Source: Yaniella halotolerans DSM 15476
Lineage (GTDB): Bacteria > Actinomycetota > Actinomycetes > Actinomycetales > Micrococcaceae
Direction: 5' to 3'
Assembly: GCF_000420805.1 (NCBI RefSeq)
Contig: NZ_ATVQ01000001.1
Span: forward strand, 372,001-436,000
Length of the DNA: 64,000 nucleotides
Shown here: one piece after another, positions 1-64,000 of the stretch
Position numbering within the stretch: position 1 is the stretch's first letter
Layout of the letters: the number at the start of each line of letters is the position of its first letter
Position numbers and translations under genes: made by a program
The notes under the pieces: model-generated
What the model saw: only the letters and a program-made list of their open reading frames with translations
Databases searched by the model: none
What the model was told of the DNA's origin: nothing

Positions 1-691
1 CGACGGCGTTGAGTTCGCGCCGAACCGCCCCCGCGACACGAATCGATTCACCGGCTTGCACGGAATCAGCAATCCGCGCCGACATCCGGCCACGGAAACG
101 GCGCAACCGCCGAGCCCGTTGCCGTGCAATCTGCGCTAAAAACGGCATGAGCACCGCGGTGAGAGCCAACGGCACAGCCACGGCAATGGCAACCGGCAGA
201 TTGATAAACACCAGTGTCCCCAGTACCACAGCAACGAGCGGCAGCGCCGTCAACATGGGAACCAAACCCTGTGCGATCCAGTTGCGTACCGCCGTCAGGT
301 CATTGGACGCACGCGTAACGACAACGCCAAGCGAACGGTTCCCGATGTCATGGAGTGCCGCCGTGATCAGGCGACGCCGCTGCTCATACACGTAGTCTTG
401 GCCAAGATCTTCGGCCACCACGCGTTCGACCCAGCGGGCGAAGCCGATCCCCAGCACCGCTGCCGCAAGTCCCACCATGAGGGCCCACGGCGGATCCGGG
501 ACCGACGGTGTCCCCGAGGTCAACGGAACAGCCGATAACAATCCATCGACCATCAGGGCCATGGTCAGCGCCAAAACCGCTTGAACCACCCCGAGGACCA
601 ACAGCGCGATCAGCAAGAATCGACGTCGGCCCCGCCAAACTTTAGGCATGCGTAACCGTTGTTGGGGTGCTGCCTGTGCGGTAACTGTCAT
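1..691 (-). CDS. ABC exporter, transmembrane domain (partial)
   Basis: Reading the minus strand from an ATG at 691 gives an open frame that runs off the window start, so only about the first 230 residues are visible. It begins MTVTAQAAPQQRLRMPKVWR, followed by a strongly hydrophobic segment and further membrane helices. The later motif VVTRASNDLTAVRNWIAQGL is typical of the type I ABC exporter membrane domain (ABC_membrane family). The ATPase domain would lie outside the window. Its ATG overlaps the stop of the upstream P-loop gene as ATGA, which implies translational coupling and a shared job. The substrate cannot be inferred. Confidence 0.75.
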   Translation of the reverse strand, partial: MTVTAQAAPQQRLRMPKVWRGRRRFLLIALLVLGVVQAVLALTMALMVDGLLSAVPLTSGTPSVPDPPWALMVGLAAAVLGIGFARWVERVVAEDLGQDYVYEQRRRLITAALHDIGNRSLGVVVTRASNDLTAVRNWIAQGLVPMLTALPLVAVVLGTLVFINLPVAIAVAVPLALTAVLMPFLAQIARQRARRLRRFRGRMSARIADSVQAGESIRVAGAVRRELNAV

Positions 692-1821
692 GAACGCACC
701 AACAGGCCCGTGGCGCACTCGGGTTGTGTGAGATCAAAGGTTGGAATGACGGGGACATTATCGAGCACACCGCGAGCTTCCACGGTGGCCAGCGGTGAGG
801 AGGTCATCACACCGGAGGCTACCGCGACGCGCAAGCCGGCAGCCTGGAGCTCTTGTACTCCAGCCCGTGCACCGAGTGCATCCGAGGCAGCAAACACGAC
901 CTGGTCAACGGTCTGTTGGAAGAGCTCATCACGCAACAGCTGAGCGGTTTCTTCCTGGTAGATGCCGTCGGCAATTTCTACCACGACGACGTCACTATTG
1001 GCCTGCGCTAACTGCTGAACCACACCAACGGTCAGCGCTCGCAGCTGGGGCATGGCCAAGCGGAAGGTGGTGGGGTACCCGAAGTCAGTGAAGTCCATGA
1101 CGTGGTCGGCACCGGCGTCATGATAAATCATCGGGTCATTGCCCGCACCGGTTCCGGTAATTTTGCCCGCACCAACACTGCGACCCGATTGAGTCAGCCC
1201 GTTGATGAGACAGGCCATCGTCGTAGATTTTCCAGAGTTCATAGCGGTGCCCAACACAGCGATGACTTCTGGGCGGCGCTGGTCCGCCCCAGCCGCCGGT
1301 CCTTCGTCTAGCTCACCTGGGGTTTGGTACGGGGCAAATTGCGAAATATTGACGACGCCGTTGTGGTCGGCCAGCAAGCCGATCGGTTCAATCACCGTTG
1401 GGTCATCCATTTTCTCGTGCGATTCGGTCACAACCCCGGCAATGCCGCCGGCCGCTACCAGGTGGCAGGGTTCCAACGAATCTGGCACATGGGCGAGGAA
1501 CTGATCAGCTGCATACCGGTTGCCATACGCGAGCATAATCAGGGCGCCCTCAAACAGAATGGCTTTGCGCGATTCTGGAGTTTCGACGCGTTTGTGGTTC
1601 AGGATCTCGGTCACCCGGGCTATGACGACGTCCCCACTGCGCGGTACAACGGTTTCTCCGGAACGCAGATGAAAATCTGCTGGCCGTGCATCCATGGCGG
1701 CACCCACGAACCGCGTGGTGTAAGACGCCTGTACCCGGTGGGGCACGCTTGCGTGGGTTACCGGTAGCGGCATGGATTCGAGTTGCTGGGTAGGTGGTGG
1801 GGTCAGGGAAACTGTAGTCAT
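688..1821 (-). CDS. DUF1611-like P-loop NTPase
   Basis: This 377-residue protein has a clear Walker A, GTAMNSGKSTT, near its middle, followed by GKITGTGAGND and a VVVVEIADG strand. That is the SIMIBI/CobQ-like arrangement of the DUF1611 family. The N-terminal half is a separate uncharacterised domain. I chose the ATG at 1821 because GAAAGG lies just upstream; a longer in-frame start at 1887 lacks one. The stop overlaps the start of the ABC exporter gene. The family is known to bind nucleotide, but its reaction is not established. Pairing with an exporter suggests modification or energy-dependent handling of an exported small molecule, which is inference. Confidence 0.6.
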   Translation of the reverse strand: MTTVSLTPPPTQQLESMPLPVTHASVPHRVQASYTTRFVGAAMDARPADFHLRSGETVVPRSGDVVIARVTEILNHKRVETPESRKAILFEGALIMLAYGNRYAADQFLAHVPDSLEPCHLVAAGGIAGVVTESHEKMDDPTVIEPIGLLADHNGVVNISQFAPYQTPGELDEGPAAGADQRRPEVIAVLGTAMNSGKSTTMACLINGLTQSGRSVGAGKITGTGAGNDPMIYHDAGADHVMDFTDFGYPTTFRLAMPQLRALTVGVVQQLAQANSDVVVVEIADGIYQEETAQLLRDELFQQTVDQVVFAASDALGARAGVQELQAAGLRVAVASGVMTSSPLATVEARGVLDNVPVIPTFDLTQPECATGLLVRS

Positions 1822-1896
1822 GGTGGAGACCTTTCGTCCGTCGTGTTGAGGTGAGACCAGTTCAACAAGCCAACATGAGGTCTTCATGACGGCTGC

Positions 1897-1912
1897 ATGA
1901 GAAGCCTCTCAT
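1897..1912. promoter_or_regulatory. Inverted repeat upstream of the P-loop gene
   Basis: ATGAGA and TCTCAT face each other across four bases, 76 bases upstream of the P-loop gene start. The half-site matches the motif repeated at 2000-2026 and 5147-5186, so it is probably part of the same operator system. No regulator gene is visible next to it. Confidence 0.4.
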
Positions 1913-1999
1913 CAAACCCGGGGTTCGGCATGTTTACACGGGCCTAAACCGACCATCCGTCGAAAAGTTCACACAGAATTCACTGTCTTTGAAGACAAC

Positions 2000-2026
2000 T
2001 CTCAGCAAGGTCTCAAACGGTTCTCA
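2000..2026. promoter_or_regulatory. Three TCTCA direct repeats at 11-bp phase
   Basis: TCTCA begins at 2000, 2011 and 2022, exactly one helical turn apart. The array lies in the gap between the HTTM gene and the P-loop gene and slightly overlaps the HTTM stop. This spacing is the usual signature of a winged-helix (OmpR/SARP-type) activator binding in tandem. The motif recurs ahead of the FAD oxidoreductase gene at 5147-5186. Confidence 0.45.
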
Positions 2027-2923
2027 GCGAAGTTGTGACCCAACCGGAAAATACGGGACATACGATACCCCGGACGTGTTGTAGGGAAACTTGATGCCCA
2101 TGATGTACCGGATGCCTAAGTGCATACTCCAGGCCGCAACGGAAAAGACCTGACCCCAGCGCCGGTTCACCAATGACAGCGGCGCGCCAAGCTCAACGAC
2201 CAGCGCTCCCACCCCCGCCAGGGTAAAGAGACCGCGAGCGTTATACAGGCGCCGAGCCGCTTCTGGGGCTTGGGTCCCGAAGACTTCTTTTCGCACCGCA
2301 TCTGCTGCGATTTGGTCGCGCAGCGTGTTCCCGGCGGCCCACTGCCACCCCTGGGGACTCCGCACTTTTGCCACCCCGGAGATAACATAGACCGCACAGG
2401 TCGCAATGTTCATGGCCGTCGGAATCCCACCGTATTCTCGGTCAAAGCGTTGCGGGGTCAACGTTTTATCCCGGACGATCGCATCAACGGATAGGGCATC
2501 CGCACTATGTGTCACGCCCAACACCAGCTGGTGCATCAATGCCATGTTGTCATTGTGCAGAATCATTCCCCACGAGTTCCGATAGCTCAGCGTCCAGAGC
2601 TGCAACGCAGCATTCACGGGGCCGCTGACGCGGTGGGCGATACCGAGCGTCGCAACAATATTGGTGACCTGGGCGGCATCGTACACAGCGTTTGCAACGT
2701 TCGGCGGCAACGGCCGACGCAACACACGGACCGGGCCAACCGGAGCAAACTGTGATGCATCTTGACGGTTGAGTTTATGGAACATCGACCGACGACGCAG
2801 GTTATTCCAGATCGTGAAAGCACCGGTCGTCAATCGCAACGCTGCCGGGCGCACCGGTTGTGCAGCAGGACGAAGTCTCTGGGCTACCCGGTAGAGCAAG
2901 CTGGAGGTATCTCGTGGTTTCAT
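2024..2923 (-). CDS. HTTM-domain integral membrane protein
   Basis: The protein has 299 residues and several membrane segments. The stretch around RNSWGMILHNDNMALMHQL, with the later helices TAMNIATCAVYVISGVAKV and LFTLAGVGALVVELGAPL, matches the HTTM domain (horizontally transferred transmembrane, related to vitamin-K-dependent gamma-carboxylase). It starts ATG at 2923, overlapping the stop of the preceding gene by four bases (ATGA). It is the last of three tightly linked genes with an unknown protein and a phytoene-desaturase-like oxidase. The catalytic role of bacterial HTTM proteins is mostly unknown; a lipid, quinone or carotenoid-like substrate would fit the neighbour, which is inference. 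Confidence 0.7.
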   Translation of the reverse strand: MKPRDTSSLLYRVAQRLRPAAQPVRPAALRLTTGAFTIWNNLRRRSMFHKLNRQDASQFAPVGPVRVLRRPLPPNVANAVYDAAQVTNIVATLGIAHRVSGPVNAALQLWTLSYRNSWGMILHNDNMALMHQLVLGVTHSADALSVDAIVRDKTLTPQRFDREYGGIPTAMNIATCAVYVISGVAKVRSPQGWQWAAGNTLRDQIAADAVRKEVFGTQAPEAARRLYNARGLFTLAGVGALVVELGAPLSLVNRRWGQVFSVAAWSMHLGIRYIMGIKFPYNTSGVSYVPYFPVGSQLR

Positions 2924-3534
2924 TTTGTTGGTTCCTCTACACGTTCAGCGAATCCGCCCACCACACAGCGAGCGCGTACGGTTTCCTCTTTGGGCAGACT
3001 CGGCTGCTCGCCAGTGGCAAAGTAGTCATCAAAGATAAAGCGGCTGCGCACCACCAATACTTCAACCACGGCGGCTTCACGACGACGTCGGATAGCTCCC
3101 GGAGACGATCCGTTCAACCGCCCCTGTCGATGTTCTGCGGCTAACGAATCGGCATAGCGTTGTGCGATGGCTGCGGCGTGACCACGGCGGACTCCCCGGG
3201 CGACCTGTTTCCGAACCTGGTTGACTCCGCCGGCCCCGTAGTGCCGGTGGTGCAAGCAGATCCGTTCACCGTCGGCGGTGATCCCGACCACGTGGGGAAC
3301 GATGATGCGCCCTTTGCGATCGGTCGAGAACATCGGATAGGTCGACAGTGGGAAAGAGTCCCGTTTGAATTTGGCGCGCCGGACCTGTTTCGGGGTACCG
3401 ACGTAGTGACGCAAAGGGGCAAGGAGCACCCCGGCAAAAGCCACATAGCCAGCAAGCGCCCAGAGATCTCGTGGAGTAACAGGCACGGCAGTATCAGGTT
3501 TTGGTGCAGAACAGTGTGAGTGAGAGATGAACAT
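2920..3534 (-). CDS. Conserved protein of unknown function linked to HTTM
   Basis: This 204-residue protein has one probable membrane segment near residues 25-45 (LWALAGYVAFAGVLLAPL). A basic soluble region follows, containing FPLSTYPMFSTDRKG and ICLHHRHYGAGGVNQVRK. I chose the ATG at 3534, which has GGAAGG six bases upstream; a longer in-frame extension to 3705 would run into the FAD gene. It sits 19 bases after the FAD oxidoreductase and overlaps the HTTM gene by ATGA, so all three are probably translated together. I do not recognise a family. The paired histidines HHRHY suggest metal or cofactor binding, but this is only a guess. Confidence 0.65.
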   Translation of the reverse strand: MFISHSHCSAPKPDTAVPVTPRDLWALAGYVAFAGVLLAPLRHYVGTPKQVRRAKFKRDSFPLSTYPMFSTDRKGRIIVPHVVGITADGERICLHHRHYGAGGVNQVRKQVARGVRRGHAAAIAQRYADSLAAEHRQGRLNGSSPGAIRRRREAAVVEVLVVRSRFIFDDYFATGEQPSLPKEETVRARCVVGGFAERVEEPTK

Positions 3535-3553
3535 GTGGCCTTCCGTCGATGGG

Positions 3554-5065
3554 TCAGTCGGTGAAGTCTTGAGTAACCGCCTGCGCCGCCCACGCTCCGG
3601 GCATGCCGTGCACCCCAGCACCGGGCGGGGTGGACGACGAGGCCATATACAACCGGGCTGTATGGTTCGCCGAACCACGCGATTGTGGGATGCGGTAGGG
3701 GCCAAAGGTCAGCCCGGGTCGAAGCAGTGCTTGGCTTCCGGTCATGGCACCCCCGGCGACATCACCCCCGATGAGATTGGGATTCCAGGCTGCTAAGTCT
3801 GCCGGGGAGGTTTCAACCTGCTTGAGCACTCGTTGTTGGAATCCCGGTGCAAAACGTTCGATTTGGTTCATGATCAATCCCGCGATTTCCCCTGGCCTGG
3901 ATTCCCGATAGCCGTGGGGCACATGCGCATACGTCCACACCACGGTTTTGCCAGCCGCGGCACCAGTGGCTCGGGTGGGATCAGCTGCATGTTGTTGACA
4001 GACCATGACGAATGGATAGCGCGGGAGGCGTCCGGCGGCGACGTCGGCCTCTGCCCGGATCAATTCTCGGCTGCCGCCCACCACGTGGACAGTTCCGGCC
4101 CCTGCGACGGCAGGATTAGTCCAGGGGATCGGACCGTCGAGGAGAAAATCGACTTTGAAGGCTGCGGTGCCGTAGCGCCAGTTGTTTAGACGTCGTCGAG
4201 TTGGGCGTGAAAGCTGTGACCCGGCGTCATCGGCGGTGTCGGTGAGCCGGACGACTTGTGCCGGGGTGAGATTGAGGATGATAGCGTCGGCCGTCGGCAA
4301 ATCGGCCAGGCTGGTCACCTCCTGGTTCAGATGCACCTGTCCGCCGTGCGCACGTAAAACAGAAAGCAAAGCCTCCACCAGTTGTCCGGTACCACCGCGG
4401 ACCACGGGCCAACCCCGGCTCATACCCAGCGCCCCGAACAATAGACCAAAGGCACCGGTGAAGGGCATGGTCAAAGGAACGATCGCGTGGGCTGCGGAAC
4501 CCAAAAAGAGTGCACGCGCGGCTTCAGTGGAAAAAGCTGAGTTCACGACCCAGGACGCGGGTGCTGCAGCGACCGGTCCGAAGCGTGCCATACGTAGCGG
4601 GTGCGGAGGAACTCGCAACATGGGGCCCAACAGGTTACGGAGATGCTCGTCAATATGTTCGATGACATGACCGTGAATACTACGCCACCGAGCAGCGTCT
4701 GGCCCCAGACCCTGCGCCGTCATTTCAACATCCCGATGCAATACGGCGGCTTCACCGTGCGGTAATGGGTGGGCCATCGGGACCTCGGGGTGGACCCATT
4801 CCAGCCCATGCGAGGTCAGGTCCAGGTTACGAAACACCGGACTTGCGACACCAAACGGATGCCCGGCCGCGCCGAGATCAACGACCGTGCCGAGACCAAG
4901 GGTATCCGCAGATGCTGCAGCGCCACCGGGATGCGCATTGCGTTCATATACGTCGACCTGCCACCCTGCTCGGGCGAGTAATGCAGCGGAGGTGAGCCCG
5001 TTGGGACCGGACCCGACCACAATGGCACGACGGCCGTGGTTGCTGGAACGCGAGTGGATCGGCAT
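3554..5065 (-). CDS. Phytoene-desaturase-like NAD(P)/FAD oxidoreductase
   Basis: The protein has 503 residues. The N-terminal RAIVVGSGPNGLTSAALLAR followed by VDVYERNAHPGGAAAS is a canonical FAD-binding Rossmann site with the conserved glutamate and GG. The C-terminal GAGVHGMPGAWAAQAV is the second FAD contact typical of amine-oxidase/phytoene-desaturase relatives. The start at 5065 is preceded by AAAGGAAA. It is the first gene of the three-gene set with an unknown protein and HTTM. No crtB, crtE or cyclase gene lies nearby, so classical carotenoid synthesis is not supported. The substrate is unknown, probably a hydrophobic polyene, quinone or lipid. Four phased ATGAG repeats lie 82-121 bases upstream. 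Confidence 0.75.
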   Translation of the reverse strand: MPIHSRSSNHGRRAIVVGSGPNGLTSAALLARAGWQVDVYERNAHPGGAAASADTLGLGTVVDLGAAGHPFGVASPVFRNLDLTSHGLEWVHPEVPMAHPLPHGEAAVLHRDVEMTAQGLGPDAARWRSIHGHVIEHIDEHLRNLLGPMLRVPPHPLRMARFGPVAAAPASWVVNSAFSTEAARALFLGSAAHAIVPLTMPFTGAFGLLFGALGMSRGWPVVRGGTGQLVEALLSVLRAHGGQVHLNQEVTSLADLPTADAIILNLTPAQVVRLTDTADDAGSQLSRPTRRRLNNWRYGTAAFKVDFLLDGPIPWTNPAVAGAGTVHVVGGSRELIRAEADVAAGRLPRYPFVMVCQQHAADPTRATGAAAGKTVVWTYAHVPHGYRESRPGEIAGLIMNQIERFAPGFQQRVLKQVETSPADLAAWNPNLIGGDVAGGAMTGSQALLRPGLTFGPYRIPQSRGSANHTARLYMASSSTPPGAGVHGMPGAWAAQAVTQDFTD

Positions 5066-5146
5066 ATCGGTTTCCTTTTGTAGTGCGACACCATCAGGTT
5101 ACGGGGCACCCATCACGTGCTGGTGTTTCTATCGTCGGCCAGACAC

Positions 5147-5186
5147 ATGAGAACACTATGAGCTCCTGATGAGAAGGCGATGAGAA
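5147..5186. promoter_or_regulatory. Four ATGAG direct repeats at exact 11-bp phase
   Basis: ATGAGAA, ATGAGCT, ATGAGAA and ATGAGAA begin at 5147, 5158, 5169 and 5180. They lie upstream of the FAD/HTTM operon and downstream of the glycosylase gene. Exact 11-base phasing on one strand points to cooperative binding of a winged-helix regulator. The core is the same as at 1897-1912 and 2000-2026. Confidence 0.5.
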
Positions 5187-5204
5187 TGACGACGTCGGCA
5201 ATCT

Positions 5205-5849
5205 TCAACGGCTTTTACCGGGTGTTTGTAGCTGGTCCCAGTATGTAGCCCAGCCACCCACTGCCGTTGCACGTTTGCCGGCCTCCACGATCAGACCGTG
5301 AAATCGTTGGAGCTCAGATACGGTGAATTTGGCGTCTACGACACGGGACGATAAGGCTCGCCTGGTTGGTTCATACCCTTTGGGTGGCTCATGGCCTGCG
5401 GCGGCTAACATTCTGCGAGCATAGGTATCCCAGATAAACACGGGACGGTCGTAGGTGTAGAGCAACATATCGTCAGCGGTTTCTGGACCAACGCCTTTGA
5501 TCGACGTGAGCTCCGCGCGCAGTGTCTGAGTTGCTATCAGATGGGCGGTTTCATGGTTGGTAAGAAACCACGTGGCAAAGTTTTTCAGGTAAGCAGCTTT
5601 GGCATTCATAAACCCCGCGGGCCGGATCAGGTTTTTCAGCTCGTCTACATCAATGCGAGCGATCGCTTCGGCGCAGAGCTGGTCTGACCTTTGTAGCGCG
5701 CGGGTCGCTTGTTCCACGTTGATCCACGCGGTGTTTTGGGTCAGGATTGCGCCGACACCGATCTCAAAGTCAGTGTCGGCTGGCCACCATGTGCCCGGCT
5801 CAACATGTGCATCGAGCAATTCGTAGAGCTGACGAAACGACATACTCAT
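5205..5849 (-). CDS. HhH-GPD DNA glycosylase, MagIII/endonuclease III-like
   Basis: A 214-residue protein of the helix-hairpin-helix GPD superfamily. The hairpin is IKGVGPETADDMLLY, followed by PVFIWDTYARR, which holds the catalytic aspartate. Where bifunctional endonuclease III has lysine in GVGRKTA, this protein has PE, and there is no C-terminal four-cysteine iron-sulfur loop. It is therefore expected to be a monofunctional base-excision glycosylase, as in Helicobacter MagIII-type 3-methyladenine glycosylases. The start is uncertain: ATG at 5849 is used, a TTG at 5855 has better spacing to GAGGGG, and a longer frame reaches 5888. It is probably transcribed alone. Confidence 0.7.
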   Translation of the reverse strand: MSMSFRQLYELLDAHVEPGTWWPADTDFEIGVGAILTQNTAWINVEQATRALQRSDQLCAEAIARIDVDELKNLIRPAGFMNAKAAYLKNFATWFLTNHETAHLIATQTLRAELTSIKGVGPETADDMLLYTYDRPVFIWDTYARRMLAAAGHEPPKGYEPTRRALSSRVVDAKFTVSELQRFHGLIVEAGKRATAVGGWATYWDQLQTPGKSR

Positions 5850-6027
5850 GGACAAAAACGTTCCCCTCAGACAGCTCCATACTGTCAAATACGTATTCTA
5901 AACCTCAGCGGACCCGTTTCTACCGTACTCTGGATGAGCACACCGAATAAACATGATGTGCCCTACTCTGTTGTTTTTATGAAATACCAAACACGGTGTT
6001 CGTTGTCTTAAAGGTTGAGGTCTTCCG

Positions 6028-7176
6028 GTGCGAAAAAGTCGCGTCATAAGTATTTTTGGTGCCGCGCTCGCGGTGCTTCTCCTGAGTCTTTGGCTGACTC
6101 CACGTGCCGAGGCTTCGACAGTGATGAGAGTAGTCGATGGGGACACACTTGTCGTTGAAATCAACGGTGAAGAAGAAACGATTCGACTCCTCAACGTTGA
6201 TGCTCCAGAAACCAGCCATCCAAGCAAACAAGACCAATGTCTCGGTGCCGAAGCAACACAGTGGCTTACCGAACGGTTACCCGCTGGGACAGAGTTAGAG
6301 CTGGAATTCGATCATGAGAAATACGACCGTTACGGAAGGACTCTGGCCGCCGTATACGCAGACGGTTCACTAATCAATGCCGAACTCGCATCTGAGGGCC
6401 TCGGTATTCCCAAGACCTATGGGAAAAACGATACATTCCGTTCTCAAGTTGATGCCGCACACTCGAATGCAAAGTCAGCGCAAAAGGGCCTATTCGATGA
6501 AGACATCGACTGCACCATAGCGGCTCAGCAACAAACACTGGAAGGTCTCGTCGACCAGCTACCAAGCGTGCCAGATGACGCAGATCCTACAGCAGCTGTC
6601 GAAGAAGCCACGAGTATCAGCGAACAAATCGATTCCCTGGCCGAGACCTTGGAGAGTGGACAATTAGCTTCAGCAGGTCTGGCAATCTATGATACTCAGA
6701 CTTTCGCCAGCACGCTTTCAAACCTTCAAGCTGATGCAGCACGCGCTGTAGCCAAAAGCCAGCGTCGAGTAACTGATCTCGAATCAGCGCTCGAGGATTG
6801 GGAAGCCGAACAGGAACGTATCAAGAAAGAAAAAGCGGAGAAAGCACGCGCTGAAGCCGAGGCTGAAGAACAAGCGCAGCAGCAAGAGCAGCAAACGCCT
6901 AAACCTGTTTCACCGCAACCGGCACCAGCTCCTCGGCCTACACAAAATCAGGCACCCCAGCAGCCGGTACCACCAGCCCAAAGGCCTAGTACTCCCCAGA
7001 CTCGGACGCCGGCCCCTCCTCCGGCTCCTGCTCCAGAACCGAAACCCACGAAAACGCCTAATAAAAAATCATCGTGCGTGCCGTATGGTCCCGAAATCTC
7101 TTATGCAAATGATGGTGGCTACACCGGCCTACGGTACGGGATGCCAGGCGGCAAGACGTTCCGCAAATGTAGCTAG
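6028..7176 (+). CDS. Secreted staphylococcal-nuclease-like protein with long tail
   Basis: This 382-residue protein starts at a GTG preceded by GGTTGAGG. A signal peptide covers about residues 1-29 (LAVLLLSLWLTPRAEAS). Residues 30-150 form an SNase domain: VDGDTLVV, IRLLNVDAPE and YDRYGRTLA carry the usual aspartate, arginine and glutamate positions. Next comes a helical region with a charged lysine/glutamate/alanine stretch, then a proline/glutamine-rich linker. The end is a small domain bounded by cysteines (SCVPYGPEISYAND to FRKCS). It is probably an extracellular or wall-associated nuclease. The tail may bind the envelope; I do not recognise the last domain with certainty. Confidence 0.75.
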   Translation: MRKSRVISIFGAALAVLLLSLWLTPRAEASTVMRVVDGDTLVVEINGEEETIRLLNVDAPETSHPSKQDQCLGAEATQWLTERLPAGTELELEFDHEKYDRYGRTLAAVYADGSLINAELASEGLGIPKTYGKNDTFRSQVDAAHSNAKSAQKGLFDEDIDCTIAAQQQTLEGLVDQLPSVPDDADPTAAVEEATSISEQIDSLAETLESGQLASAGLAIYDTQTFASTLSNLQADAARAVAKSQRRVTDLESALEDWEAEQERIKKEKAEKARAEAEAEEQAQQQEQQTPKPVSPQPAPAPRPTQNQAPQQPVPPAQRPSTPQTRTPAPPPAPAPEPKPTKTPNKKSSCVPYGPEISYANDGGYTGLRYGMPGGKTFRKCS

Positions 7177-7223
7177 CTCTCATAAGCCGGAAGGGTCAGA
7201 CAGAAGCATTCCGGCCCCAGTCG

Positions 7224-8036
7224 CTAGCCGACGGATTTGGAGAACACTTTCTCCCGCGGAGTGATAATCAACGACGAGAAGGTCACGGTCTCGTCATACA
7301 CATCGACGACGGTTGCCCACCCGTCCCCCATGCCCGTCAGCGTGATGTCTTCGGCCAACAGATCAAAGTTGTAGGACGCTGCACCAGATACCCACACCGG
7401 AATGTGACCGAGCGTGCCGGCGATCTGGTGGTGATAGTGACCGGTCAGGATCGCTCGCACATCGCTGGACTTGATGATCTCGTAGAGCTCATCGGCGTTT
7501 TGCAAGCCTGAGCCGCGTTGCGAAAGCGTCGTCGAAGGGATCGGCGGGTGGTGTGTGACCACTAGTGTGCCGTGCTCAGCAGGTTCTGCCAGCACCTTGT
7601 CAAGCCAGCTGAGTTGTTCCACCGTCAGGTGTCCGTGGTGCCGCCCTACACCGTGAGAGTCCAATCCTATGATGCGTAGCCCCTGGACGTCGTGCACGGT
7701 ATCCCCGAGTTCAGGGCCAGCAGCGGTCTTTGCCGGGTTAAACGCTGTGCCCACTGAATCAATGGGATCGTGGTTACCGCCGACAGCAATAAACGGAATG
7801 CCTAATTGGTCTTGAAAGTGACCGAAGTATGCAGCGGCGTCATCATGGACGTGATGATTTCGCTGACCGATGTCGCCAGACAGGATGACAGCGGCCGGGT
7901 TAAATTTCAGAATCTGATCCAGGGTTTCCCGCATGCGCGTTGGAGTATCAAGCACTTTTCGAAGGAGCTTGCCCTCTTCTACCAGGTGCAGATCAGAAAG
8001 CTGAATGAGGCGGAGTGTAGGAGAGACTGTGGTCAT
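7224..8036 (-). CDS. Metallophosphoesterase (CpdA-like)
   Basis: The protein has 270 residues with the calcineurin-like motifs in order: LSDLHL, ILSGDIGQRN, VGGNHDP, VVTHHPP and LTGHYHHQ. These supply the two-metal site. The arrangement and length match the 3',5'-cyclic-nucleotide phosphodiesterase CpdA/Icc group, although the in vivo substrate is unproved. The start ATG at 8036 gives the sequence MTTVSPTLRLIQLSDLH; the frame is open further upstream, but that would overlap the lipoprotein gene. It lies 22 bases after that gene on the same strand, so it may be cotranscribed with the copper locus. Confidence 0.75.
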   Translation of the reverse strand: MTTVSPTLRLIQLSDLHLVEEGKLLRKVLDTPTRMRETLDQILKFNPAAVILSGDIGQRNHHVHDDAAAYFGHFQDQLGIPFIAVGGNHDPIDSVGTAFNPAKTAAGPELGDTVHDVQGLRIIGLDSHGVGRHHGHLTVEQLSWLDKVLAEPAEHGTLVVTHHPPIPSTTLSQRGSGLQNADELYEIIKSSDVRAILTGHYHHQIAGTLGHIPVWVSGAASYNFDLLAEDITLTGMGDGWATVVDVYDETVTFSSLIITPREKVFSKSVG

Positions 8037-8058
8037 GGGATTAATACTAACGGCCCTT

Positions 8059-8856
8059 TTATTCGAGCTGTCCCACTGCCGATGCGAGGATCGCTTCTGA
8101 GATGTCTTGGAACTCGTCGTCAGCGATTTCTCCACTGCCGATGAAGGCGACCATAATGACATGACCCTCGTGGTCAGTCATGACAGTGAGCGCGGTGGTC
8201 GACTGTCCGCCTTCGCCTTCGGTTGGGTAACGCTCCCACAGCAGCCCGGAGCCGGACTCGGTTTCAATCGGCTCTGCTGTGAAGGTGTATTCGAGTTCGG
8301 CCCACTCTGGTTCCGAATCGTCAGCAAGCATCATCGTCAAATCATTACAGGTGGTCGTAATTTCTTCGACGGCTTGCTGGTGTGCGGCAACTTGGTCCGC
8401 AGCCTCTGGTTCGCCGCCGGCATCTTCACTGATCCCGGCAACCTCAATGCTGCCGACACCTGAGAAGTTTTCTCGTCCAAAGTCGACCCTGGTCATCGAA
8501 TCTGATGACGCCAAGATGGGCGACCAATCTAACGCTTCGATGGGGCTGGCACAGGACTGCGGATTAACGGTCATCTCTTCAGCGCTACCCGCGCGCTCTT
8601 CTGCACTCTCACGGACCGCGCCCAGTGCCTCGTCGGTGGCTGGTTGGACTTGGTCAAAGCCCAACTCCATGGCCATATTTGCGCCGGCGCCCGCGGCACG
8701 CTGATCTGATCTTGCATCCGTGGCTAGGAGCGTCTCAAGCTGGTGTCCCTGCCCGGACTCCTGGTTCTGCTCCTCGTCCGAAGCACACGCGGTCAGCCCG
8801 AGCGCAGCCACCGAAATGGTCGCAAACATCTTGGTGAGTTTACCGTTTAGGGTCAT
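8059..8856 (-). CDS. Lipoprotein of unknown function in copper locus
   Basis: This 265-residue protein has a lipoprotein signal: MTLNGKLTKMFATISVAALG followed by the lipobox LTAC, then an acidic linker. The mature part has no motif I recognise; it is acidic and contains two cysteines that might form a disulfide. The layout (a secreted domain with acidic residues throughout) resembles many actinobacterial extracytoplasmic sensor-like lipoproteins. It overlaps the end of the CopD/CtaG gene by 17 bases, so it belongs to the same transcript. A role at the membrane in copper or cytochrome oxidase assembly is inferred from position only. Confidence 0.65.
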   Translation of the reverse strand: MTLNGKLTKMFATISVAALGLTACASDEEQNQESGQGHQLETLLATDARSDQRAAGAGANMAMELGFDQVQPATDEALGAVRESAEERAGSAEEMTVNPQSCASPIEALDWSPILASSDSMTRVDFGRENFSGVGSIEVAGISEDAGGEPEAADQVAAHQQAVEEITTTCNDLTMMLADDSEPEWAELEYTFTAEPIETESGSGLLWERYPTEGEGGQSTTALTVMTDHEGHVIMVAFIGSGEIADDEFQDISEAILASAVGQLE

Positions 8857-10954
8857 GGTTGATCTCCTCGTTGGCTACGGCCATGCGGGCATAGTATTCA
8901 TTCAAATCGTCGAGGTCGCTATCCCCGAGTCGGTCGACGCGATCGTCACGGCGTTTAGCTTGTTGCATATCATCTTGGCGCCAGCGGAACAGCACCATCA
9001 TGGCCATCCCCACCGTTGGGAATTCACCGGTCCCCCACATGATCAGCCCACCGATTTGTTGGTCTTCGATAGCAGAGGCACCCCAGTCGCGGCCGATGGC
9101 TGAGAACCATTCGGACATCAGCAGTGATTCGGAGCCCGTGAGGGACACAGCGATGAATGCGTGGAACACCATGGTCGCTAACAACACGACCAGCCGCAGT
9201 GGATAACTTGGCCTATTGGGTAGTGGGTCGATACCAATCATGACCGATGCGAAGATAAAGCCGGTCAACAAGAAGTGAATATTCATCATCTCGTGACCGA
9301 TGTGGTAGCGCAACGCAAACTCAAAGACCGGGGTGAAGTAGAAAATCACCAGTGATCCGGCAAAGTTCATCGCCGCAAAAATCGGGTTGGTAATGACTTT
9401 TGAATATTTCGAGTGCAGCAGGGCCAGCATGTACTCGCGTGGGCCGCGGGTACCGTCTTTACGGGATGCCATGCTGCGCATAGCGAGAGTAATTGGTGCA
9501 CCGAGTACCAAGAAGATCGGTATAAGCATGGTCAGGATCATGTGGTTGACCATGTGCGCGGAGAACAGCACCAGCCCGTAAATTGCCGGTGCTGCGGAAG
9601 TATCCCACACCAGAATTGCTAAACCGATGAAGAAGAGGATAGTTCGGCGGATCGGCCATTTATCACCGCGTGCGGAGAGTTTTCGGATAGCCCGGATGTA
9701 CCAGACAGCCAAGAAGATGGCGACGGCAACCCAGAGCCAGTTGAAACGCCATTCGGTGATCCAACGGATCGCTGTCAGTTCGGGCGGCAACTCATATTTG
9801 GTGGTAATCCGGGCCGGCGAGGCGTCCGGTGGGATCTCCTCGGGTTTCGGAGGTTCGGAACTACCCAGCAGCGTTGCGGTGACCATGACGCCCACCATGA
9901 TCACAACTTCCACGGCGATCAACTGCCATAGGGTCTTGCGCGCACCGACTGGAGGCTGGGTCGTCCCGGTTTTCAGTCGAGGAATGACACGCACCCGGTG
10001 GGCCAGACCGATAAGACCTAGAGCGATAGTCAAGACGGCTTTCAGGACAACCATCTGGCCGTAGGGTGCAAAGAAGTGACTGAAGTTCTCCATACGGATG
10101 GCCGCATTTGCGACTCCGGATGCGGCAATCAGCGCGATGGCAACCCCTGCAACGGCGGAATACCTGGTCAGCACCGTGTAAACCAGTGGTTGGGTGTTAT
10201 TCGCTCTCGCCCGTGATGTGAGTTGGGCGGTTCCGGTGAGCTTAGGCGCTAGCAGGGCTAGCAGCACTAACCCGCCGATCCACAGCAGCACACCGAGTAG
10301 GTGCAGACCAATCGAGTTGACGGCAGCAAAGTGGTCATCGCCCGAAGATGAGTGACCCACCAGTGCCAACGGGACCACACCGATCAGTGTTAGGACCGCA
10401 CCCCAGGCCATACCGACTGGGGTACGGAGTGCGAAAATGACGCTGGTGACGACAGCTGCGATGATCGTCATCCAGAACCATGCCCGACCAACGGCGATTG
10501 CCAGCACGTAGTCGAGCATGCCTTCGGAAAACCCTTCGGAAGCATTGACGGGCATTCCCGCGACATCCGAATAGGTAAAGACGATTTGTGCAAGGGCACT
10601 GAACGTCCAGATGATCGCTGAGACACTGGCGATTTTTATGGTCCGAGCATACGCCGGGTGTTCCACGGCGTCACTGGGCGGGGCGTGTCCACGGCGCGGC
10701 ATTTTGGTCCACTGCGGCAAAATCACCGCGGCAAACATCAAGGCGCCAAAGGTCAGCGACCAGGCAATATTATGGATCACCTTGGTAGCGGGCAGTGCCC
10801 ACCGGGTGAGCGCACCGGGGTCGGAGAGCTCCTGGACCCCGGTGACACCCGATTGGAGTCCGATGACAATCAAAAATGCCACGCCAGTCACGACCGAGAC
10901 AGGCCAGAGCCAGCTCGGTGCGGTGGTAGTTGGTGTATCAGTTTTCGTTGTCAA
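8840..10954 (-). CDS. Fused CopD / CtaG copper membrane protein
   Basis: A 704-residue multi-pass membrane protein. The N-terminal half (about residues 20-370) resembles CopD, the copper-resistance inner-membrane protein, with LHLLGVLLWIGGLVLLALL and a DUF-type helix bundle. The C-terminal half (about 400-680) is a CtaG/caa3-type cytochrome oxidase assembly domain, with histidine-rich helices such as VLFSAHMVNHMILTMLIP and YHIGHEMMNIHFLLTG. The start is a TTG at 10954 with AAGGAG upstream. Fusions of this kind are common in actinobacteria. It is expected to move copper across the membrane and deliver it to the CuA/CuB oxidase centres, working with the CopC protein encoded upstream. Confidence 0.85.
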   Translation of the reverse strand: MTTKTDTPTTTAPSWLWPVSVVTGVAFLIVIGLQSGVTGVQELSDPGALTRWALPATKVIHNIAWSLTFGALMFAAVILPQWTKMPRRGHAPPSDAVEHPAYARTIKIASVSAIIWTFSALAQIVFTYSDVAGMPVNASEGFSEGMLDYVLAIAVGRAWFWMTIIAAVVTSVIFALRTPVGMAWGAVLTLIGVVPLALVGHSSSGDDHFAAVNSIGLHLLGVLLWIGGLVLLALLAPKLTGTAQLTSRARANNTQPLVYTVLTRYSAVAGVAIALIAASGVANAAIRMENFSHFFAPYGQMVVLKAVLTIALGLIGLAHRVRVIPRLKTGTTQPPVGARKTLWQLIAVEVVIMVGVMVTATLLGSSEPPKPEEIPPDASPARITTKYELPPELTAIRWITEWRFNWLWVAVAIFLAVWYIRAIRKLSARGDKWPIRRTILFFIGLAILVWDTSAAPAIYGLVLFSAHMVNHMILTMLIPIFLVLGAPITLAMRSMASRKDGTRGPREYMLALLHSKYSKVITNPIFAAMNFAGSLVIFYFTPVFEFALRYHIGHEMMNIHFLLTGFIFASVMIGIDPLPNRPSYPLRLVVLLATMVFHAFIAVSLTGSESLLMSEWFSAIGRDWGASAIEDQQIGGLIMWGTGEFPTVGMAMMVLFRWRQDDMQQAKRRDDRVDRLGDSDLDDLNEYYARMAVANEEINHDPKR

Positions 10955-11041
10955 CGGTGCTCCTTGGACAATCCGACGAAGAGTGCTTCGCCGCGAACAG
11001 CCTCAGCTGGCTGCGCTCGTAGCGGTAGATACTGCAGAACT

Positions 11042-11734
11042 CTAGTCCTGCGCAGGGCCTTCAGTTTCGCCAGTAGTGGTGCGGCCGCGCATCACAAGAA
11101 ACACGATGCCAGCTACTACGAGAAGACCGACGCCTCCGGCACCCCAAGCCCAGGTTGGGATTGCGGTTGCAGCCTCGGAATCGCCTGTTTCGTCGGCATC
11201 TCCTGGGGCCTGAGTATCGTCTTCTGATGCTACGGCTTCGTCATCGGTTGATGCATTTTCTTCGTCGGATGGCGCAGATTCTTCCTCAGCGCCGGCGACT
11301 GCTTCACCGCAATCTTGCGGTGCGCCTTCTTCTGGGGCGTTGGGATCCGCATTGGTGAAGCTGAAGCTTTCTTCTCCGGTATGTCCATCTGAGTACACCA
11401 CTCGGTAAGCAACGGTGTAGTCACCCTTTGGCATACCTTCACAAGTTGGGATGGCTAGGTCGTAGCCTTCTACCGCTACTTCACCGTCTTGCCACTGATT
11501 TCCCTGTTCATCGGTTACACGAATCAGATTCGTCAGACCTTGTCCGTCCAGAGGCTGACCGGAGAACTGCAACCGAATTTCTGTAGGCGTCGTTTCGACG
11601 GTTGAATCCCGTTCTGGTGTTGATTCCGTAAGGACATCGTGGGCATGTGCCAGTTGCGGCACCAGCATAAGGCTCATAACGGCGAAGATGCCGGCGAACA
11701 GCATGCCAAATTTTGTTAATACTTTTTGTTGCAT
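11042..11734 (-). CDS. CopC-domain copper-binding surface protein
   Basis: The protein has 230 residues with a signal peptide ending ...QLAHA; the mature chain begins HDVLTESTPERDSTVE, giving the N-terminal histidine that binds copper in CopC. The motif YSDGHTGEESFSF near residue 110 is the second conserved CopC segment. An acidic linker and one C-terminal helix (WGAGGVGLLVVAGIVFLVM) tether it to the membrane. The start ATG has GGAGGAAGA just upstream, and an RNA hairpin abuts that site (11745-11762). It lies upstream of the CopD/CtaG gene on the same strand, so the pair probably acts as a copper uptake or relay system. Confidence 0.85.
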   Translation of the reverse strand: MQQKVLTKFGMLFAGIFAVMSLMLVPQLAHAHDVLTESTPERDSTVETTPTEIRLQFSGQPLDGQGLTNLIRVTDEQGNQWQDGEVAVEGYDLAIPTCEGMPKGDYTVAYRVVYSDGHTGEESFSFTNADPNAPEEGAPQDCGEAVAGAEEESAPSDEENASTDDEAVASEDDTQAPGDADETGDSEAATAIPTWAWGAGGVGLLVVAGIVFLVMRGRTTTGETEGPAQD

Positions 11735-11744
11735 TCTTCCTCCC

Positions 11745-11762
11745 CCAAGTTTCCACTTGGGT
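11745..11762 (-). promoter_or_regulatory. Hairpin abutting the copC ribosome-binding site
   Basis: CCCAAGT and ACTTGGG form a perfect 7-bp stem with a 4-base loop. On the minus strand the stem ends directly against GGAGGAAGA, the ribosome-binding site of the CopC gene. It may be an operator or an element that modulates translation. Confidence 0.4.
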
Positions 11763-11774
11763 CGTTCCGGGGTT

Positions 11775-11795
11775 GCGGGAGGGCCATTCCCGCAG
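11775..11795 (-). terminator. Hairpin after the histidine-rich membrane gene
   Basis: TGCGGGA and TCCCGCA pair across seven bases, 12 bases after the stop of the upstream gene. There is no T-run, so it may be a weak or processing hairpin rather than a full terminator, leaving read-through into the CopC gene. Confidence 0.3.
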
Positions 11796-11806
11796 GCAGG
11801 CCGCTA

Positions 11807-12472
11807 TCAGACGAACACAGGAGGGCCACGGGTTGAACGAGCTTGGGAGATGTCTACCGGTCGCGGGAGCCAGCTCCAGGAGAGGCTCGGTACACGTTTA
11901 GGACGAGCAATACTGACAGGTTGCGTTGCTAGCACCAAACGTGTTGGTGCCAGCAATAGCCAGCCAACAAGCGTCACGAGGCACTGTTCTCCGCGCACGA
12001 TCACCGCGGTGGTAAAGACTGCGGCGAAAATATGTGCCGCGACCATAACGATGTCCGCAGTAGCCGCGGCGTGCACCATCTCTGCACCGGCCACAGACAT
12101 TGTGTGCCCTGCATGACTGTCTGTCAGCACCGCGAGATCGTGATGGGCGTGTGCGTCCTGGACCGTTGGTGCCCCGGTATACGGCAGCGAATACAGTGCG
12201 TGAAATACGATTTGGGCAACGACGGTGGTAGTCGCCGTCGACCATTTTGAAATCCGTCTTCCCGCGAGTCCCACCGCGATGGGGGCAGTGATAGCTGCAG
12301 AAAAGCCGAGCAGTTCAAACGGGATGGTATCGGCGGCACCATGCATTATTGAATGCGCCGCCTGGTGCCCGCCAGCAGCCAACAAGACCGCGAAAACGGC
12401 AACCGTCCAACCGCGAAGCAGGCGGGCAACACCGGATACACGGCTGCTGAACACAGCGTTATCCGACGTCAT
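11807..12472 (-). CDS. Histidine-rich membrane protein of copper locus
   Basis: This 221-residue protein has about five hydrophobic segments. Its loops are histidine-rich, notably GGHQAAHSIMHG in the first third and DAHAHHDLAVLTDSHAGHTM in the middle. Histidine and methionine clusters of this kind usually bind copper or another transition metal. The basic C-terminal tail after the last helix (RPKRVPSLSWSWLPRP) is probably cytoplasmic. It is encoded just upstream of the CopC gene on the same strand with a 72-base gap. I do not know a named family; it resembles small DUF-type membrane proteins of actinobacterial copper loci. A metal-transfer role is inferred. Confidence 0.6.
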   Translation of the reverse strand: MTSDNAVFSSRVSGVARLLRGWTVAVFAVLLAAGGHQAAHSIMHGAADTIPFELLGFSAAITAPIAVGLAGRRISKWSTATTTVVAQIVFHALYSLPYTGAPTVQDAHAHHDLAVLTDSHAGHTMSVAGAEMVHAAATADIVMVAAHIFAAVFTTAVIVRGEQCLVTLVGWLLLAPTRLVLATQPVSIARPKRVPSLSWSWLPRPVDISQARSTRGPPVFV

Positions 12473-12580
12473 GTACTCTCCTGCTTTAGCACGGCACCGG
12501 CGCTCAACGGTGCAGAAAATGAATCAGCTCCATTAAAGCATCTTTTATTCGAGACATACTCCAGCACCGTTAACAACAAA

Positions 12581-12605
12581 GACGCCCCGGAATCTCCGGA
12601 GCGTC
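12581..12605 (-). terminator. Rho-independent terminator of HU gene
   Basis: An 11-bp stem (one G-T wobble on the minus strand) with a 3-base loop lies 23 bases past the HU stop. It is followed on the minus strand by TTTGTTGTT. This is a good intrinsic terminator. Confidence 0.75.
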
Positions 12606-12627
12606 TCAGTTCTAAAGGAACTAAAGC

Positions 12628-12918
12628 TTATTTTTTCTCGCCAGTGGCGGCAGCCTTCAGCTTCGAACCAGCGGAGAGCTTAACACCGTGACCGGCTGGG
12701 ATTTCGATTGCTTCGCCGGTACGTGGGTTACGACCGGTGCGAGCTGCACGGTTGGTGCGTTCTACTGAGAACCAGCCTGGGATGGTGATTTTTTCGCCTT
12801 TTGAAACCTGCGAGGAGAATACCTCGAATACGGCGTCCAGCACACCGTTAACGGCGGTGGCAGAATTGCCAGATTTTTCGGCGACTGCTGCAACAAGTTC
12901 ACTGCGGTTCATAGCCAT
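12628..12918 (-). CDS. hup: DNA-binding protein HU
   Basis: The protein has 96 residues with the full HU fold: MAMNRSELVAAVAEKSG at the start, then FSSQVSKGEKITIPGWFSVE, and the DNA-arm signature RTNRAARTGRNPRTGE. It ends in a short lysine/alanine tail. HU is a nucleoid protein that bends DNA as a dimer. I chose the ATG at 12918 because AGGAGG lies five bases upstream; a second ATG two codons later is possible, and a longer frame to 13071 lacks any signal. It is a monocistronic gene with its own terminator. Confidence 0.92.
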   Translation of the reverse strand: MAMNRSELVAAVAEKSGNSATAVNGVLDAVFEVFSSQVSKGEKITIPGWFSVERTNRAARTGRNPRTGEAIEIPAGHGVKLSAGSKLKAAATGEKK

Positions 12919-13209
12919 ATGTCCTCCTGGACTTTTGGTTGTCTTAAACCCGACGTTCGCCGGGCTCCTTTGGGAAAAGCTACCACCAATGGCGCCATTT
13001 GTGGCGCTTTTGAAGGCGATTTTTGCGGAATTTCGCGGAAATAAGCGTTTTTTGGGTGAAAAGTCTGCCAAAGTTCAGCTTCTTCCCAGCAAAGACGCCG
13101 GTCTGGGCGACCCTCACAGTTGTAAAAATCCAGGAAAATAGGCGGGTTTCAGCTCGCGAAAGTGTCAGGAAAAGTCTTCCTATGAGCTGAGGAAAGACTG
13201 TCATTCAGG

Positions 13210-14715
13210 CTAGTTATCGCGAAAACTCTTGAAGCTGAAGGCTGTCATCAGCAGGCTCAGAATGCTAATGGCACCGGTGAGTATGACGCCTGCAATCTTA
13301 GTCTCCAGCATGAGGGAGTTATCAGTAAAAAAGAGCATAGTGGCCATCACGGTGAGCACGACTCCAACAACCGTGAGCAATCCGAAAACGAACACTCCAA
13401 AGAACCCCAGGGTACGTATTGCACTGGATTTTTTGGGCTGTTCAGATTCCGTCTCGGGCTGTTGAGGTTCCGTCGTAGAATGTTCGGCAACCTCGCCGAC
13501 TTCAAAGGTCGGTATGTCGGTTCGCTCGTCAGTTCGTCTCTGAGTCACCGCTGGTTCGGCCGGGGCGATTTCCTTTTCAGGTTCAGCTGGTTGCAACGGT
13601 TCATCGGTTGAACCCTCAGCATTTTCGTCTGATGGTTCATCCGTAAGGAGCTGCCTTTGAATTTCCGCCTCAGCCGGTGAAGGTTCCGAGGAGCGCTCTT
13701 CTTCAAGCTCTTCAGCTGGTGCAGCATCAGCAGTTGGACCGGAGTCTTCAGGGCTTCCGGGAGATTCTGTTGACTCAGCTTCCGGCTGCGTCTGTATGGG
13801 CATAGCTGCAGGTGTTACAGCAGGAACACCATCGTGGTCGGGCTTTGGGGTGGCCTCGTCCTCGTGCTTGTTAGTTGGTTCGGCTACTTCGCTATTGGGA
13901 GCAGCCTCGGGGATTTCAGTATCTTCAGCAGGCACCAATGCAGGTTCGATCTGTGGTGCGGGGTCTTCGATCCGTTCTTCTCGGGAGACCTCAGTTTCGT
14001 CGAGGCGTTCTTCAGCTTCCACTGGTTCAGGTTGATGCTCGGTCTCAACCGGGTCAGCCGGATCGTTATTTACCGTGTCTTCAGCAGGTACAGGTGCATC
14101 GGCTACTTCTTCGGTGGGTTCTTCATGCACGGCAGGAGGCACGGCTGCGAAGTTGAGTCCTTCAAGTCCTGCATCGAGACCGAGGAGTTTGTCCGGCTGA
14201 TCATAGAGTTCTCCCCACAATTCTTTGACCGAGCTGACGTTGTGTCTGCGAGCTAGTTCGATCACGATCTGGCTGGTTTGTTCGACTGAATTGCTGTCGC
14301 TGTATTCGTCAAAAAGATCCAAGGCCTGCAATACCGTGGAGAGTTGAAATTCTGGGAGATCCGGGAGGTATTTTTTCGCAAGTTCTCTGCAGTCGAGCCA
14401 GCGAAACTCCGGCGGGGTTTCGCCGCTATGTTGACTGGCAGCTTGAAAAACCTCTTTATCTGCATCGCGGTAGTAGCTCACAACCGGCAACGTGCCAACC
14501 ATCATGGTCAGCTGCGATAGGGCTTGGCCCCAGGTTTTGGTTTGCCGTGGTGGTTCTTTACTTGCATCACCAGCGGTGGTGGGTGGGATGACTGGCCAGG
14601 AGTCCACGAGGGTGATGTTACCGTTGACGAGTTTGACGTATGAAGCATGGGAGACCGATGCGGGGTCCAAGTGTGTGGTCTGTAATTCAAGTGCCACAAA
14701 ACTCAACACTGTCAT
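13210..14715 (-). CDS. Membrane-anchored protein with degenerate exonuclease fold
   Basis: A 501-residue protein in three parts. Residues 1-160 resemble a DnaQ-like DEDD exonuclease: VLSFVALELQTTHLDPAS lines up with the usual D-x-E strand, VVSYYRDADKEVF with exonuclease II, and LSTVLQALDLF plus QTSQIVIELARRH with the last helix. The D-x-E pair reads E-x-Q and the final aspartate position reads glutamine, so activity looks lost. Residues 165-420 form a long acidic, proline-rich linker. The C-terminus has two membrane helices (FFGVFVFGLLTVVGVVLTV and IAGVILTGAISILSLLMTAF). The start is ATG at 14715 after GAGGGGAGG. The fold assignment is from motif order only. Confidence 0.5.
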   Translation of the reverse strand: MTVLSFVALELQTTHLDPASVSHASYVKLVNGNITLVDSWPVIPPTTAGDASKEPPRQTKTWGQALSQLTMMVGTLPVVSYYRDADKEVFQAASQHSGETPPEFRWLDCRELAKKYLPDLPEFQLSTVLQALDLFDEYSDSNSVEQTSQIVIELARRHNVSSVKELWGELYDQPDKLLGLDAGLEGLNFAAVPPAVHEEPTEEVADAPVPAEDTVNNDPADPVETEHQPEPVEAEERLDETEVSREERIEDPAPQIEPALVPAEDTEIPEAAPNSEVAEPTNKHEDEATPKPDHDGVPAVTPAAMPIQTQPEAESTESPGSPEDSGPTADAAPAEELEEERSSEPSPAEAEIQRQLLTDEPSDENAEGSTDEPLQPAEPEKEIAPAEPAVTQRRTDERTDIPTFEVGEVAEHSTTEPQQPETESEQPKKSSAIRTLGFFGVFVFGLLTVVGVVLTVMATMLFFTDNSLMLETKIAGVILTGAISILSLLMTAFSFKSFRDN

Positions 14716-14843
14716 TGTTGCAATGCCTCCCCTCTTAGCGCTTGATAAGGCAAGGATATCGTATAGCAGTCCCGTGCGATTCATTGTGTGATGTTGTGGT
14801 GTCCTGGCGGGAACCTCGTGCGCAACAGTTAGCCCTTAAATAA

Positions 14844-14880
14844 AAAATCTGGCCGTCGGGCGAACCGACGGCCAGATTTT
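14844..14880. terminator. Strong bidirectional terminator after rpsN
   Basis: AAAATCTGGCCGTCGG pairs perfectly with its complement, a 16-bp stem around a 5-base loop, with A- and T-runs at the two ends. It lies just past the S14 stop and would end the L28-L33-S14 transcript. Confidence 0.85.
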
Positions 14881-14896
14881 TCAAAAACTCAGCGAG

Positions 14897-15202
14897 TTAC
14901 CATGATGACTTAGTGACACCTGGTAGTTCGCCACGGTGGGCCATATCGCGGAGGCGAACACGGGAGATACCGAACTTCTGCAGGGTACCGCGTGGACGAC
15001 CGTCAATGGAGTCACGGTTGCGAACACGTACTGGAGAGGCGTCGCGTGGCATCTTCTGGAGACCTACGCGTGCTTCTTCGCGCTCTTCGTCAGTAGCATC
15101 TGGGCTGATCAGCTGTGCTTTCAGCTTTTTGCGGTGTTCATCGTAACGAGCAACGATCTCTTTACGCTTCTCGTTTTTCGCGATCATAGATTTCTTAGCC
15201 AA
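14897..15202 (-). CDS. rpsN: 30S ribosomal protein S14 (zinc-free, 101 aa)
   Basis: The protein has 101 residues, the long form of S14 that lacks the CxxC zinc ribbon. The C-terminal [20 protein letters not shown], then [21 protein letters not shown], is diagnostic. The start is a TTG at 15202 with GAGAGGAG upstream, and that site lies inside the end of the L33 gene. It is the last gene of a three-gene ribosomal operon and is followed by a strong terminator. S14 helps assemble the head of the small subunit near the decoding region. Confidence 0.95.
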
Positions 15203-15205
15203 TGC

Positions 15206-15373
15206 TTAGCGCTCCTCTCGAAAATCAACGTGCTTGCGGGCTACAGGGTCGTATTTCTTCAAGGTAATACGATCTGGGTTGTTACGGCGGTTCTTACGGG
15301 TCACGTAAGTAAAACCGGTGCCGGCGGTTGATTTCATTTTGATAATGGGGCGCAAGCCCTTTTCGCGTGCCAT
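15206..15373 (-). CDS. rpmG: 50S ribosomal protein L33 (zinc-free)
   Basis: This 55-residue protein runs from an ATG at 15373 to a TAA at 15206. It starts [20 protein letters not shown], then [20 protein letters not shown], which is textbook L33. No cysteines are present, so this is the C-minus (zinc-independent) form. Its gene begins three bases after the L28 stop and ends three bases before the S14 start, so the three are translated as one unit. Confidence 0.95.
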
Positions 15374-15375
15374 TC

Positions 15376-15612
15376 TTAGAGCTTCACTCCCTTAGCGACG
15401 AGTTCTGAAATGACAGAATCGATACCGCGTGCATCAATGACTTTGATGCCGCGTGCAGATACGTTTAGCGTTACTTTGCGACCCAGTGAAGGGACGAAGT
15501 AGTTCTTCTTTTGGATATTTGGGTTAAACCGACGCTTGGTACGGCGGTTCGAGTGGGAGACTTTATAGCCTGTCCCCGGTCCAGCTCCGGTTACCTGGCA
15601 ATGTGCTGCCAT
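15376..15612 (-). CDS. rpmB: 50S ribosomal protein L28
   Basis: The protein has 78 residues beginning [20 protein letters not shown], then [19 protein letters not shown], and ending [12 protein letters not shown]. This matches the housekeeping L28 of Micrococcaceae. Only one cysteine of the ancestral CxxC is left, so it should not bind zinc. The start ATG at 15612 has GAGGAG upstream; the frame is open to 15705 but without a start signal. It is the first gene of the L28-L33-S14 operon. No zinc-uptake-regulator palindrome is visible upstream, so Zur control is not supported. Confidence 0.93.
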
Positions 15613-16009
15613 GATCACTCCTCGGTTGTAAGCAGTAGTAAAAGGACGGGCGAAATATTGTTGCGCTGATGGAGTCAACGACAACTTCGCCACCAGTTGT
15701 GACACCGCGCTCTTACTGCGACTTTCTCGAAGGATTACCAGGCTGGGTGAGAACCAACCGAAGTGCCCTTTTCATCGCTAGGGTGAAGACGGTGAGTCTC
15801 TTTGGTTGCTTGCGCAATAAAGAGAGCCAAAATTTCGTATCTTCAGTACACTCTCCGTCGCTGCCTCCGGCCATGGTCGGGCCGAATTGAGCATAGTACT
15901 GACGACAAACTCATATTTTAGCCCGCCTGGAACGTTTAATCAAACCGAAACAATGGCTTAGTGCTCAGGACCTACGACGGACACGGTTCGCCGTGAGTGT
16001 TCGGAGATT
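15613..16009. other. Intergenic region ahead of the ribosomal operon
   Basis: No convincing gene or RNA element is visible in these 397 bases. The stretch must contain the promoter of the L28 operon (minus strand) and the end of the MarR transcript. It is more AT-rich than its neighbours near 15900-15960. Confidence 0.4.
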
Positions 16010-16516
16010 TCATGCCGAAAACAGCCAGTGATCCGGTTCATTGCGGCGCAGCATATGATCCATGAGCTCAATGGCTTGGCGCAGTTCCTCACCTGATAAT
16101 GATTCAAGCATGTGGCTTTCTACTGCTCGATGATAGACGTCTCGCAAATTCGTGATCAATTTTCGACCGGCCGGAGTTATTTGGGCGACCGTGACTCGTC
16201 TATCATGCTCCGACAACCGACGTATGAGCAGGCCTCGTCCTTCGAGCTTGCGCGCTACGTGGGACAAGCGTGACAATGATGAGTTGCATCGTGTAGCCAG
16301 TCGAGTCATGCTCATGTGGCCTGTTTCATTTGAAAGATGATCTAATACCTGAAATTCAAAGAAGCTAATCTTTCCAGCTTTTTGTAAGTCATGCTCAAGA
16401 TCTGGCAGGACCCCCATGTAAACGGCAACCACTCGATGCCAGAAGTTCATTTCGTGTGAGCCGGAAGGCATCATGAGTGATTCGTGTGGATCGGTGTCGT
16501 GTGCAATTTCCACCAT
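16010..16516 (-). CDS. MarR-family transcriptional regulator
   Basis: A 168-residue winged-helix protein. The recognition region MTRLATRCNSSLSRLSHVAR is followed by the wing LEGRGLLIRRLSEHDRRVTV, which ends in the MarR hallmark DRR. Residues 20-60 and the C-terminal helices form the dimer region. I chose the ATG at 16516, with AAGGAAACCATT upstream, over the open extension to 16609. No divergent target gene lies next to it, so it may act on itself or at a distance. The effector cannot be inferred. Confidence 0.85.
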   Translation of the reverse strand: MVEIAHDTDPHESLMMPSGSHEMNFWHRVVAVYMGVLPDLEHDLQKAGKISFFEFQVLDHLSNETGHMSMTRLATRCNSSLSRLSHVARKLEGRGLLIRRLSEHDRRVTVAQITPAGRKLITNLRDVYHRAVESHMLESLSGEELRQAIELMDHMLRRNEPDHWLFSA

Positions 16517-16782
16517 AATGGTTTCCTTCTTCCTGATCGCCAGAGTCGAAGAGGCTCGAGTCACTTTGGCCCGCTCCGGCTTGGCTCGCAAACGTTGATC
16601 ATCAATCACCGCTTACGTTAATATTTGATCTCCCACTTCCCGACGAAAACTAAAAAGTTCACCCCGGGGATCACCCTTTGCAACCTGAGCATGCACTGGC
16701 TCTATCGCACCGTAAGCAGCAACTACACTGCACTAGTTCGCGTGGTTATGAATTATGCGCCCCTTTGGCGGGCCCCAGGAGG

Positions 16783-18165
16783 TTAGACGTGTTTGCGTCT
16801 GACGCGGTTTGCCACCACGAGAGCAGCGCCGATGGCAAGCGTTGCAAGTGCCACGAGGATATTGCGAGTTTGGGTACCACCGGTCCTAGCAAGTTCCTCT
16901 GGTGCGGCTGCCGGCGGGGTGTCTTGTGCAGGTGTTTCCTCGGGCGATGTTGAAGGCGTGGGTTCTGCAATACGGCTCGGCTCTTCTACCGTCATCTCAA
17001 CTGGTGGATCTTCGGCAGGAGGTTGTTCAACCGGAGGTTCTTCTGCAGGTGGTTCTTCGGCTGGCGGCTCTTCCACCGGTGGTTCAGACGGGGTCGGTGG
17101 ACTCTCTGGTTCAGGTGGCGGCTCCACCTCGGCTTTCTCCCAATTCAGCTCGAGCTCTGTTGTGGCCTGATGTGTGGTTTCATCGACCATCACAATTGTT
17201 TGGAAACGCCGTTGGTCATCTGGTTCAGGAGTGATGAGACGTCCTGTGTAGCCAAAGTCTGTAGATTCGGCGGTGATCTGCACTCCCCCGGTTTCCGTGT
17301 CTGCTGGAACGTGAAGCCACAATTCCTCGGCATGAACCGGCTGGTCCGTATCAATTTCTTCGCCTGCGGCATCCAACATGGTCAGATCTGCGATCTCGAC
17401 TGCCGCGTTACTCGACGTCAGCTCTAAATCAACCTCTTCTGTGGAAGCGTTGAGAGCCACAGGACCCAAAATATGGTCATCATCTTGCACCTGGTCTTGA
17501 ATCGTTTGGGCGGGTTCTACCTCGGCATCAGTCTCAACAAGCGTGACACTCGCTTGGACTTCCTGCTCACTGAGACCGGTGTTCTCTGGTCCCGTGAAAT
17601 AATCGAATACGGTTTGAACATTGCTCGCTGATGCTGCGGAAACAGGCTGGTTGCTGTGTGCTGCGCTGTCGACCGTGAGGTTGCCGTCGGCGACGAAATC
17701 ATCGGTGAAGTGCCAGATCGCGGCCTGTGTCGCTGCGACCGCCTCGGCCTCGGTGAGCCCTGTTGCACCGGTGGTGGCTGCGAGTTCGTCATGGCTCAAG
17801 GTTGGGTGGGAATGGCGCAGTATCCAGGCGACATATTCCCGGACTTGCGGGTCGGTTTTGAAGTTATTGTCTCCAGTAAATTCGTCCCAGCCGGTCACGG
17901 CGGATTGGTGGTCTGGATCTGCGGCTTGAACCCAATATTCAATGCAGTAGGCAAGAATCGTTTCGCCATCAACAACGACCGATCTCAGGGTCGGCGAAAC
18001 GCCGTTGACGGTCAGTCCATGTTGATAATCTTCTGCCGGTCCCATCACTGCGGTGAGGTCATCGAGGGTATCACTATCCGGGGCAGCAGCGGCAATACCG
18101 GGAACCGCCAGTGCGGCACCGCCAAGTGATACCGCTGCAAGAGAAGCCAGAAAAATGTGTCTCAA
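16783..18165 (-). CDS. Sortase-anchored thioester-domain surface adhesin
   Basis: The protein has 460 residues. A signal peptide (about 1-28) is followed by a thioester domain: ILAYCIEYW holds Cys74 and ATQAAIWHFTDDF holds Gln147, the pair that forms an internal Cys-Gln thioester in Gram-positive adhesins. Residues 200-340 form one or two beta-rich domains. Next comes a proline/glutamate repeat stalk built on PPVEEPPAEE units, then the sorting signal LARTG (425-429), a hydrophobic helix and a basic tail RRKHV. The start is a TTG at 18165 with AAGGA upstream. It is predicted to be covalently linked to the wall and able to bond to amines on a host or surface protein. No sortase gene is nearby. 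Confidence 0.8.
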   Translation of the reverse strand: MRHIFLASLAAVSLGGAALAVPGIAAAAPDSDTLDDLTAVMGPAEDYQHGLTVNGVSPTLRSVVVDGETILAYCIEYWVQAADPDHQSAVTGWDEFTGDNNFKTDPQVREYVAWILRHSHPTLSHDELAATTGATGLTEAEAVAATQAAIWHFTDDFVADGNLTVDSAAHSNQPVSAASASNVQTVFDYFTGPENTGLSEQEVQASVTLVETDAEVEPAQTIQDQVQDDDHILGPVALNASTEEVDLELTSSNAAVEIADLTMLDAAGEEIDTDQPVHAEELWLHVPADTETGGVQITAESTDFGYTGRLITPEPDDQRRFQTIVMVDETTHQATTELELNWEKAEVEPPPEPESPPTPSEPPVEEPPAEEPPAEEPPVEQPPAEDPPVEMTVEEPSRIAEPTPSTSPEETPAQDTPPAAAPEELARTGGTQTRNILVALATLAIGAALVVANRVRRKHV

Positions 18166-18311
18166 AGGTGTGTCCTTCTACTCATGTCGATTGCCGTGTG
18201 CAATCTGCGTGAGTTCGACACTAAAGAACACCGTGTTTCCGACACACCAGGACCTCGAAGAACCTGTGGATAACGTCTGCGGTGCTGCGCCGTGCGGGCC
18301 GGCTTGGTGCC

Positions 18312-19793
18312 TTAGCTCTGTGCGGCGAGTTGTCTTTTGCGAGCGCGGTGATCGAGACTGGCGAAGACCAGAGCAGTCAGTGAGAACAGGATCAGTACGA
18401 CCATAGCCATCTGGAATGCCCCGGCGTAAGTAGCCACAGATGCGGGGTCGTTGGGGTCTGGTAGACCGCTTGCCTGGCGAGGCACCGCGGCAACCATGGC
18501 ATAAAAAATTGCCGATCCGATAGCAATACCGATGGCGTTGCCGAGTCGCTGGCCAACCTGTTGAAAGGAACCCGCGACTCCGCCCTGGTGCATGGGGACC
18601 TCGATCAGGGTGCGCATTTGGTTAGCCGACATGATGAATCCGGGACCGATGCCCGCGATGGCCAAAACGATAGCCATCGCTACAGGATTGTGTTCTGGAG
18701 GAACGAAGACTGAGATAGCCACCAATCCGATGAGCGAGACTATAAAAATGGCGAAACCCCAGATGACCAGAGTTGTGGCATGGCGGAAGGTATAGCGACC
18801 GGTCACAGCGGCAACGATGGCTGAAATGAGGGCAAACGGAACGGTAATCAGCCCGACGGCGACCGGGTCATGGCCGAGGCCCTGCTGATTGAACAGGGTC
18901 ATCACCAAGAACATCGCGGGCATAGCGCTAAACCACAGCGTGGTGATGATGACGCCGTTGCGGTAAGACGAATAAGAAAACAAGGTGAAATCCAGTACCG
19001 GACTCTTGCCGGCGGCTCGATATCGGTTTTCCCATCGGACAAAGACCAGTGCGACAATGATGCCGAGTGGCAAGAAGAGCCAGCGTGCAGGTTGGTCATC
19101 AGAACCAGTTGTGAGGACAAAAGGCAGCATCACAAACAAGACGGCGGTGGCCATGAGGGTGACGCCCACGAGGTCCAAATCGGCGTCCCCGGTCTCCGGC
19201 TGCGGCGCGGGGATGAGCCATAGGGCCAGCGGAATGATGAGCAGGGCAAGGGGAACGTTCATGCCGAAGGTCCAGCGCCAACCAAGTTCTGATCCGAAGC
19301 TGCCCAGAAACAGGCCGCCGATCGTGGGACCAAAGGCTGTGCCTAAACCAATTGCGGCACCGAAGATACCAAATGCCTGACCACGAGCTTGACCTTGGAA
19401 CAGGGTTTGAACCAGTCCCAGGACCTGGGGCATCAGCATGCCCGCGGCTATCCCCTGGAGTATGCGAGTCACCACCAAGAAGGTCGCCGTTGGGGCAAGT
19501 GCCGCAGCCAGCGACGCGATGGTGAAGGTGACCAGTCCGATCATAAACATGGCCTTACGATTCCACTGGTCCCCAAGCCGACCCGATGGTACCAGGGCAA
19601 TGCCGAAAGCTAGTACATAGCCGGCCACGACCAACCCGGTTTGGGTCGGTGATGCATCAAGCGTTTCTTCTAACGGGGTCAACACGACGTTAACTTTGAC
19701 CACGTCAAGAATCGTCAAAACCGCTACAGAAGCAGCTACAGCAAACGGGATCCACGGGGAACGCGCGGCACCAAGGTGTTGGACAGTCACCAA
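18312..19793 (-). CDS. MFS drug exporter, DHA2 family (14 TM)
   Basis: This 493-residue membrane protein has about 14 helices. It carries the DHA2 motifs: GYVLAFGIALVPSGRLGDQWNRK (motif A region), RILQGIAAGMLMPQVLGLVQ, and GLGTAFGPTIGGLFLG, the antiporter motif C. It is expected to export hydrophobic compounds using the proton gradient. The start could be the TTG at 19793 or the GTG one codon on; neither has a strong ribosome site. A related DHA2 gene lies at 39546-41009 in this window. There is no adjacent regulator. Confidence 0.85.
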   Translation of the reverse strand: MVTVQHLGAARSPWIPFAVAASVAVLTILDVVKVNVVLTPLEETLDASPTQTGLVVAGYVLAFGIALVPSGRLGDQWNRKAMFMIGLVTFTIASLAAALAPTATFLVVTRILQGIAAGMLMPQVLGLVQTLFQGQARGQAFGIFGAAIGLGTAFGPTIGGLFLGSFGSELGWRWTFGMNVPLALLIIPLALWLIPAPQPETGDADLDLVGVTLMATAVLFVMLPFVLTTGSDDQPARWLFLPLGIIVALVFVRWENRYRAAGKSPVLDFTLFSYSSYRNGVIITTLWFSAMPAMFLVMTLFNQQGLGHDPVAVGLITVPFALISAIVAAVTGRYTFRHATTLVIWGFAIFIVSLIGLVAISVFVPPEHNPVAMAIVLAIAGIGPGFIMSANQMRTLIEVPMHQGGVAGSFQQVGQRLGNAIGIAIGSAIFYAMVAAVPRQASGLPDPNDPASVATYAGAFQMAMVVLILFSLTALVFASLDHRARKRQLAAQS

Positions 19794-19853
19794 GCCAGGC
19801 TAACCTATCGCTACACTTTGAAACAGATCATCTCAACAGGACCAAGGAAACCA

Positions 19854-20249
19854 ATGATGGAGTTACCACAACAGCCCTGCACATGTGGGACGTCTGAAGA
19901 GTACGCTCGGTGCTGCGGTCCACTGCTTGCCGGAGAACAGACTGCGTCAACGGCCGAAGCACTAATGCGCTCGCGGTATACGGCCTTTGTCATAGGCGAC
20001 GATGCCTATCTTGCGGACAGTTGGCACTCCCAGACCCGCCCGGCTGATGCTTCGGCCCCTAAGGGTGTTGATTGGCGCAGACTCCGCATCCGCGATACGC
20101 AGGCCGGCGGGCCGGACGATGCGACCGGCATTGTCGAATTTATCGCTCATTTTCGTACTGCTGATGGTCGCCGGGATTTCTTACATGAGCGCTCAGAATT
20201 CGTACGTGAAAACGGTCGCTGGGTGTATGTTTCCGGTGCCATTTTATAA
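19854..20249 (+). CDS. YchJ-family SEC-C zinc protein
   Basis: The protein has 131 residues. The N-terminal QPCTCGTSEEYARCCGPLL is the SEC-C zinc-binding motif. It is followed by the YchJ (UPF0225) domain with EALMRSRYTAFVIGDDAYLADSW and FRTADGRRDFLHERSEFVRENGRWVYV. The biochemical role is unknown; the fold of the second domain resembles NTF2-like proteins. The start ATG at 19854 has AAGGAAACC upstream; a longer frame to 19776 would overlap the MFS gene. It is divergent from the MFS exporter and may share the transcript with the asparaginase gene 23 bases on. Confidence 0.8.
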   Translation: MMELPQQPCTCGTSEEYARCCGPLLAGEQTASTAEALMRSRYTAFVIGDDAYLADSWHSQTRPADASAPKGVDWRRLRIRDTQAGGPDDATGIVEFIAHFRTADGRRDFLHERSEFVRENGRWVYVSGAIL

Positions 20250-20272
20250 CCGATGCGCTCTACAATAGCTTC

Positions 20273-21241
20273 ATGAGCTACGTACATGTGATCGGGACCG
20301 GGGGGACTATTGCTTCTCGCGCCGCAGCCGGTGGGTCGGTTGTTGCGGATTCGACAGAGCAGGTCTTGGCCAACCTGGGAGTATCAACCGACGTCACGAC
20401 CGAGGACGTCCTACAGATCAATTCATTTCATCTCACATTCGGCGATCTGCTGACCATCTATCACGCCGTACATGCCGCGTGCGCACGTCCTGAGGTCGCC
20501 GGGGTGGTGCTGACCCACGGCACCGACACCATGGAGGAGACGGCATTTTTCCTGTCACTGCTGCACGATTCCGAAAAGCCTGTGATCTTGACAGGCGCGC
20601 AGCGTGCTGCAGATCTGCCGAATACTGACGGCCCAGAAAATCTGCGGCAAGCAGTGGAAGCTGCCGCATCTGCCGCGATGCGCGATGCCGGCGTGGTCAT
20701 TGGCTTTGAATCTGAGTTCCATGCTGCCCGCCACACACGAAAACGCCATACTCTGGCAACGTCCTCGTTCTCTGGCGGCACACTAGTCGCACACTGCTAC
20801 GACAACGTCTTGTTTCGCCTGGCGACCGCGGCCACATACCCGCTGCTGGAGGCTCCGGCAGCCACTTTTTCCGAGCTGAATATTCCGGTCATCGATGCGG
20901 CGCCGGGTACCAACGCGGACCTGTTCTATGCCGCGCTGGACTCAGGTGCCGATGGTTTGGTCCTCCAGGGCGTTGGCGCAGGCAATGCACCCCCGGTTTT
21001 CACTGAAGCAGTCCATGCTGCGGTGGCTGCCGATGTACAAGTCGTGTTGTCCACCCGCGTTCCCGCGGGTCCGGTCGCTGCGATCTATGGCAATGGCGGC
21101 GGGGTCACGCTCTTAGAGGCCGGGGCGCTGGGCGCCGGCCAGCTCAACACGTATCAAGCCCGCGTCCTCTTGGCCGTGCTACTGGCCCAAGTACAACCGG
21201 CGACCACGTTGCGCGACGCATTCGAAGCCCAAACTCGGTAA
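20273..21241 (+). CDS. ansA: L-asparaginase
   Basis: A 322-residue protein beginning MSYVHVIGTGGTIASRAAAG, which contains the first catalytic threonine motif TGGTIAS. The second, LTHGTDTMEETAFFL, carries the Thr-Asp pair. The downstream DGLVLQGVGAGNAP and VVLSTRVPAGPV match the C-terminal domain. It hydrolyses asparagine to aspartate and ammonia. No signal peptide is visible, so it is cytoplasmic. The ATG follows a short AT-rich leader. An SDR gene starts eight bases later and is probably cotranscribed. The aspartase at 34389 could take the product on to fumarate. Confidence 0.9.
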   Translation: MSYVHVIGTGGTIASRAAAGGSVVADSTEQVLANLGVSTDVTTEDVLQINSFHLTFGDLLTIYHAVHAACARPEVAGVVLTHGTDTMEETAFFLSLLHDSEKPVILTGAQRAADLPNTDGPENLRQAVEAAASAAMRDAGVVIGFESEFHAARHTRKRHTLATSSFSGGTLVAHCYDNVLFRLATAATYPLLEAPAATFSELNIPVIDAAPGTNADLFYAALDSGADGLVLQGVGAGNAPPVFTEAVHAAVAADVQVVLSTRVPAGPVAAIYGNGGGVTLLEAGALGAGQLNTYQARVLLAVLLAQVQPATTLRDAFEAQTR

Positions 21242-21249
21242 GGAGCACT

Positions 21250-21990
21250 ATGAATACCGCCCAGGAACTGCTTGAGATCACAGACCATCTGAAGGCGCTG
21301 GCGGTCACCAACCGGCAGGTGGTTGTAGTCACCGGCGCCACGGGTGGCATTGGTCGTGCCATCGTAGAAGATCTAGCCCACGACTACGCGATCGTTGCCC
21401 AGGGCCGTGACGAAGCACGCCTGGCCGAGTTAGCCAGTCTGGGCCAGCAAATTTACCCCGTTCGGTGTGATCTCACCGAAACTGACGCTCTTGCTGAAAC
21501 CTTCAGACTCCTGCCGAAAGTCGATGCACTGATCAACGCGGCGGCCATTGCCCCGCGGTTTGCTTTTGACGATGCGACGGCTGCGATCTGGTCCGAGGTT
21601 ATGCACCTCAATGTGACGGTTCCTTCTGAACTCACCCGGATCTTACTACCCCAGTTACGGGCCTCTACCGGCACGATCGTATATTTGGGTTCCGGTGCTT
21701 CGCGGACGACGTCACCACATAATGTCGTCTATGCGGCTTCGAAGCACGCACTCCAGGCACTGGCTGACGGCGTGCGGATGCGCACCGAGGTAGATCGTAT
21801 TCGAGTAGCGACCGTGGCTCCGGGACACGTGGATACACCGATGATCAAATGGGAAGATGACTACCCGCTGGTGTTACCGGAAACGCTGATTCAACCGGCC
21901 ACCGTCGCGCGCACCATCCGGCACGTCATCGAAGCACCCGCAGACACGCAGATCACTGAAGTTTGGGTTCGACCTCGAGCAGAGCCCTAA
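21250..21990 (+). CDS. Short-chain dehydrogenase/reductase
   Basis: The protein has 246 residues of the classical SDR fold. VVVVTGATGGIGRAIVEDL is the nucleotide-binding TGxxxGIG. NAAAIAPRFAFDD follows, the serine lies in YLGSGASRTTSPHN, and the catalytic pair is YAASK. RVATVAPGHVDTPM is the usual loop after it. An extra N-terminal helix of about 20 residues precedes the Rossmann fold. AAGGAG lies seven bases before the ATG, and the gene follows asparaginase directly. The substrate is unknown. Confidence 0.85.
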   Translation: MNTAQELLEITDHLKALAVTNRQVVVVTGATGGIGRAIVEDLAHDYAIVAQGRDEARLAELASLGQQIYPVRCDLTETDALAETFRLLPKVDALINAAAIAPRFAFDDATAAIWSEVMHLNVTVPSELTRILLPQLRASTGTIVYLGSGASRTTSPHNVVYAASKHALQALADGVRMRTEVDRIRVATVAPGHVDTPMIKWEDDYPLVLPETLIQPATVARTIRHVIEAPADTQITEVWVRPRAEP

Positions 21991-22016
21991 CCCAAACCAC
22001 GGCGACCTGAGGGTCT

Positions 22017-23117
22017 TTAGGCATACAGCGGGTTATTTGCTGGGTCGACGCCTTCACCGTCGCGAACCGGACCGGGGGCGGTGCCATCGCCAAACGGTGA
22101 GCCACCCAGTTCCTGCCGTCCATGTTCGGTCAACCACTGGGTCAGCACGGGGCCCTTGGGCACAATGCCGGTGGGGTTAATATCGTGATGCACAATGTAA
22201 TAGTGGTCCTTGACCTGTTGGAAGTCCACCGTGTCACCGAAGCCTGGGGTCTGGAAGAGATCACGGGCGTAGCCCCATAGTGCGGGGAATTCGATGAGTT
22301 TATTGCGGTTACATTTGAAATGGCCATGGTAGGCGGGGTCGAACCGCACAAGCGTTGTAAAGAGCCGGACATCTGCCTCAGTAATGTGTTCACCCATCAG
22401 GTAACGACGGGTCGTCAGCCGTTCTTCCAACCAATCCATAGCGGCAAAGAGGCGGTCATAGGCTTCGTCATAGGCCTGCTGCGAACCAGCAAAACCAGCG
22501 CGATATACCCCATTATTGACCTCGGTGAAGATGCGTTTGATCACCGAAAACATTTCATCAAGGTGTTCTTCTGGCAGCAGGTTTGGTGCGCCCTCGCGGT
22601 GGAATTCACGCCACTCAGTCGAGAAGTCCAGGGTCATTTGTGGGTAGTCGTTGGTCACGACCCCACCGGTCGGGATATCGACGAGCGCCGGCACCGTAAT
22701 GCCACGGGGATAATCCGGAAAGCGTTTGAAGTAGTTTTCTTGGATCCGCTTCGTACCAAGGACCGGGTCGACGCCGCCGGGGTCAAGATCGAAGGTCCAA
22801 GAATCAGCGTCGTGGGTTGGGCCGGGAGTACCCAGCGAAATAGCGTCTTCGAGCCCGAGCAGGCGACGCACGATGATGGTGCGGTTCGCCCATGGACAGG
22901 CGCGGGCAGCAACGAGGCGGTAACGGCCGGCTTCGACGGGCCAGGCTTCAGCACCTTCTGTCAGCCCGGTGGTCAGCGTACCGATCGTGTTGTACTCGTA
23001 GTGTTCGGCTGCTCGATGAGCGGCTGGGTCCGCAACAATACGATCATTGATGTAGTTCGTATCACGGGTAAAGGGTTTGCCGGGTGTGGAGTATCCAGAA
23101 TTTTGTGTTGATTCCAT
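22017..23117 (-). CDS. Xi-class glutathione-S-transferase-like reductase
   Basis: This 366-residue protein resembles YqjG/EcsG-type S-glutathionyl-hydroquinone reductases. AARACPWANRTIIVRRLLGL holds the active-site CPW motif, where the classical family has CPWAHR. GVVTNDYPQMTLDFSTEW and YLMGEHITEADVRLFTTLVRFD are the thioredoxin-fold ESS-like and helical-domain signatures. Actinobacteria make mycothiol rather than glutathione, so the thiol used is uncertain. I place the start at ATG 23117 (MESTQNSG); a TTG at 23126 is in frame. The divergent MBL gene starts 13 bases away. Confidence 0.85.
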   Translation of the reverse strand: MESTQNSGYSTPGKPFTRDTNYINDRIVADPAAHRAAEHYEYNTIGTLTTGLTEGAEAWPVEAGRYRLVAARACPWANRTIIVRRLLGLEDAISLGTPGPTHDADSWTFDLDPGGVDPVLGTKRIQENYFKRFPDYPRGITVPALVDIPTGGVVTNDYPQMTLDFSTEWREFHREGAPNLLPEEHLDEMFSVIKRIFTEVNNGVYRAGFAGSQQAYDEAYDRLFAAMDWLEERLTTRRYLMGEHITEADVRLFTTLVRFDPAYHGHFKCNRNKLIEFPALWGYARDLFQTPGFGDTVDFQQVKDHYYIVHHDINPTGIVPKGPVLTQWLTEHGRQELGGSPFGDGTAPGPVRDGEGVDPANNPLYA

Positions 23118-23129
23118 AGACTTCAATAT

Positions 23130-23978
23130 ATGAGTTCTTCAACCACACTGGCTAGTAGCCAGTTCACATTCAGAGTCACCCAAGATAATCCGTCCGGTAT
23201 GACCTTGAGCGGAACCAACACGTATGTGATTGCAGCTCCGACAGCAGACAGCGTGGTCATCGTCGATCCAGGCTTTCCCCAGGGCGCTGCTGAGCACGCT
23301 GATGCTGTAGCCCAGGTCATCGGTGACCGCAGCGTCGAATTGATCTTGGTAACGCATCATCATCACGATCACACCGGGGCCGTGGACACCTTCCACGAAC
23401 GCTTTGGCGCCCCGGTCCGCGCCGTTGCAGAACAGTGGTGCCGACAAGCCAGCGTACTCCTAGCAAACGAGGTGATCTCCGCGGCTGGCACGCAGATCCG
23501 TGTGGTCGCGACCCCGGGGCACACCTCCGATTCGGTGTCATTCTTCCTGCCGGACGACGATGCTGCGCCGCATCCGGGCGGCACAGTGTTGACCGGTGAC
23601 ACCATCCTTGGCGAGGGGACCACCATGTTGGATTATCCCGACGGGACGTTGGATGACTATTTGGCATCGATGAAGAGACTGCGGGATGTAGAAGGCGCCG
23701 GGCGTCAAGTGGCCGTCCTGCCAGCTCACGGGCCGACGTTGGATTCGGTGGCTCGCACCGCAAAAGATTACAGCGACCACCGCATGGTTCGGGTCGATCA
23801 GCTTCGCGAAATGATCGCAGACTATCCTCAGATTCCGACCCCGGTGGACTGGGAATCGGTGACGGTGCACGATCTGTCGATGCAGCTGTATCCGAAACTG
23901 CCAGAGGTGGTTCGCACCCCGGCGAAGAAAACGCTGGCGGCTACGCTGGAATATCTGTTGCACAACCCGAAGGAGTAA
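23130..23978 (+). CDS. Metallo-beta-lactamase-fold hydrolase
   Basis: The protein has 282 residues. LVTHHHHDHTG is the HxHxDH zinc motif, with VVATPGHTSDSVSF and VLTGDTILGEG supplying the next ligands and VLPAHGPTLD the last histidine. The organisation matches the glyoxalase II/LACTB2-like branch, which hydrolyses thioesters or phosphodiesters; the exact substrate is unknown. No ribosome-binding site is visible before the ATG, and a TAGACT hexamer lies eight bases upstream, as in leaderless transcripts. It is the first gene of an operon with a universal stress protein and a macro-domain protein. Confidence 0.8.
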   Translation: MSSSTTLASSQFTFRVTQDNPSGMTLSGTNTYVIAAPTADSVVIVDPGFPQGAAEHADAVAQVIGDRSVELILVTHHHHDHTGAVDTFHERFGAPVRAVAEQWCRQASVLLANEVISAAGTQIRVVATPGHTSDSVSFFLPDDDAAPHPGGTVLTGDTILGEGTTMLDYPDGTLDDYLASMKRLRDVEGAGRQVAVLPAHGPTLDSVARTAKDYSDHRMVRVDQLREMIADYPQIPTPVDWESVTVHDLSMQLYPKLPEVVRTPAKKTLAATLEYLLHNPKE

Positions 23979-23981
23979 TGC

Positions 23982-24404
23982 ATGACCATTATTGTGGGCT
24001 ATACGGAATCTGCTGCGTCCAAAGCGGCACTAGACTTCGGTTTGGATCTGGCCGCCAAGTTGTCGATGAATTTGGTGGTCGTCAACGCGGGGCCCGGTTC
24101 GGAACGTCGTGCTGAAACTGAGCTCACCCGGGCTGAGGCCGAGCAACTTGAGCAGTATTTGGCGAACTTCCAAGTGCCGACTGAATTGCGACAGTATGCC
24201 CGGGGACGTTCCACCGCAGACGAATTCAAAGACGTCGTTGCTGAGTTGGACCCGTATCTGGTGGTCATTGGTGGCGCCAAGCGCTCCGGGTTCGCAAAAT
24301 TCATGATGGGTTCGGTCGCCGACGAGCTGCTGCGAGAATTGCAGGCACCAGTTTTGAGTGTGAAAGTTCCTGAAGCATCGGTGGCATCAAACGCACAGGA
24401 GTAA
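23982..24404 (+). CDS. Universal stress protein
   Basis: A 140-residue UspA-fold protein. It starts MTIIVGYTESAASKAALDFG. Its ATP-binding motif lies in VVIGGAKRSGFAKFMMGSVA, followed by DELLRELQAPVLSVKVP. This G-rich pattern suggests an ATP-binding subtype. A clean AAGGAG stands before the ATG, and the gene follows the MBL gene by three bases. Universal stress proteins support survival during starvation or redox stress; the specific partner here is not known. Confidence 0.85.
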   Translation: MTIIVGYTESAASKAALDFGLDLAAKLSMNLVVVNAGPGSERRAETELTRAEAEQLEQYLANFQVPTELRQYARGRSTADEFKDVVAELDPYLVVIGGAKRSGFAKFMMGSVADELLRELQAPVLSVKVPEASVASNAQE

Positions 24405-24407
24405 ACC

Positions 24408-24923
24408 ATGGACATTCTTATCCAGCAGGGCGACATCACCACGGTGAGTGTTGATGCCATCGTGAACGCCGCCAACACCTCATTGCTGGGCGGTGGCGGC
24501 GTCGATGGTGCTATTCATAGTGCGGGGGGACCAGAGATTTTGGCGGCGACCAAGCAGCTGCGCAACACTTCACTGCCAGATGGTCTGCCCACCGGAGACG
24601 CGGTGGCCACAACAGCCGGCAAACTGCCTGCACGCTGGGTCATCCATACGGTAGGGCCGGTCTATTCGGCCAGCACCGATCGTCGGGATCAGCTTGTCAG
24701 CGCATACCGGCGAAGTTTAGAGGTCGCCGATGAGCTTGGTGCCACCTCGATTGCGTTTCCCACCATTTCGGCTGGAGTCTATGGTTGGCCACACAAGGAT
24801 GCTGTGACCGCCGGGGTCGAGACGGTCCAAGCAATGACCGACCAGGTATCCATCGAAACAGTGCTTTTCGTTCCCTTTTCACAAGAGATGAAAACGCTGT
24901 ACGACAACTACCTGGCCGGCTAA
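24408..24923 (+). CDS. Macro-domain ADP-ribose hydrolase
   Basis: The protein has 171 residues with the classical macro domain: QGDITTVSVDAIVNAANTSL, then GGGGVDGAIHSAGG, the ADP-ribose-binding loop, and ISAGVYGWPHKDAV, the second phosphate loop. It matches YmdB-type O-acetyl-ADP-ribose deacetylases, which can also remove mono-ADP-ribose from proteins or nucleic acids. CAGGAG stands before the ATG. It is the last gene of the MBL-USP-macro operon, and no ADP-ribosyltransferase partner lies next to it. It ends three bases before the convergent MscS gene. Confidence 0.88.
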   Translation: MDILIQQGDITTVSVDAIVNAANTSLLGGGGVDGAIHSAGGPEILAATKQLRNTSLPDGLPTGDAVATTAGKLPARWVIHTVGPVYSASTDRRDQLVSAYRRSLEVADELGATSIAFPTISAGVYGWPHKDAVTAGVETVQAMTDQVSIETVLFVPFSQEMKTLYDNYLAG

Positions 24924-24926
24924 TCG

Positions 24927-26540
24927 CTAGTCTTTGCTCGACTCTTTGTCTTCACGGACGCGTTCAAACTCCTGAGTATCCTCAGGTTTCTTGCCGTTCT
25001 GGGACTCGTCACCGTTTTGGACTTCGACCTCATCGGTGTTTTGCAGCCGCTCCCGATATGCTTCCTCACCGGGGCCGGCCATATCGGCACCGCGTTCGAT
25101 CGCTGCAACGGAGCCGGTATACATTGATCCGTCTTCCGAAGGCTGCGTGAGCGGTACCGACGAGGTATCCGGTCCCGTTTCTTTCAGACCGTTCTCAGTC
25201 TTCTTCACAGTCGGGATCCAACCGCGTTCAACTGGCGGTTCGCTACCGCGCCGCGAGGGTACTTTGCCCGTATCAACTTCGGGAACCGCACTGAGATCCC
25301 ACGGCGTACGTGCCCGAGATTTTGAAGTTTTCGACTCAGCAGCTGTACCGCGCGTCGTTTCGGGTGCCTCGACTTCGGGGGCTGGCCCTTCAGGCAAATT
25401 CTCGATACGCATGACGTTCATCGCCATCGGGTGTTCCTCGGAAACAAACCGGATCATGTCTTCCCGGACTAGGCACTGCAGATCCCAGAGTTCACCGGCG
25501 TTCCGGGCCGATACGGCTGCTCGCAGCGTCGCTCGATCACCAGCGATATCCAGCACCTGAATTGAGACATCGCGACCGTCCCAGAGATCAGATGATTCAA
25601 CCAGCGCCCTCAACCGTGTGCGCAGTGCCTCGACCGGCACACGCCAATCGACTTGGAAATCGATACCGGCTGATATCTCGGTGCCAACGCGCGTGTAGTT
25701 TTCGAACGGAGTGTTCGTAAAGTATGAGGATGGGTAAATAATGCGTCGACCATCCCAAATTTTCAACACCACATACGACATCGTGATGTCTTCAATCGTG
25801 CCGTAGTAATCGTCCATGACGACGACGTCACCCACACGGATCGCATCAGTAAAAGCCAACTGGATACCGGCAAAGACGTTCGTCAACGTCGTCTGCACGG
25901 CAAGTGCTGCCACAACGGAAACAAGACCCGCAGAGGCCAACAGACCAGCACCAAGGGCGCGAACCTGAGGGAAGGTCAGCAGAATCGCTGCAATGGCGAT
26001 GACGACGATAATCGTGCTCAGTACCCGTTTGATGAGCTGCATCTGCGTCTTGATGCGGCGCCCACGGCGATCTTCGGTGGTGGATTCTTCATAGCGGAGT
26101 TCAACTCGACGCTGCACCACATTCACAACGCGTAGGGCCAGCCAGGCGAAGCCAGCGACCGTGCCGATCAGCGTGAGGAATTCCAACAGGTTAGAGAGCG
26201 CAAAGTCCCGGCCGGACAGGCTCAGCCCAACTCGAGCGCCGAGGAAGGCCATCGCGGTGAATGCGGGGACGAGCAGAATCTTTAAATGACCCCGCATGCG
26301 TGGCCGAGTGCGCAACCCGATCCGGACGACCAGCGCGATGAACGTCGTCAAAACCAGGGCGCTCAGCACGCCAATGGACATATTCAAAATGACGCCGAAT
26401 ACTGGGCCCAGGGACTCAACATTTTGTACCGCGGAATCTTGCACGTCCTCGGGGACAGCATTTTCCACGTCCGGCATGGAGGGCGATTCTGTCGGCTCGC
26501 CCGGGGCCTCTTCGGTTCCAAATCGCAACATAGGCTCCAT
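24927..26540 (-). CDS. MscS-family mechanosensitive ion channel
   Basis: A 537-residue protein. An acidic periplasmic-type segment is followed by three membrane helices, the last being ALGAGLLASAGLVSVVAALAV, the glycine/alanine-rich pore helix of MscS. The next motif NVFAGIQLAFTDAIRVGDVVV is the conserved MscS core, and RIIYPSSYFTNTPFENYTR lies in the cytoplasmic domain. The C-terminal 170 residues are acidic, proline-poor and low in complexity. It releases solutes on hypoosmotic shock. The start is uncertain: ATG 26540 or 26531. A longer in-frame extension reaches 26621, which would overlap the divergent hisD gene and is unlikely. Confidence 0.85.
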   Translation of the reverse strand: MEPMLRFGTEEAPGEPTESPSMPDVENAVPEDVQDSAVQNVESLGPVFGVILNMSIGVLSALVLTTFIALVVRIGLRTRPRMRGHLKILLVPAFTAMAFLGARVGLSLSGRDFALSNLLEFLTLIGTVAGFAWLALRVVNVVQRRVELRYEESTTEDRRGRRIKTQMQLIKRVLSTIIVVIAIAAILLTFPQVRALGAGLLASAGLVSVVAALAVQTTLTNVFAGIQLAFTDAIRVGDVVVMDDYYGTIEDITMSYVVLKIWDGRRIIYPSSYFTNTPFENYTRVGTEISAGIDFQVDWRVPVEALRTRLRALVESSDLWDGRDVSIQVLDIAGDRATLRAAVSARNAGELWDLQCLVREDMIRFVSEEHPMAMNVMRIENLPEGPAPEVEAPETTRGTAAESKTSKSRARTPWDLSAVPEVDTGKVPSRRGSEPPVERGWIPTVKKTENGLKETGPDTSSVPLTQPSEDGSMYTGSVAAIERGADMAGPGEEAYRERLQNTDEVEVQNGDESQNGKKPEDTQEFERVREDKESSKD

Positions 26541-26554
26541 TCTGTCAGTCGCAA

Positions 26555-26582
26555 CTGAACTAAAGCTCAAAACGGCTACACT
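26555..26582 (+). promoter_or_regulatory. Candidate leaderless promoter of hisD
   Basis: CTGAAC (26555-26560) and TACACT (26577-26582) are separated by 16 bases, and the hisD ATG lies seven bases after the second box. The first codon would then be at or next to the transcription start. No ribosome-binding site is seen, which agrees. Motif match only. Confidence 0.35.
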
Positions 26583-26589
26583 AACAGTC

Positions 26590-27897
26590 ATGCTGAACAT
26601 CACTGATTTGCGCAACACCACCTATGATCCAGCGACCGTGATGCCGCGAGCAAAGCTCGAAGTTTCGGACGCGTCCCAGATCGTCCAACCCATCATTGAC
26701 CAGGTACGACACCATGGTGTTTCAGCAGTCCAAGATTTGACCGAACGCTTCGATGGAGTTCGTCCTGCCAGCCTTCGTGTACCAGCTGAAGCCATGGCCA
26801 AAGCACTCGAGGAGATCGATCCGGATGTTCGCGCCGCGCTAGAAGAATCTATCACCCGAGCCCGTGCCGTACATGCTGCACAGCTCCCGCCCAACACCGT
26901 TGTTCCACTCGCCGATGGCGCCAGTGTAGAAAACCACTGGGTCCCGATCCAACGGGTTGGTCTCTATGTGCCGGGTGGTCGCGCAGTTTATCCGTCGTCG
27001 GTCATCATGAATGTGGTGCCAGCACAAGCTGCCGGCGTGCCCGGCCTGGCCGTTACATCTCCCCCGCAAGCTGAGTTCGGTGGACTCCCCCACCCGGTCA
27101 TCTTGGCAGCCTGCCAACTCCTCGGCGTTGAAGAAGTGTACGCAACCGGTGGAGCACAAGCGATCGCTATGCTCGCGCTGGGCGCCGACGATGAACACGG
27201 CCAAACGGTCTGCGAGCCCGTTGATCTCATCACCGGACCTGGAAATGTGTATGTTGCCGCCGCCAAACAAGCATTTTTCGGCCAAGTGGGCATCGACGCC
27301 GTGGCTGGCCCTTCTGAAATTCTGGTGCTAGCGGATAACACTGCAACACCGGCTTGGGTCGCAGCCGACCTCATTTCACAGTCCGAGCACGATCCTCTCG
27401 CCGCCTCGGTGCTGGTGACCGACTCTATGGAACTGGCCGAGGCCGTCGTCGAGGAAATCGAAACCCAGGTTCCAGGCACACCTTTGGAAGACCAAATCCG
27501 CGAGGCACTGACCGGCCAACAATCCGGCGTCCTGGTCGTGGCCTCGATGGCTGATGCCATTGAGGTGACCAACGGTATTGCCACCGAACACTTAGAAATC
27601 CACACGGCAGATAACGACGCGGTACTGAAGGACATCACCCACGCCGGTGCAATCTTCCTGGGCCCATACTCTCCTGTCCCCCTGGGCGACTACTCGGCCG
27701 GTTCGAACCATGTGTTACCCACCTCCGGTACAGCACGGTTCTCTTCCGGGCTGAACACTGCGTCCTTCCTGCGACTGCAACAACACATTCGGTACGACAA
27801 AACCGGCTTAGAACCCATAGCAAAGGGCATCGAAGCACTGGCAGCTTCCGAAGGTCTGCATGCTCACGCGGAAGCTATAGCGCGCCGATTTGAATAA
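26590..27897 (+). CDS. hisD: Histidinol dehydrogenase
   Basis: The protein has 435 residues and oxidises histidinol to histidine in two NAD-dependent steps. Family landmarks are YVPGGRAVYPSSVIMN, ATGGAQAIAMLALG, DLITGPGNVYVAAAK, and the zinc-ligand stretch LISQSEHDP. TEHLE holds the catalytic Glu-His, and GDYSAGSNHVLPT the last ligand. The ATG at 26590 is chosen because the sequence before it falls in the divergent MscS leader. It is separated from any other his genes in the window; the next gene is behind a SAM riboswitch, so it probably forms its own transcript. Confidence 0.92.
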   Translation: MLNITDLRNTTYDPATVMPRAKLEVSDASQIVQPIIDQVRHHGVSAVQDLTERFDGVRPASLRVPAEAMAKALEEIDPDVRAALEESITRARAVHAAQLPPNTVVPLADGASVENHWVPIQRVGLYVPGGRAVYPSSVIMNVVPAQAAGVPGLAVTSPPQAEFGGLPHPVILAACQLLGVEEVYATGGAQAIAMLALGADDEHGQTVCEPVDLITGPGNVYVAAAKQAFFGQVGIDAVAGPSEILVLADNTATPAWVAADLISQSEHDPLAASVLVTDSMELAEAVVEEIETQVPGTPLEDQIREALTGQQSGVLVVASMADAIEVTNGIATEHLEIHTADNDAVLKDITHAGAIFLGPYSPVPLGDYSAGSNHVLPTSGTARFSSGLNTASFLRLQQHIRYDKTGLEPIAKGIEALAASEGLHAHAEAIARRFE

Positions 27898-27950
27898 ATG
27901 TGACAACTTCAACTGTCACAGACAGACGATATAGGATAGTCTTGTTTGCA

Positions 27951-28068
27951 GAATCACGAGCTCTTACCGTTATGTAGCCCTGGCTGGTAAGACGGCAACC
28001 CTCCCACGTTGTAGTGGGGTGCCCCAGGTGATGATTCGGCCACACGGAAGACGCCGTGTCTGGCAAGT
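27951..28068 (+). ncRNA. SAM-IV riboswitch
   Basis: The order and content match the actinobacterial SAM-IV aptamer. P1 is GAATCA (27951-27956) with TGATTC (28032-28037). P2 is CTTACC (27963-27968) with GGTAAG (27986-27991). The conserved core GGCAACCCTCC lies near 27994, followed by GTGGGGTGCCCCAGG. The P2-loop CCTGG pairs with CCAGG (28024-28028) as a pseudoknot. The extra helix ACACGG/CCGTGT (28042-28059) is the SAM-IV hallmark. It senses S-adenosylmethionine and should shut off the flavin reductase gene that starts 42 bases on. Confidence 0.85.
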
Positions 28069-28110
28069 ACAGCGTTCGAGCGTATTATTCGGGCGCAGAA
28101 TAGCGAAGGC

Positions 28111-28650
28111 ATGATTGTGACGACTACCTTGCAAGCCCACGAATCTCATACAACCGCCCAACTCTCACACGATATTTCTCCCTTATCGCTTCGTAGTGCG
28201 TTTGGGCAGTTCCCCTCTGGTGTAGCCGCACTCGCGGCATCCACCGAGCAGGGCTATGCAGGTATGGCCGCCTCGTCCTTTACCGTGGGTGTTTCACTCG
28301 ATCCACCTCTGGTGTCCGTGGCCATTCAGAACCATTCCGAGACATGGCCTGCCTTACGGGATGCAGATTCGATCGGTATCTCCATCCTCGGTCAGGGACA
28401 AGGTTCTATCGCCCGCCAACTCGCGGCCAAAGGCATCGACCGGTTCGAGGGCCTCGATCTTGAGACACACGACGCCTCAATCTTCATTAACCACGCAGCC
28501 CTGTGGTTGGACACGACCGTGTACGCTGAATATCCGGCCGGTGACCACATCATGGTGCTACTCCAGGTCAATAATCTGGCAGACTTCACCAATATCCACG
28601 AGCCGCTCGTATTCCATAAGTCCCAGTTCCGCAACCTGGAGATCAATTAA
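28111..28650 (+). CDS. Flavin reductase family protein (SAM-riboswitch controlled)
   Basis: This 179-residue protein is of the FMN-binding split-barrel flavin reductase group: LRSAFGQFPSGVAALAAST near the start, then GMAASSFTVGVSLDPPLVSV, then SIARQLAAKGIDRFEGLD. It supplies reduced flavin to a partner monooxygenase or acts on its own substrate. Control by a SAM-IV riboswitch points to sulfur metabolism, for instance FMNH2-dependent desulfonation, although no desulfonase gene is adjacent. The start ATG at 28111 is 42 bases after the aptamer. The S4 gene starts five bases after its stop. Confidence 0.8.
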   Translation: MIVTTTLQAHESHTTAQLSHDISPLSLRSAFGQFPSGVAALAASTEQGYAGMAASSFTVGVSLDPPLVSVAIQNHSETWPALRDADSIGISILGQGQGSIARQLAAKGIDRFEGLDLETHDASIFINHAALWLDTTVYAEYPAGDHIMVLLQVNNLADFTNIHEPLVFHKSQFRNLEIN

Positions 28651-28655
28651 CACGT

Positions 28656-29024
28656 ATGGAGTTTGTGCGCGTTGATGTGTGGCTGCACGCGGTTCGACTC
28701 TTCAAAACCCGTTCCGCTGCAACTACCGCGGTCAAAGGTGGCAAGATCAAAGTCGATGGCGAGCCCATCAAGCCCTCGCATAAGTTACGAGTCGGACATA
28801 CGATTACGTTCCGTCAATCCGGGCGTGAACGCGTCATCGAAGTTACCGGCCTCTTAGATAAGCGGGTCGGCCACCCCGTAGCGATCAAACACTACACCGA
28901 TCACTCTCCGGAACCGGTCCCCCGCTACCTCTTGGCGGTACCGCGGCGCGAACGTGGCGCTGGGCGCCCCACCAAGAAGGAACGTCGTGAACTCGACAAG
29001 CTTCGCGGCTACACCAACCGATAA
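28656..29024 (+). CDS. S4-domain RNA-binding protein (Hsp15-like)
   Basis: The protein has 122 residues. Residues 4-65 form an S4 RNA-binding domain: VRVDVWLHAVRLFKTRSAAT, then GGKIKVDGEPIKPSHKLRVG. The C-terminal part is basic (RRERGAGRPTKKERRELDKL), as in heat-shock protein 15 (HslR), which recycles dropped 50S subunits. It starts five bases after the flavin reductase stop, so it rides on the same SAM-controlled transcript. That link is probably positional rather than functional. A terminator follows about 95 bases later. Confidence 0.8.
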   Translation: MEFVRVDVWLHAVRLFKTRSAATTAVKGGKIKVDGEPIKPSHKLRVGHTITFRQSGRERVIEVTGLLDKRVGHPVAIKHYTDHSPEPVPRYLLAVPRRERGAGRPTKKERRELDKLRGYTNR

Positions 29025-29118
29025 AAAACGTTCAGGAACTTCACAGCTAATGTTCGGGTTATTTAAAACTCGGTCCCTTAGACTTTTCAGTACCTCTTCA
29101 AGGTGCGAGTGATGTTGT

Positions 29119-29168
29119 AATCCCGCTGGCCAGGTGAACCCCTTTCATCTGACCAGCGGGATTTTTTC
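29119..29168 (+). terminator. Intrinsic terminator after the S4 gene
   Basis: AATCCCGCTGGCCAG pairs with CTGACCAGCGGGATT with one mismatch around a 15-base loop, followed by a T-run to 29167. It ends the flavin reductase/S4 transcript. Confidence 0.85.
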
Positions 29169-29310
29169 TTGCCCTCCACTCCCAGTCGTCACGACGAGTC
29201 CACAAACTTTAAACTTTCTTAAAACCGCCCCCTTCCGTTAGCATAAACTGTGGCAATACGTGTATTTGCCCTGACTTTATTACCGACGACAAAAGAGACG
29301 ACGAATAGCA

Positions 29311-29526
29311 ATGAGCGACGGAAACACCGGCACGGTCAAGTGGTTCAACATCGAAAAAGGCTACGGTTTTATCACACCCGATGACGCCTCCTCCGATGTT
29401 TTTGTCCATCATACGGCGATCGCTCAAACAGGGTTCCGACGGCTCGAAGATGGTCAGAAGGTCGAATACCTCGCCATAGAAGGTGACCGTGGACTTGTAG
29501 CAGATACGGTACGTCCCCTGGCATGA
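29311..29526 (+). CDS. Cold-shock-domain protein
   Basis: A 71-residue CspA-type protein. It starts MSDGNTGTVKWFNIEKGYGF, which includes RNP1 (KGYGFI); RNP2 is the DVFVHHTAI segment. The chain ends ADTVRPLA. It binds single-stranded RNA and DNA and works as an RNA chaperone. A 5' leader of about 140 bases separates it from the previous terminator. The last bases, ATGA, are shared with the start of the next gene, a proline-rich secreted protein, which is an unusual partner for a cold-shock gene. Confidence 0.9.
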   Translation: MSDGNTGTVKWFNIEKGYGFITPDDASSDVFVHHTAIAQTGFRRLEDGQKVEYLAIEGDRGLVADTVRPLA

Positions 29527-30725
29527 AATTCCACGTCCGCTTAGGATCCGCCACACTCGCAGGTGTTTTCGCCTTGAGTGCGATCGGCGCTGCTCAAGCG
29601 GAGAATGAAGACCCCTCGGAACCACCAAACACCGAGCTTTCGCCGGTGACTTCAGACGGTCCGTCAACTGGAACTTCCCCCGAAGACGAACCGCCTGACC
29701 TCTCGCAGCCCACCGCTGTAGACACCACAGACGGAACGACCGAACCTCCTCTTCCACCCCCACCATCGCCGAGCGAAGAACCAACAGCGGAGTCGGCCAC
29801 GCCATCGCTGGAGCCGGTAAACTGCGCTGTGGCTGAAGTCGATGAGACCGAGGTCTTGGTAGATATCCCGGCCGCAGATGGCGAAGACTTTGTAGAAATC
29901 GACGGGATAGGTAAGCATCCCGTCGACGATTCCTCACAAGCTGCGCTTCCACATGAAGGTCAAGAAACATTGGACCTAACCATCTGGAAGGGCGAAGCTG
30001 CACCGGTTGCTACCTGCTCCGTTTCATTTTCACTCGATGGTGGCGAAGACGAAGACGTCACGGAGGAACCCTCCGGCGAGAGCACTGACGGTACACAACC
30101 CCCTGACGACTCTGATACAGGTACTCCAGACGCGCCACCAGAGCCGACAACTCCTGCGCCTGAGCCCCCTGAGAGTACGACCTCTCCTCCGCCAGGAAAT
30201 ACCGACTCTGCTGTCCCACCCCAGCAGCCGCCACCGCCACGACCATCGACATCGCAGGCACCTGTTGACCCAGCACCACCTACTCAAAACAACAACCGGG
30301 GTAATGACGATCCGGCACCAGCCGCGCCTGTTCCCCAGCCGCCCTCGCAAGAGTCGACAAGTCCGGTAGAGCGCGAGATCCGTCAACATTCGGATAATCC
30401 ACGGCATTTGTTGTCCCGAATCTGGGATACAGATTCACACAACGGTTCTGGTCTCATCATGCCCAGACCACGCGATCACAGTGCTGAAGCAACCGAATTA
30501 GAAACGCTGCCGCCAGTTTCTGAAGATGAGCTAGACGCAATTAAAGCCAGAGTCTCGACCCCTGATAAAGGCAACGGCTTAGCTTCCGATGACTTGCTCA
30601 GAGCGGATGTCAACGAACGCCTGACGCATTCAGACACCTGGTGGTTTGTATCGTCGATCGTCGGACTGGGTGTCTTGGGAGCCGGCGTCTGGTGGGCCGT
30701 AGCCCGCCGTAAACCAAGACACTAA
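29523..30725 (+). CDS. Proline-rich surface protein with C-terminal membrane anchor
   Basis: The protein has 400 residues. A signal peptide (MKFHVRLGSATLAGVFALSA then IGAAQA) is followed by a proline/threonine-rich acidic linker. A small folded module at about 100-170 has two cysteines (NCAVAEVDETEVLV and PVATCSVSFSLDGGED). A second, longer proline-rich stalk with PPRPSTSQAPVDP-type sequence follows. The C-terminus has one helix (WWFVSSIVGLGVLGAGVWWA) and a basic end; no LPxTG motif is present. It is expected to sit in the membrane and cross the wall. The start overlaps the cold-shock gene by ATGA. The stop overlaps the convergent MFS gene by four bases. Confidence 0.7.
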   Translation: MKFHVRLGSATLAGVFALSAIGAAQAENEDPSEPPNTELSPVTSDGPSTGTSPEDEPPDLSQPTAVDTTDGTTEPPLPPPPSPSEEPTAESATPSLEPVNCAVAEVDETEVLVDIPAADGEDFVEIDGIGKHPVDDSSQAALPHEGQETLDLTIWKGEAAPVATCSVSFSLDGGEDEDVTEEPSGESTDGTQPPDDSDTGTPDAPPEPTTPAPEPPESTTSPPPGNTDSAVPPQQPPPPRPSTSQAPVDPAPPTQNNNRGNDDPAPAAPVPQPPSQESTSPVEREIRQHSDNPRHLLSRIWDTDSHNGSGLIMPRPRDHSAEATELETLPPVSEDELDAIKARVSTPDKGNGLASDDLLRADVNERLTHSDTWWFVSSIVGLGVLGAGVWWAVARRKPRH

Positions 30726-32017
30726 CTCTGCGACTGAGATCCCGTCGGAGGATTTGGTCCTGTCCGCTTATTGACGAGGCGTTCCGCACCCGACAGCCCC
30801 AAGATCGTGCAGGCGAACCAAATACCGCCAGCAGGTCCAACTGAACCGGCAACCAGACTGGCCACGAGTGGCAAGGTTACTTGTCCAACGCGGTTGCCCA
30901 TCAATCGCAGCGCGAGAGCAGGACTACGCCAGGAACGCGGAACAGCCTGTGAAATCATCGTCATCGTGAGCGGCTGACCGAGCCCTAAGGTAAATCCTCC
31001 GGCTGCCATGAAAACAAAAGCTGCAACAATCCCCACGATGCCTAGTCCCAAGACACCTGGAACGATGGCCAGGGCCACCGCCGATATTAACAGCGACACC
31101 AGCAATAAGAAATTTCGTGAGTACTTGGCCGACAACGGTCGGATGAAGACTCGTGAAATAACCGACGTTGCACCACGCACCGCGAGCAGCGCCCCAATGA
31201 CTAGGGGCGAGACTCCCACCGATTCACCGACCAATGGCATGAAGGCCACCAGGATATCCAGGATCGCCAGCAAAGCTAACGCCGCGAGCATGTGCGAAGC
31301 GATGCCCGGCTGTTTCAAGATGTTGAGCATCGAGGGTTTCTGACCAGGCCCGACAATGACGATCTCTTGTGTCTGTGTGACGGTCCGCGCTGGAGAAGCA
31401 CGCAACGTATAAAGGATGGGAACAGCCACGATCGAGGTAACAGCACCGATCCAAAGCGCAAGGTTCACGCTGTACGACAAGTCATCTCCGCTAGCTTGGG
31501 TCTCGGCCAGTGACGTATTTCCCAGCAGGAATCCCGAAAGCAATGGACCGAGCATCTGGCCGACGCTAAACGAGGCAGTAAACCACCCAAAGTTTGCGTC
31601 CATATCTGTGGCACGCGACCTCCGAGCCACCATGCTTTGACCACCGATCGTGAACATCAAATGCCCAATACCGAAGATCGCAGAAGCAACCATGAGCTGC
31701 ACAATATGGTCGGTGAGCGCTAGGTATGCCGCACCCAGCACCAGGACCATGATCCCAAGCGCGACGAAATTTCGCGGAGATTTGAGACGTCCTTGAAGCC
31801 GACCAAAAGGTAGCGCTAAGAAAAGTGGCAACAGCGCATATGCTGCGGTTGCCATACCAATCTCCGTTTCGCCCCAGCCAAGTGAAATGAGCTTATAGCT
31901 GGTGACCGGTCGGACCAGGTTCGCAGTTGTTTGAGTCAGCACACCTGCGGCGACCATTAACCAGAGCCACCCTGGTAATCCAGTACCGGACGTTTTTGTC
32001 ATGAGTAGAGAGCGCAT
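30722..32017 (-). CDS. MFS transporter, 12 TM
   Basis: This 431-residue protein has 12 predicted membrane helices. A region resembling MFS motif A is seen at LFLALPFGRLQGRLKSPRNF, with GIGHLMFTIGGQSMVARRSR in the middle of the N-terminal half. The second half repeats the fold (GATSVISRVFIRPLSAKYSR). The substrate is unknown; efflux of a small hydrophobic compound is most likely. The start is uncertain: ATG at 32017 or ATG five codons later. A divergent MarR gene starts 158 bases away and probably controls this exporter, the usual arrangement for MarR/MFS pairs. Confidence 0.8.
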   Translation of the reverse strand: MRSLLMTKTSGTGLPGWLWLMVAAGVLTQTTANLVRPVTSYKLISLGWGETEIGMATAAYALLPLFLALPFGRLQGRLKSPRNFVALGIMVLVLGAAYLALTDHIVQLMVASAIFGIGHLMFTIGGQSMVARRSRATDMDANFGWFTASFSVGQMLGPLLSGFLLGNTSLAETQASGDDLSYSVNLALWIGAVTSIVAVPILYTLRASPARTVTQTQEIVIVGPGQKPSMLNILKQPGIASHMLAALALLAILDILVAFMPLVGESVGVSPLVIGALLAVRGATSVISRVFIRPLSAKYSRNFLLLVSLLISAVALAIVPGVLGLGIVGIVAAFVFMAAGGFTLGLGQPLTMTMISQAVPRSWRSPALALRLMGNRVGQVTLPLVASLVAGSVGPAGGIWFACTILGLSGAERLVNKRTGPNPPTGSQSQS

Positions 32018-32174
32018 TCCTTATAACTTGTGGGGCCTCAGATGGCCACAGACAACACTACCAAGACGGAGGTGTTAGACATGCAATGCTCAAGCCGCAT
32101 ATTGGCATTATCAGTAGTGTTATAGGCAAGTACCAGGCGTAGTTCTTCTGTTGTTCAGATCCTTAGGTGAAACC

Positions 32175-32669
32175 ATGAATTCTCCGTACCATCACCGGAC
32201 TTATATCCCTGCCGCGCAGCGTGGGGCTTCGTCCCTTCTCGCTGCCCAGGCTTCACCGCTTGGCGATGAGCTGTTCTTTCTGGTCGAACAAATTCATTAT
32301 GAATTTCAAACACGAATGCACACGGCCTTGACTGGCCTCGGGCTCGACGTACGCCAGTACACAACACTGTCGTTTATTGCAACAGGTTCTGGTCGGGCCC
32401 AGCACGATGTCGCCGCAATTCTTCAGCTGGATCCCTCACAGGCGGTCAAACTTACAAAAGCTCTTGAAGCTGACGGATTGCTAACGCGCGAGACGTCGCC
32501 GCACGACCGTCGGTCCAAGTTACTGGCGATCACAGATGCGGGTCTGGAACTCTATACGCAAGCCAAAGCACTCGTAGAGCAGGTACACGAATCATTAACC
32601 GAGGCATTGTCGCGACGAGACCAAAAAGCCCTGGACGCCCTACTGCGTCGAATTCTGCCAATCCCCTAG
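32175..32669 (+). CDS. MarR-family transcriptional regulator
   Basis: A 164-residue protein. The helix-turn-helix is ARAQHDVAAILQLDPSQAVK in the usual position, followed by the wing LEADGLLTRETSPHDRRSKL with the DRR signature. It is divergent from the MFS gene, and the shared gap contains matching half-sites AACACTAC and GTAGTGTT (32054, 32114) that could bind it. The start ATG at 32175 has AGGTGAAACC upstream; a longer frame begins at 32151. A strong shared terminator lies downstream. The inducing ligand is unknown. Confidence 0.85.
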   Translation: MNSPYHHRTYIPAAQRGASSLLAAQASPLGDELFFLVEQIHYEFQTRMHTALTGLGLDVRQYTTLSFIATGSGRAQHDVAAILQLDPSQAVKLTKALEADGLLTRETSPHDRRSKLLAITDAGLELYTQAKALVEQVHESLTEALSRRDQKALDALLRRILPIP

Positions 32670-32697
32670 CTTCACAAGGGAAGGCGTGCTTAAAGCA

Positions 32698-32728
32698 AAA
32701 ATCGTCAGGCACGCCGCCTGACGATTTT
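32698..32728. terminator. Bidirectional terminator between marR and M23 gene
   Basis: AAAATCGTCAGGC pairs perfectly over 13 bases with its complement around a 5-base loop, with A- and T-runs on the two sides. It lies between convergent genes and should terminate both. Confidence 0.85.
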
Positions 32729-32746
32729 GAACTCTACCGGATACTG

Positions 32747-33607
32747 TTATTCAGCACTCGATACGGTGTAAAGACGTTTATTGGAGTCATCGCCACTGGA
32801 TGACGAAGGCAGATAATATTCTGGATCGACCCATTTGTCGTTGATTTTAATTTCAAAGTGAATATGAGGACCGGTCGAGTTACCTGTTGAGCCAGCAAGG
32901 GCAATAGTGTCACCCTGTCCGACGGTCTGTCCGACCCCAACATTGAGCTGGGAGTTGTGGCTGTAGGCGGTTACTACGCCGTTGCCGTGGTCAATTTCGA
33001 CGCGATTGCCACCGGTGCTGTGAACTCCAGCAAAGGTGACAGTGCCCGATTCGGTTGCTTTGACCGGGGTACCTGTTGGCACCGGGAAATCTGTTCCGAC
33101 ATGGAATTGCGTGCCGCCGCCAGTTGGGTTGCCGCGCATTCCAAAGGTGGAAGAAGTTCTGGTCGAATCCGCTGGGAAGGTCAGCTGCAAGTTGCCGGGC
33201 AGCGATTTCAGGGATCCGTTATCTGGGTTTGTTGCTTCAGCAACGGCTAGCTGGCCAGCTGCGACATCGCCTTCACCTTCTTGGTGAAGGTGTCCCAGAC
33301 CAACTTGGGAGGCAGCCATTTCACTGGTCATCTTGGCAACGACTCGTTCGTCTCCACCACTGATGGCCGCAGGAATGGTTGTTGTTTGACGTGGGCTTTC
33401 TGCAGCTGCCTCGTCAATTCCGCTGGCGTTAGCAGTGCCGCCGAAGGCAAGCTGTTCACCGTCGCTCAATGCGGTAGCGCCGAGAGTAACGGCCACCGAA
33501 GACACTGCAACGGCAATGCCCGTGGTAACGACGGGAGCTTTACGTCCACCCTTGTGGCTGCTGGATTCGCGCAGCGAGCGACGTGAAGGAAATTCGGAAA
33601 GTGTCAT
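32747..33607 (-). CDS. M23-family peptidase (LytM-like), membrane-anchored
   Basis: The protein has 286 residues. A short basic N-terminus precedes one signal/anchor helix (VTTGIAVAVSSVAVTLGATAL). The last 130 residues form an M23 domain: FHVGTDFPVPTGTPVKATES, GVVTAYSHNSQLNVGVGQTV, and the metal motif GNSTGPHIHFEI. The H..G..D and HxH residues needed for zinc are present, so it is predicted to be an active endopeptidase on peptidoglycan cross-bridges. GGTGAG stands before the ATG. The long leader of about 780 bases shared with aspA suggests complex control; no ydaO-type riboswitch was found there. Confidence 0.85.
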   Translation of the reverse strand: MTLSEFPSRRSLRESSSHKGGRKAPVVTTGIAVAVSSVAVTLGATALSDGEQLAFGGTANASGIDEAAAESPRQTTTIPAAISGGDERVVAKMTSEMAASQVGLGHLHQEGEGDVAAGQLAVAEATNPDNGSLKSLPGNLQLTFPADSTRTSSTFGMRGNPTGGGTQFHVGTDFPVPTGTPVKATESGTVTFAGVHSTGGNRVEIDHGNGVVTAYSHNSQLNVGVGQTVGQGDTIALAGSTGNSTGPHIHFEIKINDKWVDPEYYLPSSSSGDDSNKRLYTVSSAE

Positions 33608-34240
33608 AAAAAGTGCTCACCAGAAAGGGAAAATCAAAGATTGCTTCTCATATAGTAGCGTTATCAATTCGTTATATCCAATCGCCGAGAGGATGCTCAT
33701 GGATATCGAATCGTTAATCGTCCTGGAGCTGCGGATTTACCGCTGGACGTATTGGGGAGGAAGTCTTGTAACAGAGGCTCAGAGCAGAGCCTATTCACTG
33801 AGGTCGACGCACGACAAGTGACGCGATATACAGCTACCGCCATACGAACAGATCGTTTCGTCCGAGGTCACCCGGATATTTGCACGGAAGTTTTTGCTGA
33901 CCCACTCCTGGAAATATATGCAGATTCCAGACGTTGACTGTCCGAACAAGCTGCAGCGGTGGGCCCCTTGCAATGCATTGCAAAGGCCTCAGCGGGTAAG
34001 CTAGGTCTCGCTTCGCCCAGCAGCGAAACGCATCTTTATCGTGTGATCTCCTCGTTATAAACATGCTCTGACTCTACGGTTGGCACAATTTGCGCAACGT
34101 TGTGTCGCTGCAATTGTGGATAACGTGCCTGTGCTGTCGAGACATCAGAGACGAAATATGTTTTCAGTTGTATGATGGCCCGAATACGTCAGTTACCAAC
34201 TGGCCTGCGCCGCATACAAAGACGTGTGTGACGATTCTGA
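33608..34240. other. Long intergenic region between M23 gene and aspA
   Basis: No coding region was recognised in this 630-base stretch. It is AT-richer than its surroundings and contains a perfect 16-base palindrome (33968-33983) and one perfect DnaA-box match (34115-34123). The M23 promoter (minus strand) must be in its left part. Confidence 0.4.
33968..33983. promoter_or_regulatory. Perfect 16-bp palindrome
   Basis: TTGCAATGCATTGCAA reads the same on both strands. Its length and symmetry are typical of an operator for a dimeric repressor such as TetR or LacI. It lies 361 bases upstream of the M23 gene and 406 bases upstream of aspA, and no regulator gene is adjacent. Confidence 0.35.
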
Positions 34241-34314
34241 AGCGGACCGATCCGCTAGACCTGCTCCACATCCCGGAGCAACTATGAATTTGAACCCGGG
34301 GTTACGCCCCGGGT
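34241..34314 (+). ncRNA. Three consecutive hairpins upstream of aspA (candidate leader RNA)
   Basis: AGCGGA/TCCGCT (34241-34256), TGCTCC/GGAGCA (34262-34280) and ACCCGGGG/CCCCGGGT (34294-34314) are three perfect stems in 74 bases, ending 75 bases before the aspA start. Such density is unlikely by chance and suggests a structured leader or a small RNA whose last stem is GC-rich. It matches no class I recognise. Confidence 0.4.
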
Positions 34315-34388
34315 CTTCGTATGTGTAAGCCGCGATGGTGTCGTCCTACGGAAGTGCGAGTCGCATTGCGGTTATGGATAAGAGAGCC

Positions 34389-35789
34389 ATGACAGAAGTT
34401 CAACTAGACCATCGTACCGAGACCGATCTGATCGGAACGGTCGAGCTACCGACTGACGCGTATTACGGTGTCAACACCGTTCGTGCGGCAGAAAACTTTC
34501 AGCTGTCGTCGACACGTCTGAACCAGTTTCCGGAACTCATTGCTGCGCTAGCCATTATCAAGCAGGCCGCAGCCGCAGCAAACCGTGATGTTGGTGCGCT
34601 GGATGCAACAATCGCCGACGCCATTATTTCGGCTTCACAGGAAGTGGCCTCGGGTCAACTGCACGAACAGTTTATTCTGGACATGATCCAGGGTGGCGCT
34701 GGCACCTCCACCAATATGAATGCCAATGAAGTGATCGCGAACCGCGCACTCGAACATCTGGGACATTCCAAAGGTGACTATGATGTGCTGCACCCGCTGA
34801 ACCACGTGAACATGGGACAGTCGACCAACGACGTCTACCCATCAGCACTTAAGCTGGCCCTGCACCAGATGACCGGCGACCTGCTCAATAGCTTGGCTGT
34901 GCTCAAAGCTTCCCTGCAGGCCAAGGCCAAAGAATTCAACAGTGCCGTCAAAATGGGTCGCACCCAGATGCAAATCGCTGTTCCTATGACCCTGGGCCAA
35001 GAATTTGGTGCCTGGGCCGTGATGATCGAACGCGCTGAAACCGGTCTGCAACGCGTCCGCTTTGACCTGTTGGAGCTGAACCTCGGTGGCACCGCCATCG
35101 GAACCGGCATAAACGCCAACGAGGGCTACCGCGAGCGCGCCATCGAACATCTGCGCGAGATCACCGGACTCAACGGCATTGCCTCAGCATCCGATCTGAT
35201 TGCGTCCACCGCAGATACCCAAATCTTTGTGGATCTCTCCGGCGCGCTCAAACGTGCAGCAACCACGATGTCGAAGATCGCCAATGACCTTCGGGTCCTC
35301 TCCTCCGGTCCTTCCGGCGGTTTCGCAGAAGTCAACTTGCCAGCACGTCAGGCAGGCTCATCGATCATGCCGGGCAAGGTCAACCCGGTTATCCCGGAAG
35401 CAGTCAACCAGGTTGCATTCCAGGTTGCTGGCCACGATACTGCCATCACCATGGCGTCTGAAGCAGGTCAGCTAGAACTGAACCCGTTTGAGCCAATCAT
35501 GGCGCGTGGGCTGTTCGACTCGATCATGACCTTGAGCAATGCTGCGACGATGTTTGCTGAGAAGTGCATCGACGGCATCACCGCCAATACTGCATTGATG
35601 CGCGACGTCGTTGAAGGGTCCGCTGGGCTGGCCACCGTGTTCTCCCCGGTAGTTGGCTACAAGGCTGCGACCGCGCTTGCCGTCGAGGCGAACACCACCG
35701 GCGCGAAGGTCACCGACCTGGCCGTGGACAAGGGGTTACTTTCGAAAATGCAAGTGCAGCAGTTGATTAATGACGCCCTAGAGATTTAG
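34389..35789 (+). CDS. aspA: Aspartate ammonia-lyase
   Basis: A 466-residue protein converting aspartate to fumarate and ammonia. The class signature GSSIMPGKVNPVIPE is present, and the sequence opens with ETDLIGTVELPTDAYYGVNT, which is typical of aspartase rather than fumarase C. GAGTSTNMNANEVIANRALE is the other conserved block. The start is taken at ATG 34389 (MTEVQLDH); upstream in-frame ATG codons at 34335 and 34374 have no better signal. Three RNA hairpins precede it. With the asparaginase at 20273 it completes a route from asparagine to fumarate. Its stop overlaps the convergent DMT gene by four bases. Confidence 0.9.
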   Translation: MTEVQLDHRTETDLIGTVELPTDAYYGVNTVRAAENFQLSSTRLNQFPELIAALAIIKQAAAAANRDVGALDATIADAIISASQEVASGQLHEQFILDMIQGGAGTSTNMNANEVIANRALEHLGHSKGDYDVLHPLNHVNMGQSTNDVYPSALKLALHQMTGDLLNSLAVLKASLQAKAKEFNSAVKMGRTQMQIAVPMTLGQEFGAWAVMIERAETGLQRVRFDLLELNLGGTAIGTGINANEGYRERAIEHLREITGLNGIASASDLIASTADTQIFVDLSGALKRAATTMSKIANDLRVLSSGPSGGFAEVNLPARQAGSSIMPGKVNPVIPEAVNQVAFQVAGHDTAITMASEAGQLELNPFEPIMARGLFDSIMTLSNAATMFAEKCIDGITANTALMRDVVEGSAGLATVFSPVVGYKAATALAVEANTTGAKVTDLAVDKGLLSKMQVQQLINDALEI

Positions 35790-36718
35790 GCAAACAGTTC
35801 CGGGGCGTTCATGATGATCACCCCGGCGACCATGAAAACCAGTCCGATCACTTGTAGTGGTTGGACTGGTTTTTTTGGTGCTGACAGCAAACCAAAGTGA
35901 TCAACAGCGAGCGAGCCGGCGATAATACCCGTTTGGGTAACAATCACGGTTGCGGCAGATCCGATCAGGGGTGACAAGAACGCCACGCCTGTTACATACA
36001 GTGCACCTAGGACCCCGCCTAACCACATCCACCACGGGTTTTTCCGTTCACCGGCGGGTACGGTGAGCCGCAATGACGGTCGGGTGATGGCCAGTAGGCA
36101 GAGCAGTGCCGCGGTTCCGACGAGAAATGAGATAAACCCTGCGTGGATGGCCGAACCCAGCACAGTGGTCAGTTGGCCGTTGACCGCCACCTGGATGCCA
36201 AAACAGATGCCAACGCCGAGTCCAACCAGGTACCAGATCGGTGACGGCGCAGCGCGCTGCAGCTGAGGTCTTGCCCGGCCGCCGATAACCGCGAGCAGTG
36301 CTGCTAACAATACGATCAAGGCTCCGACCAACCGCCAGGGGCTCGCTTCGTAAATGTCGACACCAAACAGACCGAAATGATCAATGGTCATAGTGGTGAT
36401 GACTTGGGCTGTGAGGTTCAGTGCGGTCGAATATAACGCCCCGATGATGGGTAACAGCAACACCGTCGTCGTCATACCGACCACTCCAACGAGTCCGCCG
36501 ATCCACAGCCAGCCCGGCTGGGTAGTCAGATGATTGCTGTCGAATCCGAGGGTGCCGGCTGTGGCCCAGGTCAGGACCGCCAAACACAGGGTCCCAACCA
36601 GAAAGGAGATGGTAGCCATCACCCAGGGCGAGGCAACCGCTGAACGTAGCCGGTTATTGATCGCCGATTGCGACGGCATCAACACGCCGATCGCCATACC
36701 TAGTAGCCCATACAGCAC
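35786..36718 (-). CDS. DMT-superfamily transporter (tandem DUF606/YdcZ)
   Basis: This 310-residue protein has ten membrane helices in two homologous halves. Each half shows the YdcZ/DUF606 pattern: MLYGLLGMAIGVLMPSQSAI, then PGWLWIGGLVGVVGMTTTVL; later IWYLVGLGVGICFGIQVAVN and NPWWMWLGGVLGALYVTGVA. Single-unit relatives act as paired halves; here they are fused. The substrate is unknown. The start is a GTG at 36718 with GGGAG upstream. It is convergent to aspA and overlaps its stop. An aspartate-related role is possible but not shown. Confidence 0.8.
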   Translation of the reverse strand: MLYGLLGMAIGVLMPSQSAINNRLRSAVASPWVMATISFLVGTLCLAVLTWATAGTLGFDSNHLTTQPGWLWIGGLVGVVGMTTTVLLLPIIGALYSTALNLTAQVITTMTIDHFGLFGVDIYEASPWRLVGALIVLLAALLAVIGGRARPQLQRAAPSPIWYLVGLGVGICFGIQVAVNGQLTTVLGSAIHAGFISFLVGTAALLCLLAITRPSLRLTVPAGERKNPWWMWLGGVLGALYVTGVAFLSPLIGSAATVIVTQTGIIAGSLAVDHFGLLSAPKKPVQPLQVIGLVFMVAGVIIMNAPELFA

Positions 36719-36764
36719 CGCAAACTCCCATGGTAGACAAAACTACCCTTAGCCTAGTCGGAAG

Positions 36765-38135
36765 CTAGATGGCCCGCCCCGGTGTGAGAATATTGTTGGG
36801 ATCCAGCGCCTGTTTAATACTCCGTTGCGTGTCAAGTACTGCCTGACTCAGCTGGATAGGCAGCTCGTGGTGTTTGACGGCACCGATACCGTGCTCACCC
36901 GTGAGCGTCCCACCCAGGGAGACAGCGAGCCGGCCAATATCGTCGAGAACTCGTTCGGCTGCCTCATGCTCTTCGGGCGTATCGTCGGCTTCAACGGTTG
37001 GATGCAGATTGCCATCGCCAGCGTGGGCAACAAAAGTAATGGCCCGATCGTGTTTTTCAGCGAGTGCTTCGATCCCCCGGAACATGTTGGCAAGTTCTCC
37101 GACCGGCACTCCGACATCACAAGATACACGCAGACCCCGTGCTGTCAGTGCCGGGTTGGCGAGACGCCTGGCCTCAAGCAATGTGTCGTCCTGAGCCACG
37201 GTGACTTCAACGGCGCCGTGCCGTTCACACAGCTGCGTGATGTGGTGAGCTGTTTGTTCGGCATCGTGCCCGACGGTTTGACCGATCAGCACCGCAGCTT
37301 TGGGGACAATCATCCCCGAGGGATAGAACTCTTCGACCATTTCAACACTGTAGGCGTCCATGAGCTCAAGGACTTCTGGCTGAGCTTCGCCGTTGACGAT
37401 CGCGGTAACGGCTTCACCGGCCGACTGGATGTCATCAAAACTCGCTCGGAAGGTGCGCGGGGTACCCGGCGGCACCGGCTTGAGTCGCACAGTGGCCGCG
37501 GTAATGACGCCCAGGGTGCCCTCCGAGCCCACGAATAAGCTGGTCAAATCCAAACCTGCCACGTTCTTTCGAGTGCGTGCACCCGTATCGAGTACGGTGC
37601 CATCGGCCAGCACGACTTCGAGTGCGGCAACGGCATCACGGGTCACACCGTGGGCGATGCACCGCAGGCCACCGGCGTTGGTGGCGATATTGCCGCCGAC
37701 CGTTGAAATTTCCACGCTTGCTGGATCGGGTGGGAAAAATAATCCGTGTTCTCGCACGGCGATGTCCAGGTCAGCTGTGATGACGCCGGCTTCCACGACG
37801 GCGAGCCGATTGACCGGATCAATTTCACGGATCGTGCTAAAGCGTTCCAGAGAAATGACGAGACCATTCGCATACCCGACCGCTCCCCCGGCCAATCCGG
37901 TGCCGGCACCACGAATGGATACCGGAATCTGATGCCGATTAGCCCATGCCAGTGCGGTGGAAACGTCTTCGGTGCTGCTGGCTATCACAAGGGCAAGGGG
38001 CGCCCCGCACGGAACATACCGGGAACTGTCTTTGGCCGTGCGTTCAAGCTCTGGTCCTTCGGTCACCACGGCATCACCCAGCGACTCGAGCAATTCGGCG
38101 AGCGCTTGGTTCTGTGTGAGTGTTTTGCCGGGCAT
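36765..38135 (-). CDS. FAD-linked oxidase, GlcD/D-lactate dehydrogenase family
   Basis: The protein has 456 residues. The FAD_binding_4 domain is seen at VSIRGAGTGLAGGAVGYANG and NAGGLRCIAHGVTRDAVAAL. The FAD-oxidase C domain ends with VSLGGTLTGEHGIGAVKHHE, where the family places catalytic and metal-binding histidines. Such proteins oxidise 2-hydroxyacids such as glycolate or D-lactate and pass electrons to the quinone pool. The start ATG at 38135 has AAGGATTCCC upstream; a longer open frame to 38249 has no signal. No GlcE/GlcF partner is adjacent, which favours the single-subunit D-lactate type. Confidence 0.85.
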   Translation of the reverse strand: MPGKTLTQNQALAELLESLGDAVVTEGPELERTAKDSSRYVPCGAPLALVIASSTEDVSTALAWANRHQIPVSIRGAGTGLAGGAVGYANGLVISLERFSTIREIDPVNRLAVVEAGVITADLDIAVREHGLFFPPDPASVEISTVGGNIATNAGGLRCIAHGVTRDAVAALEVVLADGTVLDTGARTRKNVAGLDLTSLFVGSEGTLGVITAATVRLKPVPPGTPRTFRASFDDIQSAGEAVTAIVNGEAQPEVLELMDAYSVEMVEEFYPSGMIVPKAAVLIGQTVGHDAEQTAHHITQLCERHGAVEVTVAQDDTLLEARRLANPALTARGLRVSCDVGVPVGELANMFRGIEALAEKHDRAITFVAHAGDGNLHPTVEADDTPEEHEAAERVLDDIGRLAVSLGGTLTGEHGIGAVKHHELPIQLSQAVLDTQRSIKQALDPNNILTPGRAI

Positions 38136-38448
38136 GGGAATCCTTATTGTCGAGTTGAAGCATCCAGTATGGGCCACACGGCGACCACACCGTGACCTAT
38201 CACACGACCAGAATATTACAGTTCCGTGCGCACATGTCGTATTCCTCAAGCCGCAGAATGTGTACGGCGAGCTAGTTTCAGTCCGCCGACAAGACGAGTA
38301 GTATAGCCTTCAAGTGTTCTTGTGTCGTTGCCAAGCACTGTGTCCTTCAAGGCGTTTGGGTAGTCGGCACGAGATTTTTGCGCGCATGGCACGTGTTCAA
38401 CATCAACTCGCGCTTGATGAGACGGCTACGTAAGGGAGGAATAGCCTG

Positions 38449-39537
38449 ATGGCTCATGGGTCACGGTGGATTACCCCGGCCGAAACTGAACCCACACAAC
38501 GGGTATGGATGAACTTCCCGCGCGCTGGTGCCCAAAACCTGTCCGCCCTGTGGAAACTCTCCTCTGGTCGTCGTGCTTGGACCCGGTTGGCCGAAACGAT
38601 CAATCGCCACGTTCCGGTCACGCTGCTCGTTGATCCGGACGATCAGCGCACCGTGTCTTCCTTCGTGTATTCCGACATCGACACCATGGTCCTACCCTTC
38701 AATAACGCACTCCTGCGTCGCACCGGTCCCACCATGGTTGCCTCCCGCCGTCCACAAGCCAATGGTGGACGGCGTCCGCGTCGGGTGTTAGGCATGGTGG
38801 ATTTCACGTTCAATGGTTTCGGACGCCTCCCCGGTGTGAACTACGGCCTCGACGACACCTTGCCCGGCACCCTCATGGGTCTGCTGGACACCGCTTCCGG
38901 AATGACCGAGCGCAGACTTTCCATGATGGTCGCCGAGGGTGGCTCATGGGTAACCGACGGCAATGGCACCGCCATCGCCTCCGAAGCCATGTTGACCGAC
39001 CAGCGGCGCAATCCGGGCTGGTCCGTCAGCAACGCCGAACGGGAACTGCGCCGCAACGTCGGAATCGATCACTTCATCTGGTTACCACGCGGCCTGACCC
39101 AGGGGGCAGCCCCCGAGGGATGGGGCGGCTACATCGACCAGCTCGTCGCCTTCCACTCCCCAGGGCGGGTACTGCTCCACAATCAGACAGACCCTTCGCA
39201 TCCTGATCACGAAGTCACCAATCAGGCACGCGAGATCCTCCAACATGCAACCGATGCACACGGCAATCCCCTCGATATCATTGAGATCCCGGCCCCGCAG
39301 ACACACTCGGACATGCGCGGCCCCGTCAATTGGTCATACCTGGACTACCTGGTGCTCAACGACGTCATCATTGTGCCGCGCTTCGTCGACCCGCATGACG
39401 CCGAGGCACACGAACTGCTGGCTAAGCTCTACCCGGAGCATCGCATTGTGCCGTTCATGGCCCAAGACCTCTTTGACCACGGTGCTTCGATTCGTGCCGT
39501 GACCCTGCCACAACCTCAAATCAGCAACCGACGCTAA
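38449..39537 (+). CDS. Agmatine-deiminase-family protein lacking catalytic residues
   Basis: A 362-residue protein whose overall order matches the agmatine/peptidylarginine deiminase fold. EGGSWVTDGNGTAIASEAML keeps the conserved E-G-G. Three catalytic positions differ. The W-x-RD-x-GP motif reads LLRRTGPTM (Asp to Arg), the GHxD motif reads GGYIDQLVAF (His to Tyr), and the terminal NIHCIT motif reads GASIRAVTLPQP (Cys to Ala). It therefore looks like a pseudoenzyme or one with a changed chemistry. GGGAGG stands before the ATG. The MFS gene follows eight bases after the stop with its own ribosome site, so the two are an operon. Confidence 0.75.
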   Translation: MAHGSRWITPAETEPTQRVWMNFPRAGAQNLSALWKLSSGRRAWTRLAETINRHVPVTLLVDPDDQRTVSSFVYSDIDTMVLPFNNALLRRTGPTMVASRRPQANGGRRPRRVLGMVDFTFNGFGRLPGVNYGLDDTLPGTLMGLLDTASGMTERRLSMMVAEGGSWVTDGNGTAIASEAMLTDQRRNPGWSVSNAERELRRNVGIDHFIWLPRGLTQGAAPEGWGGYIDQLVAFHSPGRVLLHNQTDPSHPDHEVTNQAREILQHATDAHGNPLDIIEIPAPQTHSDMRGPVNWSYLDYLVLNDVIIVPRFVDPHDAEAHELLAKLYPEHRIVPFMAQDLFDHGASIRAVTLPQPQISNRR

Positions 39538-39545
39538 GGAGTGCA

Positions 39546-41009
39546 TTGGCCACACAGCACATGACCAGAACACAGCGATCCATCCTGGTGGTCGTACTCG
39601 TTCCGGTCTTCATGTCGCTGCTGTCGATCTCCTCGATCAACGTGGTCCTCCCGGCCGTCCAAGCTTCACTCGAGGCACCAACCAGCCAAATTCAGTGGGT
39701 ACTCTCCGGCTATACGCTGGCCTTCGGGGTCTTACTGGTGGCCGGTGGACGTGCCGGTGACACATTTGGACGAGGCAAACTCTTCGTCGCGGGTCTGGCA
39801 CTCTTCGGTCTCGGCTCACTCATCGCCGGGCTCGCACTGAACGGCCCCATGCTGATCGCCGCCCGAATTATCACCGGGTTCGGCTCCGGACTCCTCAACC
39901 CCCAAACCGTGGGGTTCATCCAACAATTCTTCGACGGCCCACGCCGCGCACGCGCCTTCGCATCCTTCGGCTCGGTCGTCGGAGTTTCGGTTGCCATCGG
40001 GCCGGTGCTGGGTGGCGGTCTGATCGCGCTGCTCGGCCAGGATTTGGGCTGGCGCTGGACGTTTTTGGTCAACGTCCCCATCGCCGCGGCCGCCATGTGG
40101 TCTGCCTACCGCAACTTCCCCGCTGCAGCCTGGCGACGCTATGTGCCCGAAGGCATAGACGACACACACCACAAACCAGATATCGATCCCGTGGGTACCA
40201 CCATGTTCACCCTGGGCACCCTGTTGGTGATGTGGACATTCTTAGAACTCGATAAGGGCGGGCTCTACTTGATCATGCTCCCCATCGGCGTCATCATTTT
40301 AGCCTGGTGGGTTTGGTGGGAACGCCGCTATAAACGCCGCGGCGGCGACCCGATGGTCGATATGGCACTGTTCAAAAACCGCTCGTATCGCAATGGCACC
40401 CTGCTAATCGGTCTGTTCTTTACCGGTTCCACCTCGGTGTGGGTCACGGTCGCGATCTTCTTGCAAACCGGACACGGTATCTCAGCGCTGCTCGCCGCAC
40501 TGGTGGGTCTGCCCTCGGCCGTCGCAACATCCATCACCTCCCAGATTGCCGGCCGCTACGTGCTGCGCGCTGGCCGCGCCATGGTTGCCTGGGGCATGAC
40601 AGTCACGCTGACCGCCCTGGGTTCGTCGATGTTCGTCGTGGTGGGCGTGCATCTGTGGGATTGGTCGGTCTGGTGGCTCATCATGACCTTGGCTCTGCTC
40701 GGGGTCGCGCAAGGGTTTATCGTTTCGCCCAATCAGACGCTATCGCTGATCGAAGTCCCCGCCCACGTATCAGGGGTTGCCGGCGGTGTCATGCAAACCG
40801 GTCAACGCGTTGGGACCTCGGTTGGCACCGCCCTGATCACCTCGATGCTATTCGGTGTTGCAGCAGCATACTCCTGGAACTGGGCCTTTGTGGCAGCCTT
40901 CGGCACGATCATGCTGATGGTCGTGGCCGCGCTGGTCGTCGCCGTCGTTGATATTATCGGCACCCGTCGCGTGCAGGCCGCTGTACCGCAGGGCCATGAA
41001 GCCAAATAG
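39546..41009 (+). CDS. MFS drug exporter, DHA2 family (14 TM)
   Basis: This 487-residue protein has about 14 helices and DHA2 signatures: VLSGYTLAFGVLLVAGGRAG with the motif A continuation, then RIITGFGSGLLNPQTVGFIQ and GVSVAIGPVLGGGLIAL. The start is a TTG at 39546 with AAGGAG upstream. It follows the deiminase-like gene by eight bases and belongs to the same transcript. It may export a guanidino or other small compound linked to that protein, which is inference. It ends just before the TPP riboswitch. Confidence 0.85.
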   Translation: MATQHMTRTQRSILVVVLVPVFMSLLSISSINVVLPAVQASLEAPTSQIQWVLSGYTLAFGVLLVAGGRAGDTFGRGKLFVAGLALFGLGSLIAGLALNGPMLIAARIITGFGSGLLNPQTVGFIQQFFDGPRRARAFASFGSVVGVSVAIGPVLGGGLIALLGQDLGWRWTFLVNVPIAAAAMWSAYRNFPAAAWRRYVPEGIDDTHHKPDIDPVGTTMFTLGTLLVMWTFLELDKGGLYLIMLPIGVIILAWWVWWERRYKRRGGDPMVDMALFKNRSYRNGTLLIGLFFTGSTSVWVTVAIFLQTGHGISALLAALVGLPSAVATSITSQIAGRYVLRAGRAMVAWGMTVTLTALGSSMFVVVGVHLWDWSVWWLIMTLALLGVAQGFIVSPNQTLSLIEVPAHVSGVAGGVMQTGQRVGTSVGTALITSMLFGVAAAYSWNWAFVAAFGTIMLMVVAALVVAVVDIIGTRRVQAAVPQGHEAK

Positions 41010-41066
41010 CGTCACACAGCTACACCGGCCTCGAAGCCACTGCACGCATGCGGTAGGTTAGGGCAT

Positions 41067-41153
41067 CGACAGGGGAGCAGCCCAAACATGCTGCTGAGAG
41101 TGCAAAAGCAGACCCTCGAACCTGAATCCAGCTCATACTGGCGGAGGAAGTCG
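41067..41153 (+). ncRNA. TPP riboswitch (THI element)
   Basis: The aptamer has the conserved blocks in order: GGGGAGC near 41072, CTGAGAG (41094-41100), GACCCTCGAACCTGAATCC (41111-41129) and the closing GGCGGAGGAAG. The outer stem is CGAC (41067-41070) with GTCG (41150-41153). It binds thiamine pyrophosphate and turns off the thiB-thiP-thiQ operon that follows. Confidence 0.92.
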
Positions 41154-41175
41154 TAACTCTCCACGCACTGCGTGC

Positions 41176-41191
41176 CCTCCTAGTAAGGAGG
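41176..41191 (+). promoter_or_regulatory. Ribosome-site sequestering stem after the TPP aptamer
   Basis: CCTCC (41176-41180) can pair with GGAGG (41187-41191), which is the Shine-Dalgarno site of thiB. An identical GGAGG lies inside the aptamer at 41143-41147, so CCTCC has two competing partners. This supports translational control by TPP. Confidence 0.55.
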
Positions 41192-41195
41192 AACC

Positions 41196-42227
41196 ATGAA
41201 GAAATCTCTACCGCTACTGGTCGCCAGTGCACTGGCACTTACCGGCTGCTCTATTGCCGACCAGGCCCCGGACAGCGCCGAAGAAACCCAGCCCACGGTC
41301 ACGATCATGACCCATGACTCGTTCAATGTGCCCGACGAACTCATCGCCGCATTCGAAGACGAGTCCGGGTACTCGGTCTCCACCACCTCCCCGGGCGATG
41401 CCGTCGCCATGCTGAATCAACTGATCTTGCAGCAGGACAACCCCACGGTCGACGGGGTCTACGGTATCGACAGCTACTCTGCACCAGAACTGCTCAACCA
41501 CGACATGCTGACACCCCACGACGCCGACCTGGGCTCAGCCGAACAGTACACCGTCGATGCCGACACCGAAGACCAGCTAGCCCCCATCGACCACGGCCAA
41601 GTGTGCGTCAATATCGACAATGAATGGTTCGACGAGGCAGGCATTGCACCACCCGAAACCCTGGATGACCTCACCGATCCCGCCTACGAGGGGCTCTTCG
41701 TCACGACCGATCCCACCACCTCCTCGCCCGGGCTCGCATTTTTGGTCGCCACCATTACCGACCAAGACGACTGGCAGGGTTACTGGCAAGACTTACTGGC
41801 CAATGGCACCAAGGTTGCCGGCAGCTGGTCTGATGCCTACTACTCAGACTTCAGCTCGGCCGGTGACGGCGACTACCCACTGGTGCTCTCCTACTCCTCC
41901 TCACCGTCTGCCGAAGAAGGTCGAACCTCCTCGGCTCTGGGCACCTGTACCGAACAGGTCGAATACGCCGGAGTGGTCGACAACGCGGTCAACCCCGACG
42001 GCGCCAAAGCGTTTATCGAATTCATGCTCGACACCGAGTTCCAAAGCTCACTGCCCGAAGAAATGTACATGTACCCGGTCAACGATGAGGTAGCCCTACC
42101 CGAGGCCTGGGAACAACACGCCGACCTCGCCGAGGAACCAATCACCGCTGACCTGACCGAAGTCGCAGAGAACCGCGAAGCGTGGCTACACGACTGGACC
42201 GACCTCTACGAGAACGCCACCTCGTGA
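41196..42227 (+). CDS. thiB: Thiamine ABC transporter, substrate-binding lipoprotein
   Basis: The protein has 343 residues with a lipobox in MKKSLPLLVASALALTGCS. The mature part has the periplasmic-binding fold: TVTIMTHDSFNVPDELIAAF at the start, then DGVYGIDSYSAPELLNHDML and YAGVVDNAVNPDGAKAFIEF near the end. This resembles TbpA/ThiB, which captures thiamine or its phosphates. It lies 43 bases after a TPP riboswitch, which fits. AAGGAGG stands before the ATG. Its stop overlaps the permease start. Confidence 0.9.
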   Translation: MKKSLPLLVASALALTGCSIADQAPDSAEETQPTVTIMTHDSFNVPDELIAAFEDESGYSVSTTSPGDAVAMLNQLILQQDNPTVDGVYGIDSYSAPELLNHDMLTPHDADLGSAEQYTVDADTEDQLAPIDHGQVCVNIDNEWFDEAGIAPPETLDDLTDPAYEGLFVTTDPTTSSPGLAFLVATITDQDDWQGYWQDLLANGTKVAGSWSDAYYSDFSSAGDGDYPLVLSYSSSPSAEEGRTSSALGTCTEQVEYAGVVDNAVNPDGAKAFIEFMLDTEFQSSLPEEMYMYPVNDEVALPEAWEQHADLAEEPITADLTEVAENREAWLHDWTDLYENATS

Positions 42228-43867
42228 CCCTTCGAATCGGGTGGGGTGCCGCACTTGTCACCGTCATCACCTTCCTCACCATATTCTTTGCGTGGCCGGT
42301 TGGCGCCATGCTGCTGCGCGGTATCCTCGACGACGCCGGAGCGCTGAACCTCAGCGCATTCGGTGAAGTCCTCACCACGACACGCACCTGGCAGATCGTG
42401 GGCCACACACTGACCATGGCCGTGCTCGGCACCATTGGATCGGTAGTGTTCGGCCTGCCCGCCGCATATATCCTCTACCGCACGGATTTTCCGGGGCGAA
42501 CTGTGCTGCGGTCAATCACCCTGGTGCCCTTCGTGCTGCCAACCGTCGTCGTCGGTGTTGCCTTCCGCGCACTCCTGGGCTCCAACGGGCCGCTCGGCTT
42601 CTTGGGCATGGACCAAACGACCGGCGCAATCGTCGCGGCCATGGTGTTCTTCAACATCAGCCTCATCGCCCGGCAGGTTGGCGGGCTGTGGCAGATGTTA
42701 GACCCGCGCACAGTTGAAGCCGCGCGCAGCCTCGGGGCGTCCCGGGCGCGAGCCTTTTGCACCATCACCCTCCCCGCACTGACACCCGCGATCGGTGCCT
42801 CCGCAGGCCTGGTGTTCCTCTACTGTTCAACCGCTTACTCACTGGTGCGCACCCTAGGCTCCCCCGGCGTGGGCACAATCGAAACCGAAGTCTTCCGGCA
42901 AACCCAAACCTTCCTCGATCTGCGCACCGCCGCCGTCTTCTCAGCACTGCAGGTCGTGTTCGTGTTGGCCTCGGTCTGGTTGACCCAGCGTCTCTCCCAC
43001 CGCGCCACCACGGCCCTGCGCTTGCAACATCCGGTACGCCAACCGCTGGCGCGCACCGACTGGTTTCCCTTCGGCGTCACGATGTTCGCCGTCGTCGTCA
43101 TCATTCTGCTGCCCATGATCACGCTGATCGAACGATCCCTGATCACCAATGACGGCTACGGGCTTGACAATTACCGTCTGCTCGTCACGTCCTCGGGTTC
43201 CGGATTTGCCGGTGGTACGACCGCCGCCCAGGCCCTGGAACACTCGTTGAAGATCGCCCTGGATGCCACGATCATTACACTGGTCGCCGCGATGCTGATC
43301 TCGCTGATCATTACCCGCGACGCCAACCACCCGGTCCTGGCCCGCGGCCAACGGTTCCTCGACACCTTCATCATGCTGCCCATGGGCGTATCATCGGTGA
43401 CCATCGGTTTTGGCTTTCTGGTGTCCATCCACGCCGTGAATCCCTCGTTAGGGCAGTCCGGCGTGCTAGTACCCCTGGCGCAGGCCGTCGTCGCCCTGCC
43501 CCTGGTGGTACGCACCATCATCCCGGTCCTCGCCGCCGTCGACCCGAAACAACGCCAAGCCGCCGCCGTTCTCGGCGCCAGCCCGACCCGCATCCTGGCC
43601 ACCATCGACGCACCCTATCTACTACGCGCCATGGGGCTGGCCGCCGGCCTGAGCTTCTCCGTCGCGCTGGGCGAATTCGGCGCCACCAGTTTCCTGGCCT
43701 CCCCCGACTATCAAACCCTGCCCGTCTACATCGTCCGTCTACTCAACCGCCCCGGCGCCGATAATTTCGGTATGGCACTGGCCGCAGCGGTCGTACTGGG
43801 TATCGTCGCCGCAATCGCCCTACTCATCGGCGACCGCATCCGCCCACGCATCAGGAGCACCAGATGA
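42224..43867 (+). CDS. thiP: Thiamine ABC transporter, fused two-domain permease
   Basis: A 547-residue protein with two homologous binding-protein-dependent permease domains. The EAA loops are seen in each half: DPRTVEAARSLGASRARAFC in the first, and DPKQRQAAAVLGASPTRILA in the second. This double-domain form is typical of ThiP and FbpB. The start is a GTG at 42224 overlapping the thiB stop as GTGA; a longer frame from 42182 lies inside thiB and is rejected. It forms the membrane channel with the ThiQ ATPase. Confidence 0.9.
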   Translation: MTLRIGWGAALVTVITFLTIFFAWPVGAMLLRGILDDAGALNLSAFGEVLTTTRTWQIVGHTLTMAVLGTIGSVVFGLPAAYILYRTDFPGRTVLRSITLVPFVLPTVVVGVAFRALLGSNGPLGFLGMDQTTGAIVAAMVFFNISLIARQVGGLWQMLDPRTVEAARSLGASRARAFCTITLPALTPAIGASAGLVFLYCSTAYSLVRTLGSPGVGTIETEVFRQTQTFLDLRTAAVFSALQVVFVLASVWLTQRLSHRATTALRLQHPVRQPLARTDWFPFGVTMFAVVVIILLPMITLIERSLITNDGYGLDNYRLLVTSSGSGFAGGTTAAQALEHSLKIALDATIITLVAAMLISLIITRDANHPVLARGQRFLDTFIMLPMGVSSVTIGFGFLVSIHAVNPSLGQSGVLVPLAQAVVALPLVVRTIIPVLAAVDPKQRQAAAVLGASPTRILATIDAPYLLRAMGLAAGLSFSVALGEFGATSFLASPDYQTLPVYIVRLLNRPGADNFGMALAAAVVLGIVAAIALLIGDRIRPRIRSTR

Positions 43868-44736
43868 AGGCCATCAACCTCACGAACGTTCACCTGCACT
43901 ACGGCACCGGCCACAACCTCGGCGACGCCGTGCTCAACGGGGCCGACCTACAAGTTGCCGAAGGCGAAATCGTTGGTCTCCTCGGTGCTTCCGGAGCCGG
44001 GAAATCCACGCTGTTGCGCGTCATCGCTGGGCTGCAACAGCCCTCGGCCGGAACTGTCATCGTCGCAGGAATAACCACCGACGACGACGGGATGCGCCCG
44101 GTGCCACCCCATCTGCGGGACTGCACCATGGTGTTTCAGGATGCCCAGCTGTTCCCGCACCGCACCGTGGCCGCCAATGTGGCCTACGGTCTCGAAGCCG
44201 CCAAAGTACCGCGTGCCCAACGTCGTCAACGTGTCGCGCAGGTGTTGGAGATGGTGCAGATCTCCGAGCTTGCCAACCGTGCGGTGACCGCGCTGTCCGG
44301 CGGACAAGCACAACGGGTCGCGCTGGCACGGTGTTTGGCGCTGAATCCTGCCGTTATTTTATTTGATGAACCCCTCTCAGCACTGGATCGTGGCTTGCGG
44401 CAAACTCTCGCCGTCGACATCCGTGAGTTATTGAAACAAACCGGCACGTCAGCCGTCTATGTAACGCACGATGCCGATGAAGCTACCACGGTCGCCGATC
44501 GAATCGCCGTGGTCGAAGACGGCAAGATCGTCGAACTCGGACCGGTCGGTGAGTTGGATAGTTCCGCGCTGACCGAATCTGTGACTCGCTTATTGGGCGG
44601 AATCGGCGAGGTCTCCGGGAGGGTCACGTCGGTCTCCGAACAATCCACGACCGTCGAACTCATCGATCAGCACGTGGTGCTACCCGGACGCCACGGTGCC
44701 GTCGGCGACACCGTGATGGTGCAGCTCCGCCGTTAA
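43864..44736 (+). CDS. thiQ: Thiamine ABC transporter, ATP-binding protein
   Basis: The protein has 290 residues with all ABC ATPase motifs: Walker A LGASGAGKST, Q-loop VFQDAQLFPHRT, signature LSGGQAQRVALARCL, Walker B VILFDEPLSALD, and switch histidine VTHD. A C-terminal extension of about 60 residues has TOBE-like beta character. It starts with ATG overlapping the permease stop. It completes the thiB-thiP-thiQ importer. Some Fe(III) and polyamine ATPases look alike; the TPP riboswitch upstream settles the assignment. Confidence 0.88.
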   Translation: MKAINLTNVHLHYGTGHNLGDAVLNGADLQVAEGEIVGLLGASGAGKSTLLRVIAGLQQPSAGTVIVAGITTDDDGMRPVPPHLRDCTMVFQDAQLFPHRTVAANVAYGLEAAKVPRAQRRQRVAQVLEMVQISELANRAVTALSGGQAQRVALARCLALNPAVILFDEPLSALDRGLRQTLAVDIRELLKQTGTSAVYVTHDADEATTVADRIAVVEDGKIVELGPVGELDSSALTESVTRLLGGIGEVSGRVTSVSEQSTTVELIDQHVVLPGRHGAVGDTVMVQLRR

Positions 44737-45062
44737 ATTCTCGGTGCCCTACTTCAACTAAGGCCTTAGCCACGCTTGTCATGCGTGTGCGTTGACCTGT
44801 GGAAATCCCGCATCTTTTGACTGCAAGTTATCCACAAAAGCCACGACACTCAATGACAGAAGATAAAACTCATGCTACGGAGCCAAAGAAAAGTATCTTC
44901 CTACTTAAAACCTTGTTAAAATATGCTCAAGAGTGTTGCCAGAACTGTCCTGTCGGGGTAAAATAGTAGGAATACGTCATCACGCTTCTCTTCCGCTACT
45001 ATTCGTTTTCCGAGGTCACTACTACCCCTTGTTCCATCCCCTGTGCTGAGAGGATGCTCATC
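44737..45062. other. AT-rich intergenic region with a DnaA box
   Basis: No gene is visible in these 326 bases. They contain a perfect DnaA-box consensus TTATCCACA at 44828-44836 and a strongly A-rich stretch near 44860-44960. A single box is not evidence for an origin. The promoter of the HNH gene must be near the right end. Confidence 0.4.
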
Positions 45063-46940
45063 GTGGATCGCACTGAGATATTGCCGCCCATCGGACTTCC
45101 CGTGTCTACGAATATCGTTGACCTCCAAGCAGCCGATGACGCGTCAATCGGTGAAATCATTCATGCGGCAACCACACTCAGCCATATCGCGGCTGCGCGC
45201 ATGGCGGATCCAGCCACGTTCCACGAACTTGCAACCTTCACACAGTCTGGTGGTGCTGACTGGTCAGGCTTGCAGGGCGCCGAGCAGAACACTGATGAAG
45301 TCAACGTTGAGTGCGATGAGGCAACGCTGCCCGCGCCCACCCCTACCCCACCGGAGAATTACTGCGATACGCTGCCCGCCATCGGGACAATGTTCACCCA
45401 GCTGACTCGTACCAACGAGGTGATGATGGCAAACTACGCTGGCATGGTCGATTCCGTAATGCGTGATCAGATCAAGTACCTGGGAGCAACGCATGCGGAA
45501 ACGTCCTTCCGTGATAGTCGACAATATCTGCGCGACACCATGAAACTCTCGTCGAACGCAGCACAACGGCACCTCGATCGCGCTACATACTTTGCCACTC
45601 GCCCTGGCACCGACCCACAGCAACAAGCGAACCAGCCAATCTTTCCAAAGCTAGCTGAGTCATTCACCGCAGGACGCCTACCCGGCGAAAATGCCGATCG
45701 ATTAGTTGGCATGGATAAAGACCTCATCGAATATGCAAAGAAATCAGGCAAAACAACCGAATTCAAAGACCAAATTATGCATTTCTTTGAGCACGGATTA
45801 GTCGAAGCCGGAGAGTCTGCCAGTCCCGAAGAACTGAGTCAGCAAAAGCGTCGATGGATGGATCGTATCGCGCATGAGATCAGCCCAGATGGACCGTCGC
45901 CTGCTCAACTCCTTGCCAAGAAGGCTGACAATGCACTCAAAACACGAGGACAACCTGACGGCAGCGGCAGAATCTGGATGGATGCGACTCCCGAGGTCTA
46001 CGCCAAATTTAAGAACTTTATTCTGCATCAGTCCAATTTCAACGGCAAAGCTCCGGTTATTCCACCGGAACTTGCTGAGCTGCTGAACTCAGATATTGCC
46101 CCGGACCTCGACAGGGACGTCCCTGTCGAGGATCCAAAGGAGACCGTTGCCGAAGATTCCGAAGGTCAGCCAGTCTCAGCAGGATATATGGCGCTCATTG
46201 ACTCAATGACGCACGGACAAAAACTAGGCGCAATCTTCATTGGCATGCTCAACACGATCCTCAGCATGGAACCCGCGGAAATCGGAGTGAAGAAATGCCA
46301 CGGAGCATCAGCGCAGTTAGTGGTCGTGCAAGACATCCAGACAGCGTACAAGACGCTTGGCTATCCACCTCTACCGCCGGATGCACAGCGTCCACCCGGC
46401 CCAGACGGACTGTTGCCACCAATTATCAAACGACCGAATCCAGATACGACGAGGACAACTGACCGGGGAGATCCTGGAGGAGACTTCAACGATCATGTCA
46501 GCCCAGTCCCTTGGACCCCATTTGAGTCTGAAGTGATCAACTCGGGACCGATGCACCCGGCCGACGCTGAGATCCTGACCTGCAATGCAGAAATCGTGGC
46601 ACAAATACGCAATGGGCCAGATACCGTCTTGCGGCAAGAACGAACGAAACGGTTATTCACCCCGGCCCAACGCCGAGCCATACTGACACGCGACCGCGGG
46701 TGCCAGGCGCCGGGCTGTACGGTGCCTGCCGCCTACTGCGATATCCACCATATCGTTGCGTGGCTCTGCGGTGGACACACCGACGAAACTAACGCCATCA
46801 CGTTATGCTCCCGCCACCACACGGCAGTCCATCACGGTAAATGGACCATCAGAAAAGCCGACGGTCTAACGTTCTTCCAACCAGCTGCATGGCTCGATCC
46901 ATATCAGCCGCTGCTGCGCAATGCCTACTGGAATATCTAA
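45063..46940 (+). CDS. DUF222/HNH endonuclease-domain protein
   Basis: This 625-residue protein combines an N-terminal DUF222-type helical region with a C-terminal HNH motif: RRAILTRDRGCQAPGCTVPA, then YCDIHHIVAWLCGGHTDETN, then LCSRHHTAVHHGKW. The two cysteine pairs and the histidines for one metal are present. Many actinobacteria carry several copies of this family; roles in DNA mobility or repair are suspected but unproved. I take the GTG at 45063 as the start because GAGAGG lies nine bases upstream; an ATG at 45054 is inside that ribosome site. Confidence 0.8.
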   Translation: MDRTEILPPIGLPVSTNIVDLQAADDASIGEIIHAATTLSHIAAARMADPATFHELATFTQSGGADWSGLQGAEQNTDEVNVECDEATLPAPTPTPPENYCDTLPAIGTMFTQLTRTNEVMMANYAGMVDSVMRDQIKYLGATHAETSFRDSRQYLRDTMKLSSNAAQRHLDRATYFATRPGTDPQQQANQPIFPKLAESFTAGRLPGENADRLVGMDKDLIEYAKKSGKTTEFKDQIMHFFEHGLVEAGESASPEELSQQKRRWMDRIAHEISPDGPSPAQLLAKKADNALKTRGQPDGSGRIWMDATPEVYAKFKNFILHQSNFNGKAPVIPPELAELLNSDIAPDLDRDVPVEDPKETVAEDSEGQPVSAGYMALIDSMTHGQKLGAIFIGMLNTILSMEPAEIGVKKCHGASAQLVVVQDIQTAYKTLGYPPLPPDAQRPPGPDGLLPPIIKRPNPDTTRTTDRGDPGGDFNDHVSPVPWTPFESEVINSGPMHPADAEILTCNAEIVAQIRNGPDTVLRQERTKRLFTPAQRRAILTRDRGCQAPGCTVPAAYCDIHHIVAWLCGGHTDETNAITLCSRHHTAVHHGKWTIRKADGLTFFQPAAWLDPYQPLLRNAYWNI

Positions 46941-46950
46941 CACCGCGAAC

Positions 46951-49900
46951 TTATGATTCGATTTCCATATCGGTCATGTCGCCAAGATCCACGGGGCTGT
47001 CATCGAAAAGTGCGCGGATATCATCCGCCGTGACGTTTGAAGCAAACGCCGTATCGTCCTCAGTCAAGGCAGCAAACATTTCGATCTTCTGCTGCTGCAA
47101 TGCCAAGACCTTCTCCTCGATCGAGCCCTTCGAGACCATGCGATAAACCATCACGTTCTTGTCCTGGCCGATACGGTGTGCACGGTCGACGGCCTGAGCT
47201 TCAACCGCTGGGTTCCACCAAGGGTCCAGCAAGAACACGTAATCTGCCTCGGTCAAGGTCAGACCGAATCCGCCAGCCCGCAAGGAAATCAAAAACACCG
47301 GAGCATCACCCGCACGGAACTGATCAACCGCGTCCCCACGATTCCGAGTCGAGCCATCCAGATATGCGTAATCAATATCGCGCTGCTGCAAGTGTTCACC
47401 AAGACGTCCAAGGAAGGACGTGAACTGCGAAAAGATCAGTACACGGTGGCCCTCGGGCAGAATCTCAGTCAACCGTGCCATCAGATCATTGAGCTTCGAC
47501 GACGGGACATGCGCATACTCGTCATCAACAATTGATGGATCCAACGCCAACATCCGAAGCAGCGTCAACGAACGGAAAATCGAAATCCGGTTCGAATCCA
47601 TATCAGCAACAAGATTCAGCACATTCTTACGCTCACGTTGCAGGATCTGCTGATACAGCTGCTCATGTTCGCGCTCCATTTGCACCTGCAAGACCATTTC
47701 CTGCTTTTCAGGAAGTTCAGCAGCCACAGACTCTTTAGTACGACGCAGCATGAACGGCCGAATCTTCGTCCGCAACTTCGTCATCACCTCACGAGAGCGC
47801 GTCTGACGCTGCACCTGCGTCTCAACATCATCAGTCTTGCCCGGTTCTGTTCGCGCCACACGCTGCCCGGCCTCAATAGGACGCAAATAATCATCCCGGA
47901 ACTTCGCAAAGCGCGGCAACATACCCGGCACGACAAGACGGAAAATAGACCACAAATCCGACAGAGTATTCTCCATCGGAGTACCGGTGATCGCCAACTT
48001 GAATCCAGCACGGAAATTGCGAATCGCCTTGTGAGCCTTGGTCTGATGGTTCTTTACAAATTGTGCTTCATCCAAGATCAGCCCGGCCCACGGATCCTCC
48101 GACAAGAAGGCCTCATCCAAACGAGCAATCGAATACGACGTCACGACAACGTCAGCACGCTCACGGATCGACTCAATCGTCTCGGCACGCCGCAGATTCG
48201 AAACATCTACAACAGCTACCCGCAGGTCAGGGGCGAAACGCTCGACCTCATCACGCCACACAGGCAACACCGACGACGGAGCAATCACCAAGAACGGGCG
48301 CTGCTCCCCTTGGGCCTTCGCCCGTACGATCATAGCCAACGACTGCAGGGTTTTACCCAGACCCATATCATCGGCAAGAATCCCGCCCAGGCCCAGGTCG
48401 TAGAGGTAGGACAACCATTCATAACCCTCGTGCTGGTAATCGCGTAGCTCGGCATCAAGCGTGGCTGGCACGTCCAGCTTCGGAATATCAGTGGCTTCAC
48501 GGAGCACGGCCAGAGCGTTCTGCCATTCAACAATCGCCGGATCGGCATGAAACGCGTCGGCGGCTTCTTCAGCATCGTCGAGCAATGCCGAGTTGAACCG
48601 TGAGATGGAAGTCGACTCAACACCGAAGTCGTCCATGGTCGAGGCTTCTTCCAGCAACTTCCGCAGCGGGTCGAACGCCTCGTTATCCAAGGAGAAATAC
48701 GTGCCATCGGTTAACAGCAGGCTGTTCTGGTTTCGTACCAGGGCAATGAAGAGCTGACGAAACGGGATTGTGCGTTCCTCGATGGTGACCTGAAAACCAA
48801 GATCGAACCAGTCATTCTTTTCTGACTGCGTTGCGTTGATGACGATGTGTGGTTCACCGGTCAAGCGGGTGTAGGCCGGACGTTCTTCGGTCTCAACAAT
48901 GCGCACATAGTCGTGCTGCAACAGTTCTGGCAGCGACTCATCAACAAATCGGGCGGCATCGGCACCGATGAGAATGGTTTTGCCCGGGATCGCGCCCAAC
49001 TCAATGTCGTCAGAGATGTCGGCGAGCACCTGGTGCTGGTGCTCGGTCTGGTCCTCGGTGCCCAAATAGTCCCAGCGGGAGGAAATGCGCACGTGGTCTT
49101 GACGCTCACCCTGGTGGGTGGCCTGGTAGTACTCGAGCGTCAATTCCAGGGTGGACGGAGGAATATCTGGCAGGTCCACGGAATGGTCGTGGCTGGCCAA
49201 CGGAATGACGCCGGCCAGCAACGGGTACACGTTGTCGAAGAAATCTTGGGTGTCATCAGCCGGGATGCGCATCGGCTCGGGTGACTCGATGAGATCCATG
49301 ACCGTGCGGCTCAGCGGTTGGGCAACCGGAATGACGTTGATGTCTGCGGTGGCGGACTCGGGATAGTAATCAATCGTGTACAGGCCGATGGCGCCCAGGG
49401 TGCCCGAGGGAATGCGGGTTTCCGATGGCAGCTGTGCCTGGATGGACAGCGCGATGTCTTCCTGCTCGTTTTCCGCGGCGTCGAAGATCATGCGTGCAGG
49501 TTCGGTAATGGTCACCCGGTTGATGATTTTCTGAAGCGGGATCAACGGGATACCGGCGTCATCGATTTTGTCCAGGACGTCCCACATTTGGGGCATGTTG
49601 ATGGTCGCCAGCGTGATGACGTCGTTGGAACCCAACGATGAGACCGACGAGGTATAGAGTCGGTTGAGCTCGTGCAGGGCATCGTGTTGTTCAGGTAGGA
49701 ACTGGTATTCGCCGTGCGCCGACTGGTGGAAGGGCAGGTCAAACATGGTCCAGTTCATGTTGCCCTTGATCCAACGACCACGAGCGCCCACCCGGAGCGG
49801 GCGTAAACGCACGGTCAGGTCGGTGTGTTCTTGGAGGTCATTGGCGGTGGCTTCACGCCATACGAAACGGGTGCGGTAGCCAGATGGTTCGGTGTGCAGT

Positions 49901-50385
49901 GCATCAATTTCTACACCGAGGGCGACATCGGTAAATTCTTGGTCCGAGTCCATGACCGGTAGCAGTTCGTTGACGACTTGACGCCACGATAACCCGGGAA
50001 TGCCGGTTTCGGCTTCTTCGGGTTCTCGAGACTGTTCCAGATCGGCCGCGGTCAGCACATCGGAGGTTGCCACGGTGCGCTGATTCGATTCAAAAATCAG
50101 TGCGGCGGCGTGCTTGCAGTCGAGACCCACCGGGCAGCTACAGCTTGCCCAGTCGACATCCCAAATGGGAATGCCACCGAGACTGCCCTCGGTTTTGCGC
50201 AAGGTCACGGAGGCCCGCCAAATTTTGTCTTCGGAGCCACGTACACGACCGACGAGGCGGCCGGATTCGTCGTTGAATTTCAGCGTGAGGACACGGTCTT
50301 GGGCGGCATAGTTGCGGCCGCGTTCGACCATGGTGTCGCCAAACGTGGCAACCAGTGCTTGGATATCAACGAATGGGTAGCTCAC
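46951..50385 (-). CDS. SNF2-family helicase with SWIM zinc finger
   Basis: A 1144-residue protein. The N-terminus has a SWIM zinc finger at about residues 80-95 (CSCPVGLDCKHAAALIF). The middle carries the SNF2 ATPase: LADDMGLGKTLQSLAMIVR as Walker A, LILDEAQFVKN as the DEAQ box, and KLAITGTPMENTLSDLWS. The helicase C domain ends DRAHRIGQDKNVMVYRMVSK. It remodels or translocates on DNA. The start is a GTG overlapping the mvaS stop as GTGA, so it is translated from the mevalonate transcript. That placement is odd and may be incidental. Confidence 0.88.
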   Translation of the reverse strand: MSYPFVDIQALVATFGDTMVERGRNYAAQDRVLTLKFNDESGRLVGRVRGSEDKIWRASVTLRKTEGSLGGIPIWDVDWASCSCPVGLDCKHAAALIFESNQRTVATSDVLTAADLEQSREPEEAETGIPGLSWRQVVNELLPVMDSDQEFTDVALGVEIDALHTEPSGYRTRFVWREATANDLQEHTDLTVRLRPLRVGARGRWIKGNMNWTMFDLPFHQSAHGEYQFLPEQHDALHELNRLYTSSVSSLGSNDVITLATINMPQMWDVLDKIDDAGIPLIPLQKIINRVTITEPARMIFDAAENEQEDIALSIQAQLPSETRIPSGTLGAIGLYTIDYYPESATADINVIPVAQPLSRTVMDLIESPEPMRIPADDTQDFFDNVYPLLAGVIPLASHDHSVDLPDIPPSTLELTLEYYQATHQGERQDHVRISSRWDYLGTEDQTEHQHQVLADISDDIELGAIPGKTILIGADAARFVDESLPELLQHDYVRIVETEERPAYTRLTGEPHIVINATQSEKNDWFDLGFQVTIEERTIPFRQLFIALVRNQNSLLLTDGTYFSLDNEAFDPLRKLLEEASTMDDFGVESTSISRFNSALLDDAEEAADAFHADPAIVEWQNALAVLREATDIPKLDVPATLDAELRDYQHEGYEWLSYLYDLGLGGILADDMGLGKTLQSLAMIVRAKAQGEQRPFLVIAPSSVLPVWRDEVERFAPDLRVAVVDVSNLRRAETIESIRERADVVVTSYSIARLDEAFLSEDPWAGLILDEAQFVKNHQTKAHKAIRNFRAGFKLAITGTPMENTLSDLWSIFRLVVPGMLPRFAKFRDDYLRPIEAGQRVARTEPGKTDDVETQVQRQTRSREVMTKLRTKIRPFMLRRTKESVAAELPEKQEMVLQVQMEREHEQLYQQILQRERKNVLNLVADMDSNRISIFRSLTLLRMLALDPSIVDDEYAHVPSSKLNDLMARLTEILPEGHRVLIFSQFTSFLGRLGEHLQQRDIDYAYLDGSTRNRGDAVDQFRAGDAPVFLISLRAGGFGLTLTEADYVFLLDPWWNPAVEAQAVDRAHRIGQDKNVMVYRMVSKGSIEEKVLALQQQKIEMFAALTEDDTAFASNVTADDIRALFDDSPVDLGDMTDMEIES

Positions 50386-51530
50386 TGTGCCTCGTAGCGG
50401 CGTTGGAATTCGGTTACGCCGCTCAACCGGAAGGGTGCATGGGTGGTGGGTTGTGTGGTGAAGGTTTCCGATGTGGCCGCAAAATTGCTGTGCAGGTCGC
50501 GGTACTCGTCGTAGGTGAGTGCCACCCGGTTGTCGAGTTGTTTGGCCACGTGATCCGGATAGATATGATCGCGATAGTTTTCTTGGACTACACCGGTGAA
50601 GAATTCAGCGACCGCACCGGAGCCATATGAGAAGAAGCCGAGGCGTTTGCCGGCCAGCTCGGCATTGTTATGCAGCTGGGCGGTCAGCGCGAAGTACAAC
50701 GAGGCCGTATAGGTGTTCCCGAGCGCACGGTTGTAGCTCATGGATTCTTCGATCAGCTCGTCCGACAGCTCCTGGCCGGTGTGTTCGGCCAGCGCTGCGA
50801 GTTGTTTGCGGGCCATTTTGGTAAACGGCTGGTGGTGGAGGAACCTGTCGACGTCGTCGATGGAAAGCTCGCGTCGGGCCGCAAGGTCATCCCACGCTGC
50901 GGTCGTGGCGTTCAAATAGGCATCCAGTGACAGTTGGCCATCCACATACGGGGTGGTCGAGTCATTGGGTCGCCAGAAGTCATTGACATCCGAGGTGTGG
51001 AAGCCAGAGCCCGGTTCGATTTCGACCAGATTTGGGTTGGCGGATACCAGCATGGCGACGGTTCCGGCACCCTGGGTCGGCTCTCCCCCGGTATCCAACG
51101 CATAGCGCGCGACGTCGGATGTGATGACCAGGATCTGTTCTTCCGGAGTCCGGGCAATGGCATTGACGGCCATCTGCAGCGCGGCGGTACCCGAATAACA
51201 TGCCTGTTTGAGTTCCACGGAGCGCACGTTGGCGGGCAGTCCGAGGAGCTCGTGGAGGTAGACACCCGCGGCCTTGGACTGGTCGACCGAGGATTCGGTG
51301 GCGAACAGCACCTGGCGGATTTTGGAAACATCGTGACGTGCCAGCAGGGTCGCGGCGGCCTCGGCGGCCATGGTGACTATGTCCTCGTCAGGTGCTGGCA
51401 TGGAGAAAGCGTCCTGGCCCAATCCGAGGCTGAACTTTTTGGGGTCGATGCCATGACGTTCTGCCAGGGTATCGAGGTCCAGCACGTAATGGGTGGTGGC
51501 GACTTCCAAATCGTGGATGCCTATTTTCAC
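50382..51530 (-). CDS. mvaS: Hydroxymethylglutaryl-CoA synthase
   Basis: The protein has 382 residues and condenses acetyl-CoA and acetoacetyl-CoA to HMG-CoA. ELKQACYSGTAALQMAVNAI holds the catalytic cysteine, FLHHQPFTKMARKQLAAL the conserved histidine, and LGFFSYGSGAVAEFFTGVVQ the C-terminal block. The start is a GTG with GGAG upstream. It is the sixth gene of the mevalonate cluster and overlaps the helicase gene. Length and order match the Streptomyces-type cluster as I recall it. Confidence 0.93.
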   Translation of the reverse strand: MKIGIHDLEVATTHYVLDLDTLAERHGIDPKKFSLGLGQDAFSMPAPDEDIVTMAAEAAATLLARHDVSKIRQVLFATESSVDQSKAAGVYLHELLGLPANVRSVELKQACYSGTAALQMAVNAIARTPEEQILVITSDVARYALDTGGEPTQGAGTVAMLVSANPNLVEIEPGSGFHTSDVNDFWRPNDSTTPYVDGQLSLDAYLNATTAAWDDLAARRELSIDDVDRFLHHQPFTKMARKQLAALAEHTGQELSDELIEESMSYNRALGNTYTASLYFALTAQLHNNAELAGKRLGFFSYGSGAVAEFFTGVVQENYRDHIYPDHVAKQLDNRVALTYDEYRDLHSNFAATSETFTTQPTTHAPFRLSGVTEFQRRYEAQ

Positions 51531-51548
51531 CGATTTCTCCTTTTTGCC

Positions 51549-52634
51549 TTATGCTTCGGGGCGTTCGTAGGCCACGTGGGCTTGCATCAATTCACCAGGG
51601 TTCGTTTGGGCCGCCAGCAACGACAATTCGCCCGCCAGTACACTAGCTGCAATCAAGCTAGCCAGTCTACGCGAGTCTGCACCGGGTTCGCTACTTTGAC
51701 CGATCCCCATGCGCGCCATGGCCTCTTCGATATAGGGCAGGTGTTTGCCGTTGCCCACGGTCCCGACGATCAGGTGGGGCAAGGTCACAGCGAAGTATAA
51801 GCCTTCATCGCGGTCCTCAGCCCACACGAATCCTTGGGAACCTTCTACAATATTTGCGGCATCCTGGCCGGTTGCCAAATAGAACGCTAAGAGCATATTG
51901 GCAAAGTGCGCGTTGGCCGAGCGAATAGCTCCGGCGACGTTTGAACCGACGTAGTTTTTCTCCACCACGAGTTTGACCACTTTTGCGGCGGTGGTGTGCA
52001 GGTTGTTCTCGACGATTTCGTGCGGGATGATCAGCTCCGCGGTGACCTTTTTGCCGCGACCCAGAATGCCGTTGACTGCGGTGGCCTTTTTATCCGTGCA
52101 GAAGTTCCCGGAGATCGAACCGTAGGACAGTCCGATATTCCAGGACAGGATGGTAGACATCAGGGAGTCGGAAGCCGCGGTGGCCATGTTGTGCCCGGAG
52201 GCATCGCCGGTCAGGTAGGCGAAGCGCAGAAACAGCAGGTTACCCACGATTTCGGGGTGGATTTCGATCAGCTGGGCGTATCGGGAGCCCTGGCGAACGA
52301 CGTCGGCCAGTTCATCAAGGCGTTCCAGGATGGTGTCCGCGGCGACTTGTGCAGCGGAGGCGTCGGTGGCGCTGAACAGTACCGAGCGCGTCATGCGTTC
52401 GTCGTGGACAGTCGCGGTGATCCCGGATGCGAGCATGCGCGAGATTTTTGCGCCGCGCCCTACCGATGGCCACAAGGGGGTTTCATAGGTGGCCAGCGGA
52501 ACGTCGAGTTCCTCAACACCGTCGAAGGCCGCACCGCTCATGCGCAGTGGTCCAACCCAGCGGGTGGGCACAGCGGTGGTAAAGGTGTCCTGATAGGTGG
52601 ACTGAGAAGGTTCAATGACAGTTGGATCGATCAC
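51549..52634 (-). CDS. mvaA: Hydroxymethylglutaryl-CoA reductase (class I-like)
   Basis: A 361-residue protein reducing HMG-CoA to mevalonate. The motifs are TGDASGHNMATAASDSLMST, DKKATAVNGILGRGKKVTAE, and TGQDAANIVEGSQGF, with GNGKHLPYIEEAM after it. The sequence and length are close to the soluble NADPH enzyme of actinobacteria (memory-based comparison), without the membrane region of eukaryotic forms. The start is a GTG with AAAGGAATGCC upstream. It sits 18 bases before the synthase gene and 55 bases after the fni gene in the same operon. Confidence 0.93.
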   Translation of the reverse strand: MIDPTVIEPSQSTYQDTFTTAVPTRWVGPLRMSGAAFDGVEELDVPLATYETPLWPSVGRGAKISRMLASGITATVHDERMTRSVLFSATDASAAQVAADTILERLDELADVVRQGSRYAQLIEIHPEIVGNLLFLRFAYLTGDASGHNMATAASDSLMSTILSWNIGLSYGSISGNFCTDKKATAVNGILGRGKKVTAELIIPHEIVENNLHTTAAKVVKLVVEKNYVGSNVAGAIRSANAHFANMLLAFYLATGQDAANIVEGSQGFVWAEDRDEGLYFAVTLPHLIVGTVGNGKHLPYIEEAMARMGIGQSSEPGADSRRLASLIAASVLAGELSLLAAQTNPGELMQAHVAYERPEA

Positions 52635-52689
52635 GGCATTCCTTTGCGCTTCACGTGTTCTTTACTGTGGACTTCAGGGTGCGTGTTGG

Positions 52690-53778
52690 TCAAATTCTGA
52701 CACGGTCAGCGAACCGTGTGACATCAATGTTGCGGGCCCGGGCCCGCTGCGCGCTGTCACCGGTGACCATCACGTCGGTTGCGGTCAATCCGTGTCCGGT
52801 ACGGGCCCCGAGCAGAGCATAAATCTGACGGATGCGTGTTTTCCAGAGGTTGAGCACTTCGATTGCGCCGTCGACCCCATCGGACATGGCCACGCGCAGC
52901 ATGACGCCGGCCAGACCCACCGCACTGGCACCCAGTGCTTGTGCGCGCACCACGTCCAGGGGATTGCGCACACCGCCGGAGGCTAACACGGTGACGTCCT
53001 GGGTGCTTTGCGCCAGGTCTAAGAGACAGTCGACGGCGGTCAGGCCCATGGCTTCGAGCCAATCGAATTTGGCGTGGGCATCGATCACGGATGACGGGTG
53101 CGGGGTGCGATCGTTTTCGATGCGGGCAAAGTTTGTGCCTCCACTACCGGCTACGTCCACGATTTCTACACCGATGTCGTGCAGTTGGGCGACCGTTTTG
53201 GCGCTGAGTCCGAAGCCGACTTCTTTGACGATCACCGGCACGTTGAGTCCGGCGACGATGTCTTCGATGAGACTCAACCAGGACGAGAAGTTCCGGGAGC
53301 CTTCGGGCATGACGGTTTCTTGGATGGGATTGACGTGCAGCTGCAGTCCGTCGGCAGCCAGTAGATCGACGGCGGCCTTGGCGTGGTCCAGTGTGCGTCC
53401 GGCCCCGAGGTTGGCCCAGACAATACCGTCGGGGTTATGTTCGCGGATGACGGTAAACGATGGTGCGGTTTCTGGGTCGTCGAGTGCCACACCGACCGAG
53501 CCGGAAGCCATGGGAACTCCGGTTGCGGCGGCGGCTTTGGCTAGTGCGGTGTTAATTGGCAGCGCGGTGTCTGTTCCGCCCGTCATCCCGTTGATGTAGA
53601 TCGGCGAATCGAACGTCCAGGGTCCCACCCGGGTGCTCGTATCGACGTCGTCGGCGTCGATGCCGGCAAGTGCGTGGTGGATAAAATCGATGTCGTCGAA
53701 GGCGTTGTTGGCGCCGTCGAGTTGTTCTTGCTGGGCTGCGGCCAGGCGAATGTGATCATCTTTGCGGGATTGTGCCAT
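52690..53778 (-). CDS. fni: Type 2 isopentenyl-diphosphate isomerase
   Basis: The protein has 362 residues. It is the FMN-dependent type 2 isomerase that interconverts IPP and DMAPP. Landmarks are RKDDHIRLAAAQ, YINGMTGGTDTALPINTALA, VPMASGSVGVALDDPE, VIVKEVGFGLSAKTVAQLHD, GSGGTNFARIENDR and VLASGGVRNPLDVVRAQALG. No type 1 enzyme is seen in the window. GGAGTAACC stands before the ATG, which begins three bases after the mvaK2 stop. Confidence 0.94.
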   Translation of the reverse strand: MAQSRKDDHIRLAAAQQEQLDGANNAFDDIDFIHHALAGIDADDVDTSTRVGPWTFDSPIYINGMTGGTDTALPINTALAKAAAATGVPMASGSVGVALDDPETAPSFTVIREHNPDGIVWANLGAGRTLDHAKAAVDLLAADGLQLHVNPIQETVMPEGSRNFSSWLSLIEDIVAGLNVPVIVKEVGFGLSAKTVAQLHDIGVEIVDVAGSGGTNFARIENDRTPHPSSVIDAHAKFDWLEAMGLTAVDCLLDLAQSTQDVTVLASGGVRNPLDVVRAQALGASAVGLAGVMLRVAMSDGVDGAIEVLNLWKTRIRQIYALLGARTGHGLTATDVMVTGDSAQRARARNIDVTRFADRVRI

Positions 53779-53780
53779 GG

Positions 53781-54869
53781 TTACTCCTTGAGCCCGACAC
53801 CCAGTTGGGTCACGTTCAGATGTAGCGGTTGGATACCGTGTTGTTGCCAGGTGTTGTAGATGACGGCCGGATCGACCGTGGGTTCGGCCAATACGATACC
53901 GCAGTCGCCACCACCGGCTCCCGATGTTTTGGCGGAGACGCCTTCGATCAGCTCGGCGGTTTCGATGAGGGCGGTCAACTGGGGTGTTTCGATCAACGTT
54001 GCGGTGTGCTCGGCCATGCGCGCTAACAGTGTTCGGGCGGTGCGGATGCCGGCGTGGATGAGTGGAAATTTTTCGTCGCCCAGCGCCAGGATCAGGCTGT
54101 TGACGTTGGCGGCAGACGGTCGCAGAAAGGCGTCATCCCAGTTCAGCGCTCCCCCGTTTGAGGTGGCCTGGCTGACGAGTTGATCGGTTTCGGCCGGACT
54201 GCCCGTCCAACCGATCAGAACTTGGAGGTCGGTCGGGGTGGGGATACGTCGGGCACGCATCGGAATCCAGGCCGGTCCGGTCATCGCGTCGGCTACCGCG
54301 GCGTTACCGGTGAGCACGCGGGGCAGGTTTTCGCGATCCGGGGCCTGGTAGTACACCCAGCCACCCAGTGCACCAGCGGCCAGATCGCCACCCGAGGATT
54401 TTGGCGAAATTTCAATGGAGGCCAGGATGCCGAGTTGAATTTTTTCGATGACGGACAGTCCGAGGTCGTAGAGCTCATTGAATGCGGTGACCACGGCCAT
54501 GGTGACCGCGCCGGAGGAGCCGAGTCCGTATTTTTCACCGGCTTCCGAACGCAGGGTGGAGCTGAAATGTAGGTCAGCGGCAATGCGTTGGATGCCGCGT
54601 TCTTGACGCAGTTTGTCCATCACGAGCCACGCGGCCAGGGCATAGTCGGAGCCAAAGCTCTGGTGCGTTGCGGCAGCGACGCCGTGATCGTTGGCCAGTA
54701 GTTGCGCGGTGGGGGCATCAGTTGGTGCCGGTTCTGCAGGTGTCACGGTCATGGAGACGTACCGGTCGACCGCGATCAAGATGGCGGGCTGTCCTGCGGT
54801 CACGACGGCGTATTCGCCTGCCACATACAGCTTTCCGGGTGCGGCCACCCGAAATGGCAGTGGCCTCAT
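53781..54869 (-). CDS. mvaK2: Phosphomevalonate kinase
   Basis: A 362-residue GHMP-family kinase. Motifs are VAAPGKLYVAGEYAVVTAGQ at the start, EKYGLGSSGAVTMAVVTAFN as the ATP-binding loop, SPKSSGGDLAAGALGGWVYY, and KTSGAGGGDCGIVLAEPTVD near the end. It phosphorylates 5-phosphomevalonate to the diphosphate. It starts ATG overlapping the mvaD stop by four bases. It follows mvaD and precedes fni in the order of the Streptomyces-type cluster. Confidence 0.93.
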   Translation of the reverse strand: MRPLPFRVAAPGKLYVAGEYAVVTAGQPAILIAVDRYVSMTVTPAEPAPTDAPTAQLLANDHGVAAATHQSFGSDYALAAWLVMDKLRQERGIQRIAADLHFSSTLRSEAGEKYGLGSSGAVTMAVVTAFNELYDLGLSVIEKIQLGILASIEISPKSSGGDLAAGALGGWVYYQAPDRENLPRVLTGNAAVADAMTGPAWIPMRARRIPTPTDLQVLIGWTGSPAETDQLVSQATSNGGALNWDDAFLRPSAANVNSLILALGDEKFPLIHAGIRTARTLLARMAEHTATLIETPQLTALIETAELIEGVSAKTSGAGGGDCGIVLAEPTVDPAVIYNTWQQHGIQPLHLNVTQLGVGLKE

Positions 54870-55837
54870 GCAGCGTCCACCAGGTGGGCTCCGGGTCCCG
54901 GTCGAAACGTGTTGACTTGTCCGAACGCTGCAACGCGCTGCGCTACGGCGTCGGCATCGTCTGGGCGGCAGATGATGACCACGTTGGGTCCGGCGTCAGC
55001 GGTTGCATAGGCTTCGAGGCCGTCATCGCGCATGGCGGTGACTTCTTCAAAGACCTGCCAGGAGATCGGCGCCAAGTACCGGATGGGTGGGTGCGTGGCA
55101 TTGATGACGGCGTGCATGCGGTGGGCGTGGGTTTCGGTGATCTCACCGACGCGGGTGAAGTCGTCTGCTGCACAGGCTGCGATCATCTCGTCGAGCGTGG
55201 TGACGGTGGTATCAATCCACGCCTGATAGAACGGACTGGTTTCGCGGGTAGCGACCATGCCCTCGCGTGAGGAAACCTTTTTCTGTTGGGCGTTGACGGT
55301 CACCGACACCATCGCCATATCCGGTGCTGCAATGGTTTCGGCGTAGCTGGTCTCGTCCGAGGTTCCGGCGTGCCACACGGCGAATCGGTCGATCAGTGAG
55401 CGTGAGGCCGAGCCCGATCCGCGACGGGCCAGCCGAGAGAGATCTTTGGTGGACAACTCCAATTCGTATGCATGTGCCGCGGCGGTGGCCAACGCGGCAA
55501 AACCGGAGGCCGAGGACGCCATACCGGCTGCTGTTGGTCCCTCATTGGTCGAGACCACGTTGGCGCGGGCATCGGCGGTATCCAGACCGGCTTCGGCGGC
55601 CAGCGAGCGCACCAGATCCAAGAACGTGGTTGTTCGCCCCGCGGCTTTGGCATCGGCTGAGGCCCCGTTGAGTTCGAAAGTGTCGTGGCCGGTAGTCAGT
55701 TCGACGCTGGTAGTGGTCGCGAACTGGTCGAGGGTCATCGACATCGAACCAGCCACCGGAATGATCAGCTCGTCGTCGGCTTTACCCCAGTATTTAACCA
55801 GGGCAATATTGGGATGGGCTCGCGCAATGGATGCCAC
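54866..55837 (-). CDS. mvaD: Diphosphomevalonate decarboxylase
   Basis: The protein has 323 residues. ARAHPNIALVKYWGKADDEL is the hallmark N-terminus of the family, followed by GMASSASGFAALATAAAHAY (the ATP loop) and RGSGSASRSLIDRFAVWHAG. It also has the catalytic block containing YFVTVNAQQKKV-like sequence and a final DAGPNVVIICRPDDADAVAQ. It converts 5-diphosphomevalonate to IPP. The start is a GTG sharing its first base with the mvaK1 stop TAG. Confidence 0.94.
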   Translation of the reverse strand: MASIARAHPNIALVKYWGKADDELIIPVAGSMSMTLDQFATTTSVELTTGHDTFELNGASADAKAAGRTTTFLDLVRSLAAEAGLDTADARANVVSTNEGPTAAGMASSASGFAALATAAAHAYELELSTKDLSRLARRGSGSASRSLIDRFAVWHAGTSDETSYAETIAAPDMAMVSVTVNAQQKKVSSREGMVATRETSPFYQAWIDTTVTTLDEMIAACAADDFTRVGEITETHAHRMHAVINATHPPIRYLAPISWQVFEEVTAMRDDGLEAYATADAGPNVVIICRPDDADAVAQRVAAFGQVNTFRPGPGAHLVDAA

Positions 55838-56958
55838 TAGCGGTCCTCCTGCCGAACACGAGCGGTTGGTGCGGTCATCAAATCAAAATCGTTTGGAATC
55901 AGCGAGGTCGTCCAGGTGCGGGTCGCGCCTACAGCGGTCATGGCGGCGGCTACGTCACCGGCTTGTTCTTGGTCCGGTACGACGGCCAGCACACAGCCAC
56001 CTAAGCCGGATCCGGTGAGTTTGGCACCGTAGGCTCCGGCTTCCAGGGCTGCTGCGACTACGGCGTCCAGCGCCGGTGACGAAACCCCCAGGTAAGCCAA
56101 CAGTGAATGGGCCTCGTGCATGGATTGTCCGACGCGAATTGGGTCGCCGATGCCCAGTGAATAGACGACGTCATCGGTCAGGTTCGCGAGGTCTTCTACG
56201 ACCCGATCTACCACGCGAGGTTGGATGTCCCGCAGCATCGAGACACCGTCAACGGCCGCTGCGGTCGAGCCCGAGGTGCCGGTATCAGCGATGACGAAGG
56301 TGCACTTTTCGGCCACCTTAACGGTGGTGGGTTTGCCCTGTTGGAAACGCAGCGGTGTCATCGACTGCACCGCGTGGGCGTCCAAACCAGATGAGGTTCC
56401 ATGGGCTACGTGTTCGGCTTCTTGGACCAGGGCGTGAGTTTGTGCGTCGCTGAGCCGTACGCCCGCCAAATTCGCGACCGCACGGACCACCGCGGCGGAA
56501 GTGGCCGCCGAGGACCCCAGACCACGTTCAAAGGGAATGGTGGAGCGCAGAATCAGTTCGACCCGGTCGGGGCGAACATCGAGTTGTTCTGCTGACACAC
56601 GCAGCGCGGTGAGCACCGGATCCATGTGGAGCGGTGCGTGTGTCAGCGGGCCGGTGTAGAGATCCGAGGTGATATAGCCACGGCGAGCGCGACGAATAGA
56701 AGCGGTGGCTTGCAGGTCCAACAGTGGCAGCACAATAGCCGGGGCCCCGTACACGACCGAGTGTTCGCCCAATAAAATAGCTTTCCCATGAGCCGAGCCC
56801 AAACCGGTTTCAACGCCACTGCCGGCAACTTTGCCAACCCCGCCGCCTAATAAAGGGTCGGTCAACCGGCCCCGCCCGGTCAGCGACTGCTCAACGCCGC
56901 TGTCACTCCACTGAGCGTTGGACCCGGAAATATCACCGTGTGGTGCACTGTGTCTCAT
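55837..56958 (-). CDS. mvaK1: Mevalonate kinase
   Basis: This 373-residue protein is the first gene of the mevalonate operon. GSAHGKAILLGEHSVVYGAP is the canonical start of mevalonate kinase, ERGLGSSAATSAAVVRAVAN the ATP loop, and GAKLTGSGLGGCVLAVVPDQ the third GHMP motif. About 50 N-terminal residues precede the kinase core with no clear role. The ATG at 56958 has AGAGG 14 bases upstream, so the start is only moderately certain. It faces a divergent lipoprotein gene across a gap of about 160 bases that holds both promoters. Confidence 0.9.
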   Translation of the reverse strand: MRHSAPHGDISGSNAQWSDSGVEQSLTGRGRLTDPLLGGGVGKVAGSGVETGLGSAHGKAILLGEHSVVYGAPAIVLPLLDLQATASIRRARRGYITSDLYTGPLTHAPLHMDPVLTALRVSAEQLDVRPDRVELILRSTIPFERGLGSSAATSAAVVRAVANLAGVRLSDAQTHALVQEAEHVAHGTSSGLDAHAVQSMTPLRFQQGKPTTVKVAEKCTFVIADTGTSGSTAAAVDGVSMLRDIQPRVVDRVVEDLANLTDDVVYSLGIGDPIRVGQSMHEAHSLLAYLGVSSPALDAVVAAALEAGAYGAKLTGSGLGGCVLAVVPDQEQAGDVAAAMTAVGATRTWTTSLIPNDFDLMTAPTARVRQEDR

Positions 56959-57120
56959 CGGTATGAAAGAAACCTCTAAGTCAAAACAAATCGGAACTCT
57001 TTATTCTAAGCCACCCGAAGTGCTGTGCCGAATGTTTAACCGTTCAACCGAATAATCCACGTTAGAATTGCCAGCACCGACTGATTCGCGTTGCCGTGAA
57101 ACGGCCCCGTAGGAGACCGC

Positions 57121-57735
57121 TTGAGAAGAATTTCCGCCTTGGTGACAGCCCTTGCCGCATCCACCCTGCTGTTTGCTGGCTGTGGTCCATCTTCCGGGTC
57201 GGGCGGAACTGACGACGACACCGAACCGGATCAAGCGGTGTCACCGACGCAGGATCCCGACGACGATTTCCAGTCACTTCGGGTCAATATGGTCGCCCAG
57301 TCAGGTACCGCATTCCCAGACAGCCTCGAGGGCCCGACTATCGGCTGCTCCGATACGCTCGTCACCATTGGTACCGTTCCGATCGAGGCCGAAAGTCCCG
57401 AAGATCACGTCACTGCGGCCATCGAGTTCCTCCTGGATGATTCGCAGTATTATCACGGCGACCCGGCCGTCACGAACTCGCTGACCCTGTCAGAAACGCT
57501 CGAGCTCGCCAATGTTGAACTCGATCGCGACGCGGTCCACATCGAGCTCACCGGTGAACCCGTCGTCCAAAGCCAATGCGAGGCCTATCGCATTCAGGCC
57601 CAGCTCTACGGCACAGCGGCATCGACCGCTGGCGTAGAAGAAGTCACCATCAGTGTCGGCGGCACCGAGCTCAACGAGGTGCTGAACGTCGAACCCTTCG
57701 ACACTTCACAACTCTTCGCCCAGGATGCTCAGTAA
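57121..57735 (+). CDS. Lipoprotein with GerMN-like domain
   Basis: A 204-residue protein starting at a TTG with AGGAG five bases upstream. The signal ends in the lipobox LFAGC. An acidic linker leads to a domain of about 130 residues with IGCSDTLVTIGTVPIE, HVTAAIEFLLDDSQYY, and AGVEEVTISVGGTELNEV. The alternation of strands and helices resembles the GerMN fold, which is often found in actinobacterial cell-envelope lipoproteins. The match is weak at sequence level. It is divergent from the mevalonate operon and no other gene is clearly linked to it. Confidence 0.55.
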   Translation: MRRISALVTALAASTLLFAGCGPSSGSGGTDDDTEPDQAVSPTQDPDDDFQSLRVNMVAQSGTAFPDSLEGPTIGCSDTLVTIGTVPIEAESPEDHVTAAIEFLLDDSQYYHGDPAVTNSLTLSETLELANVELDRDAVHIELTGEPVVQSQCEAYRIQAQLYGTAASTAGVEEVTISVGGTELNEVLNVEPFDTSQLFAQDAQ

Positions 57736-58016
57736 TTTCCCGCCAATGCTGAACGTCTACACCGGCGAACAAAGGGTCGTCAGATGATTGTGCTGGCCCA
57801 TTAAGACCTCAGTGCCACAGCACAGTTCAGCCCCTTGACCAGTGGACCTGTTACAACGCCGAGACCATGAACATCAGCAACGCAATGATGGGCCCCTTCG
57901 TGTCATGACGTTCCAATGCTCAAGAGCACCCTTTTGCAACAAAGAGCCAACCGTGTGATCTGCCTGTACGACGCTGAGCTCATGGTCAACCGGACAAAAC
58001 GGCTTAAGATGGCGGC
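57736..58016. other. Intergenic region before the DUF421 gene
   Basis: No gene or RNA element is recognised in these 281 bases. A possible ribosome site is not evident before the DUF421 ATG. Confidence 0.35.
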
Positions 58017-58595
58017 ATGGATGCTTTCAGCGTGACAAACGAACAGTTAGTGGACACCTTGGGGATTGAGCTGTGGCGGATCCCCATCGTGATCGTCTCA
58101 GCGATCGCTATTTACCTGGTTTTCCTCCTACTCGTGCGCATATTTGGGGCACGAGTGCTCTCTGGGCTCACGGGATTCGACATCGTCGTGGGTGTCATGC
58201 TCGGCGCGGTCGCCGGACGCGTTGTTATCGGTCATCCACCAACACTGGCTGCCGGAGTCATCGGTCTAGTCACCCTACTGTGTTGTGAAGCTGCATTCGG
58301 GTTGATCCGCAATAACATACGCCTCCATCGGGCCATCAATGCTCAACCCACCGTGGTGTTAGCGCACGGTCGACCCCAACCAGACCTGATGCGCAAGACG
58401 CATATAACGAACGACGAAATCACCAGCTGCGTACGAAGGGCCGGCATCTCGAATTTGCGACAGGTGCGATGTGTTGTCCTCGAACCCAGTGGCGCACTCA
58501 GCGTGCTTGACTACAACGACACGTTGGACCCCGACATACTCCACGAGGTATTGGGGGCCGACCGGGTGCTCGCGGGCGAGATTGTCGAACCATAG
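58017..58595 (+). CDS. DUF421 (YetF-like) membrane protein
   Basis: The protein has 192 residues. Three membrane helices fill the first 100 residues, with RIFGARVLSGLTGFDIVVGV the DUF421 core. A soluble domain follows with LAHGRPQPDLMRKTHITNDE and LRQVRCVVLEPSGALSVLDY. This matches YetF/YrbG-type proteins of unknown function, often linked to spore or envelope maintenance. The last 98 bases overlap an unassigned frame on the other strand. Confidence 0.8.
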   Translation: MDAFSVTNEQLVDTLGIELWRIPIVIVSAIAIYLVFLLLVRIFGARVLSGLTGFDIVVGVMLGAVAGRVVIGHPPTLAAGVIGLVTLLCCEAAFGLIRNNIRLHRAINAQPTVVLAHGRPQPDLMRKTHITNDEITSCVRRAGISNLRQVRCVVLEPSGALSVLDYNDTLDPDILHEVLGADRVLAGEIVEP

Positions 58596-59201
58596 AAACT
58601 CCTCGAAGAACATGACGCCGCCGTAGCTCACGAGTTGGCGGAGTCGATGCGCAACCCTGGGTCTCAAACGTCTCAGCATCGATAGCACCTATTTGATCGG
58701 GCGTGTAGGCAGGCAGAGGCTCGATTTTAAAACCGATACGCGCGGCTGCCGTAACGATGCTCGTGCGGGCAATCGGGTGCACTGGTCCAAATATCTTTGA
58801 GCTCTGTCCCGAGTGAAAAGTCCACGCACTCCACCGGAACTCAAATAATTCTTCGCTAACCGAAGTCGCGTTTAGAGGTTCGCCTTGCTCATCTGGAACG
58901 ATGACACCGTCAATAGCACGTTGAAAGTACGCTTGGATCCGCATCACGTGATCCACGTGCGGGTTTCCGCTGGTTGAATTGGATGACAGCTTCTTGAACG
59001 CTCAGCACCCCTCAAACAACGCTTGTTCTTGGGCTCCCTATAAGACCACTCGGCTTTGCTCGCCAGCATGTTCGAAGGATTCGGGAATCGGGCTTCAGCC
59101 GCTCAAATCGATCGCACGCGCCTTCTTCATGCGTTACCTCTTGGGTCTGGGGCACGACGATAATTCGCCTGTGCTTGAAGTAGTACGGTGGCGGCGCAAA
59201 C
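58596..59201. other. Unassigned stretch with fragmentary frames
   Basis: A minus-strand frame (58956 down to about 58660) encodes plausible protein such as FRWSAWTFHSGQSSKIFGPV and TSIVTAAARIGFKIEPLPAY. It then turns into arginine-rich, low-complexity sequence, and another frame continues the sense. A second open frame lies at 59012-59269. Neither has a clear start site. This looks like the remains of a gene rather than an active one, but no family is recognised. Confidence 0.3.
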
Positions 59202-59420
59202 TTACTCGTCGATAATCTCGCGACGCTCGTCGACAGGCACAACACGGCGCCGACGTCGAGTCGTGGCATCCGCGATCAGATTCACAACCAACCAGATGAC
59301 CCCAGCAACCATGAGGATCAGGCCCACGAGACTAATGTCGACTGCTTGCACTTGGACATTCACCGCATAATAAAGGATCGCTCCGATAACTATCAGGGCA
59401 ACGGATCCGCCGTATCTCAT
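59202..59420 (-). CDS. DUF6458-family small membrane protein
   Basis: A 72-residue protein with two membrane helices: SVALIVIGAILYYAVNVQVQ, then DISLVGLILMVAGVIWLVVN, and a basic tail TTRRRRRVV. This is the usual form of DUF6458, common across actinobacteria. The function is unknown. The ATG is at 59420. The gene stands alone between two longer genes. Confidence 0.75.
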   Translation of the reverse strand: MRYGGSVALIVIGAILYYAVNVQVQAVDISLVGLILMVAGVIWLVVNLIADATTRRRRRVVPVDERREIIDE

Positions 59421-59543
59421 AACTGCTCTCCCCGCGTGAAAAACTCATTTACAATTCATATTGATTCCACACTAGACCGACGGTGGACGCCGCGAAAAGG
59501 TCTCAGTCCATGAGGCCAACACTTCACCCAGTATTTATGACGA

Positions 59544-60155
59544 TCAACACCGAAACGTCACGTCGTAGAGCGCTTTAAACATCGCAGCGTTTTCGTACAC
59601 CACGCGCCAAGCAGTCCCACCCAAGCCATAATCCCGTTGCGCATACACGACATTCACATCAACCTGCTCCCCCAGGCAGCGATCAAAGATAAACCTCGTC
59701 CGGAACGCATGGTGTTGATTGGTCACCACGGTCAAAGACTGCCAGGACTCGCTGCTGGCCATCTTAGCCAGTGCCACGGCTTCGCCAGCGGTGGCATCGG
59801 CCGGCCTAAAGCACACAACATGCTCGAGCTCGCAATGCTGTGCAAGCGGCACAGGCTCACCGGTTCCATTGAGAGGAATCCTTGAGGTGTCGTGGTCGAA
59901 ATACGACACCGCCAGAGTGTCCGCTACCCCATCGGCCACCAGCTGCTGAGCCAGTGGGAGGCGATAGTATTGCGGAGCCAAACTCACCACCGCATCGACA
60001 CGTTTGTCGAGTTCTCCCTGGGAGAGCGACACGATGTTCACGGTGGCATAAACGAACCATCCGGCCGCCAGCGCAGCAACTACACCGCCGGCCAGCTTTA
60101 ACCCGCGCAATATCGACTTTGCAGAACCGTCAGCTCCTGCAGTGGTCGAGCCCAT
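59544..60155 (-). CDS. YdcF/DUF218-like membrane-tethered protein
   Basis: The protein has 203 residues with an N-terminal helix (GLKLAGGVVAALAAGWFVYA). The soluble domain has KRVDAVVSLAPQYYRLPLAQ, then AGEAVALAKMASSESWQSLT, VVTNQHHAFRTRFIFDRCLG and GTAWRVVYENAAMFKALYDV. The order resembles DUF218 (SanA/ElyC/YdcF) proteins, implicated in envelope carbon-lipid handling. The start is taken at ATG 60155; a GTG upstream at 60191 has no better signal. The molecular role is unknown. Confidence 0.65.
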   Translation of the reverse strand: MGSTTAGADGSAKSILRGLKLAGGVVAALAAGWFVYATVNIVSLSQGELDKRVDAVVSLAPQYYRLPLAQQLVADGVADTLAVSYFDHDTSRIPLNGTGEPVPLAQHCELEHVVCFRPADATAGEAVALAKMASSESWQSLTVVTNQHHAFRTRFIFDRCLGEQVDVNVVYAQRDYGLGGTAWRVVYENAAMFKALYDVTFRC

Positions 60156-60621
60156 AATGTCACATCTTTTCACAGGTCGGTTGGCTAACACCTGTCATAA
60201 TACTTGTGCCGCAGGCCTGGATCATGAAGCAAGCGGTGTACTCGGTGGCGGCCGATGGATGAACGTCACCCCGGCTGGTTCGACCAGGGAGCCCAACGCT
60301 AGCCGCGCCGCTCCTTCCAGCAGGGTCCCACGCCGTCATCCTATCCATGGACGTGGTGATTCGCGGTGGCTATGAATAACGACGCCGAAAATCCGCCGAA
60401 CAGACGGACCCCTTCAGCTGCAGGACCAGCATGTATCTCACAAAAGTCTGATTGTTGGCGTGATTAGGCGGCTTTCCACGAATTTGCATAACCCTTATCC
60501 CCTAGATGGAAGTCAATGTCGGCACCTAGCCATTGGAGGGGCAGCGTATCCCGTGCAATGCTCGGATGGTAACCATCAAGGGGGCTTTGCAGCTCAGTTC
60601 GTTGACGGAGATGAACAACTC
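60156..60621. other. Region before the ion channel, no clear gene
   Basis: A plus-strand frame opens at 60460 and runs into the channel gene, but its first 54 codons give arginine/proline-poor sequence without homology or a ribosome site. I see no element here other than the promoters implied by the flanking genes. Confidence 0.3.
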
Positions 60622-61338
60622 GTGGCTGACAACCAACAGCGACTCATCGAGGCGGAATCCCTCGCACAACGACTCGACCGCCCGATGGGTGTCTTAGGTA
60701 TCATCTTTCTGCTTGTCGTGCTTGCACAGTTTCTTGTGACAGACTCGACGGGTCAAACAGTGCTCGCGGTCATCAATTGGATTTTTTGGAGCATCTTCGT
60801 CGCCGAATTCCTGCTGCGTGCCTACGTGGCACGATTCCAGGCCAGCTTCTGGCGCAAAAACTGGTGGCAGATTATCTTTCTGGTGCTGCCATTCTTACGG
60901 TTCTTCCGAGCATTACGAGCCCTACGGATCTTGCGTCTCACGCGATTTGGCAGAGTGCTCTCGGCGGGAGTTCGCGGTACACGATCCGCAGAGAAATTAC
61001 TCTCTAACCGGGTCGCGTGGCTACTGGCAGTCACCGCGATCATCATTCTGGCGGCCAGCCAACTGCTGTATATATTCGCTGAGTACCCAAGTTACTTAGA
61101 TGCCCTCTACGAAGCCGCACTCGCGACGATCACCGGATCCGGCTTCAGCGCAGACACAGTCTTCGCTCGTATCCTGCATGTCGTGCTTGCCGTCTTCTCA
61201 GTCGCGGTATTCGCAACACTCGCCGGTAGTCTCGGCGCGTACTTTCTCGGTCGGGAATCAGTGACAGACGAGCAGGCCTCCCCTGAAACGGACGACGCCG
61301 CTCCCCTTTCGAAGCATCACCGAATAGGGCGGGACTAA
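60622..61338 (+). CDS. Voltage-gated-channel-like membrane protein with atypical filter
   Basis: A 238-residue protein (longer if the open frame at 60460 is used). It has four or more helices in the S1-S4 order, with the arginine-rich LRFFRALRALRILRLTRFGR typical of an S4 sensor. It has a final pair around a pore loop: LYEAALATITGSGFSADTVF. Where potassium channels have TVGYG, this has TITGSG, so ion selectivity is unclear. The GTG at 60622 follows GGAG by 11 bases. The tail is acidic. A potassium or cation role is not proved. Confidence 0.6.
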   Translation: MADNQQRLIEAESLAQRLDRPMGVLGIIFLLVVLAQFLVTDSTGQTVLAVINWIFWSIFVAEFLLRAYVARFQASFWRKNWWQIIFLVLPFLRFFRALRALRILRLTRFGRVLSAGVRGTRSAEKLLSNRVAWLLAVTAIIILAASQLLYIFAEYPSYLDALYEAALATITGSGFSADTVFARILHVVLAVFSVAVFATLAGSLGAYFLGRESVTDEQASPETDDAAPLSKHHRIGRD

Positions 61339-61351
61339 GCCATATTCTTGA

Positions 61352-61756
61352 TCGTGTCTACATCCCGGCGACGTCCTGGAAGAATCACACATCGAGGGCA
61401 ACCGGTCGGCCCTGCAGTCGTTTACTTCAATGGACCCCGACAGACGGTGGACGGTTGCCGATGTGGCAGCCTATATGGCGATCGGTGCCCGCGGTCCGGT
61501 CATCATTGGGGCTGGCAAGACCGTCGTGGACGAACTGGAGCACTGGATGACAGTGGCCGGCGTGGATGGTTTCAATGTGGACTACGCTTTACGCCAGCCT
61601 GATATGGCAGCGTTTGCCGAGTTCGTCAGTCCGGAACTTCGCGCCCGCGGCCACCTGGCAACACCCAACGAGCAGCACCTCACGCTGCGCAAACAACTCT
61701 TCGGAACAGACTGGTTGCCCCACGAATCCACCGGGGCAGCGTATCGCCGCGAGTAA
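61352..61756 (+). pseudogene. Remnant of LLM/nitrilotriacetate-type flavin monooxygenase
   Basis: A frame opening after a stop at 61349-61351 encodes about 134 residues: DVLEESHIEGNRSALQSFTS, then DPDRRWTVADVAAYMAIGA, then VVDELEHWMTVAGVDGFNVD and PELRARGHLATPNEQHLTLR. This is the C-terminal end of NtaA/SnaA/DszA-type FMN-dependent monooxygenases, which are about 440 residues. The preceding two thirds are absent, so it is a truncated remnant. A start at ATG 61430 would give 108 residues and cannot be a functional enzyme. Confidence 0.7.
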
Positions 61757-61956
61757 GCAGGGCTAAACGCACTCTGAGAGTTCCCACAAGGTCGACTTCA
61801 TCGGTCTTCTACGGAGAACACAGACCAGCTACTGCTACCTTTATCTTGGCGGTGGAGCCACCTATAGTACGGCTCCGCGTTCTTCCCATCCGGGATTTAT
61901 GGCTACTCCTGCCGCCCGGTCCTCACCCCTGAGAACACTCACCGAAAGCATCCTGC

Positions 61957-63032
61957 ATGACGTACGAACCTTACCCAAGTCACTCTGATCCCTACGCTTC
62001 AGCAGAGTATCCCCGCCGCCTCCAGCTCCGCATCGCAAAGGCTTCGGTATCGCATCGATGGTCGTGGGCATTATCGCCGTCCTGTTGGCCTTCATCCCCA
62101 TTATCGGTATGGCCTCATTTGTGCTGGGCCTCGTCGCCATTGGGCTTGGGATCTTTGCAGTCATCAAGCAGCGAGGCAAAGGCCAAGGCATCGCCGGTAT
62201 TATCACCGGCGCGGTCTCAATCGTGGTTGCCCTCGCCGTCGCCATCTTCACCAGCGCATTCTTGTCTATCGTGGACGAAGAGTTGGAGAACCCCGAAGAC
62301 TTGTTTGAAATGGAACCCTAAGAGCTAGAGGAGTTCATCGAGGATCCTGACGAGGATATCGACGCTGCATTGGACGACTCTGCTGATGCGCTCAGCACTC
62401 CCCTGGCGTATTCATCCCTGACCACCCTCGGAGATGAAGACGCACTGCCTGAAGGTGAAGCAGGAGAAGTCTCCGTCGTTGCGATCAATGCCTCAGAGAA
62501 CAACACCACGTTCCCCTTTATTGTGCACAACCAGACCGATGAGACCGTATCTCGCATTGAAGTCAGCGGCCGCGCAGTCGATGCTGATGGCGAGACGCTA
62601 GGGACCGGCTCTTCCCACGACGTTTCTCCGAACGTTGTGGCACCGGGCGACTACGCCTTTGGCTACGTTTACGTTGATTCTTCAGACCACACGCTGCCGT
62701 CAGGTTCGACGATCCCGGACCTGCGCGTGGACTTCACCGAGGGACTCGGCAGCTTTGAAAGTATCGTCACCCTTGATATTGAGAATTTCGAAGAGCTATC
62801 AAATGGTGATCTGACGGGTGATGTGGCAAACCCGCATGACATCACGGTCGGCGGGCCTATCGGTATCGATACCGTGTGCTTTTCCGACGATGACAGTGTT
62901 ACGTACGATGAGACCTATGCGGACAACGACGACGTGGATGCTGGCGACTCTGCCACGTGGACCTTGTCCTCATACCGCGACACTCCCGAATGCGCCGTTC
63001 GGTTGGTTAGTGCTTCGGGGTACGACTGGTAG
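61957..63032 (+). pseudogene. DUF4190 protein gene broken by frameshift and stop
   Basis: The gene starts MTYEPYPSHSDPYASAEYP at 61957, then shifts frame at a C-run (62011-62014). Restoring one base gives PPPPAPHRKGFGIASMVVGI and continues into the DUF4190-type helices (62058-62318). An in-frame TAA at 62319-62321 then interrupts it. The same frame resumes with LEEFIEDPDEDIDAALDDSA and a beta-rich extracellular domain of about 220 residues up to 63032, ending in a disulfide-type region. Two independent lesions mean it is a pseudogene, unless the C-run is a sequencing error. No recoding signal was evident. Confidence 0.75.
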
Positions 63033-63044
63033 AGCCCCTGCTGG

Positions 63045-63524
63045 TCAGTCCTGTTCCATCTCTACAGTTGAGGACTCCCCCTGGATGCTCACGGTGAAGT
63101 GAAGTACACCATCTTCATACGTGAAGTCTTTAGAATCAGCGGTGGACGCCAGCAATGCGGTATCCGTTGCTTCAGCATCTCGCTGGGAACTCCAGCTATA
63201 TGGATCTGAAGCGTCGTCAGGAGCGGTGAAGCTACCAACCCAATAGATCGCAGTCATAGATCCGTCACCGTTGTCATCCAAGGCTGGCGGTATTTCTGCA
63301 GAGTCTAACTCCCAATCAACCGAGATTGTGTCGTCCGTTATTTCAGCAACCATAAAATCGGATTCGCTCTCCGAATTGGTCTGCGTCCAAGCACCTGTGA
63401 GCTCAGGCGGCTGCGTCGCTTCTTCAGCAGGGGCACTGCCTGTAGAACTTTCGGAATCGGTACTGCCACAACCGACGAGCATGCAAGTAGCGGCCACAGT
63501 GATAAGCGTGAGTGTCTTTTTCAT
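63045..63524 (-). CDS. Lipoprotein of unknown function
   Basis: The protein has 159 residues, with a lipobox in TLITVAATCMLVGCGSTDSE followed by a serine/glutamate linker. The rest has TGAWTQTNSESESDFMVAEI, DDTISVDWELDSAEIPPALD, GSMTAIYWVGSFTAPDDASD and DGVLHFTVSIQGESSTVEM, an all-beta pattern like a small lipocalin-like or YceI-like sheet. No family can be named. It starts ATG at 63524 and is convergent to the broken DUF4190 gene. Confidence 0.6.
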   Translation of the reverse strand: MKKTLTLITVAATCMLVGCGSTDSESSTGSAPAEEATQPPELTGAWTQTNSESESDFMVAEITDDTISVDWELDSAEIPPALDDNGDGSMTAIYWVGSFTAPDDASDPYSWSSQRDAEATDTALLASTADSKDFTYEDGVLHFTVSIQGESSTVEMEQD

Positions 63525-63740
63525 GTAGCTATCTTTACACGGGGGCTTCGTTCTGGGACATTTGCGACCAGCTTGGGGTGCGAACTTAGCGATTGAACAC
63601 CACGCTCACGACATGGAGGTTTGTAATCCACAAGGTGGATTTATATCAATGTCCGACTAAGAGATTCACGTGTCAGATGTCCTCGGAGGAAACGCTCACC
63701 GTTCCGGACGGATCGTGCGCGGGCACCGGGTGGTGCTCGC

Positions 63741-63893
63741 TCACGCTGACTGTGCGCCTGACTCCTGGCGGGGTAGGAGGCGCCGGATGGCGTCCTGGAA
63801 CGTGATGACGCCAAGCGCCCCGGTATCGCTGGTGACGACGGCCAGCTGTTCACTGGCATGACGCATGGTTCGCAACGCCTCATGTAACGGGCC
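63741..63893 (-). pseudogene. C-terminal fragment of a CBS-domain (CorC-like) protein
   Basis: On the minus strand the frame reads GPLHEALRTMRHASEQLAVV, then TSDTGALGVITFQDAIRRLL, and ends at TGA (63743-63741). This is the last part of a CBS pair as found in CorC/HlyC-type membrane proteins. Directly before it comes a stop codon inside the inverted repeat at 63889-63951. No DUF21 or first CBS unit is visible, so it is a truncated gene. Confidence 0.65.
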
Positions 63894-63951
63894 TTATTTC
63901 TTTTTCAGCTTGAGGTCTGGACCGCCCTGCTCTGAAAAAGAAATAAGGCCC
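63889..63951. repeat. 20-bp perfect inverted repeat
   Basis: GGGCCTTATTTCTTTTTCAG (63889-63908) faces its exact complement (63932-63951) across 23 bases that contain a smaller GGTC/GACC pair. It ends exactly where the CBS fragment begins. It could be a small mobile element (MITE-like), a transcript-ending hairpin, or the scar of a rearrangement. Confidence 0.6.
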
Positions 63952-64000
63952 CGGAACTCAAATCCTGGGCCTCATAACTGTCATCACTCACACTTTGAAG

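Follow-up and report, generated by a model that had tools for sequence, protein, structure and literature searches.

Two neighbouring gene units of Yaniella halotolerans DSM 15476 are preceded by short repeats phased at 11 bp, which raises the question of whether these repeats are operators and which protein would read them. The window, i.e. the whole stretch of 64,000 nucleotides that was analysed, holds the following features at this locus:

5147-5184, minus strand: array A, CTCAT-N6-CTCAT-N6-CTCAT-N6-CTCAT, four direct half-sites with 11-bp pitch, ahead of the FAD gene (score 20/20)
5128-5133, minus strand: candidate -10 hexamer GATAGA, called by eye on the alignment, 13 bp past the last array A half-site
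3554-5065, minus strand: FAD-dependent oxidoreductase with distant resemblance to CrtO/CrtI, the first gene after array A
2920-3534, minus strand: c4, small protein of unknown family, modelled as one long N-terminal helix plus an alpha/beta part
2024-2923, minus strand: helix-rich membrane protein, earlier labelled HTTM, without HTTM-family match in Pfam/NCBIfam or PDB sequence match
2000-2026, plus strand: three TCTCA at 11-bp pitch that run over the upstream gene's stop codon; no conservation, function doubtful
1875-1912, minus strand: array B, ATGAG-N6-CTCAT-N6-GTCAT-N6-CTCAT, first half-site inverted, before the P-loop/ABC genes
688-1821, minus strand: P-loop protein, with weak AAA_26/BioD-like matches below curated cut-offs
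1-718, minus strand: ABC exporter subunit, truncated at the edge of the window

The start of the P-loop gene was set at 1821 because that of the longer ORF (1887) falls inside array B. The original prediction had placed the repeats exactly (TCTCA at 2000, 2011 and 2022; ATGAG at 5147, 5158, 5169 and 5180; an inverted pair at 1897-1912), and the inverted pair belongs to the conserved array B: ATGAGAAGCCTCTCAT at 1897-1912 is one end of this minus-strand set, which runs from 1912 to 1875. The repeats had also been described as facing opposite ways relative to the two genes, which applies to the 2000-2026 set only, arrays A and B both reading CTCAT towards their own gene. The half-site columns carry 1.89 and 1.80 bits versus 0.74 and 0.63 for the spacer columns; spacers vary and half-sites are kept, which speaks against low-complexity sequence in arrays A and B. 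If GATAGA is the -10 hexamer, the last array A half-site would be located near -35.

In the window, TGAGA-N6-TGAGA with at most one mismatch was found 8 times versus 3.3 expected, a number reached in none of 100 shuffles. A mismatch-free set of three TGAG at 11-bp pitch was found 3 times in the 2.78-Mb genome and nowhere outside this locus; once a single mismatch is tolerated, the pattern no longer stands out genome-wide (11 versus 7 for the backwards control). Three CTCAT with at most 2 mismatches were detected at 5 places (backwards control: 1): array A accounts for two and array B for one, a fourth precedes a DUF4956 gene adjoining the regulator genes described below, and the fifth lies elsewhere. 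The exact array-B pattern is present twice in the genome, as array B and before the same DUF4956 gene. A chance or low-complexity origin of the repeats finds some basis in the shortness of the motif, in one 11-bp minisatellite (G280) that matches the array pattern by pure repetition, and in the chance matches that some of the 86 array genomes reported below may hold. For arrays A and B it is contradicted by their conservation, by the backwards control (0 in 395 family genomes for both array patterns searched) and by the constancy of the half-sites between variable spacers, and we grant it next to no probability. The conserved arrays A and B are far beyond chance; the 2000-2026 set alone may be of chance origin.

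The fate of the repeats in relatives was followed at 22 loci for the FAD gene, 6 of which lack it. Arrays scoring 19-20 precede this gene in the window and at 11 of the 16 further loci; the four-unit array is absent from the other five, and no array was found at 12 loci whose FAD homologues lack the cassette. One FAD homologue without array (L015, taken as G138:C12) is 65% identical to that of the window and probably its orthologue, and the c4 and membrane-protein genes of G138:C12 are also without array. Upstream of the P-loop gene, 19 of 23 loci showed arrays scoring at least 18, the first unit being inverted in 18 of them, and the remaining four scored only 12-14. Seven of the 19 had been seen earlier (G000, G110, G125, G140, G395, G396, G001) and twelve were new. 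Nine of these 19 P-loop genes do not share a contig with the FAD module or lie more than 1 Mb from it. This count includes the fragmented drafts G148 and G188, whose separate contigs are no proof of distance, and excludes G105: its P-loop gene is on another contig, taken as a contig break because the ABC gene is next to the membrane-protein gene where a contig ends. In other genera too, orthologous genes are preceded by arrays. The 2000-2026 set behaved otherwise: in the closest relative (L012), the middle unit is retained together with a single off-phase TGAG, and no such three-unit set was seen in the corresponding stretch of L013, L014, L016 and L024. The proposed 11-bp phasing before both units and its presence in relatives stand for arrays A and B, before the FAD and P-loop/ABC orthologues, and the TCTCA set that had been assigned to the P-loop unit is phased but not conserved. 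Among 633 predicted genes in loci chosen for cassette or regulator, 18 scored at least 17 (7 FAD, 4 P-loop, 4 DUF4956 and 3 near the regulator). In this count and in a 286-gene count on loci chosen in the same way, several known arrays were missed because some ORF starts are wrong, gene calls outside the window coming from our own ORF picker.

A candidate reader was located outside the window:

G000:C1:750217-750873, about 375 kb from the arrays: OmpR/PhoB-type response regulator

This protein combines a receiver domain (PF00072, 1.8e-25) with a Trans_reg_C winged helix (PF00486, 9.6e-25). The adjacent gene encodes its partner histidine kinase with HAMP, HisKA and HATPase_c domains, and the operon also encodes a small protein with a hydrophobic segment at its N-terminus and a tail of poly-Asp. 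In five relatives (L089, L094, L095, L148 and L133), the regulator gene lies at most 7 kb from the P-loop/ABC genes. In an unrooted tree with long-branch warnings, 34 regulator orthologues form one clade (support 100/98) apart from 14 hand-picked paralogues. A poly-Asp gene was read at 11 of 20 loci, two others (L132 and L138) yielded a spurious ORF and seven no such gene; a two-unit site precedes the poly-Asp gene in all 11 operons, as CTCAT-N6-CTCAT in 9 and as a one-letter variant in 2, and in L140, which has no poly-Asp gene call, it precedes the kinase gene. Tandem half-sites at a pitch of about 11 bp thus precede the predicted target genes, as the OmpR/PhoB family would require, and this response regulator is likely to read the arrays.

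Co-occurrence was analysed in 395 family genomes, of which 178 contain the two-component system. The regulator was present in 22/22 cassette genomes versus 156/373 others, and in 82 of the 86 genomes with the exact array-B type versus 96/309 without array, in a comparison (Fisher test) that is not corrected for kinship. Four array genomes (G005, G035, G228 and G377) have no regulator above the cut; in G005, a regulator match with an in-frame stop adjoins the array. Array-to-regulator distances were hand-picked (at least 37 of 86), as was a set of 20 regions. Further genes behind such arrays encode DUF4956-VTC, glycosyltransferases and UDP-glucose dehydrogenase (both in relatives) and poly-Asp proteins; among the 30 loci of the array search, eight for the P-loop gene and one for DUF4956 had been known or expected beforehand. 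The G001 DUF4956 gene, about 0.8 Mb from the regulator, has an array scoring 19; of the 12 homologues of DUF4956, four reach only 11-13. That one winged-helix regulator serves both units, as originally proposed, is well supported by the common half-site and pitch, the cross-genus conservation, the unlinked P-loop arrays and the linkage and co-occurrence of the OmpR/PhoB-type protein. The two units had also been tied into one system, which looks wider: it would take in DUF4956-VTC and the operon of the regulator itself, and in relatives also genes for glycosyltransferases and UDP-glucose dehydrogenase.

The same regulator could act as a repressor, an array near -35 blocking RNA polymerase until a signal relieves the block. 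The position of the last half-site is also compatible with this. Activation is the usual outcome when OmpR/PhoB regulators occupy tandem sites at -35, which counts against repression; we consider it rather unlikely. Another DNA-binding protein might also be involved, e.g. a MerR-like CarH/LitR or BldC multimerising on direct repeats. CarH uses 11-bp repeats, a point in favour of this proposal, and CarH/LitR was our first idea for that reason. It was dropped when no PF02310 (B12-binding) match was found in the genome at E ≤0.001, in a search whose control recovered 12/14, and classical CarH is disfavoured by the lack of this domain. BldC forms cooperative multimers on direct repeats (excerpts of PMC5859096). 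Linkage, co-occurrence and the own-operon site point instead to the response regulator, so that a MerR-like reader appears very improbable.

Arrays A and B are very probably operators of one OmpR/PhoB-family regulator that would activate the FAD-c4-membrane-protein, P-loop-ABC, DUF4956-VTC and its own operons. At the sequence level, the arrays are conserved, the genes linked and co-occurring, and a site that matches them precedes the regulator's own operon; binding, activation, autoregulation, signal and function of the system are predicted on this basis. The phosphorylated regulator would sit as dimers, head to tail, on CTCAT half-sites spaced by 11 bp, a four-site array taking two dimers with the last half-site near -35. 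The bound regulator would then activate the FAD-c4-membrane-protein, P-loop-ABC and DUF4956-VTC operons, as well as the operon of kinase, regulator and poly-Asp protein. Against this model count the 96/309 genomes that hold the regulator without exact array and the distance of about 375 kb in the genome itself; a simple head-to-tail arrangement also does not account for arrays whose first half-site is inverted.

Winged-helix response regulators reading direct repeats at 11-bp pitch are known from M. tuberculosis PhoP and the Pho boxes. Their words differ from the CTCAT half-site, as does the ArcA motif. Unlike in these boxes, four half-sites are present here, the first being inverted in the array-B class. 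PhoP recognises 7-bp motifs with a 4-bp spacer (passages of PMC4832192). The regulator scores below the NCBIfam equivalog cut-offs of PhoB (166.7/296.2), MtrA (166.8/300) and CseB (153.4/350), which sets it apart from PhoB and MtrA. By sequence, the solved structure nearest to it is M. tuberculosis PrrA (1ys6, E 7.9e-49); unlike the PrrA system, the operon here includes the poly-Asp gene. E. coli ArcA, a response regulator reported to use a diverse binding-site architecture (PMC3798270, in part), differs by regulon and phylum. Sets of DUF4956, poly-phosphate polymerase and CotH genes adjoin Pel loci, in a polysaccharide context (excerpts of PMC7112168). DUF4956 is likewise paired here with a poly-phosphate polymerase gene (VTC), but this pair adjoins the two-component system, behind its predicted operator. 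A literature search gave no description of the motif or system among the matches listed, most subscription journals being outside its scope.

The gene products give few further clues. For the c4 model (pLDDT 74), Foldseek gave no match at E ≤0.001, and the predicted fold of the membrane protein (pLDDT 34) was unusable. Neither Pfam nor NCBIfam supports the HTTM label of the latter: testing for HTTM/vitamin K carboxylase-like families gave no Pfam match at E ≤0.001, and neither the protein nor its L024 relative had an NCBIfam match at E ≤0.1. Among its relatives at Pfam E ≤1, L012 gave two unrelated matches at 0.23, and L016 and L024 none. PDB profile searches with alignments A1 (of the membrane protein, with one row, L014, that loses the reading frame towards its end) and A5 found nothing. 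The full-length L012 relative of the ABC subunit is CydC-like, below the equivalog cut-off. An HTTM-named protein occurs in the corynaridin cluster (passages of PMC9927463), which prompted a linaridin-type peptide pathway as a possible lead; the other genes differ.

Gene content points to a regulon that may make and export an envelope or extracellular polymer, and we infer that an undescribed two-component system activates it. More tentatively, and with the odds rather against it, kinase, regulator and a membrane-anchored poly-Asp protein binding cations or cationic peptides could form a three-part sensor governing a family-wide envelope-polymer regulon via mixed-polarity four-site arrays, in which the FAD-c4-membrane-protein and P-loop-ABC units would make and export an undescribed surface product. 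The two-component system of these 178 family genomes hereby gains a predicted operator, an own-operon site and a predicted regulon. The P-loop-ABC unit, c4, the membrane protein, DUF4956-VTC and the poly-Asp proteins are tied to glycosyltransferase and UDP-glucose dehydrogenase genes, which makes a common role of these families of unknown function testable. The binding geometry of the mixed-polarity array, whose one inverted half-site stays in phase, deserves to be solved.

The 11-bp-phased repeats of the window (G000:C1:372001-436000) were confirmed, and every repeat position of the original prediction proved correct. The genes and arrays concerned are the following.

3554-5065, minus strand, FAD oxidoreductase
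2920-3534, minus strand, c4
2024-2923, minus strand, helix-rich membrane protein
688-1821, minus strand, P-loop protein
passing beyond the window start, minus strand, ABC exporter
5184-5147, minus (gene) strand, array A, four CTCAT at 11-bp pitch
1912-1875, minus (gene) strand, array B, ATGAG, CTCAT, GTCAT, CTCAT at 11-bp pitch

The set at 2000-2026, which had been proposed as the array of the P-loop/ABC unit in opposite orientation to that of the FAD unit, is real as sequence but is not kept in relatives: locus L012 retains the middle unit alone in phase, and a matching three-unit set is absent from the same stretch of L013, L014, L016 and L024. Both the choice of array and its orientation have been corrected. 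In L016, an imperfect CTCAAGGATCGGCTC repeat of 21-24-bp spacing lies at about 10735-10810, between the membrane-protein and P-loop genes. In the whole 2.78 Mb genome, three CTCAT units with at most two mismatches were found at five places versus one for the backwards control. Array A contains two of the five and array B contains one; another is 5' of a regulator-adjacent DUF4956 gene, and the last lies elsewhere. The exact ATGAG-N6-CTCAT-N17-CTCAT occurs twice, in array B and before the DUF4956 gene, and five times if two mismatches are permitted (control, once).

In a first set of relatives, an array precedes the FAD gene in the five full-cassette loci (L012, L013, L014, L016, L024) and in the partial contig L029; none was found at 12 loci with FAD homologues but without other cassette genes in their flanks (L015, L017-L023, L025-L028). 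The FAD protein of L015 is 65% identical to that of the window, yet its gene lacks an array, which counts against the reading; it is probably an orthologue because of this identity and of the apparent sharing of a contig (G138:C12, taken as that of L015) with c4 and the membrane protein. Among named genomes, the closest homologues of the window's FAD protein are from Yaniella (87% identical). The membrane protein is present in 22 of the 395 family genomes searched; in L088 (G140), its gene lies in two frames (about 9105-9988 after orientation) through a frameshift or an assembly error. FAD arrays were scored, 20 being a perfect four-unit array, in L016, L024 and 20 further loci (22 in all), 16 of which have the FAD gene. 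Eleven of these 16 score 19-20, the window itself reaching 20, and three of the other five (L090, L091, L092, L096, L098) keep an exact two-unit site. Among 633 genes predicted at these loci, 18 reach a score of at least 17: seven FAD, four P-loop, four DUF4956 and three near the regulator.

Of the 43 panel genomes, 23 have the P-loop gene, and in 19 of these 23 an array scoring at least 18 lies within 400 bp upstream, each exceeding all 200 shuffles; the loci of G178, G044, G090 and G154 score just 12-14. In nine of the 19 (G003, G034, G082, G102, G119, G133, G148, G139 and G188, of which G148 and G188 are fragmented drafts), the P-loop gene is unlinked to the FAD module (other contig or more than 1 Mb away), and the shared array is therefore not merely one inherited block. 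The first half-site is inverted in 18 of the 19, G001 being the exception. Half-site columns carry 1.89 bits versus 0.74 in spacers and 0.65 in flanks for FAD arrays (n = 12), and 1.80 versus 0.63 and 0.60 for P-loop arrays (n = 18).

Across the family, the exact ATGAG-N6-CTCAT-N17-YTCAT was found in 86 of 395 genomes and 15 of 32 genera (backwards control, 0), and the four-direct-unit pattern in 13 of 395 (control, 0), including G280, where every unit of a perfect 11-bp minisatellite contains CTCAT and the pattern is matched by pure repetition (G280:C1:680224-680305). Among four such matches read in genus g13, one precedes a relative of a GT28-like glycosyltransferase, two are 5' of similar genes without assigned identity and one has no assigned gene. 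Reading the targets of 52 arrays in 50 loci revealed a GT28-like glycosyltransferase (slightly below the Pfam cut-off) behind 19, DUF4956 behind 11, the P-loop gene behind 10, acidic-tailed proteins behind three, UDP-glucose dehydrogenase behind two and other genes behind three, with four unassigned. Back-to-back arrays on opposite strands separate the glycosyltransferase and dehydrogenase genes at G349:C1:127167-127240 and G316:C33:46124-46197.

The original prediction of one regulator common to both units is supported, and linkage and co-occurrence put forward an OmpR-type response regulator as candidate. This regulator and a histidine kinase adjoin the P-loop-ABC module in L089, L095 and L094; in Gulosibacter L148, about 1.3 kb separate it from the ABC gene, and in L133 about 6.3 kb, with intervening genes. 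It is also present in L093 (G068), a genome in which the panel search did not find the P-loop gene. Orthologues (E up to 1e-72) occur in 178 of 395 genomes, in all 22 cassette genomes, and in 82 of 86 array genomes versus 96 of the remaining 309 (Fisher p 3e-29, uncorrected for kinship). At least 37 of the 86 carry an array no more than 8 kb from the regulator gene, seven of them no more than 80 bp from it. In the panel, orthologues score at least 271 bits versus about 230 or lower for other response regulators, and 34 orthologues form a single clade (support 100/98, with long-branch warnings) apart from 14 paralogues. The Y. halotolerans orthologue (G000:C1:750217-750873; receiver and Trans_reg_C domains; partner kinase with HAMP, HisKA and HATPase_c) is about 375 kb from the arrays. 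The end of the regulator's recognition helix is altered (NKLG to TKIG or similar) in the four genomes with degenerate P-loop arrays, all of genus g15; the pattern is broken because G139 and G188 differ there yet retain arrays.

The first gene of the regulator operon encodes a small protein whose N-terminal part includes a hydrophobic segment and whose tail is rich in Asp. A two-unit site precedes this gene in all 11 operons where it is readable (20 loci examined), as CTCAT-N6-CTCAT in nine and as a one-letter variant in L139 and L143. Among the 286 predicted genes of these loci, the exact site lies within 200 bp upstream of seven: five encode poly-Asp proteins, one encodes a kinase of the same system, and one is located near the regulator. 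Inverted-first arrays at regulator-proximal genes of L138 (8996-10294, 432-aa protein), L146 (8032-8493) and L147 (8612-9136; both small proteins) mark candidate further regulon members. A DUF4956-VTC pair adjoins the regulator in L129 (named by Pfam), L135, L137, L140 and L144 (by similarity). Eight of the 12 DUF4956 homologues of the panel have an inverted-first array scoring 16-19, with an imperfect third unit in seven; the one in G001, where the DUF4956 gene and the regulator are about 0.8 Mb apart, scores 19. Four distant homologues (G119, G034, G395, G002) score 11-13.

Direct repeats are the sites bound by OmpR/PhoB-type regulators. The 11-bp pitch is common to the arrays and to the M. 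tuberculosis PhoP sites, described in PMC4832192 as 7-bp motifs with 4-bp spacers. A -10-like hexamer, judged by eye, lies 10-13 bp 3' of the last CTCAT in several promoters. Given the regulator reading, the predicted binding of two dimers per array would quite likely activate transcription, since with this spacing the last CTCAT would fall near -35, the arrangement of class-II activation. In the array-B class, the first half-site is inverted and on the 11-bp phase, a geometry that would call for a head-to-head dimer or for a flexible linker. Such control is of a known kind, with an unusual mixed-polarity array and with a poly-Asp protein in the operon, and no description of such a regulon was found in the literature searched. 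Gene content suggests an envelope or extracellular polymer as product, because glycosyltransferases, UDP-glucose dehydrogenase, DUF4956-VTC and an ABC exporter are among the predicted targets. Elsewhere, Pel loci occur together with DUF4956 and poly-phosphate polymerase genes (PMC7112168). As a guess from the poly-Asp tail, the signal could be a cation or a cationic peptide.

Outside the cassette, window positions 6028-7176 (plus strand) encode an SNase nuclease-domain protein with a long proline-rich section. Three Yaniella-group loci share mutually similar proteins 3' of the ABC gene (L012 7973-10018, L013 13307-15352, L014 13941-15494); in L013, this protein combines an NHL repeat with a thioredoxin-like domain.
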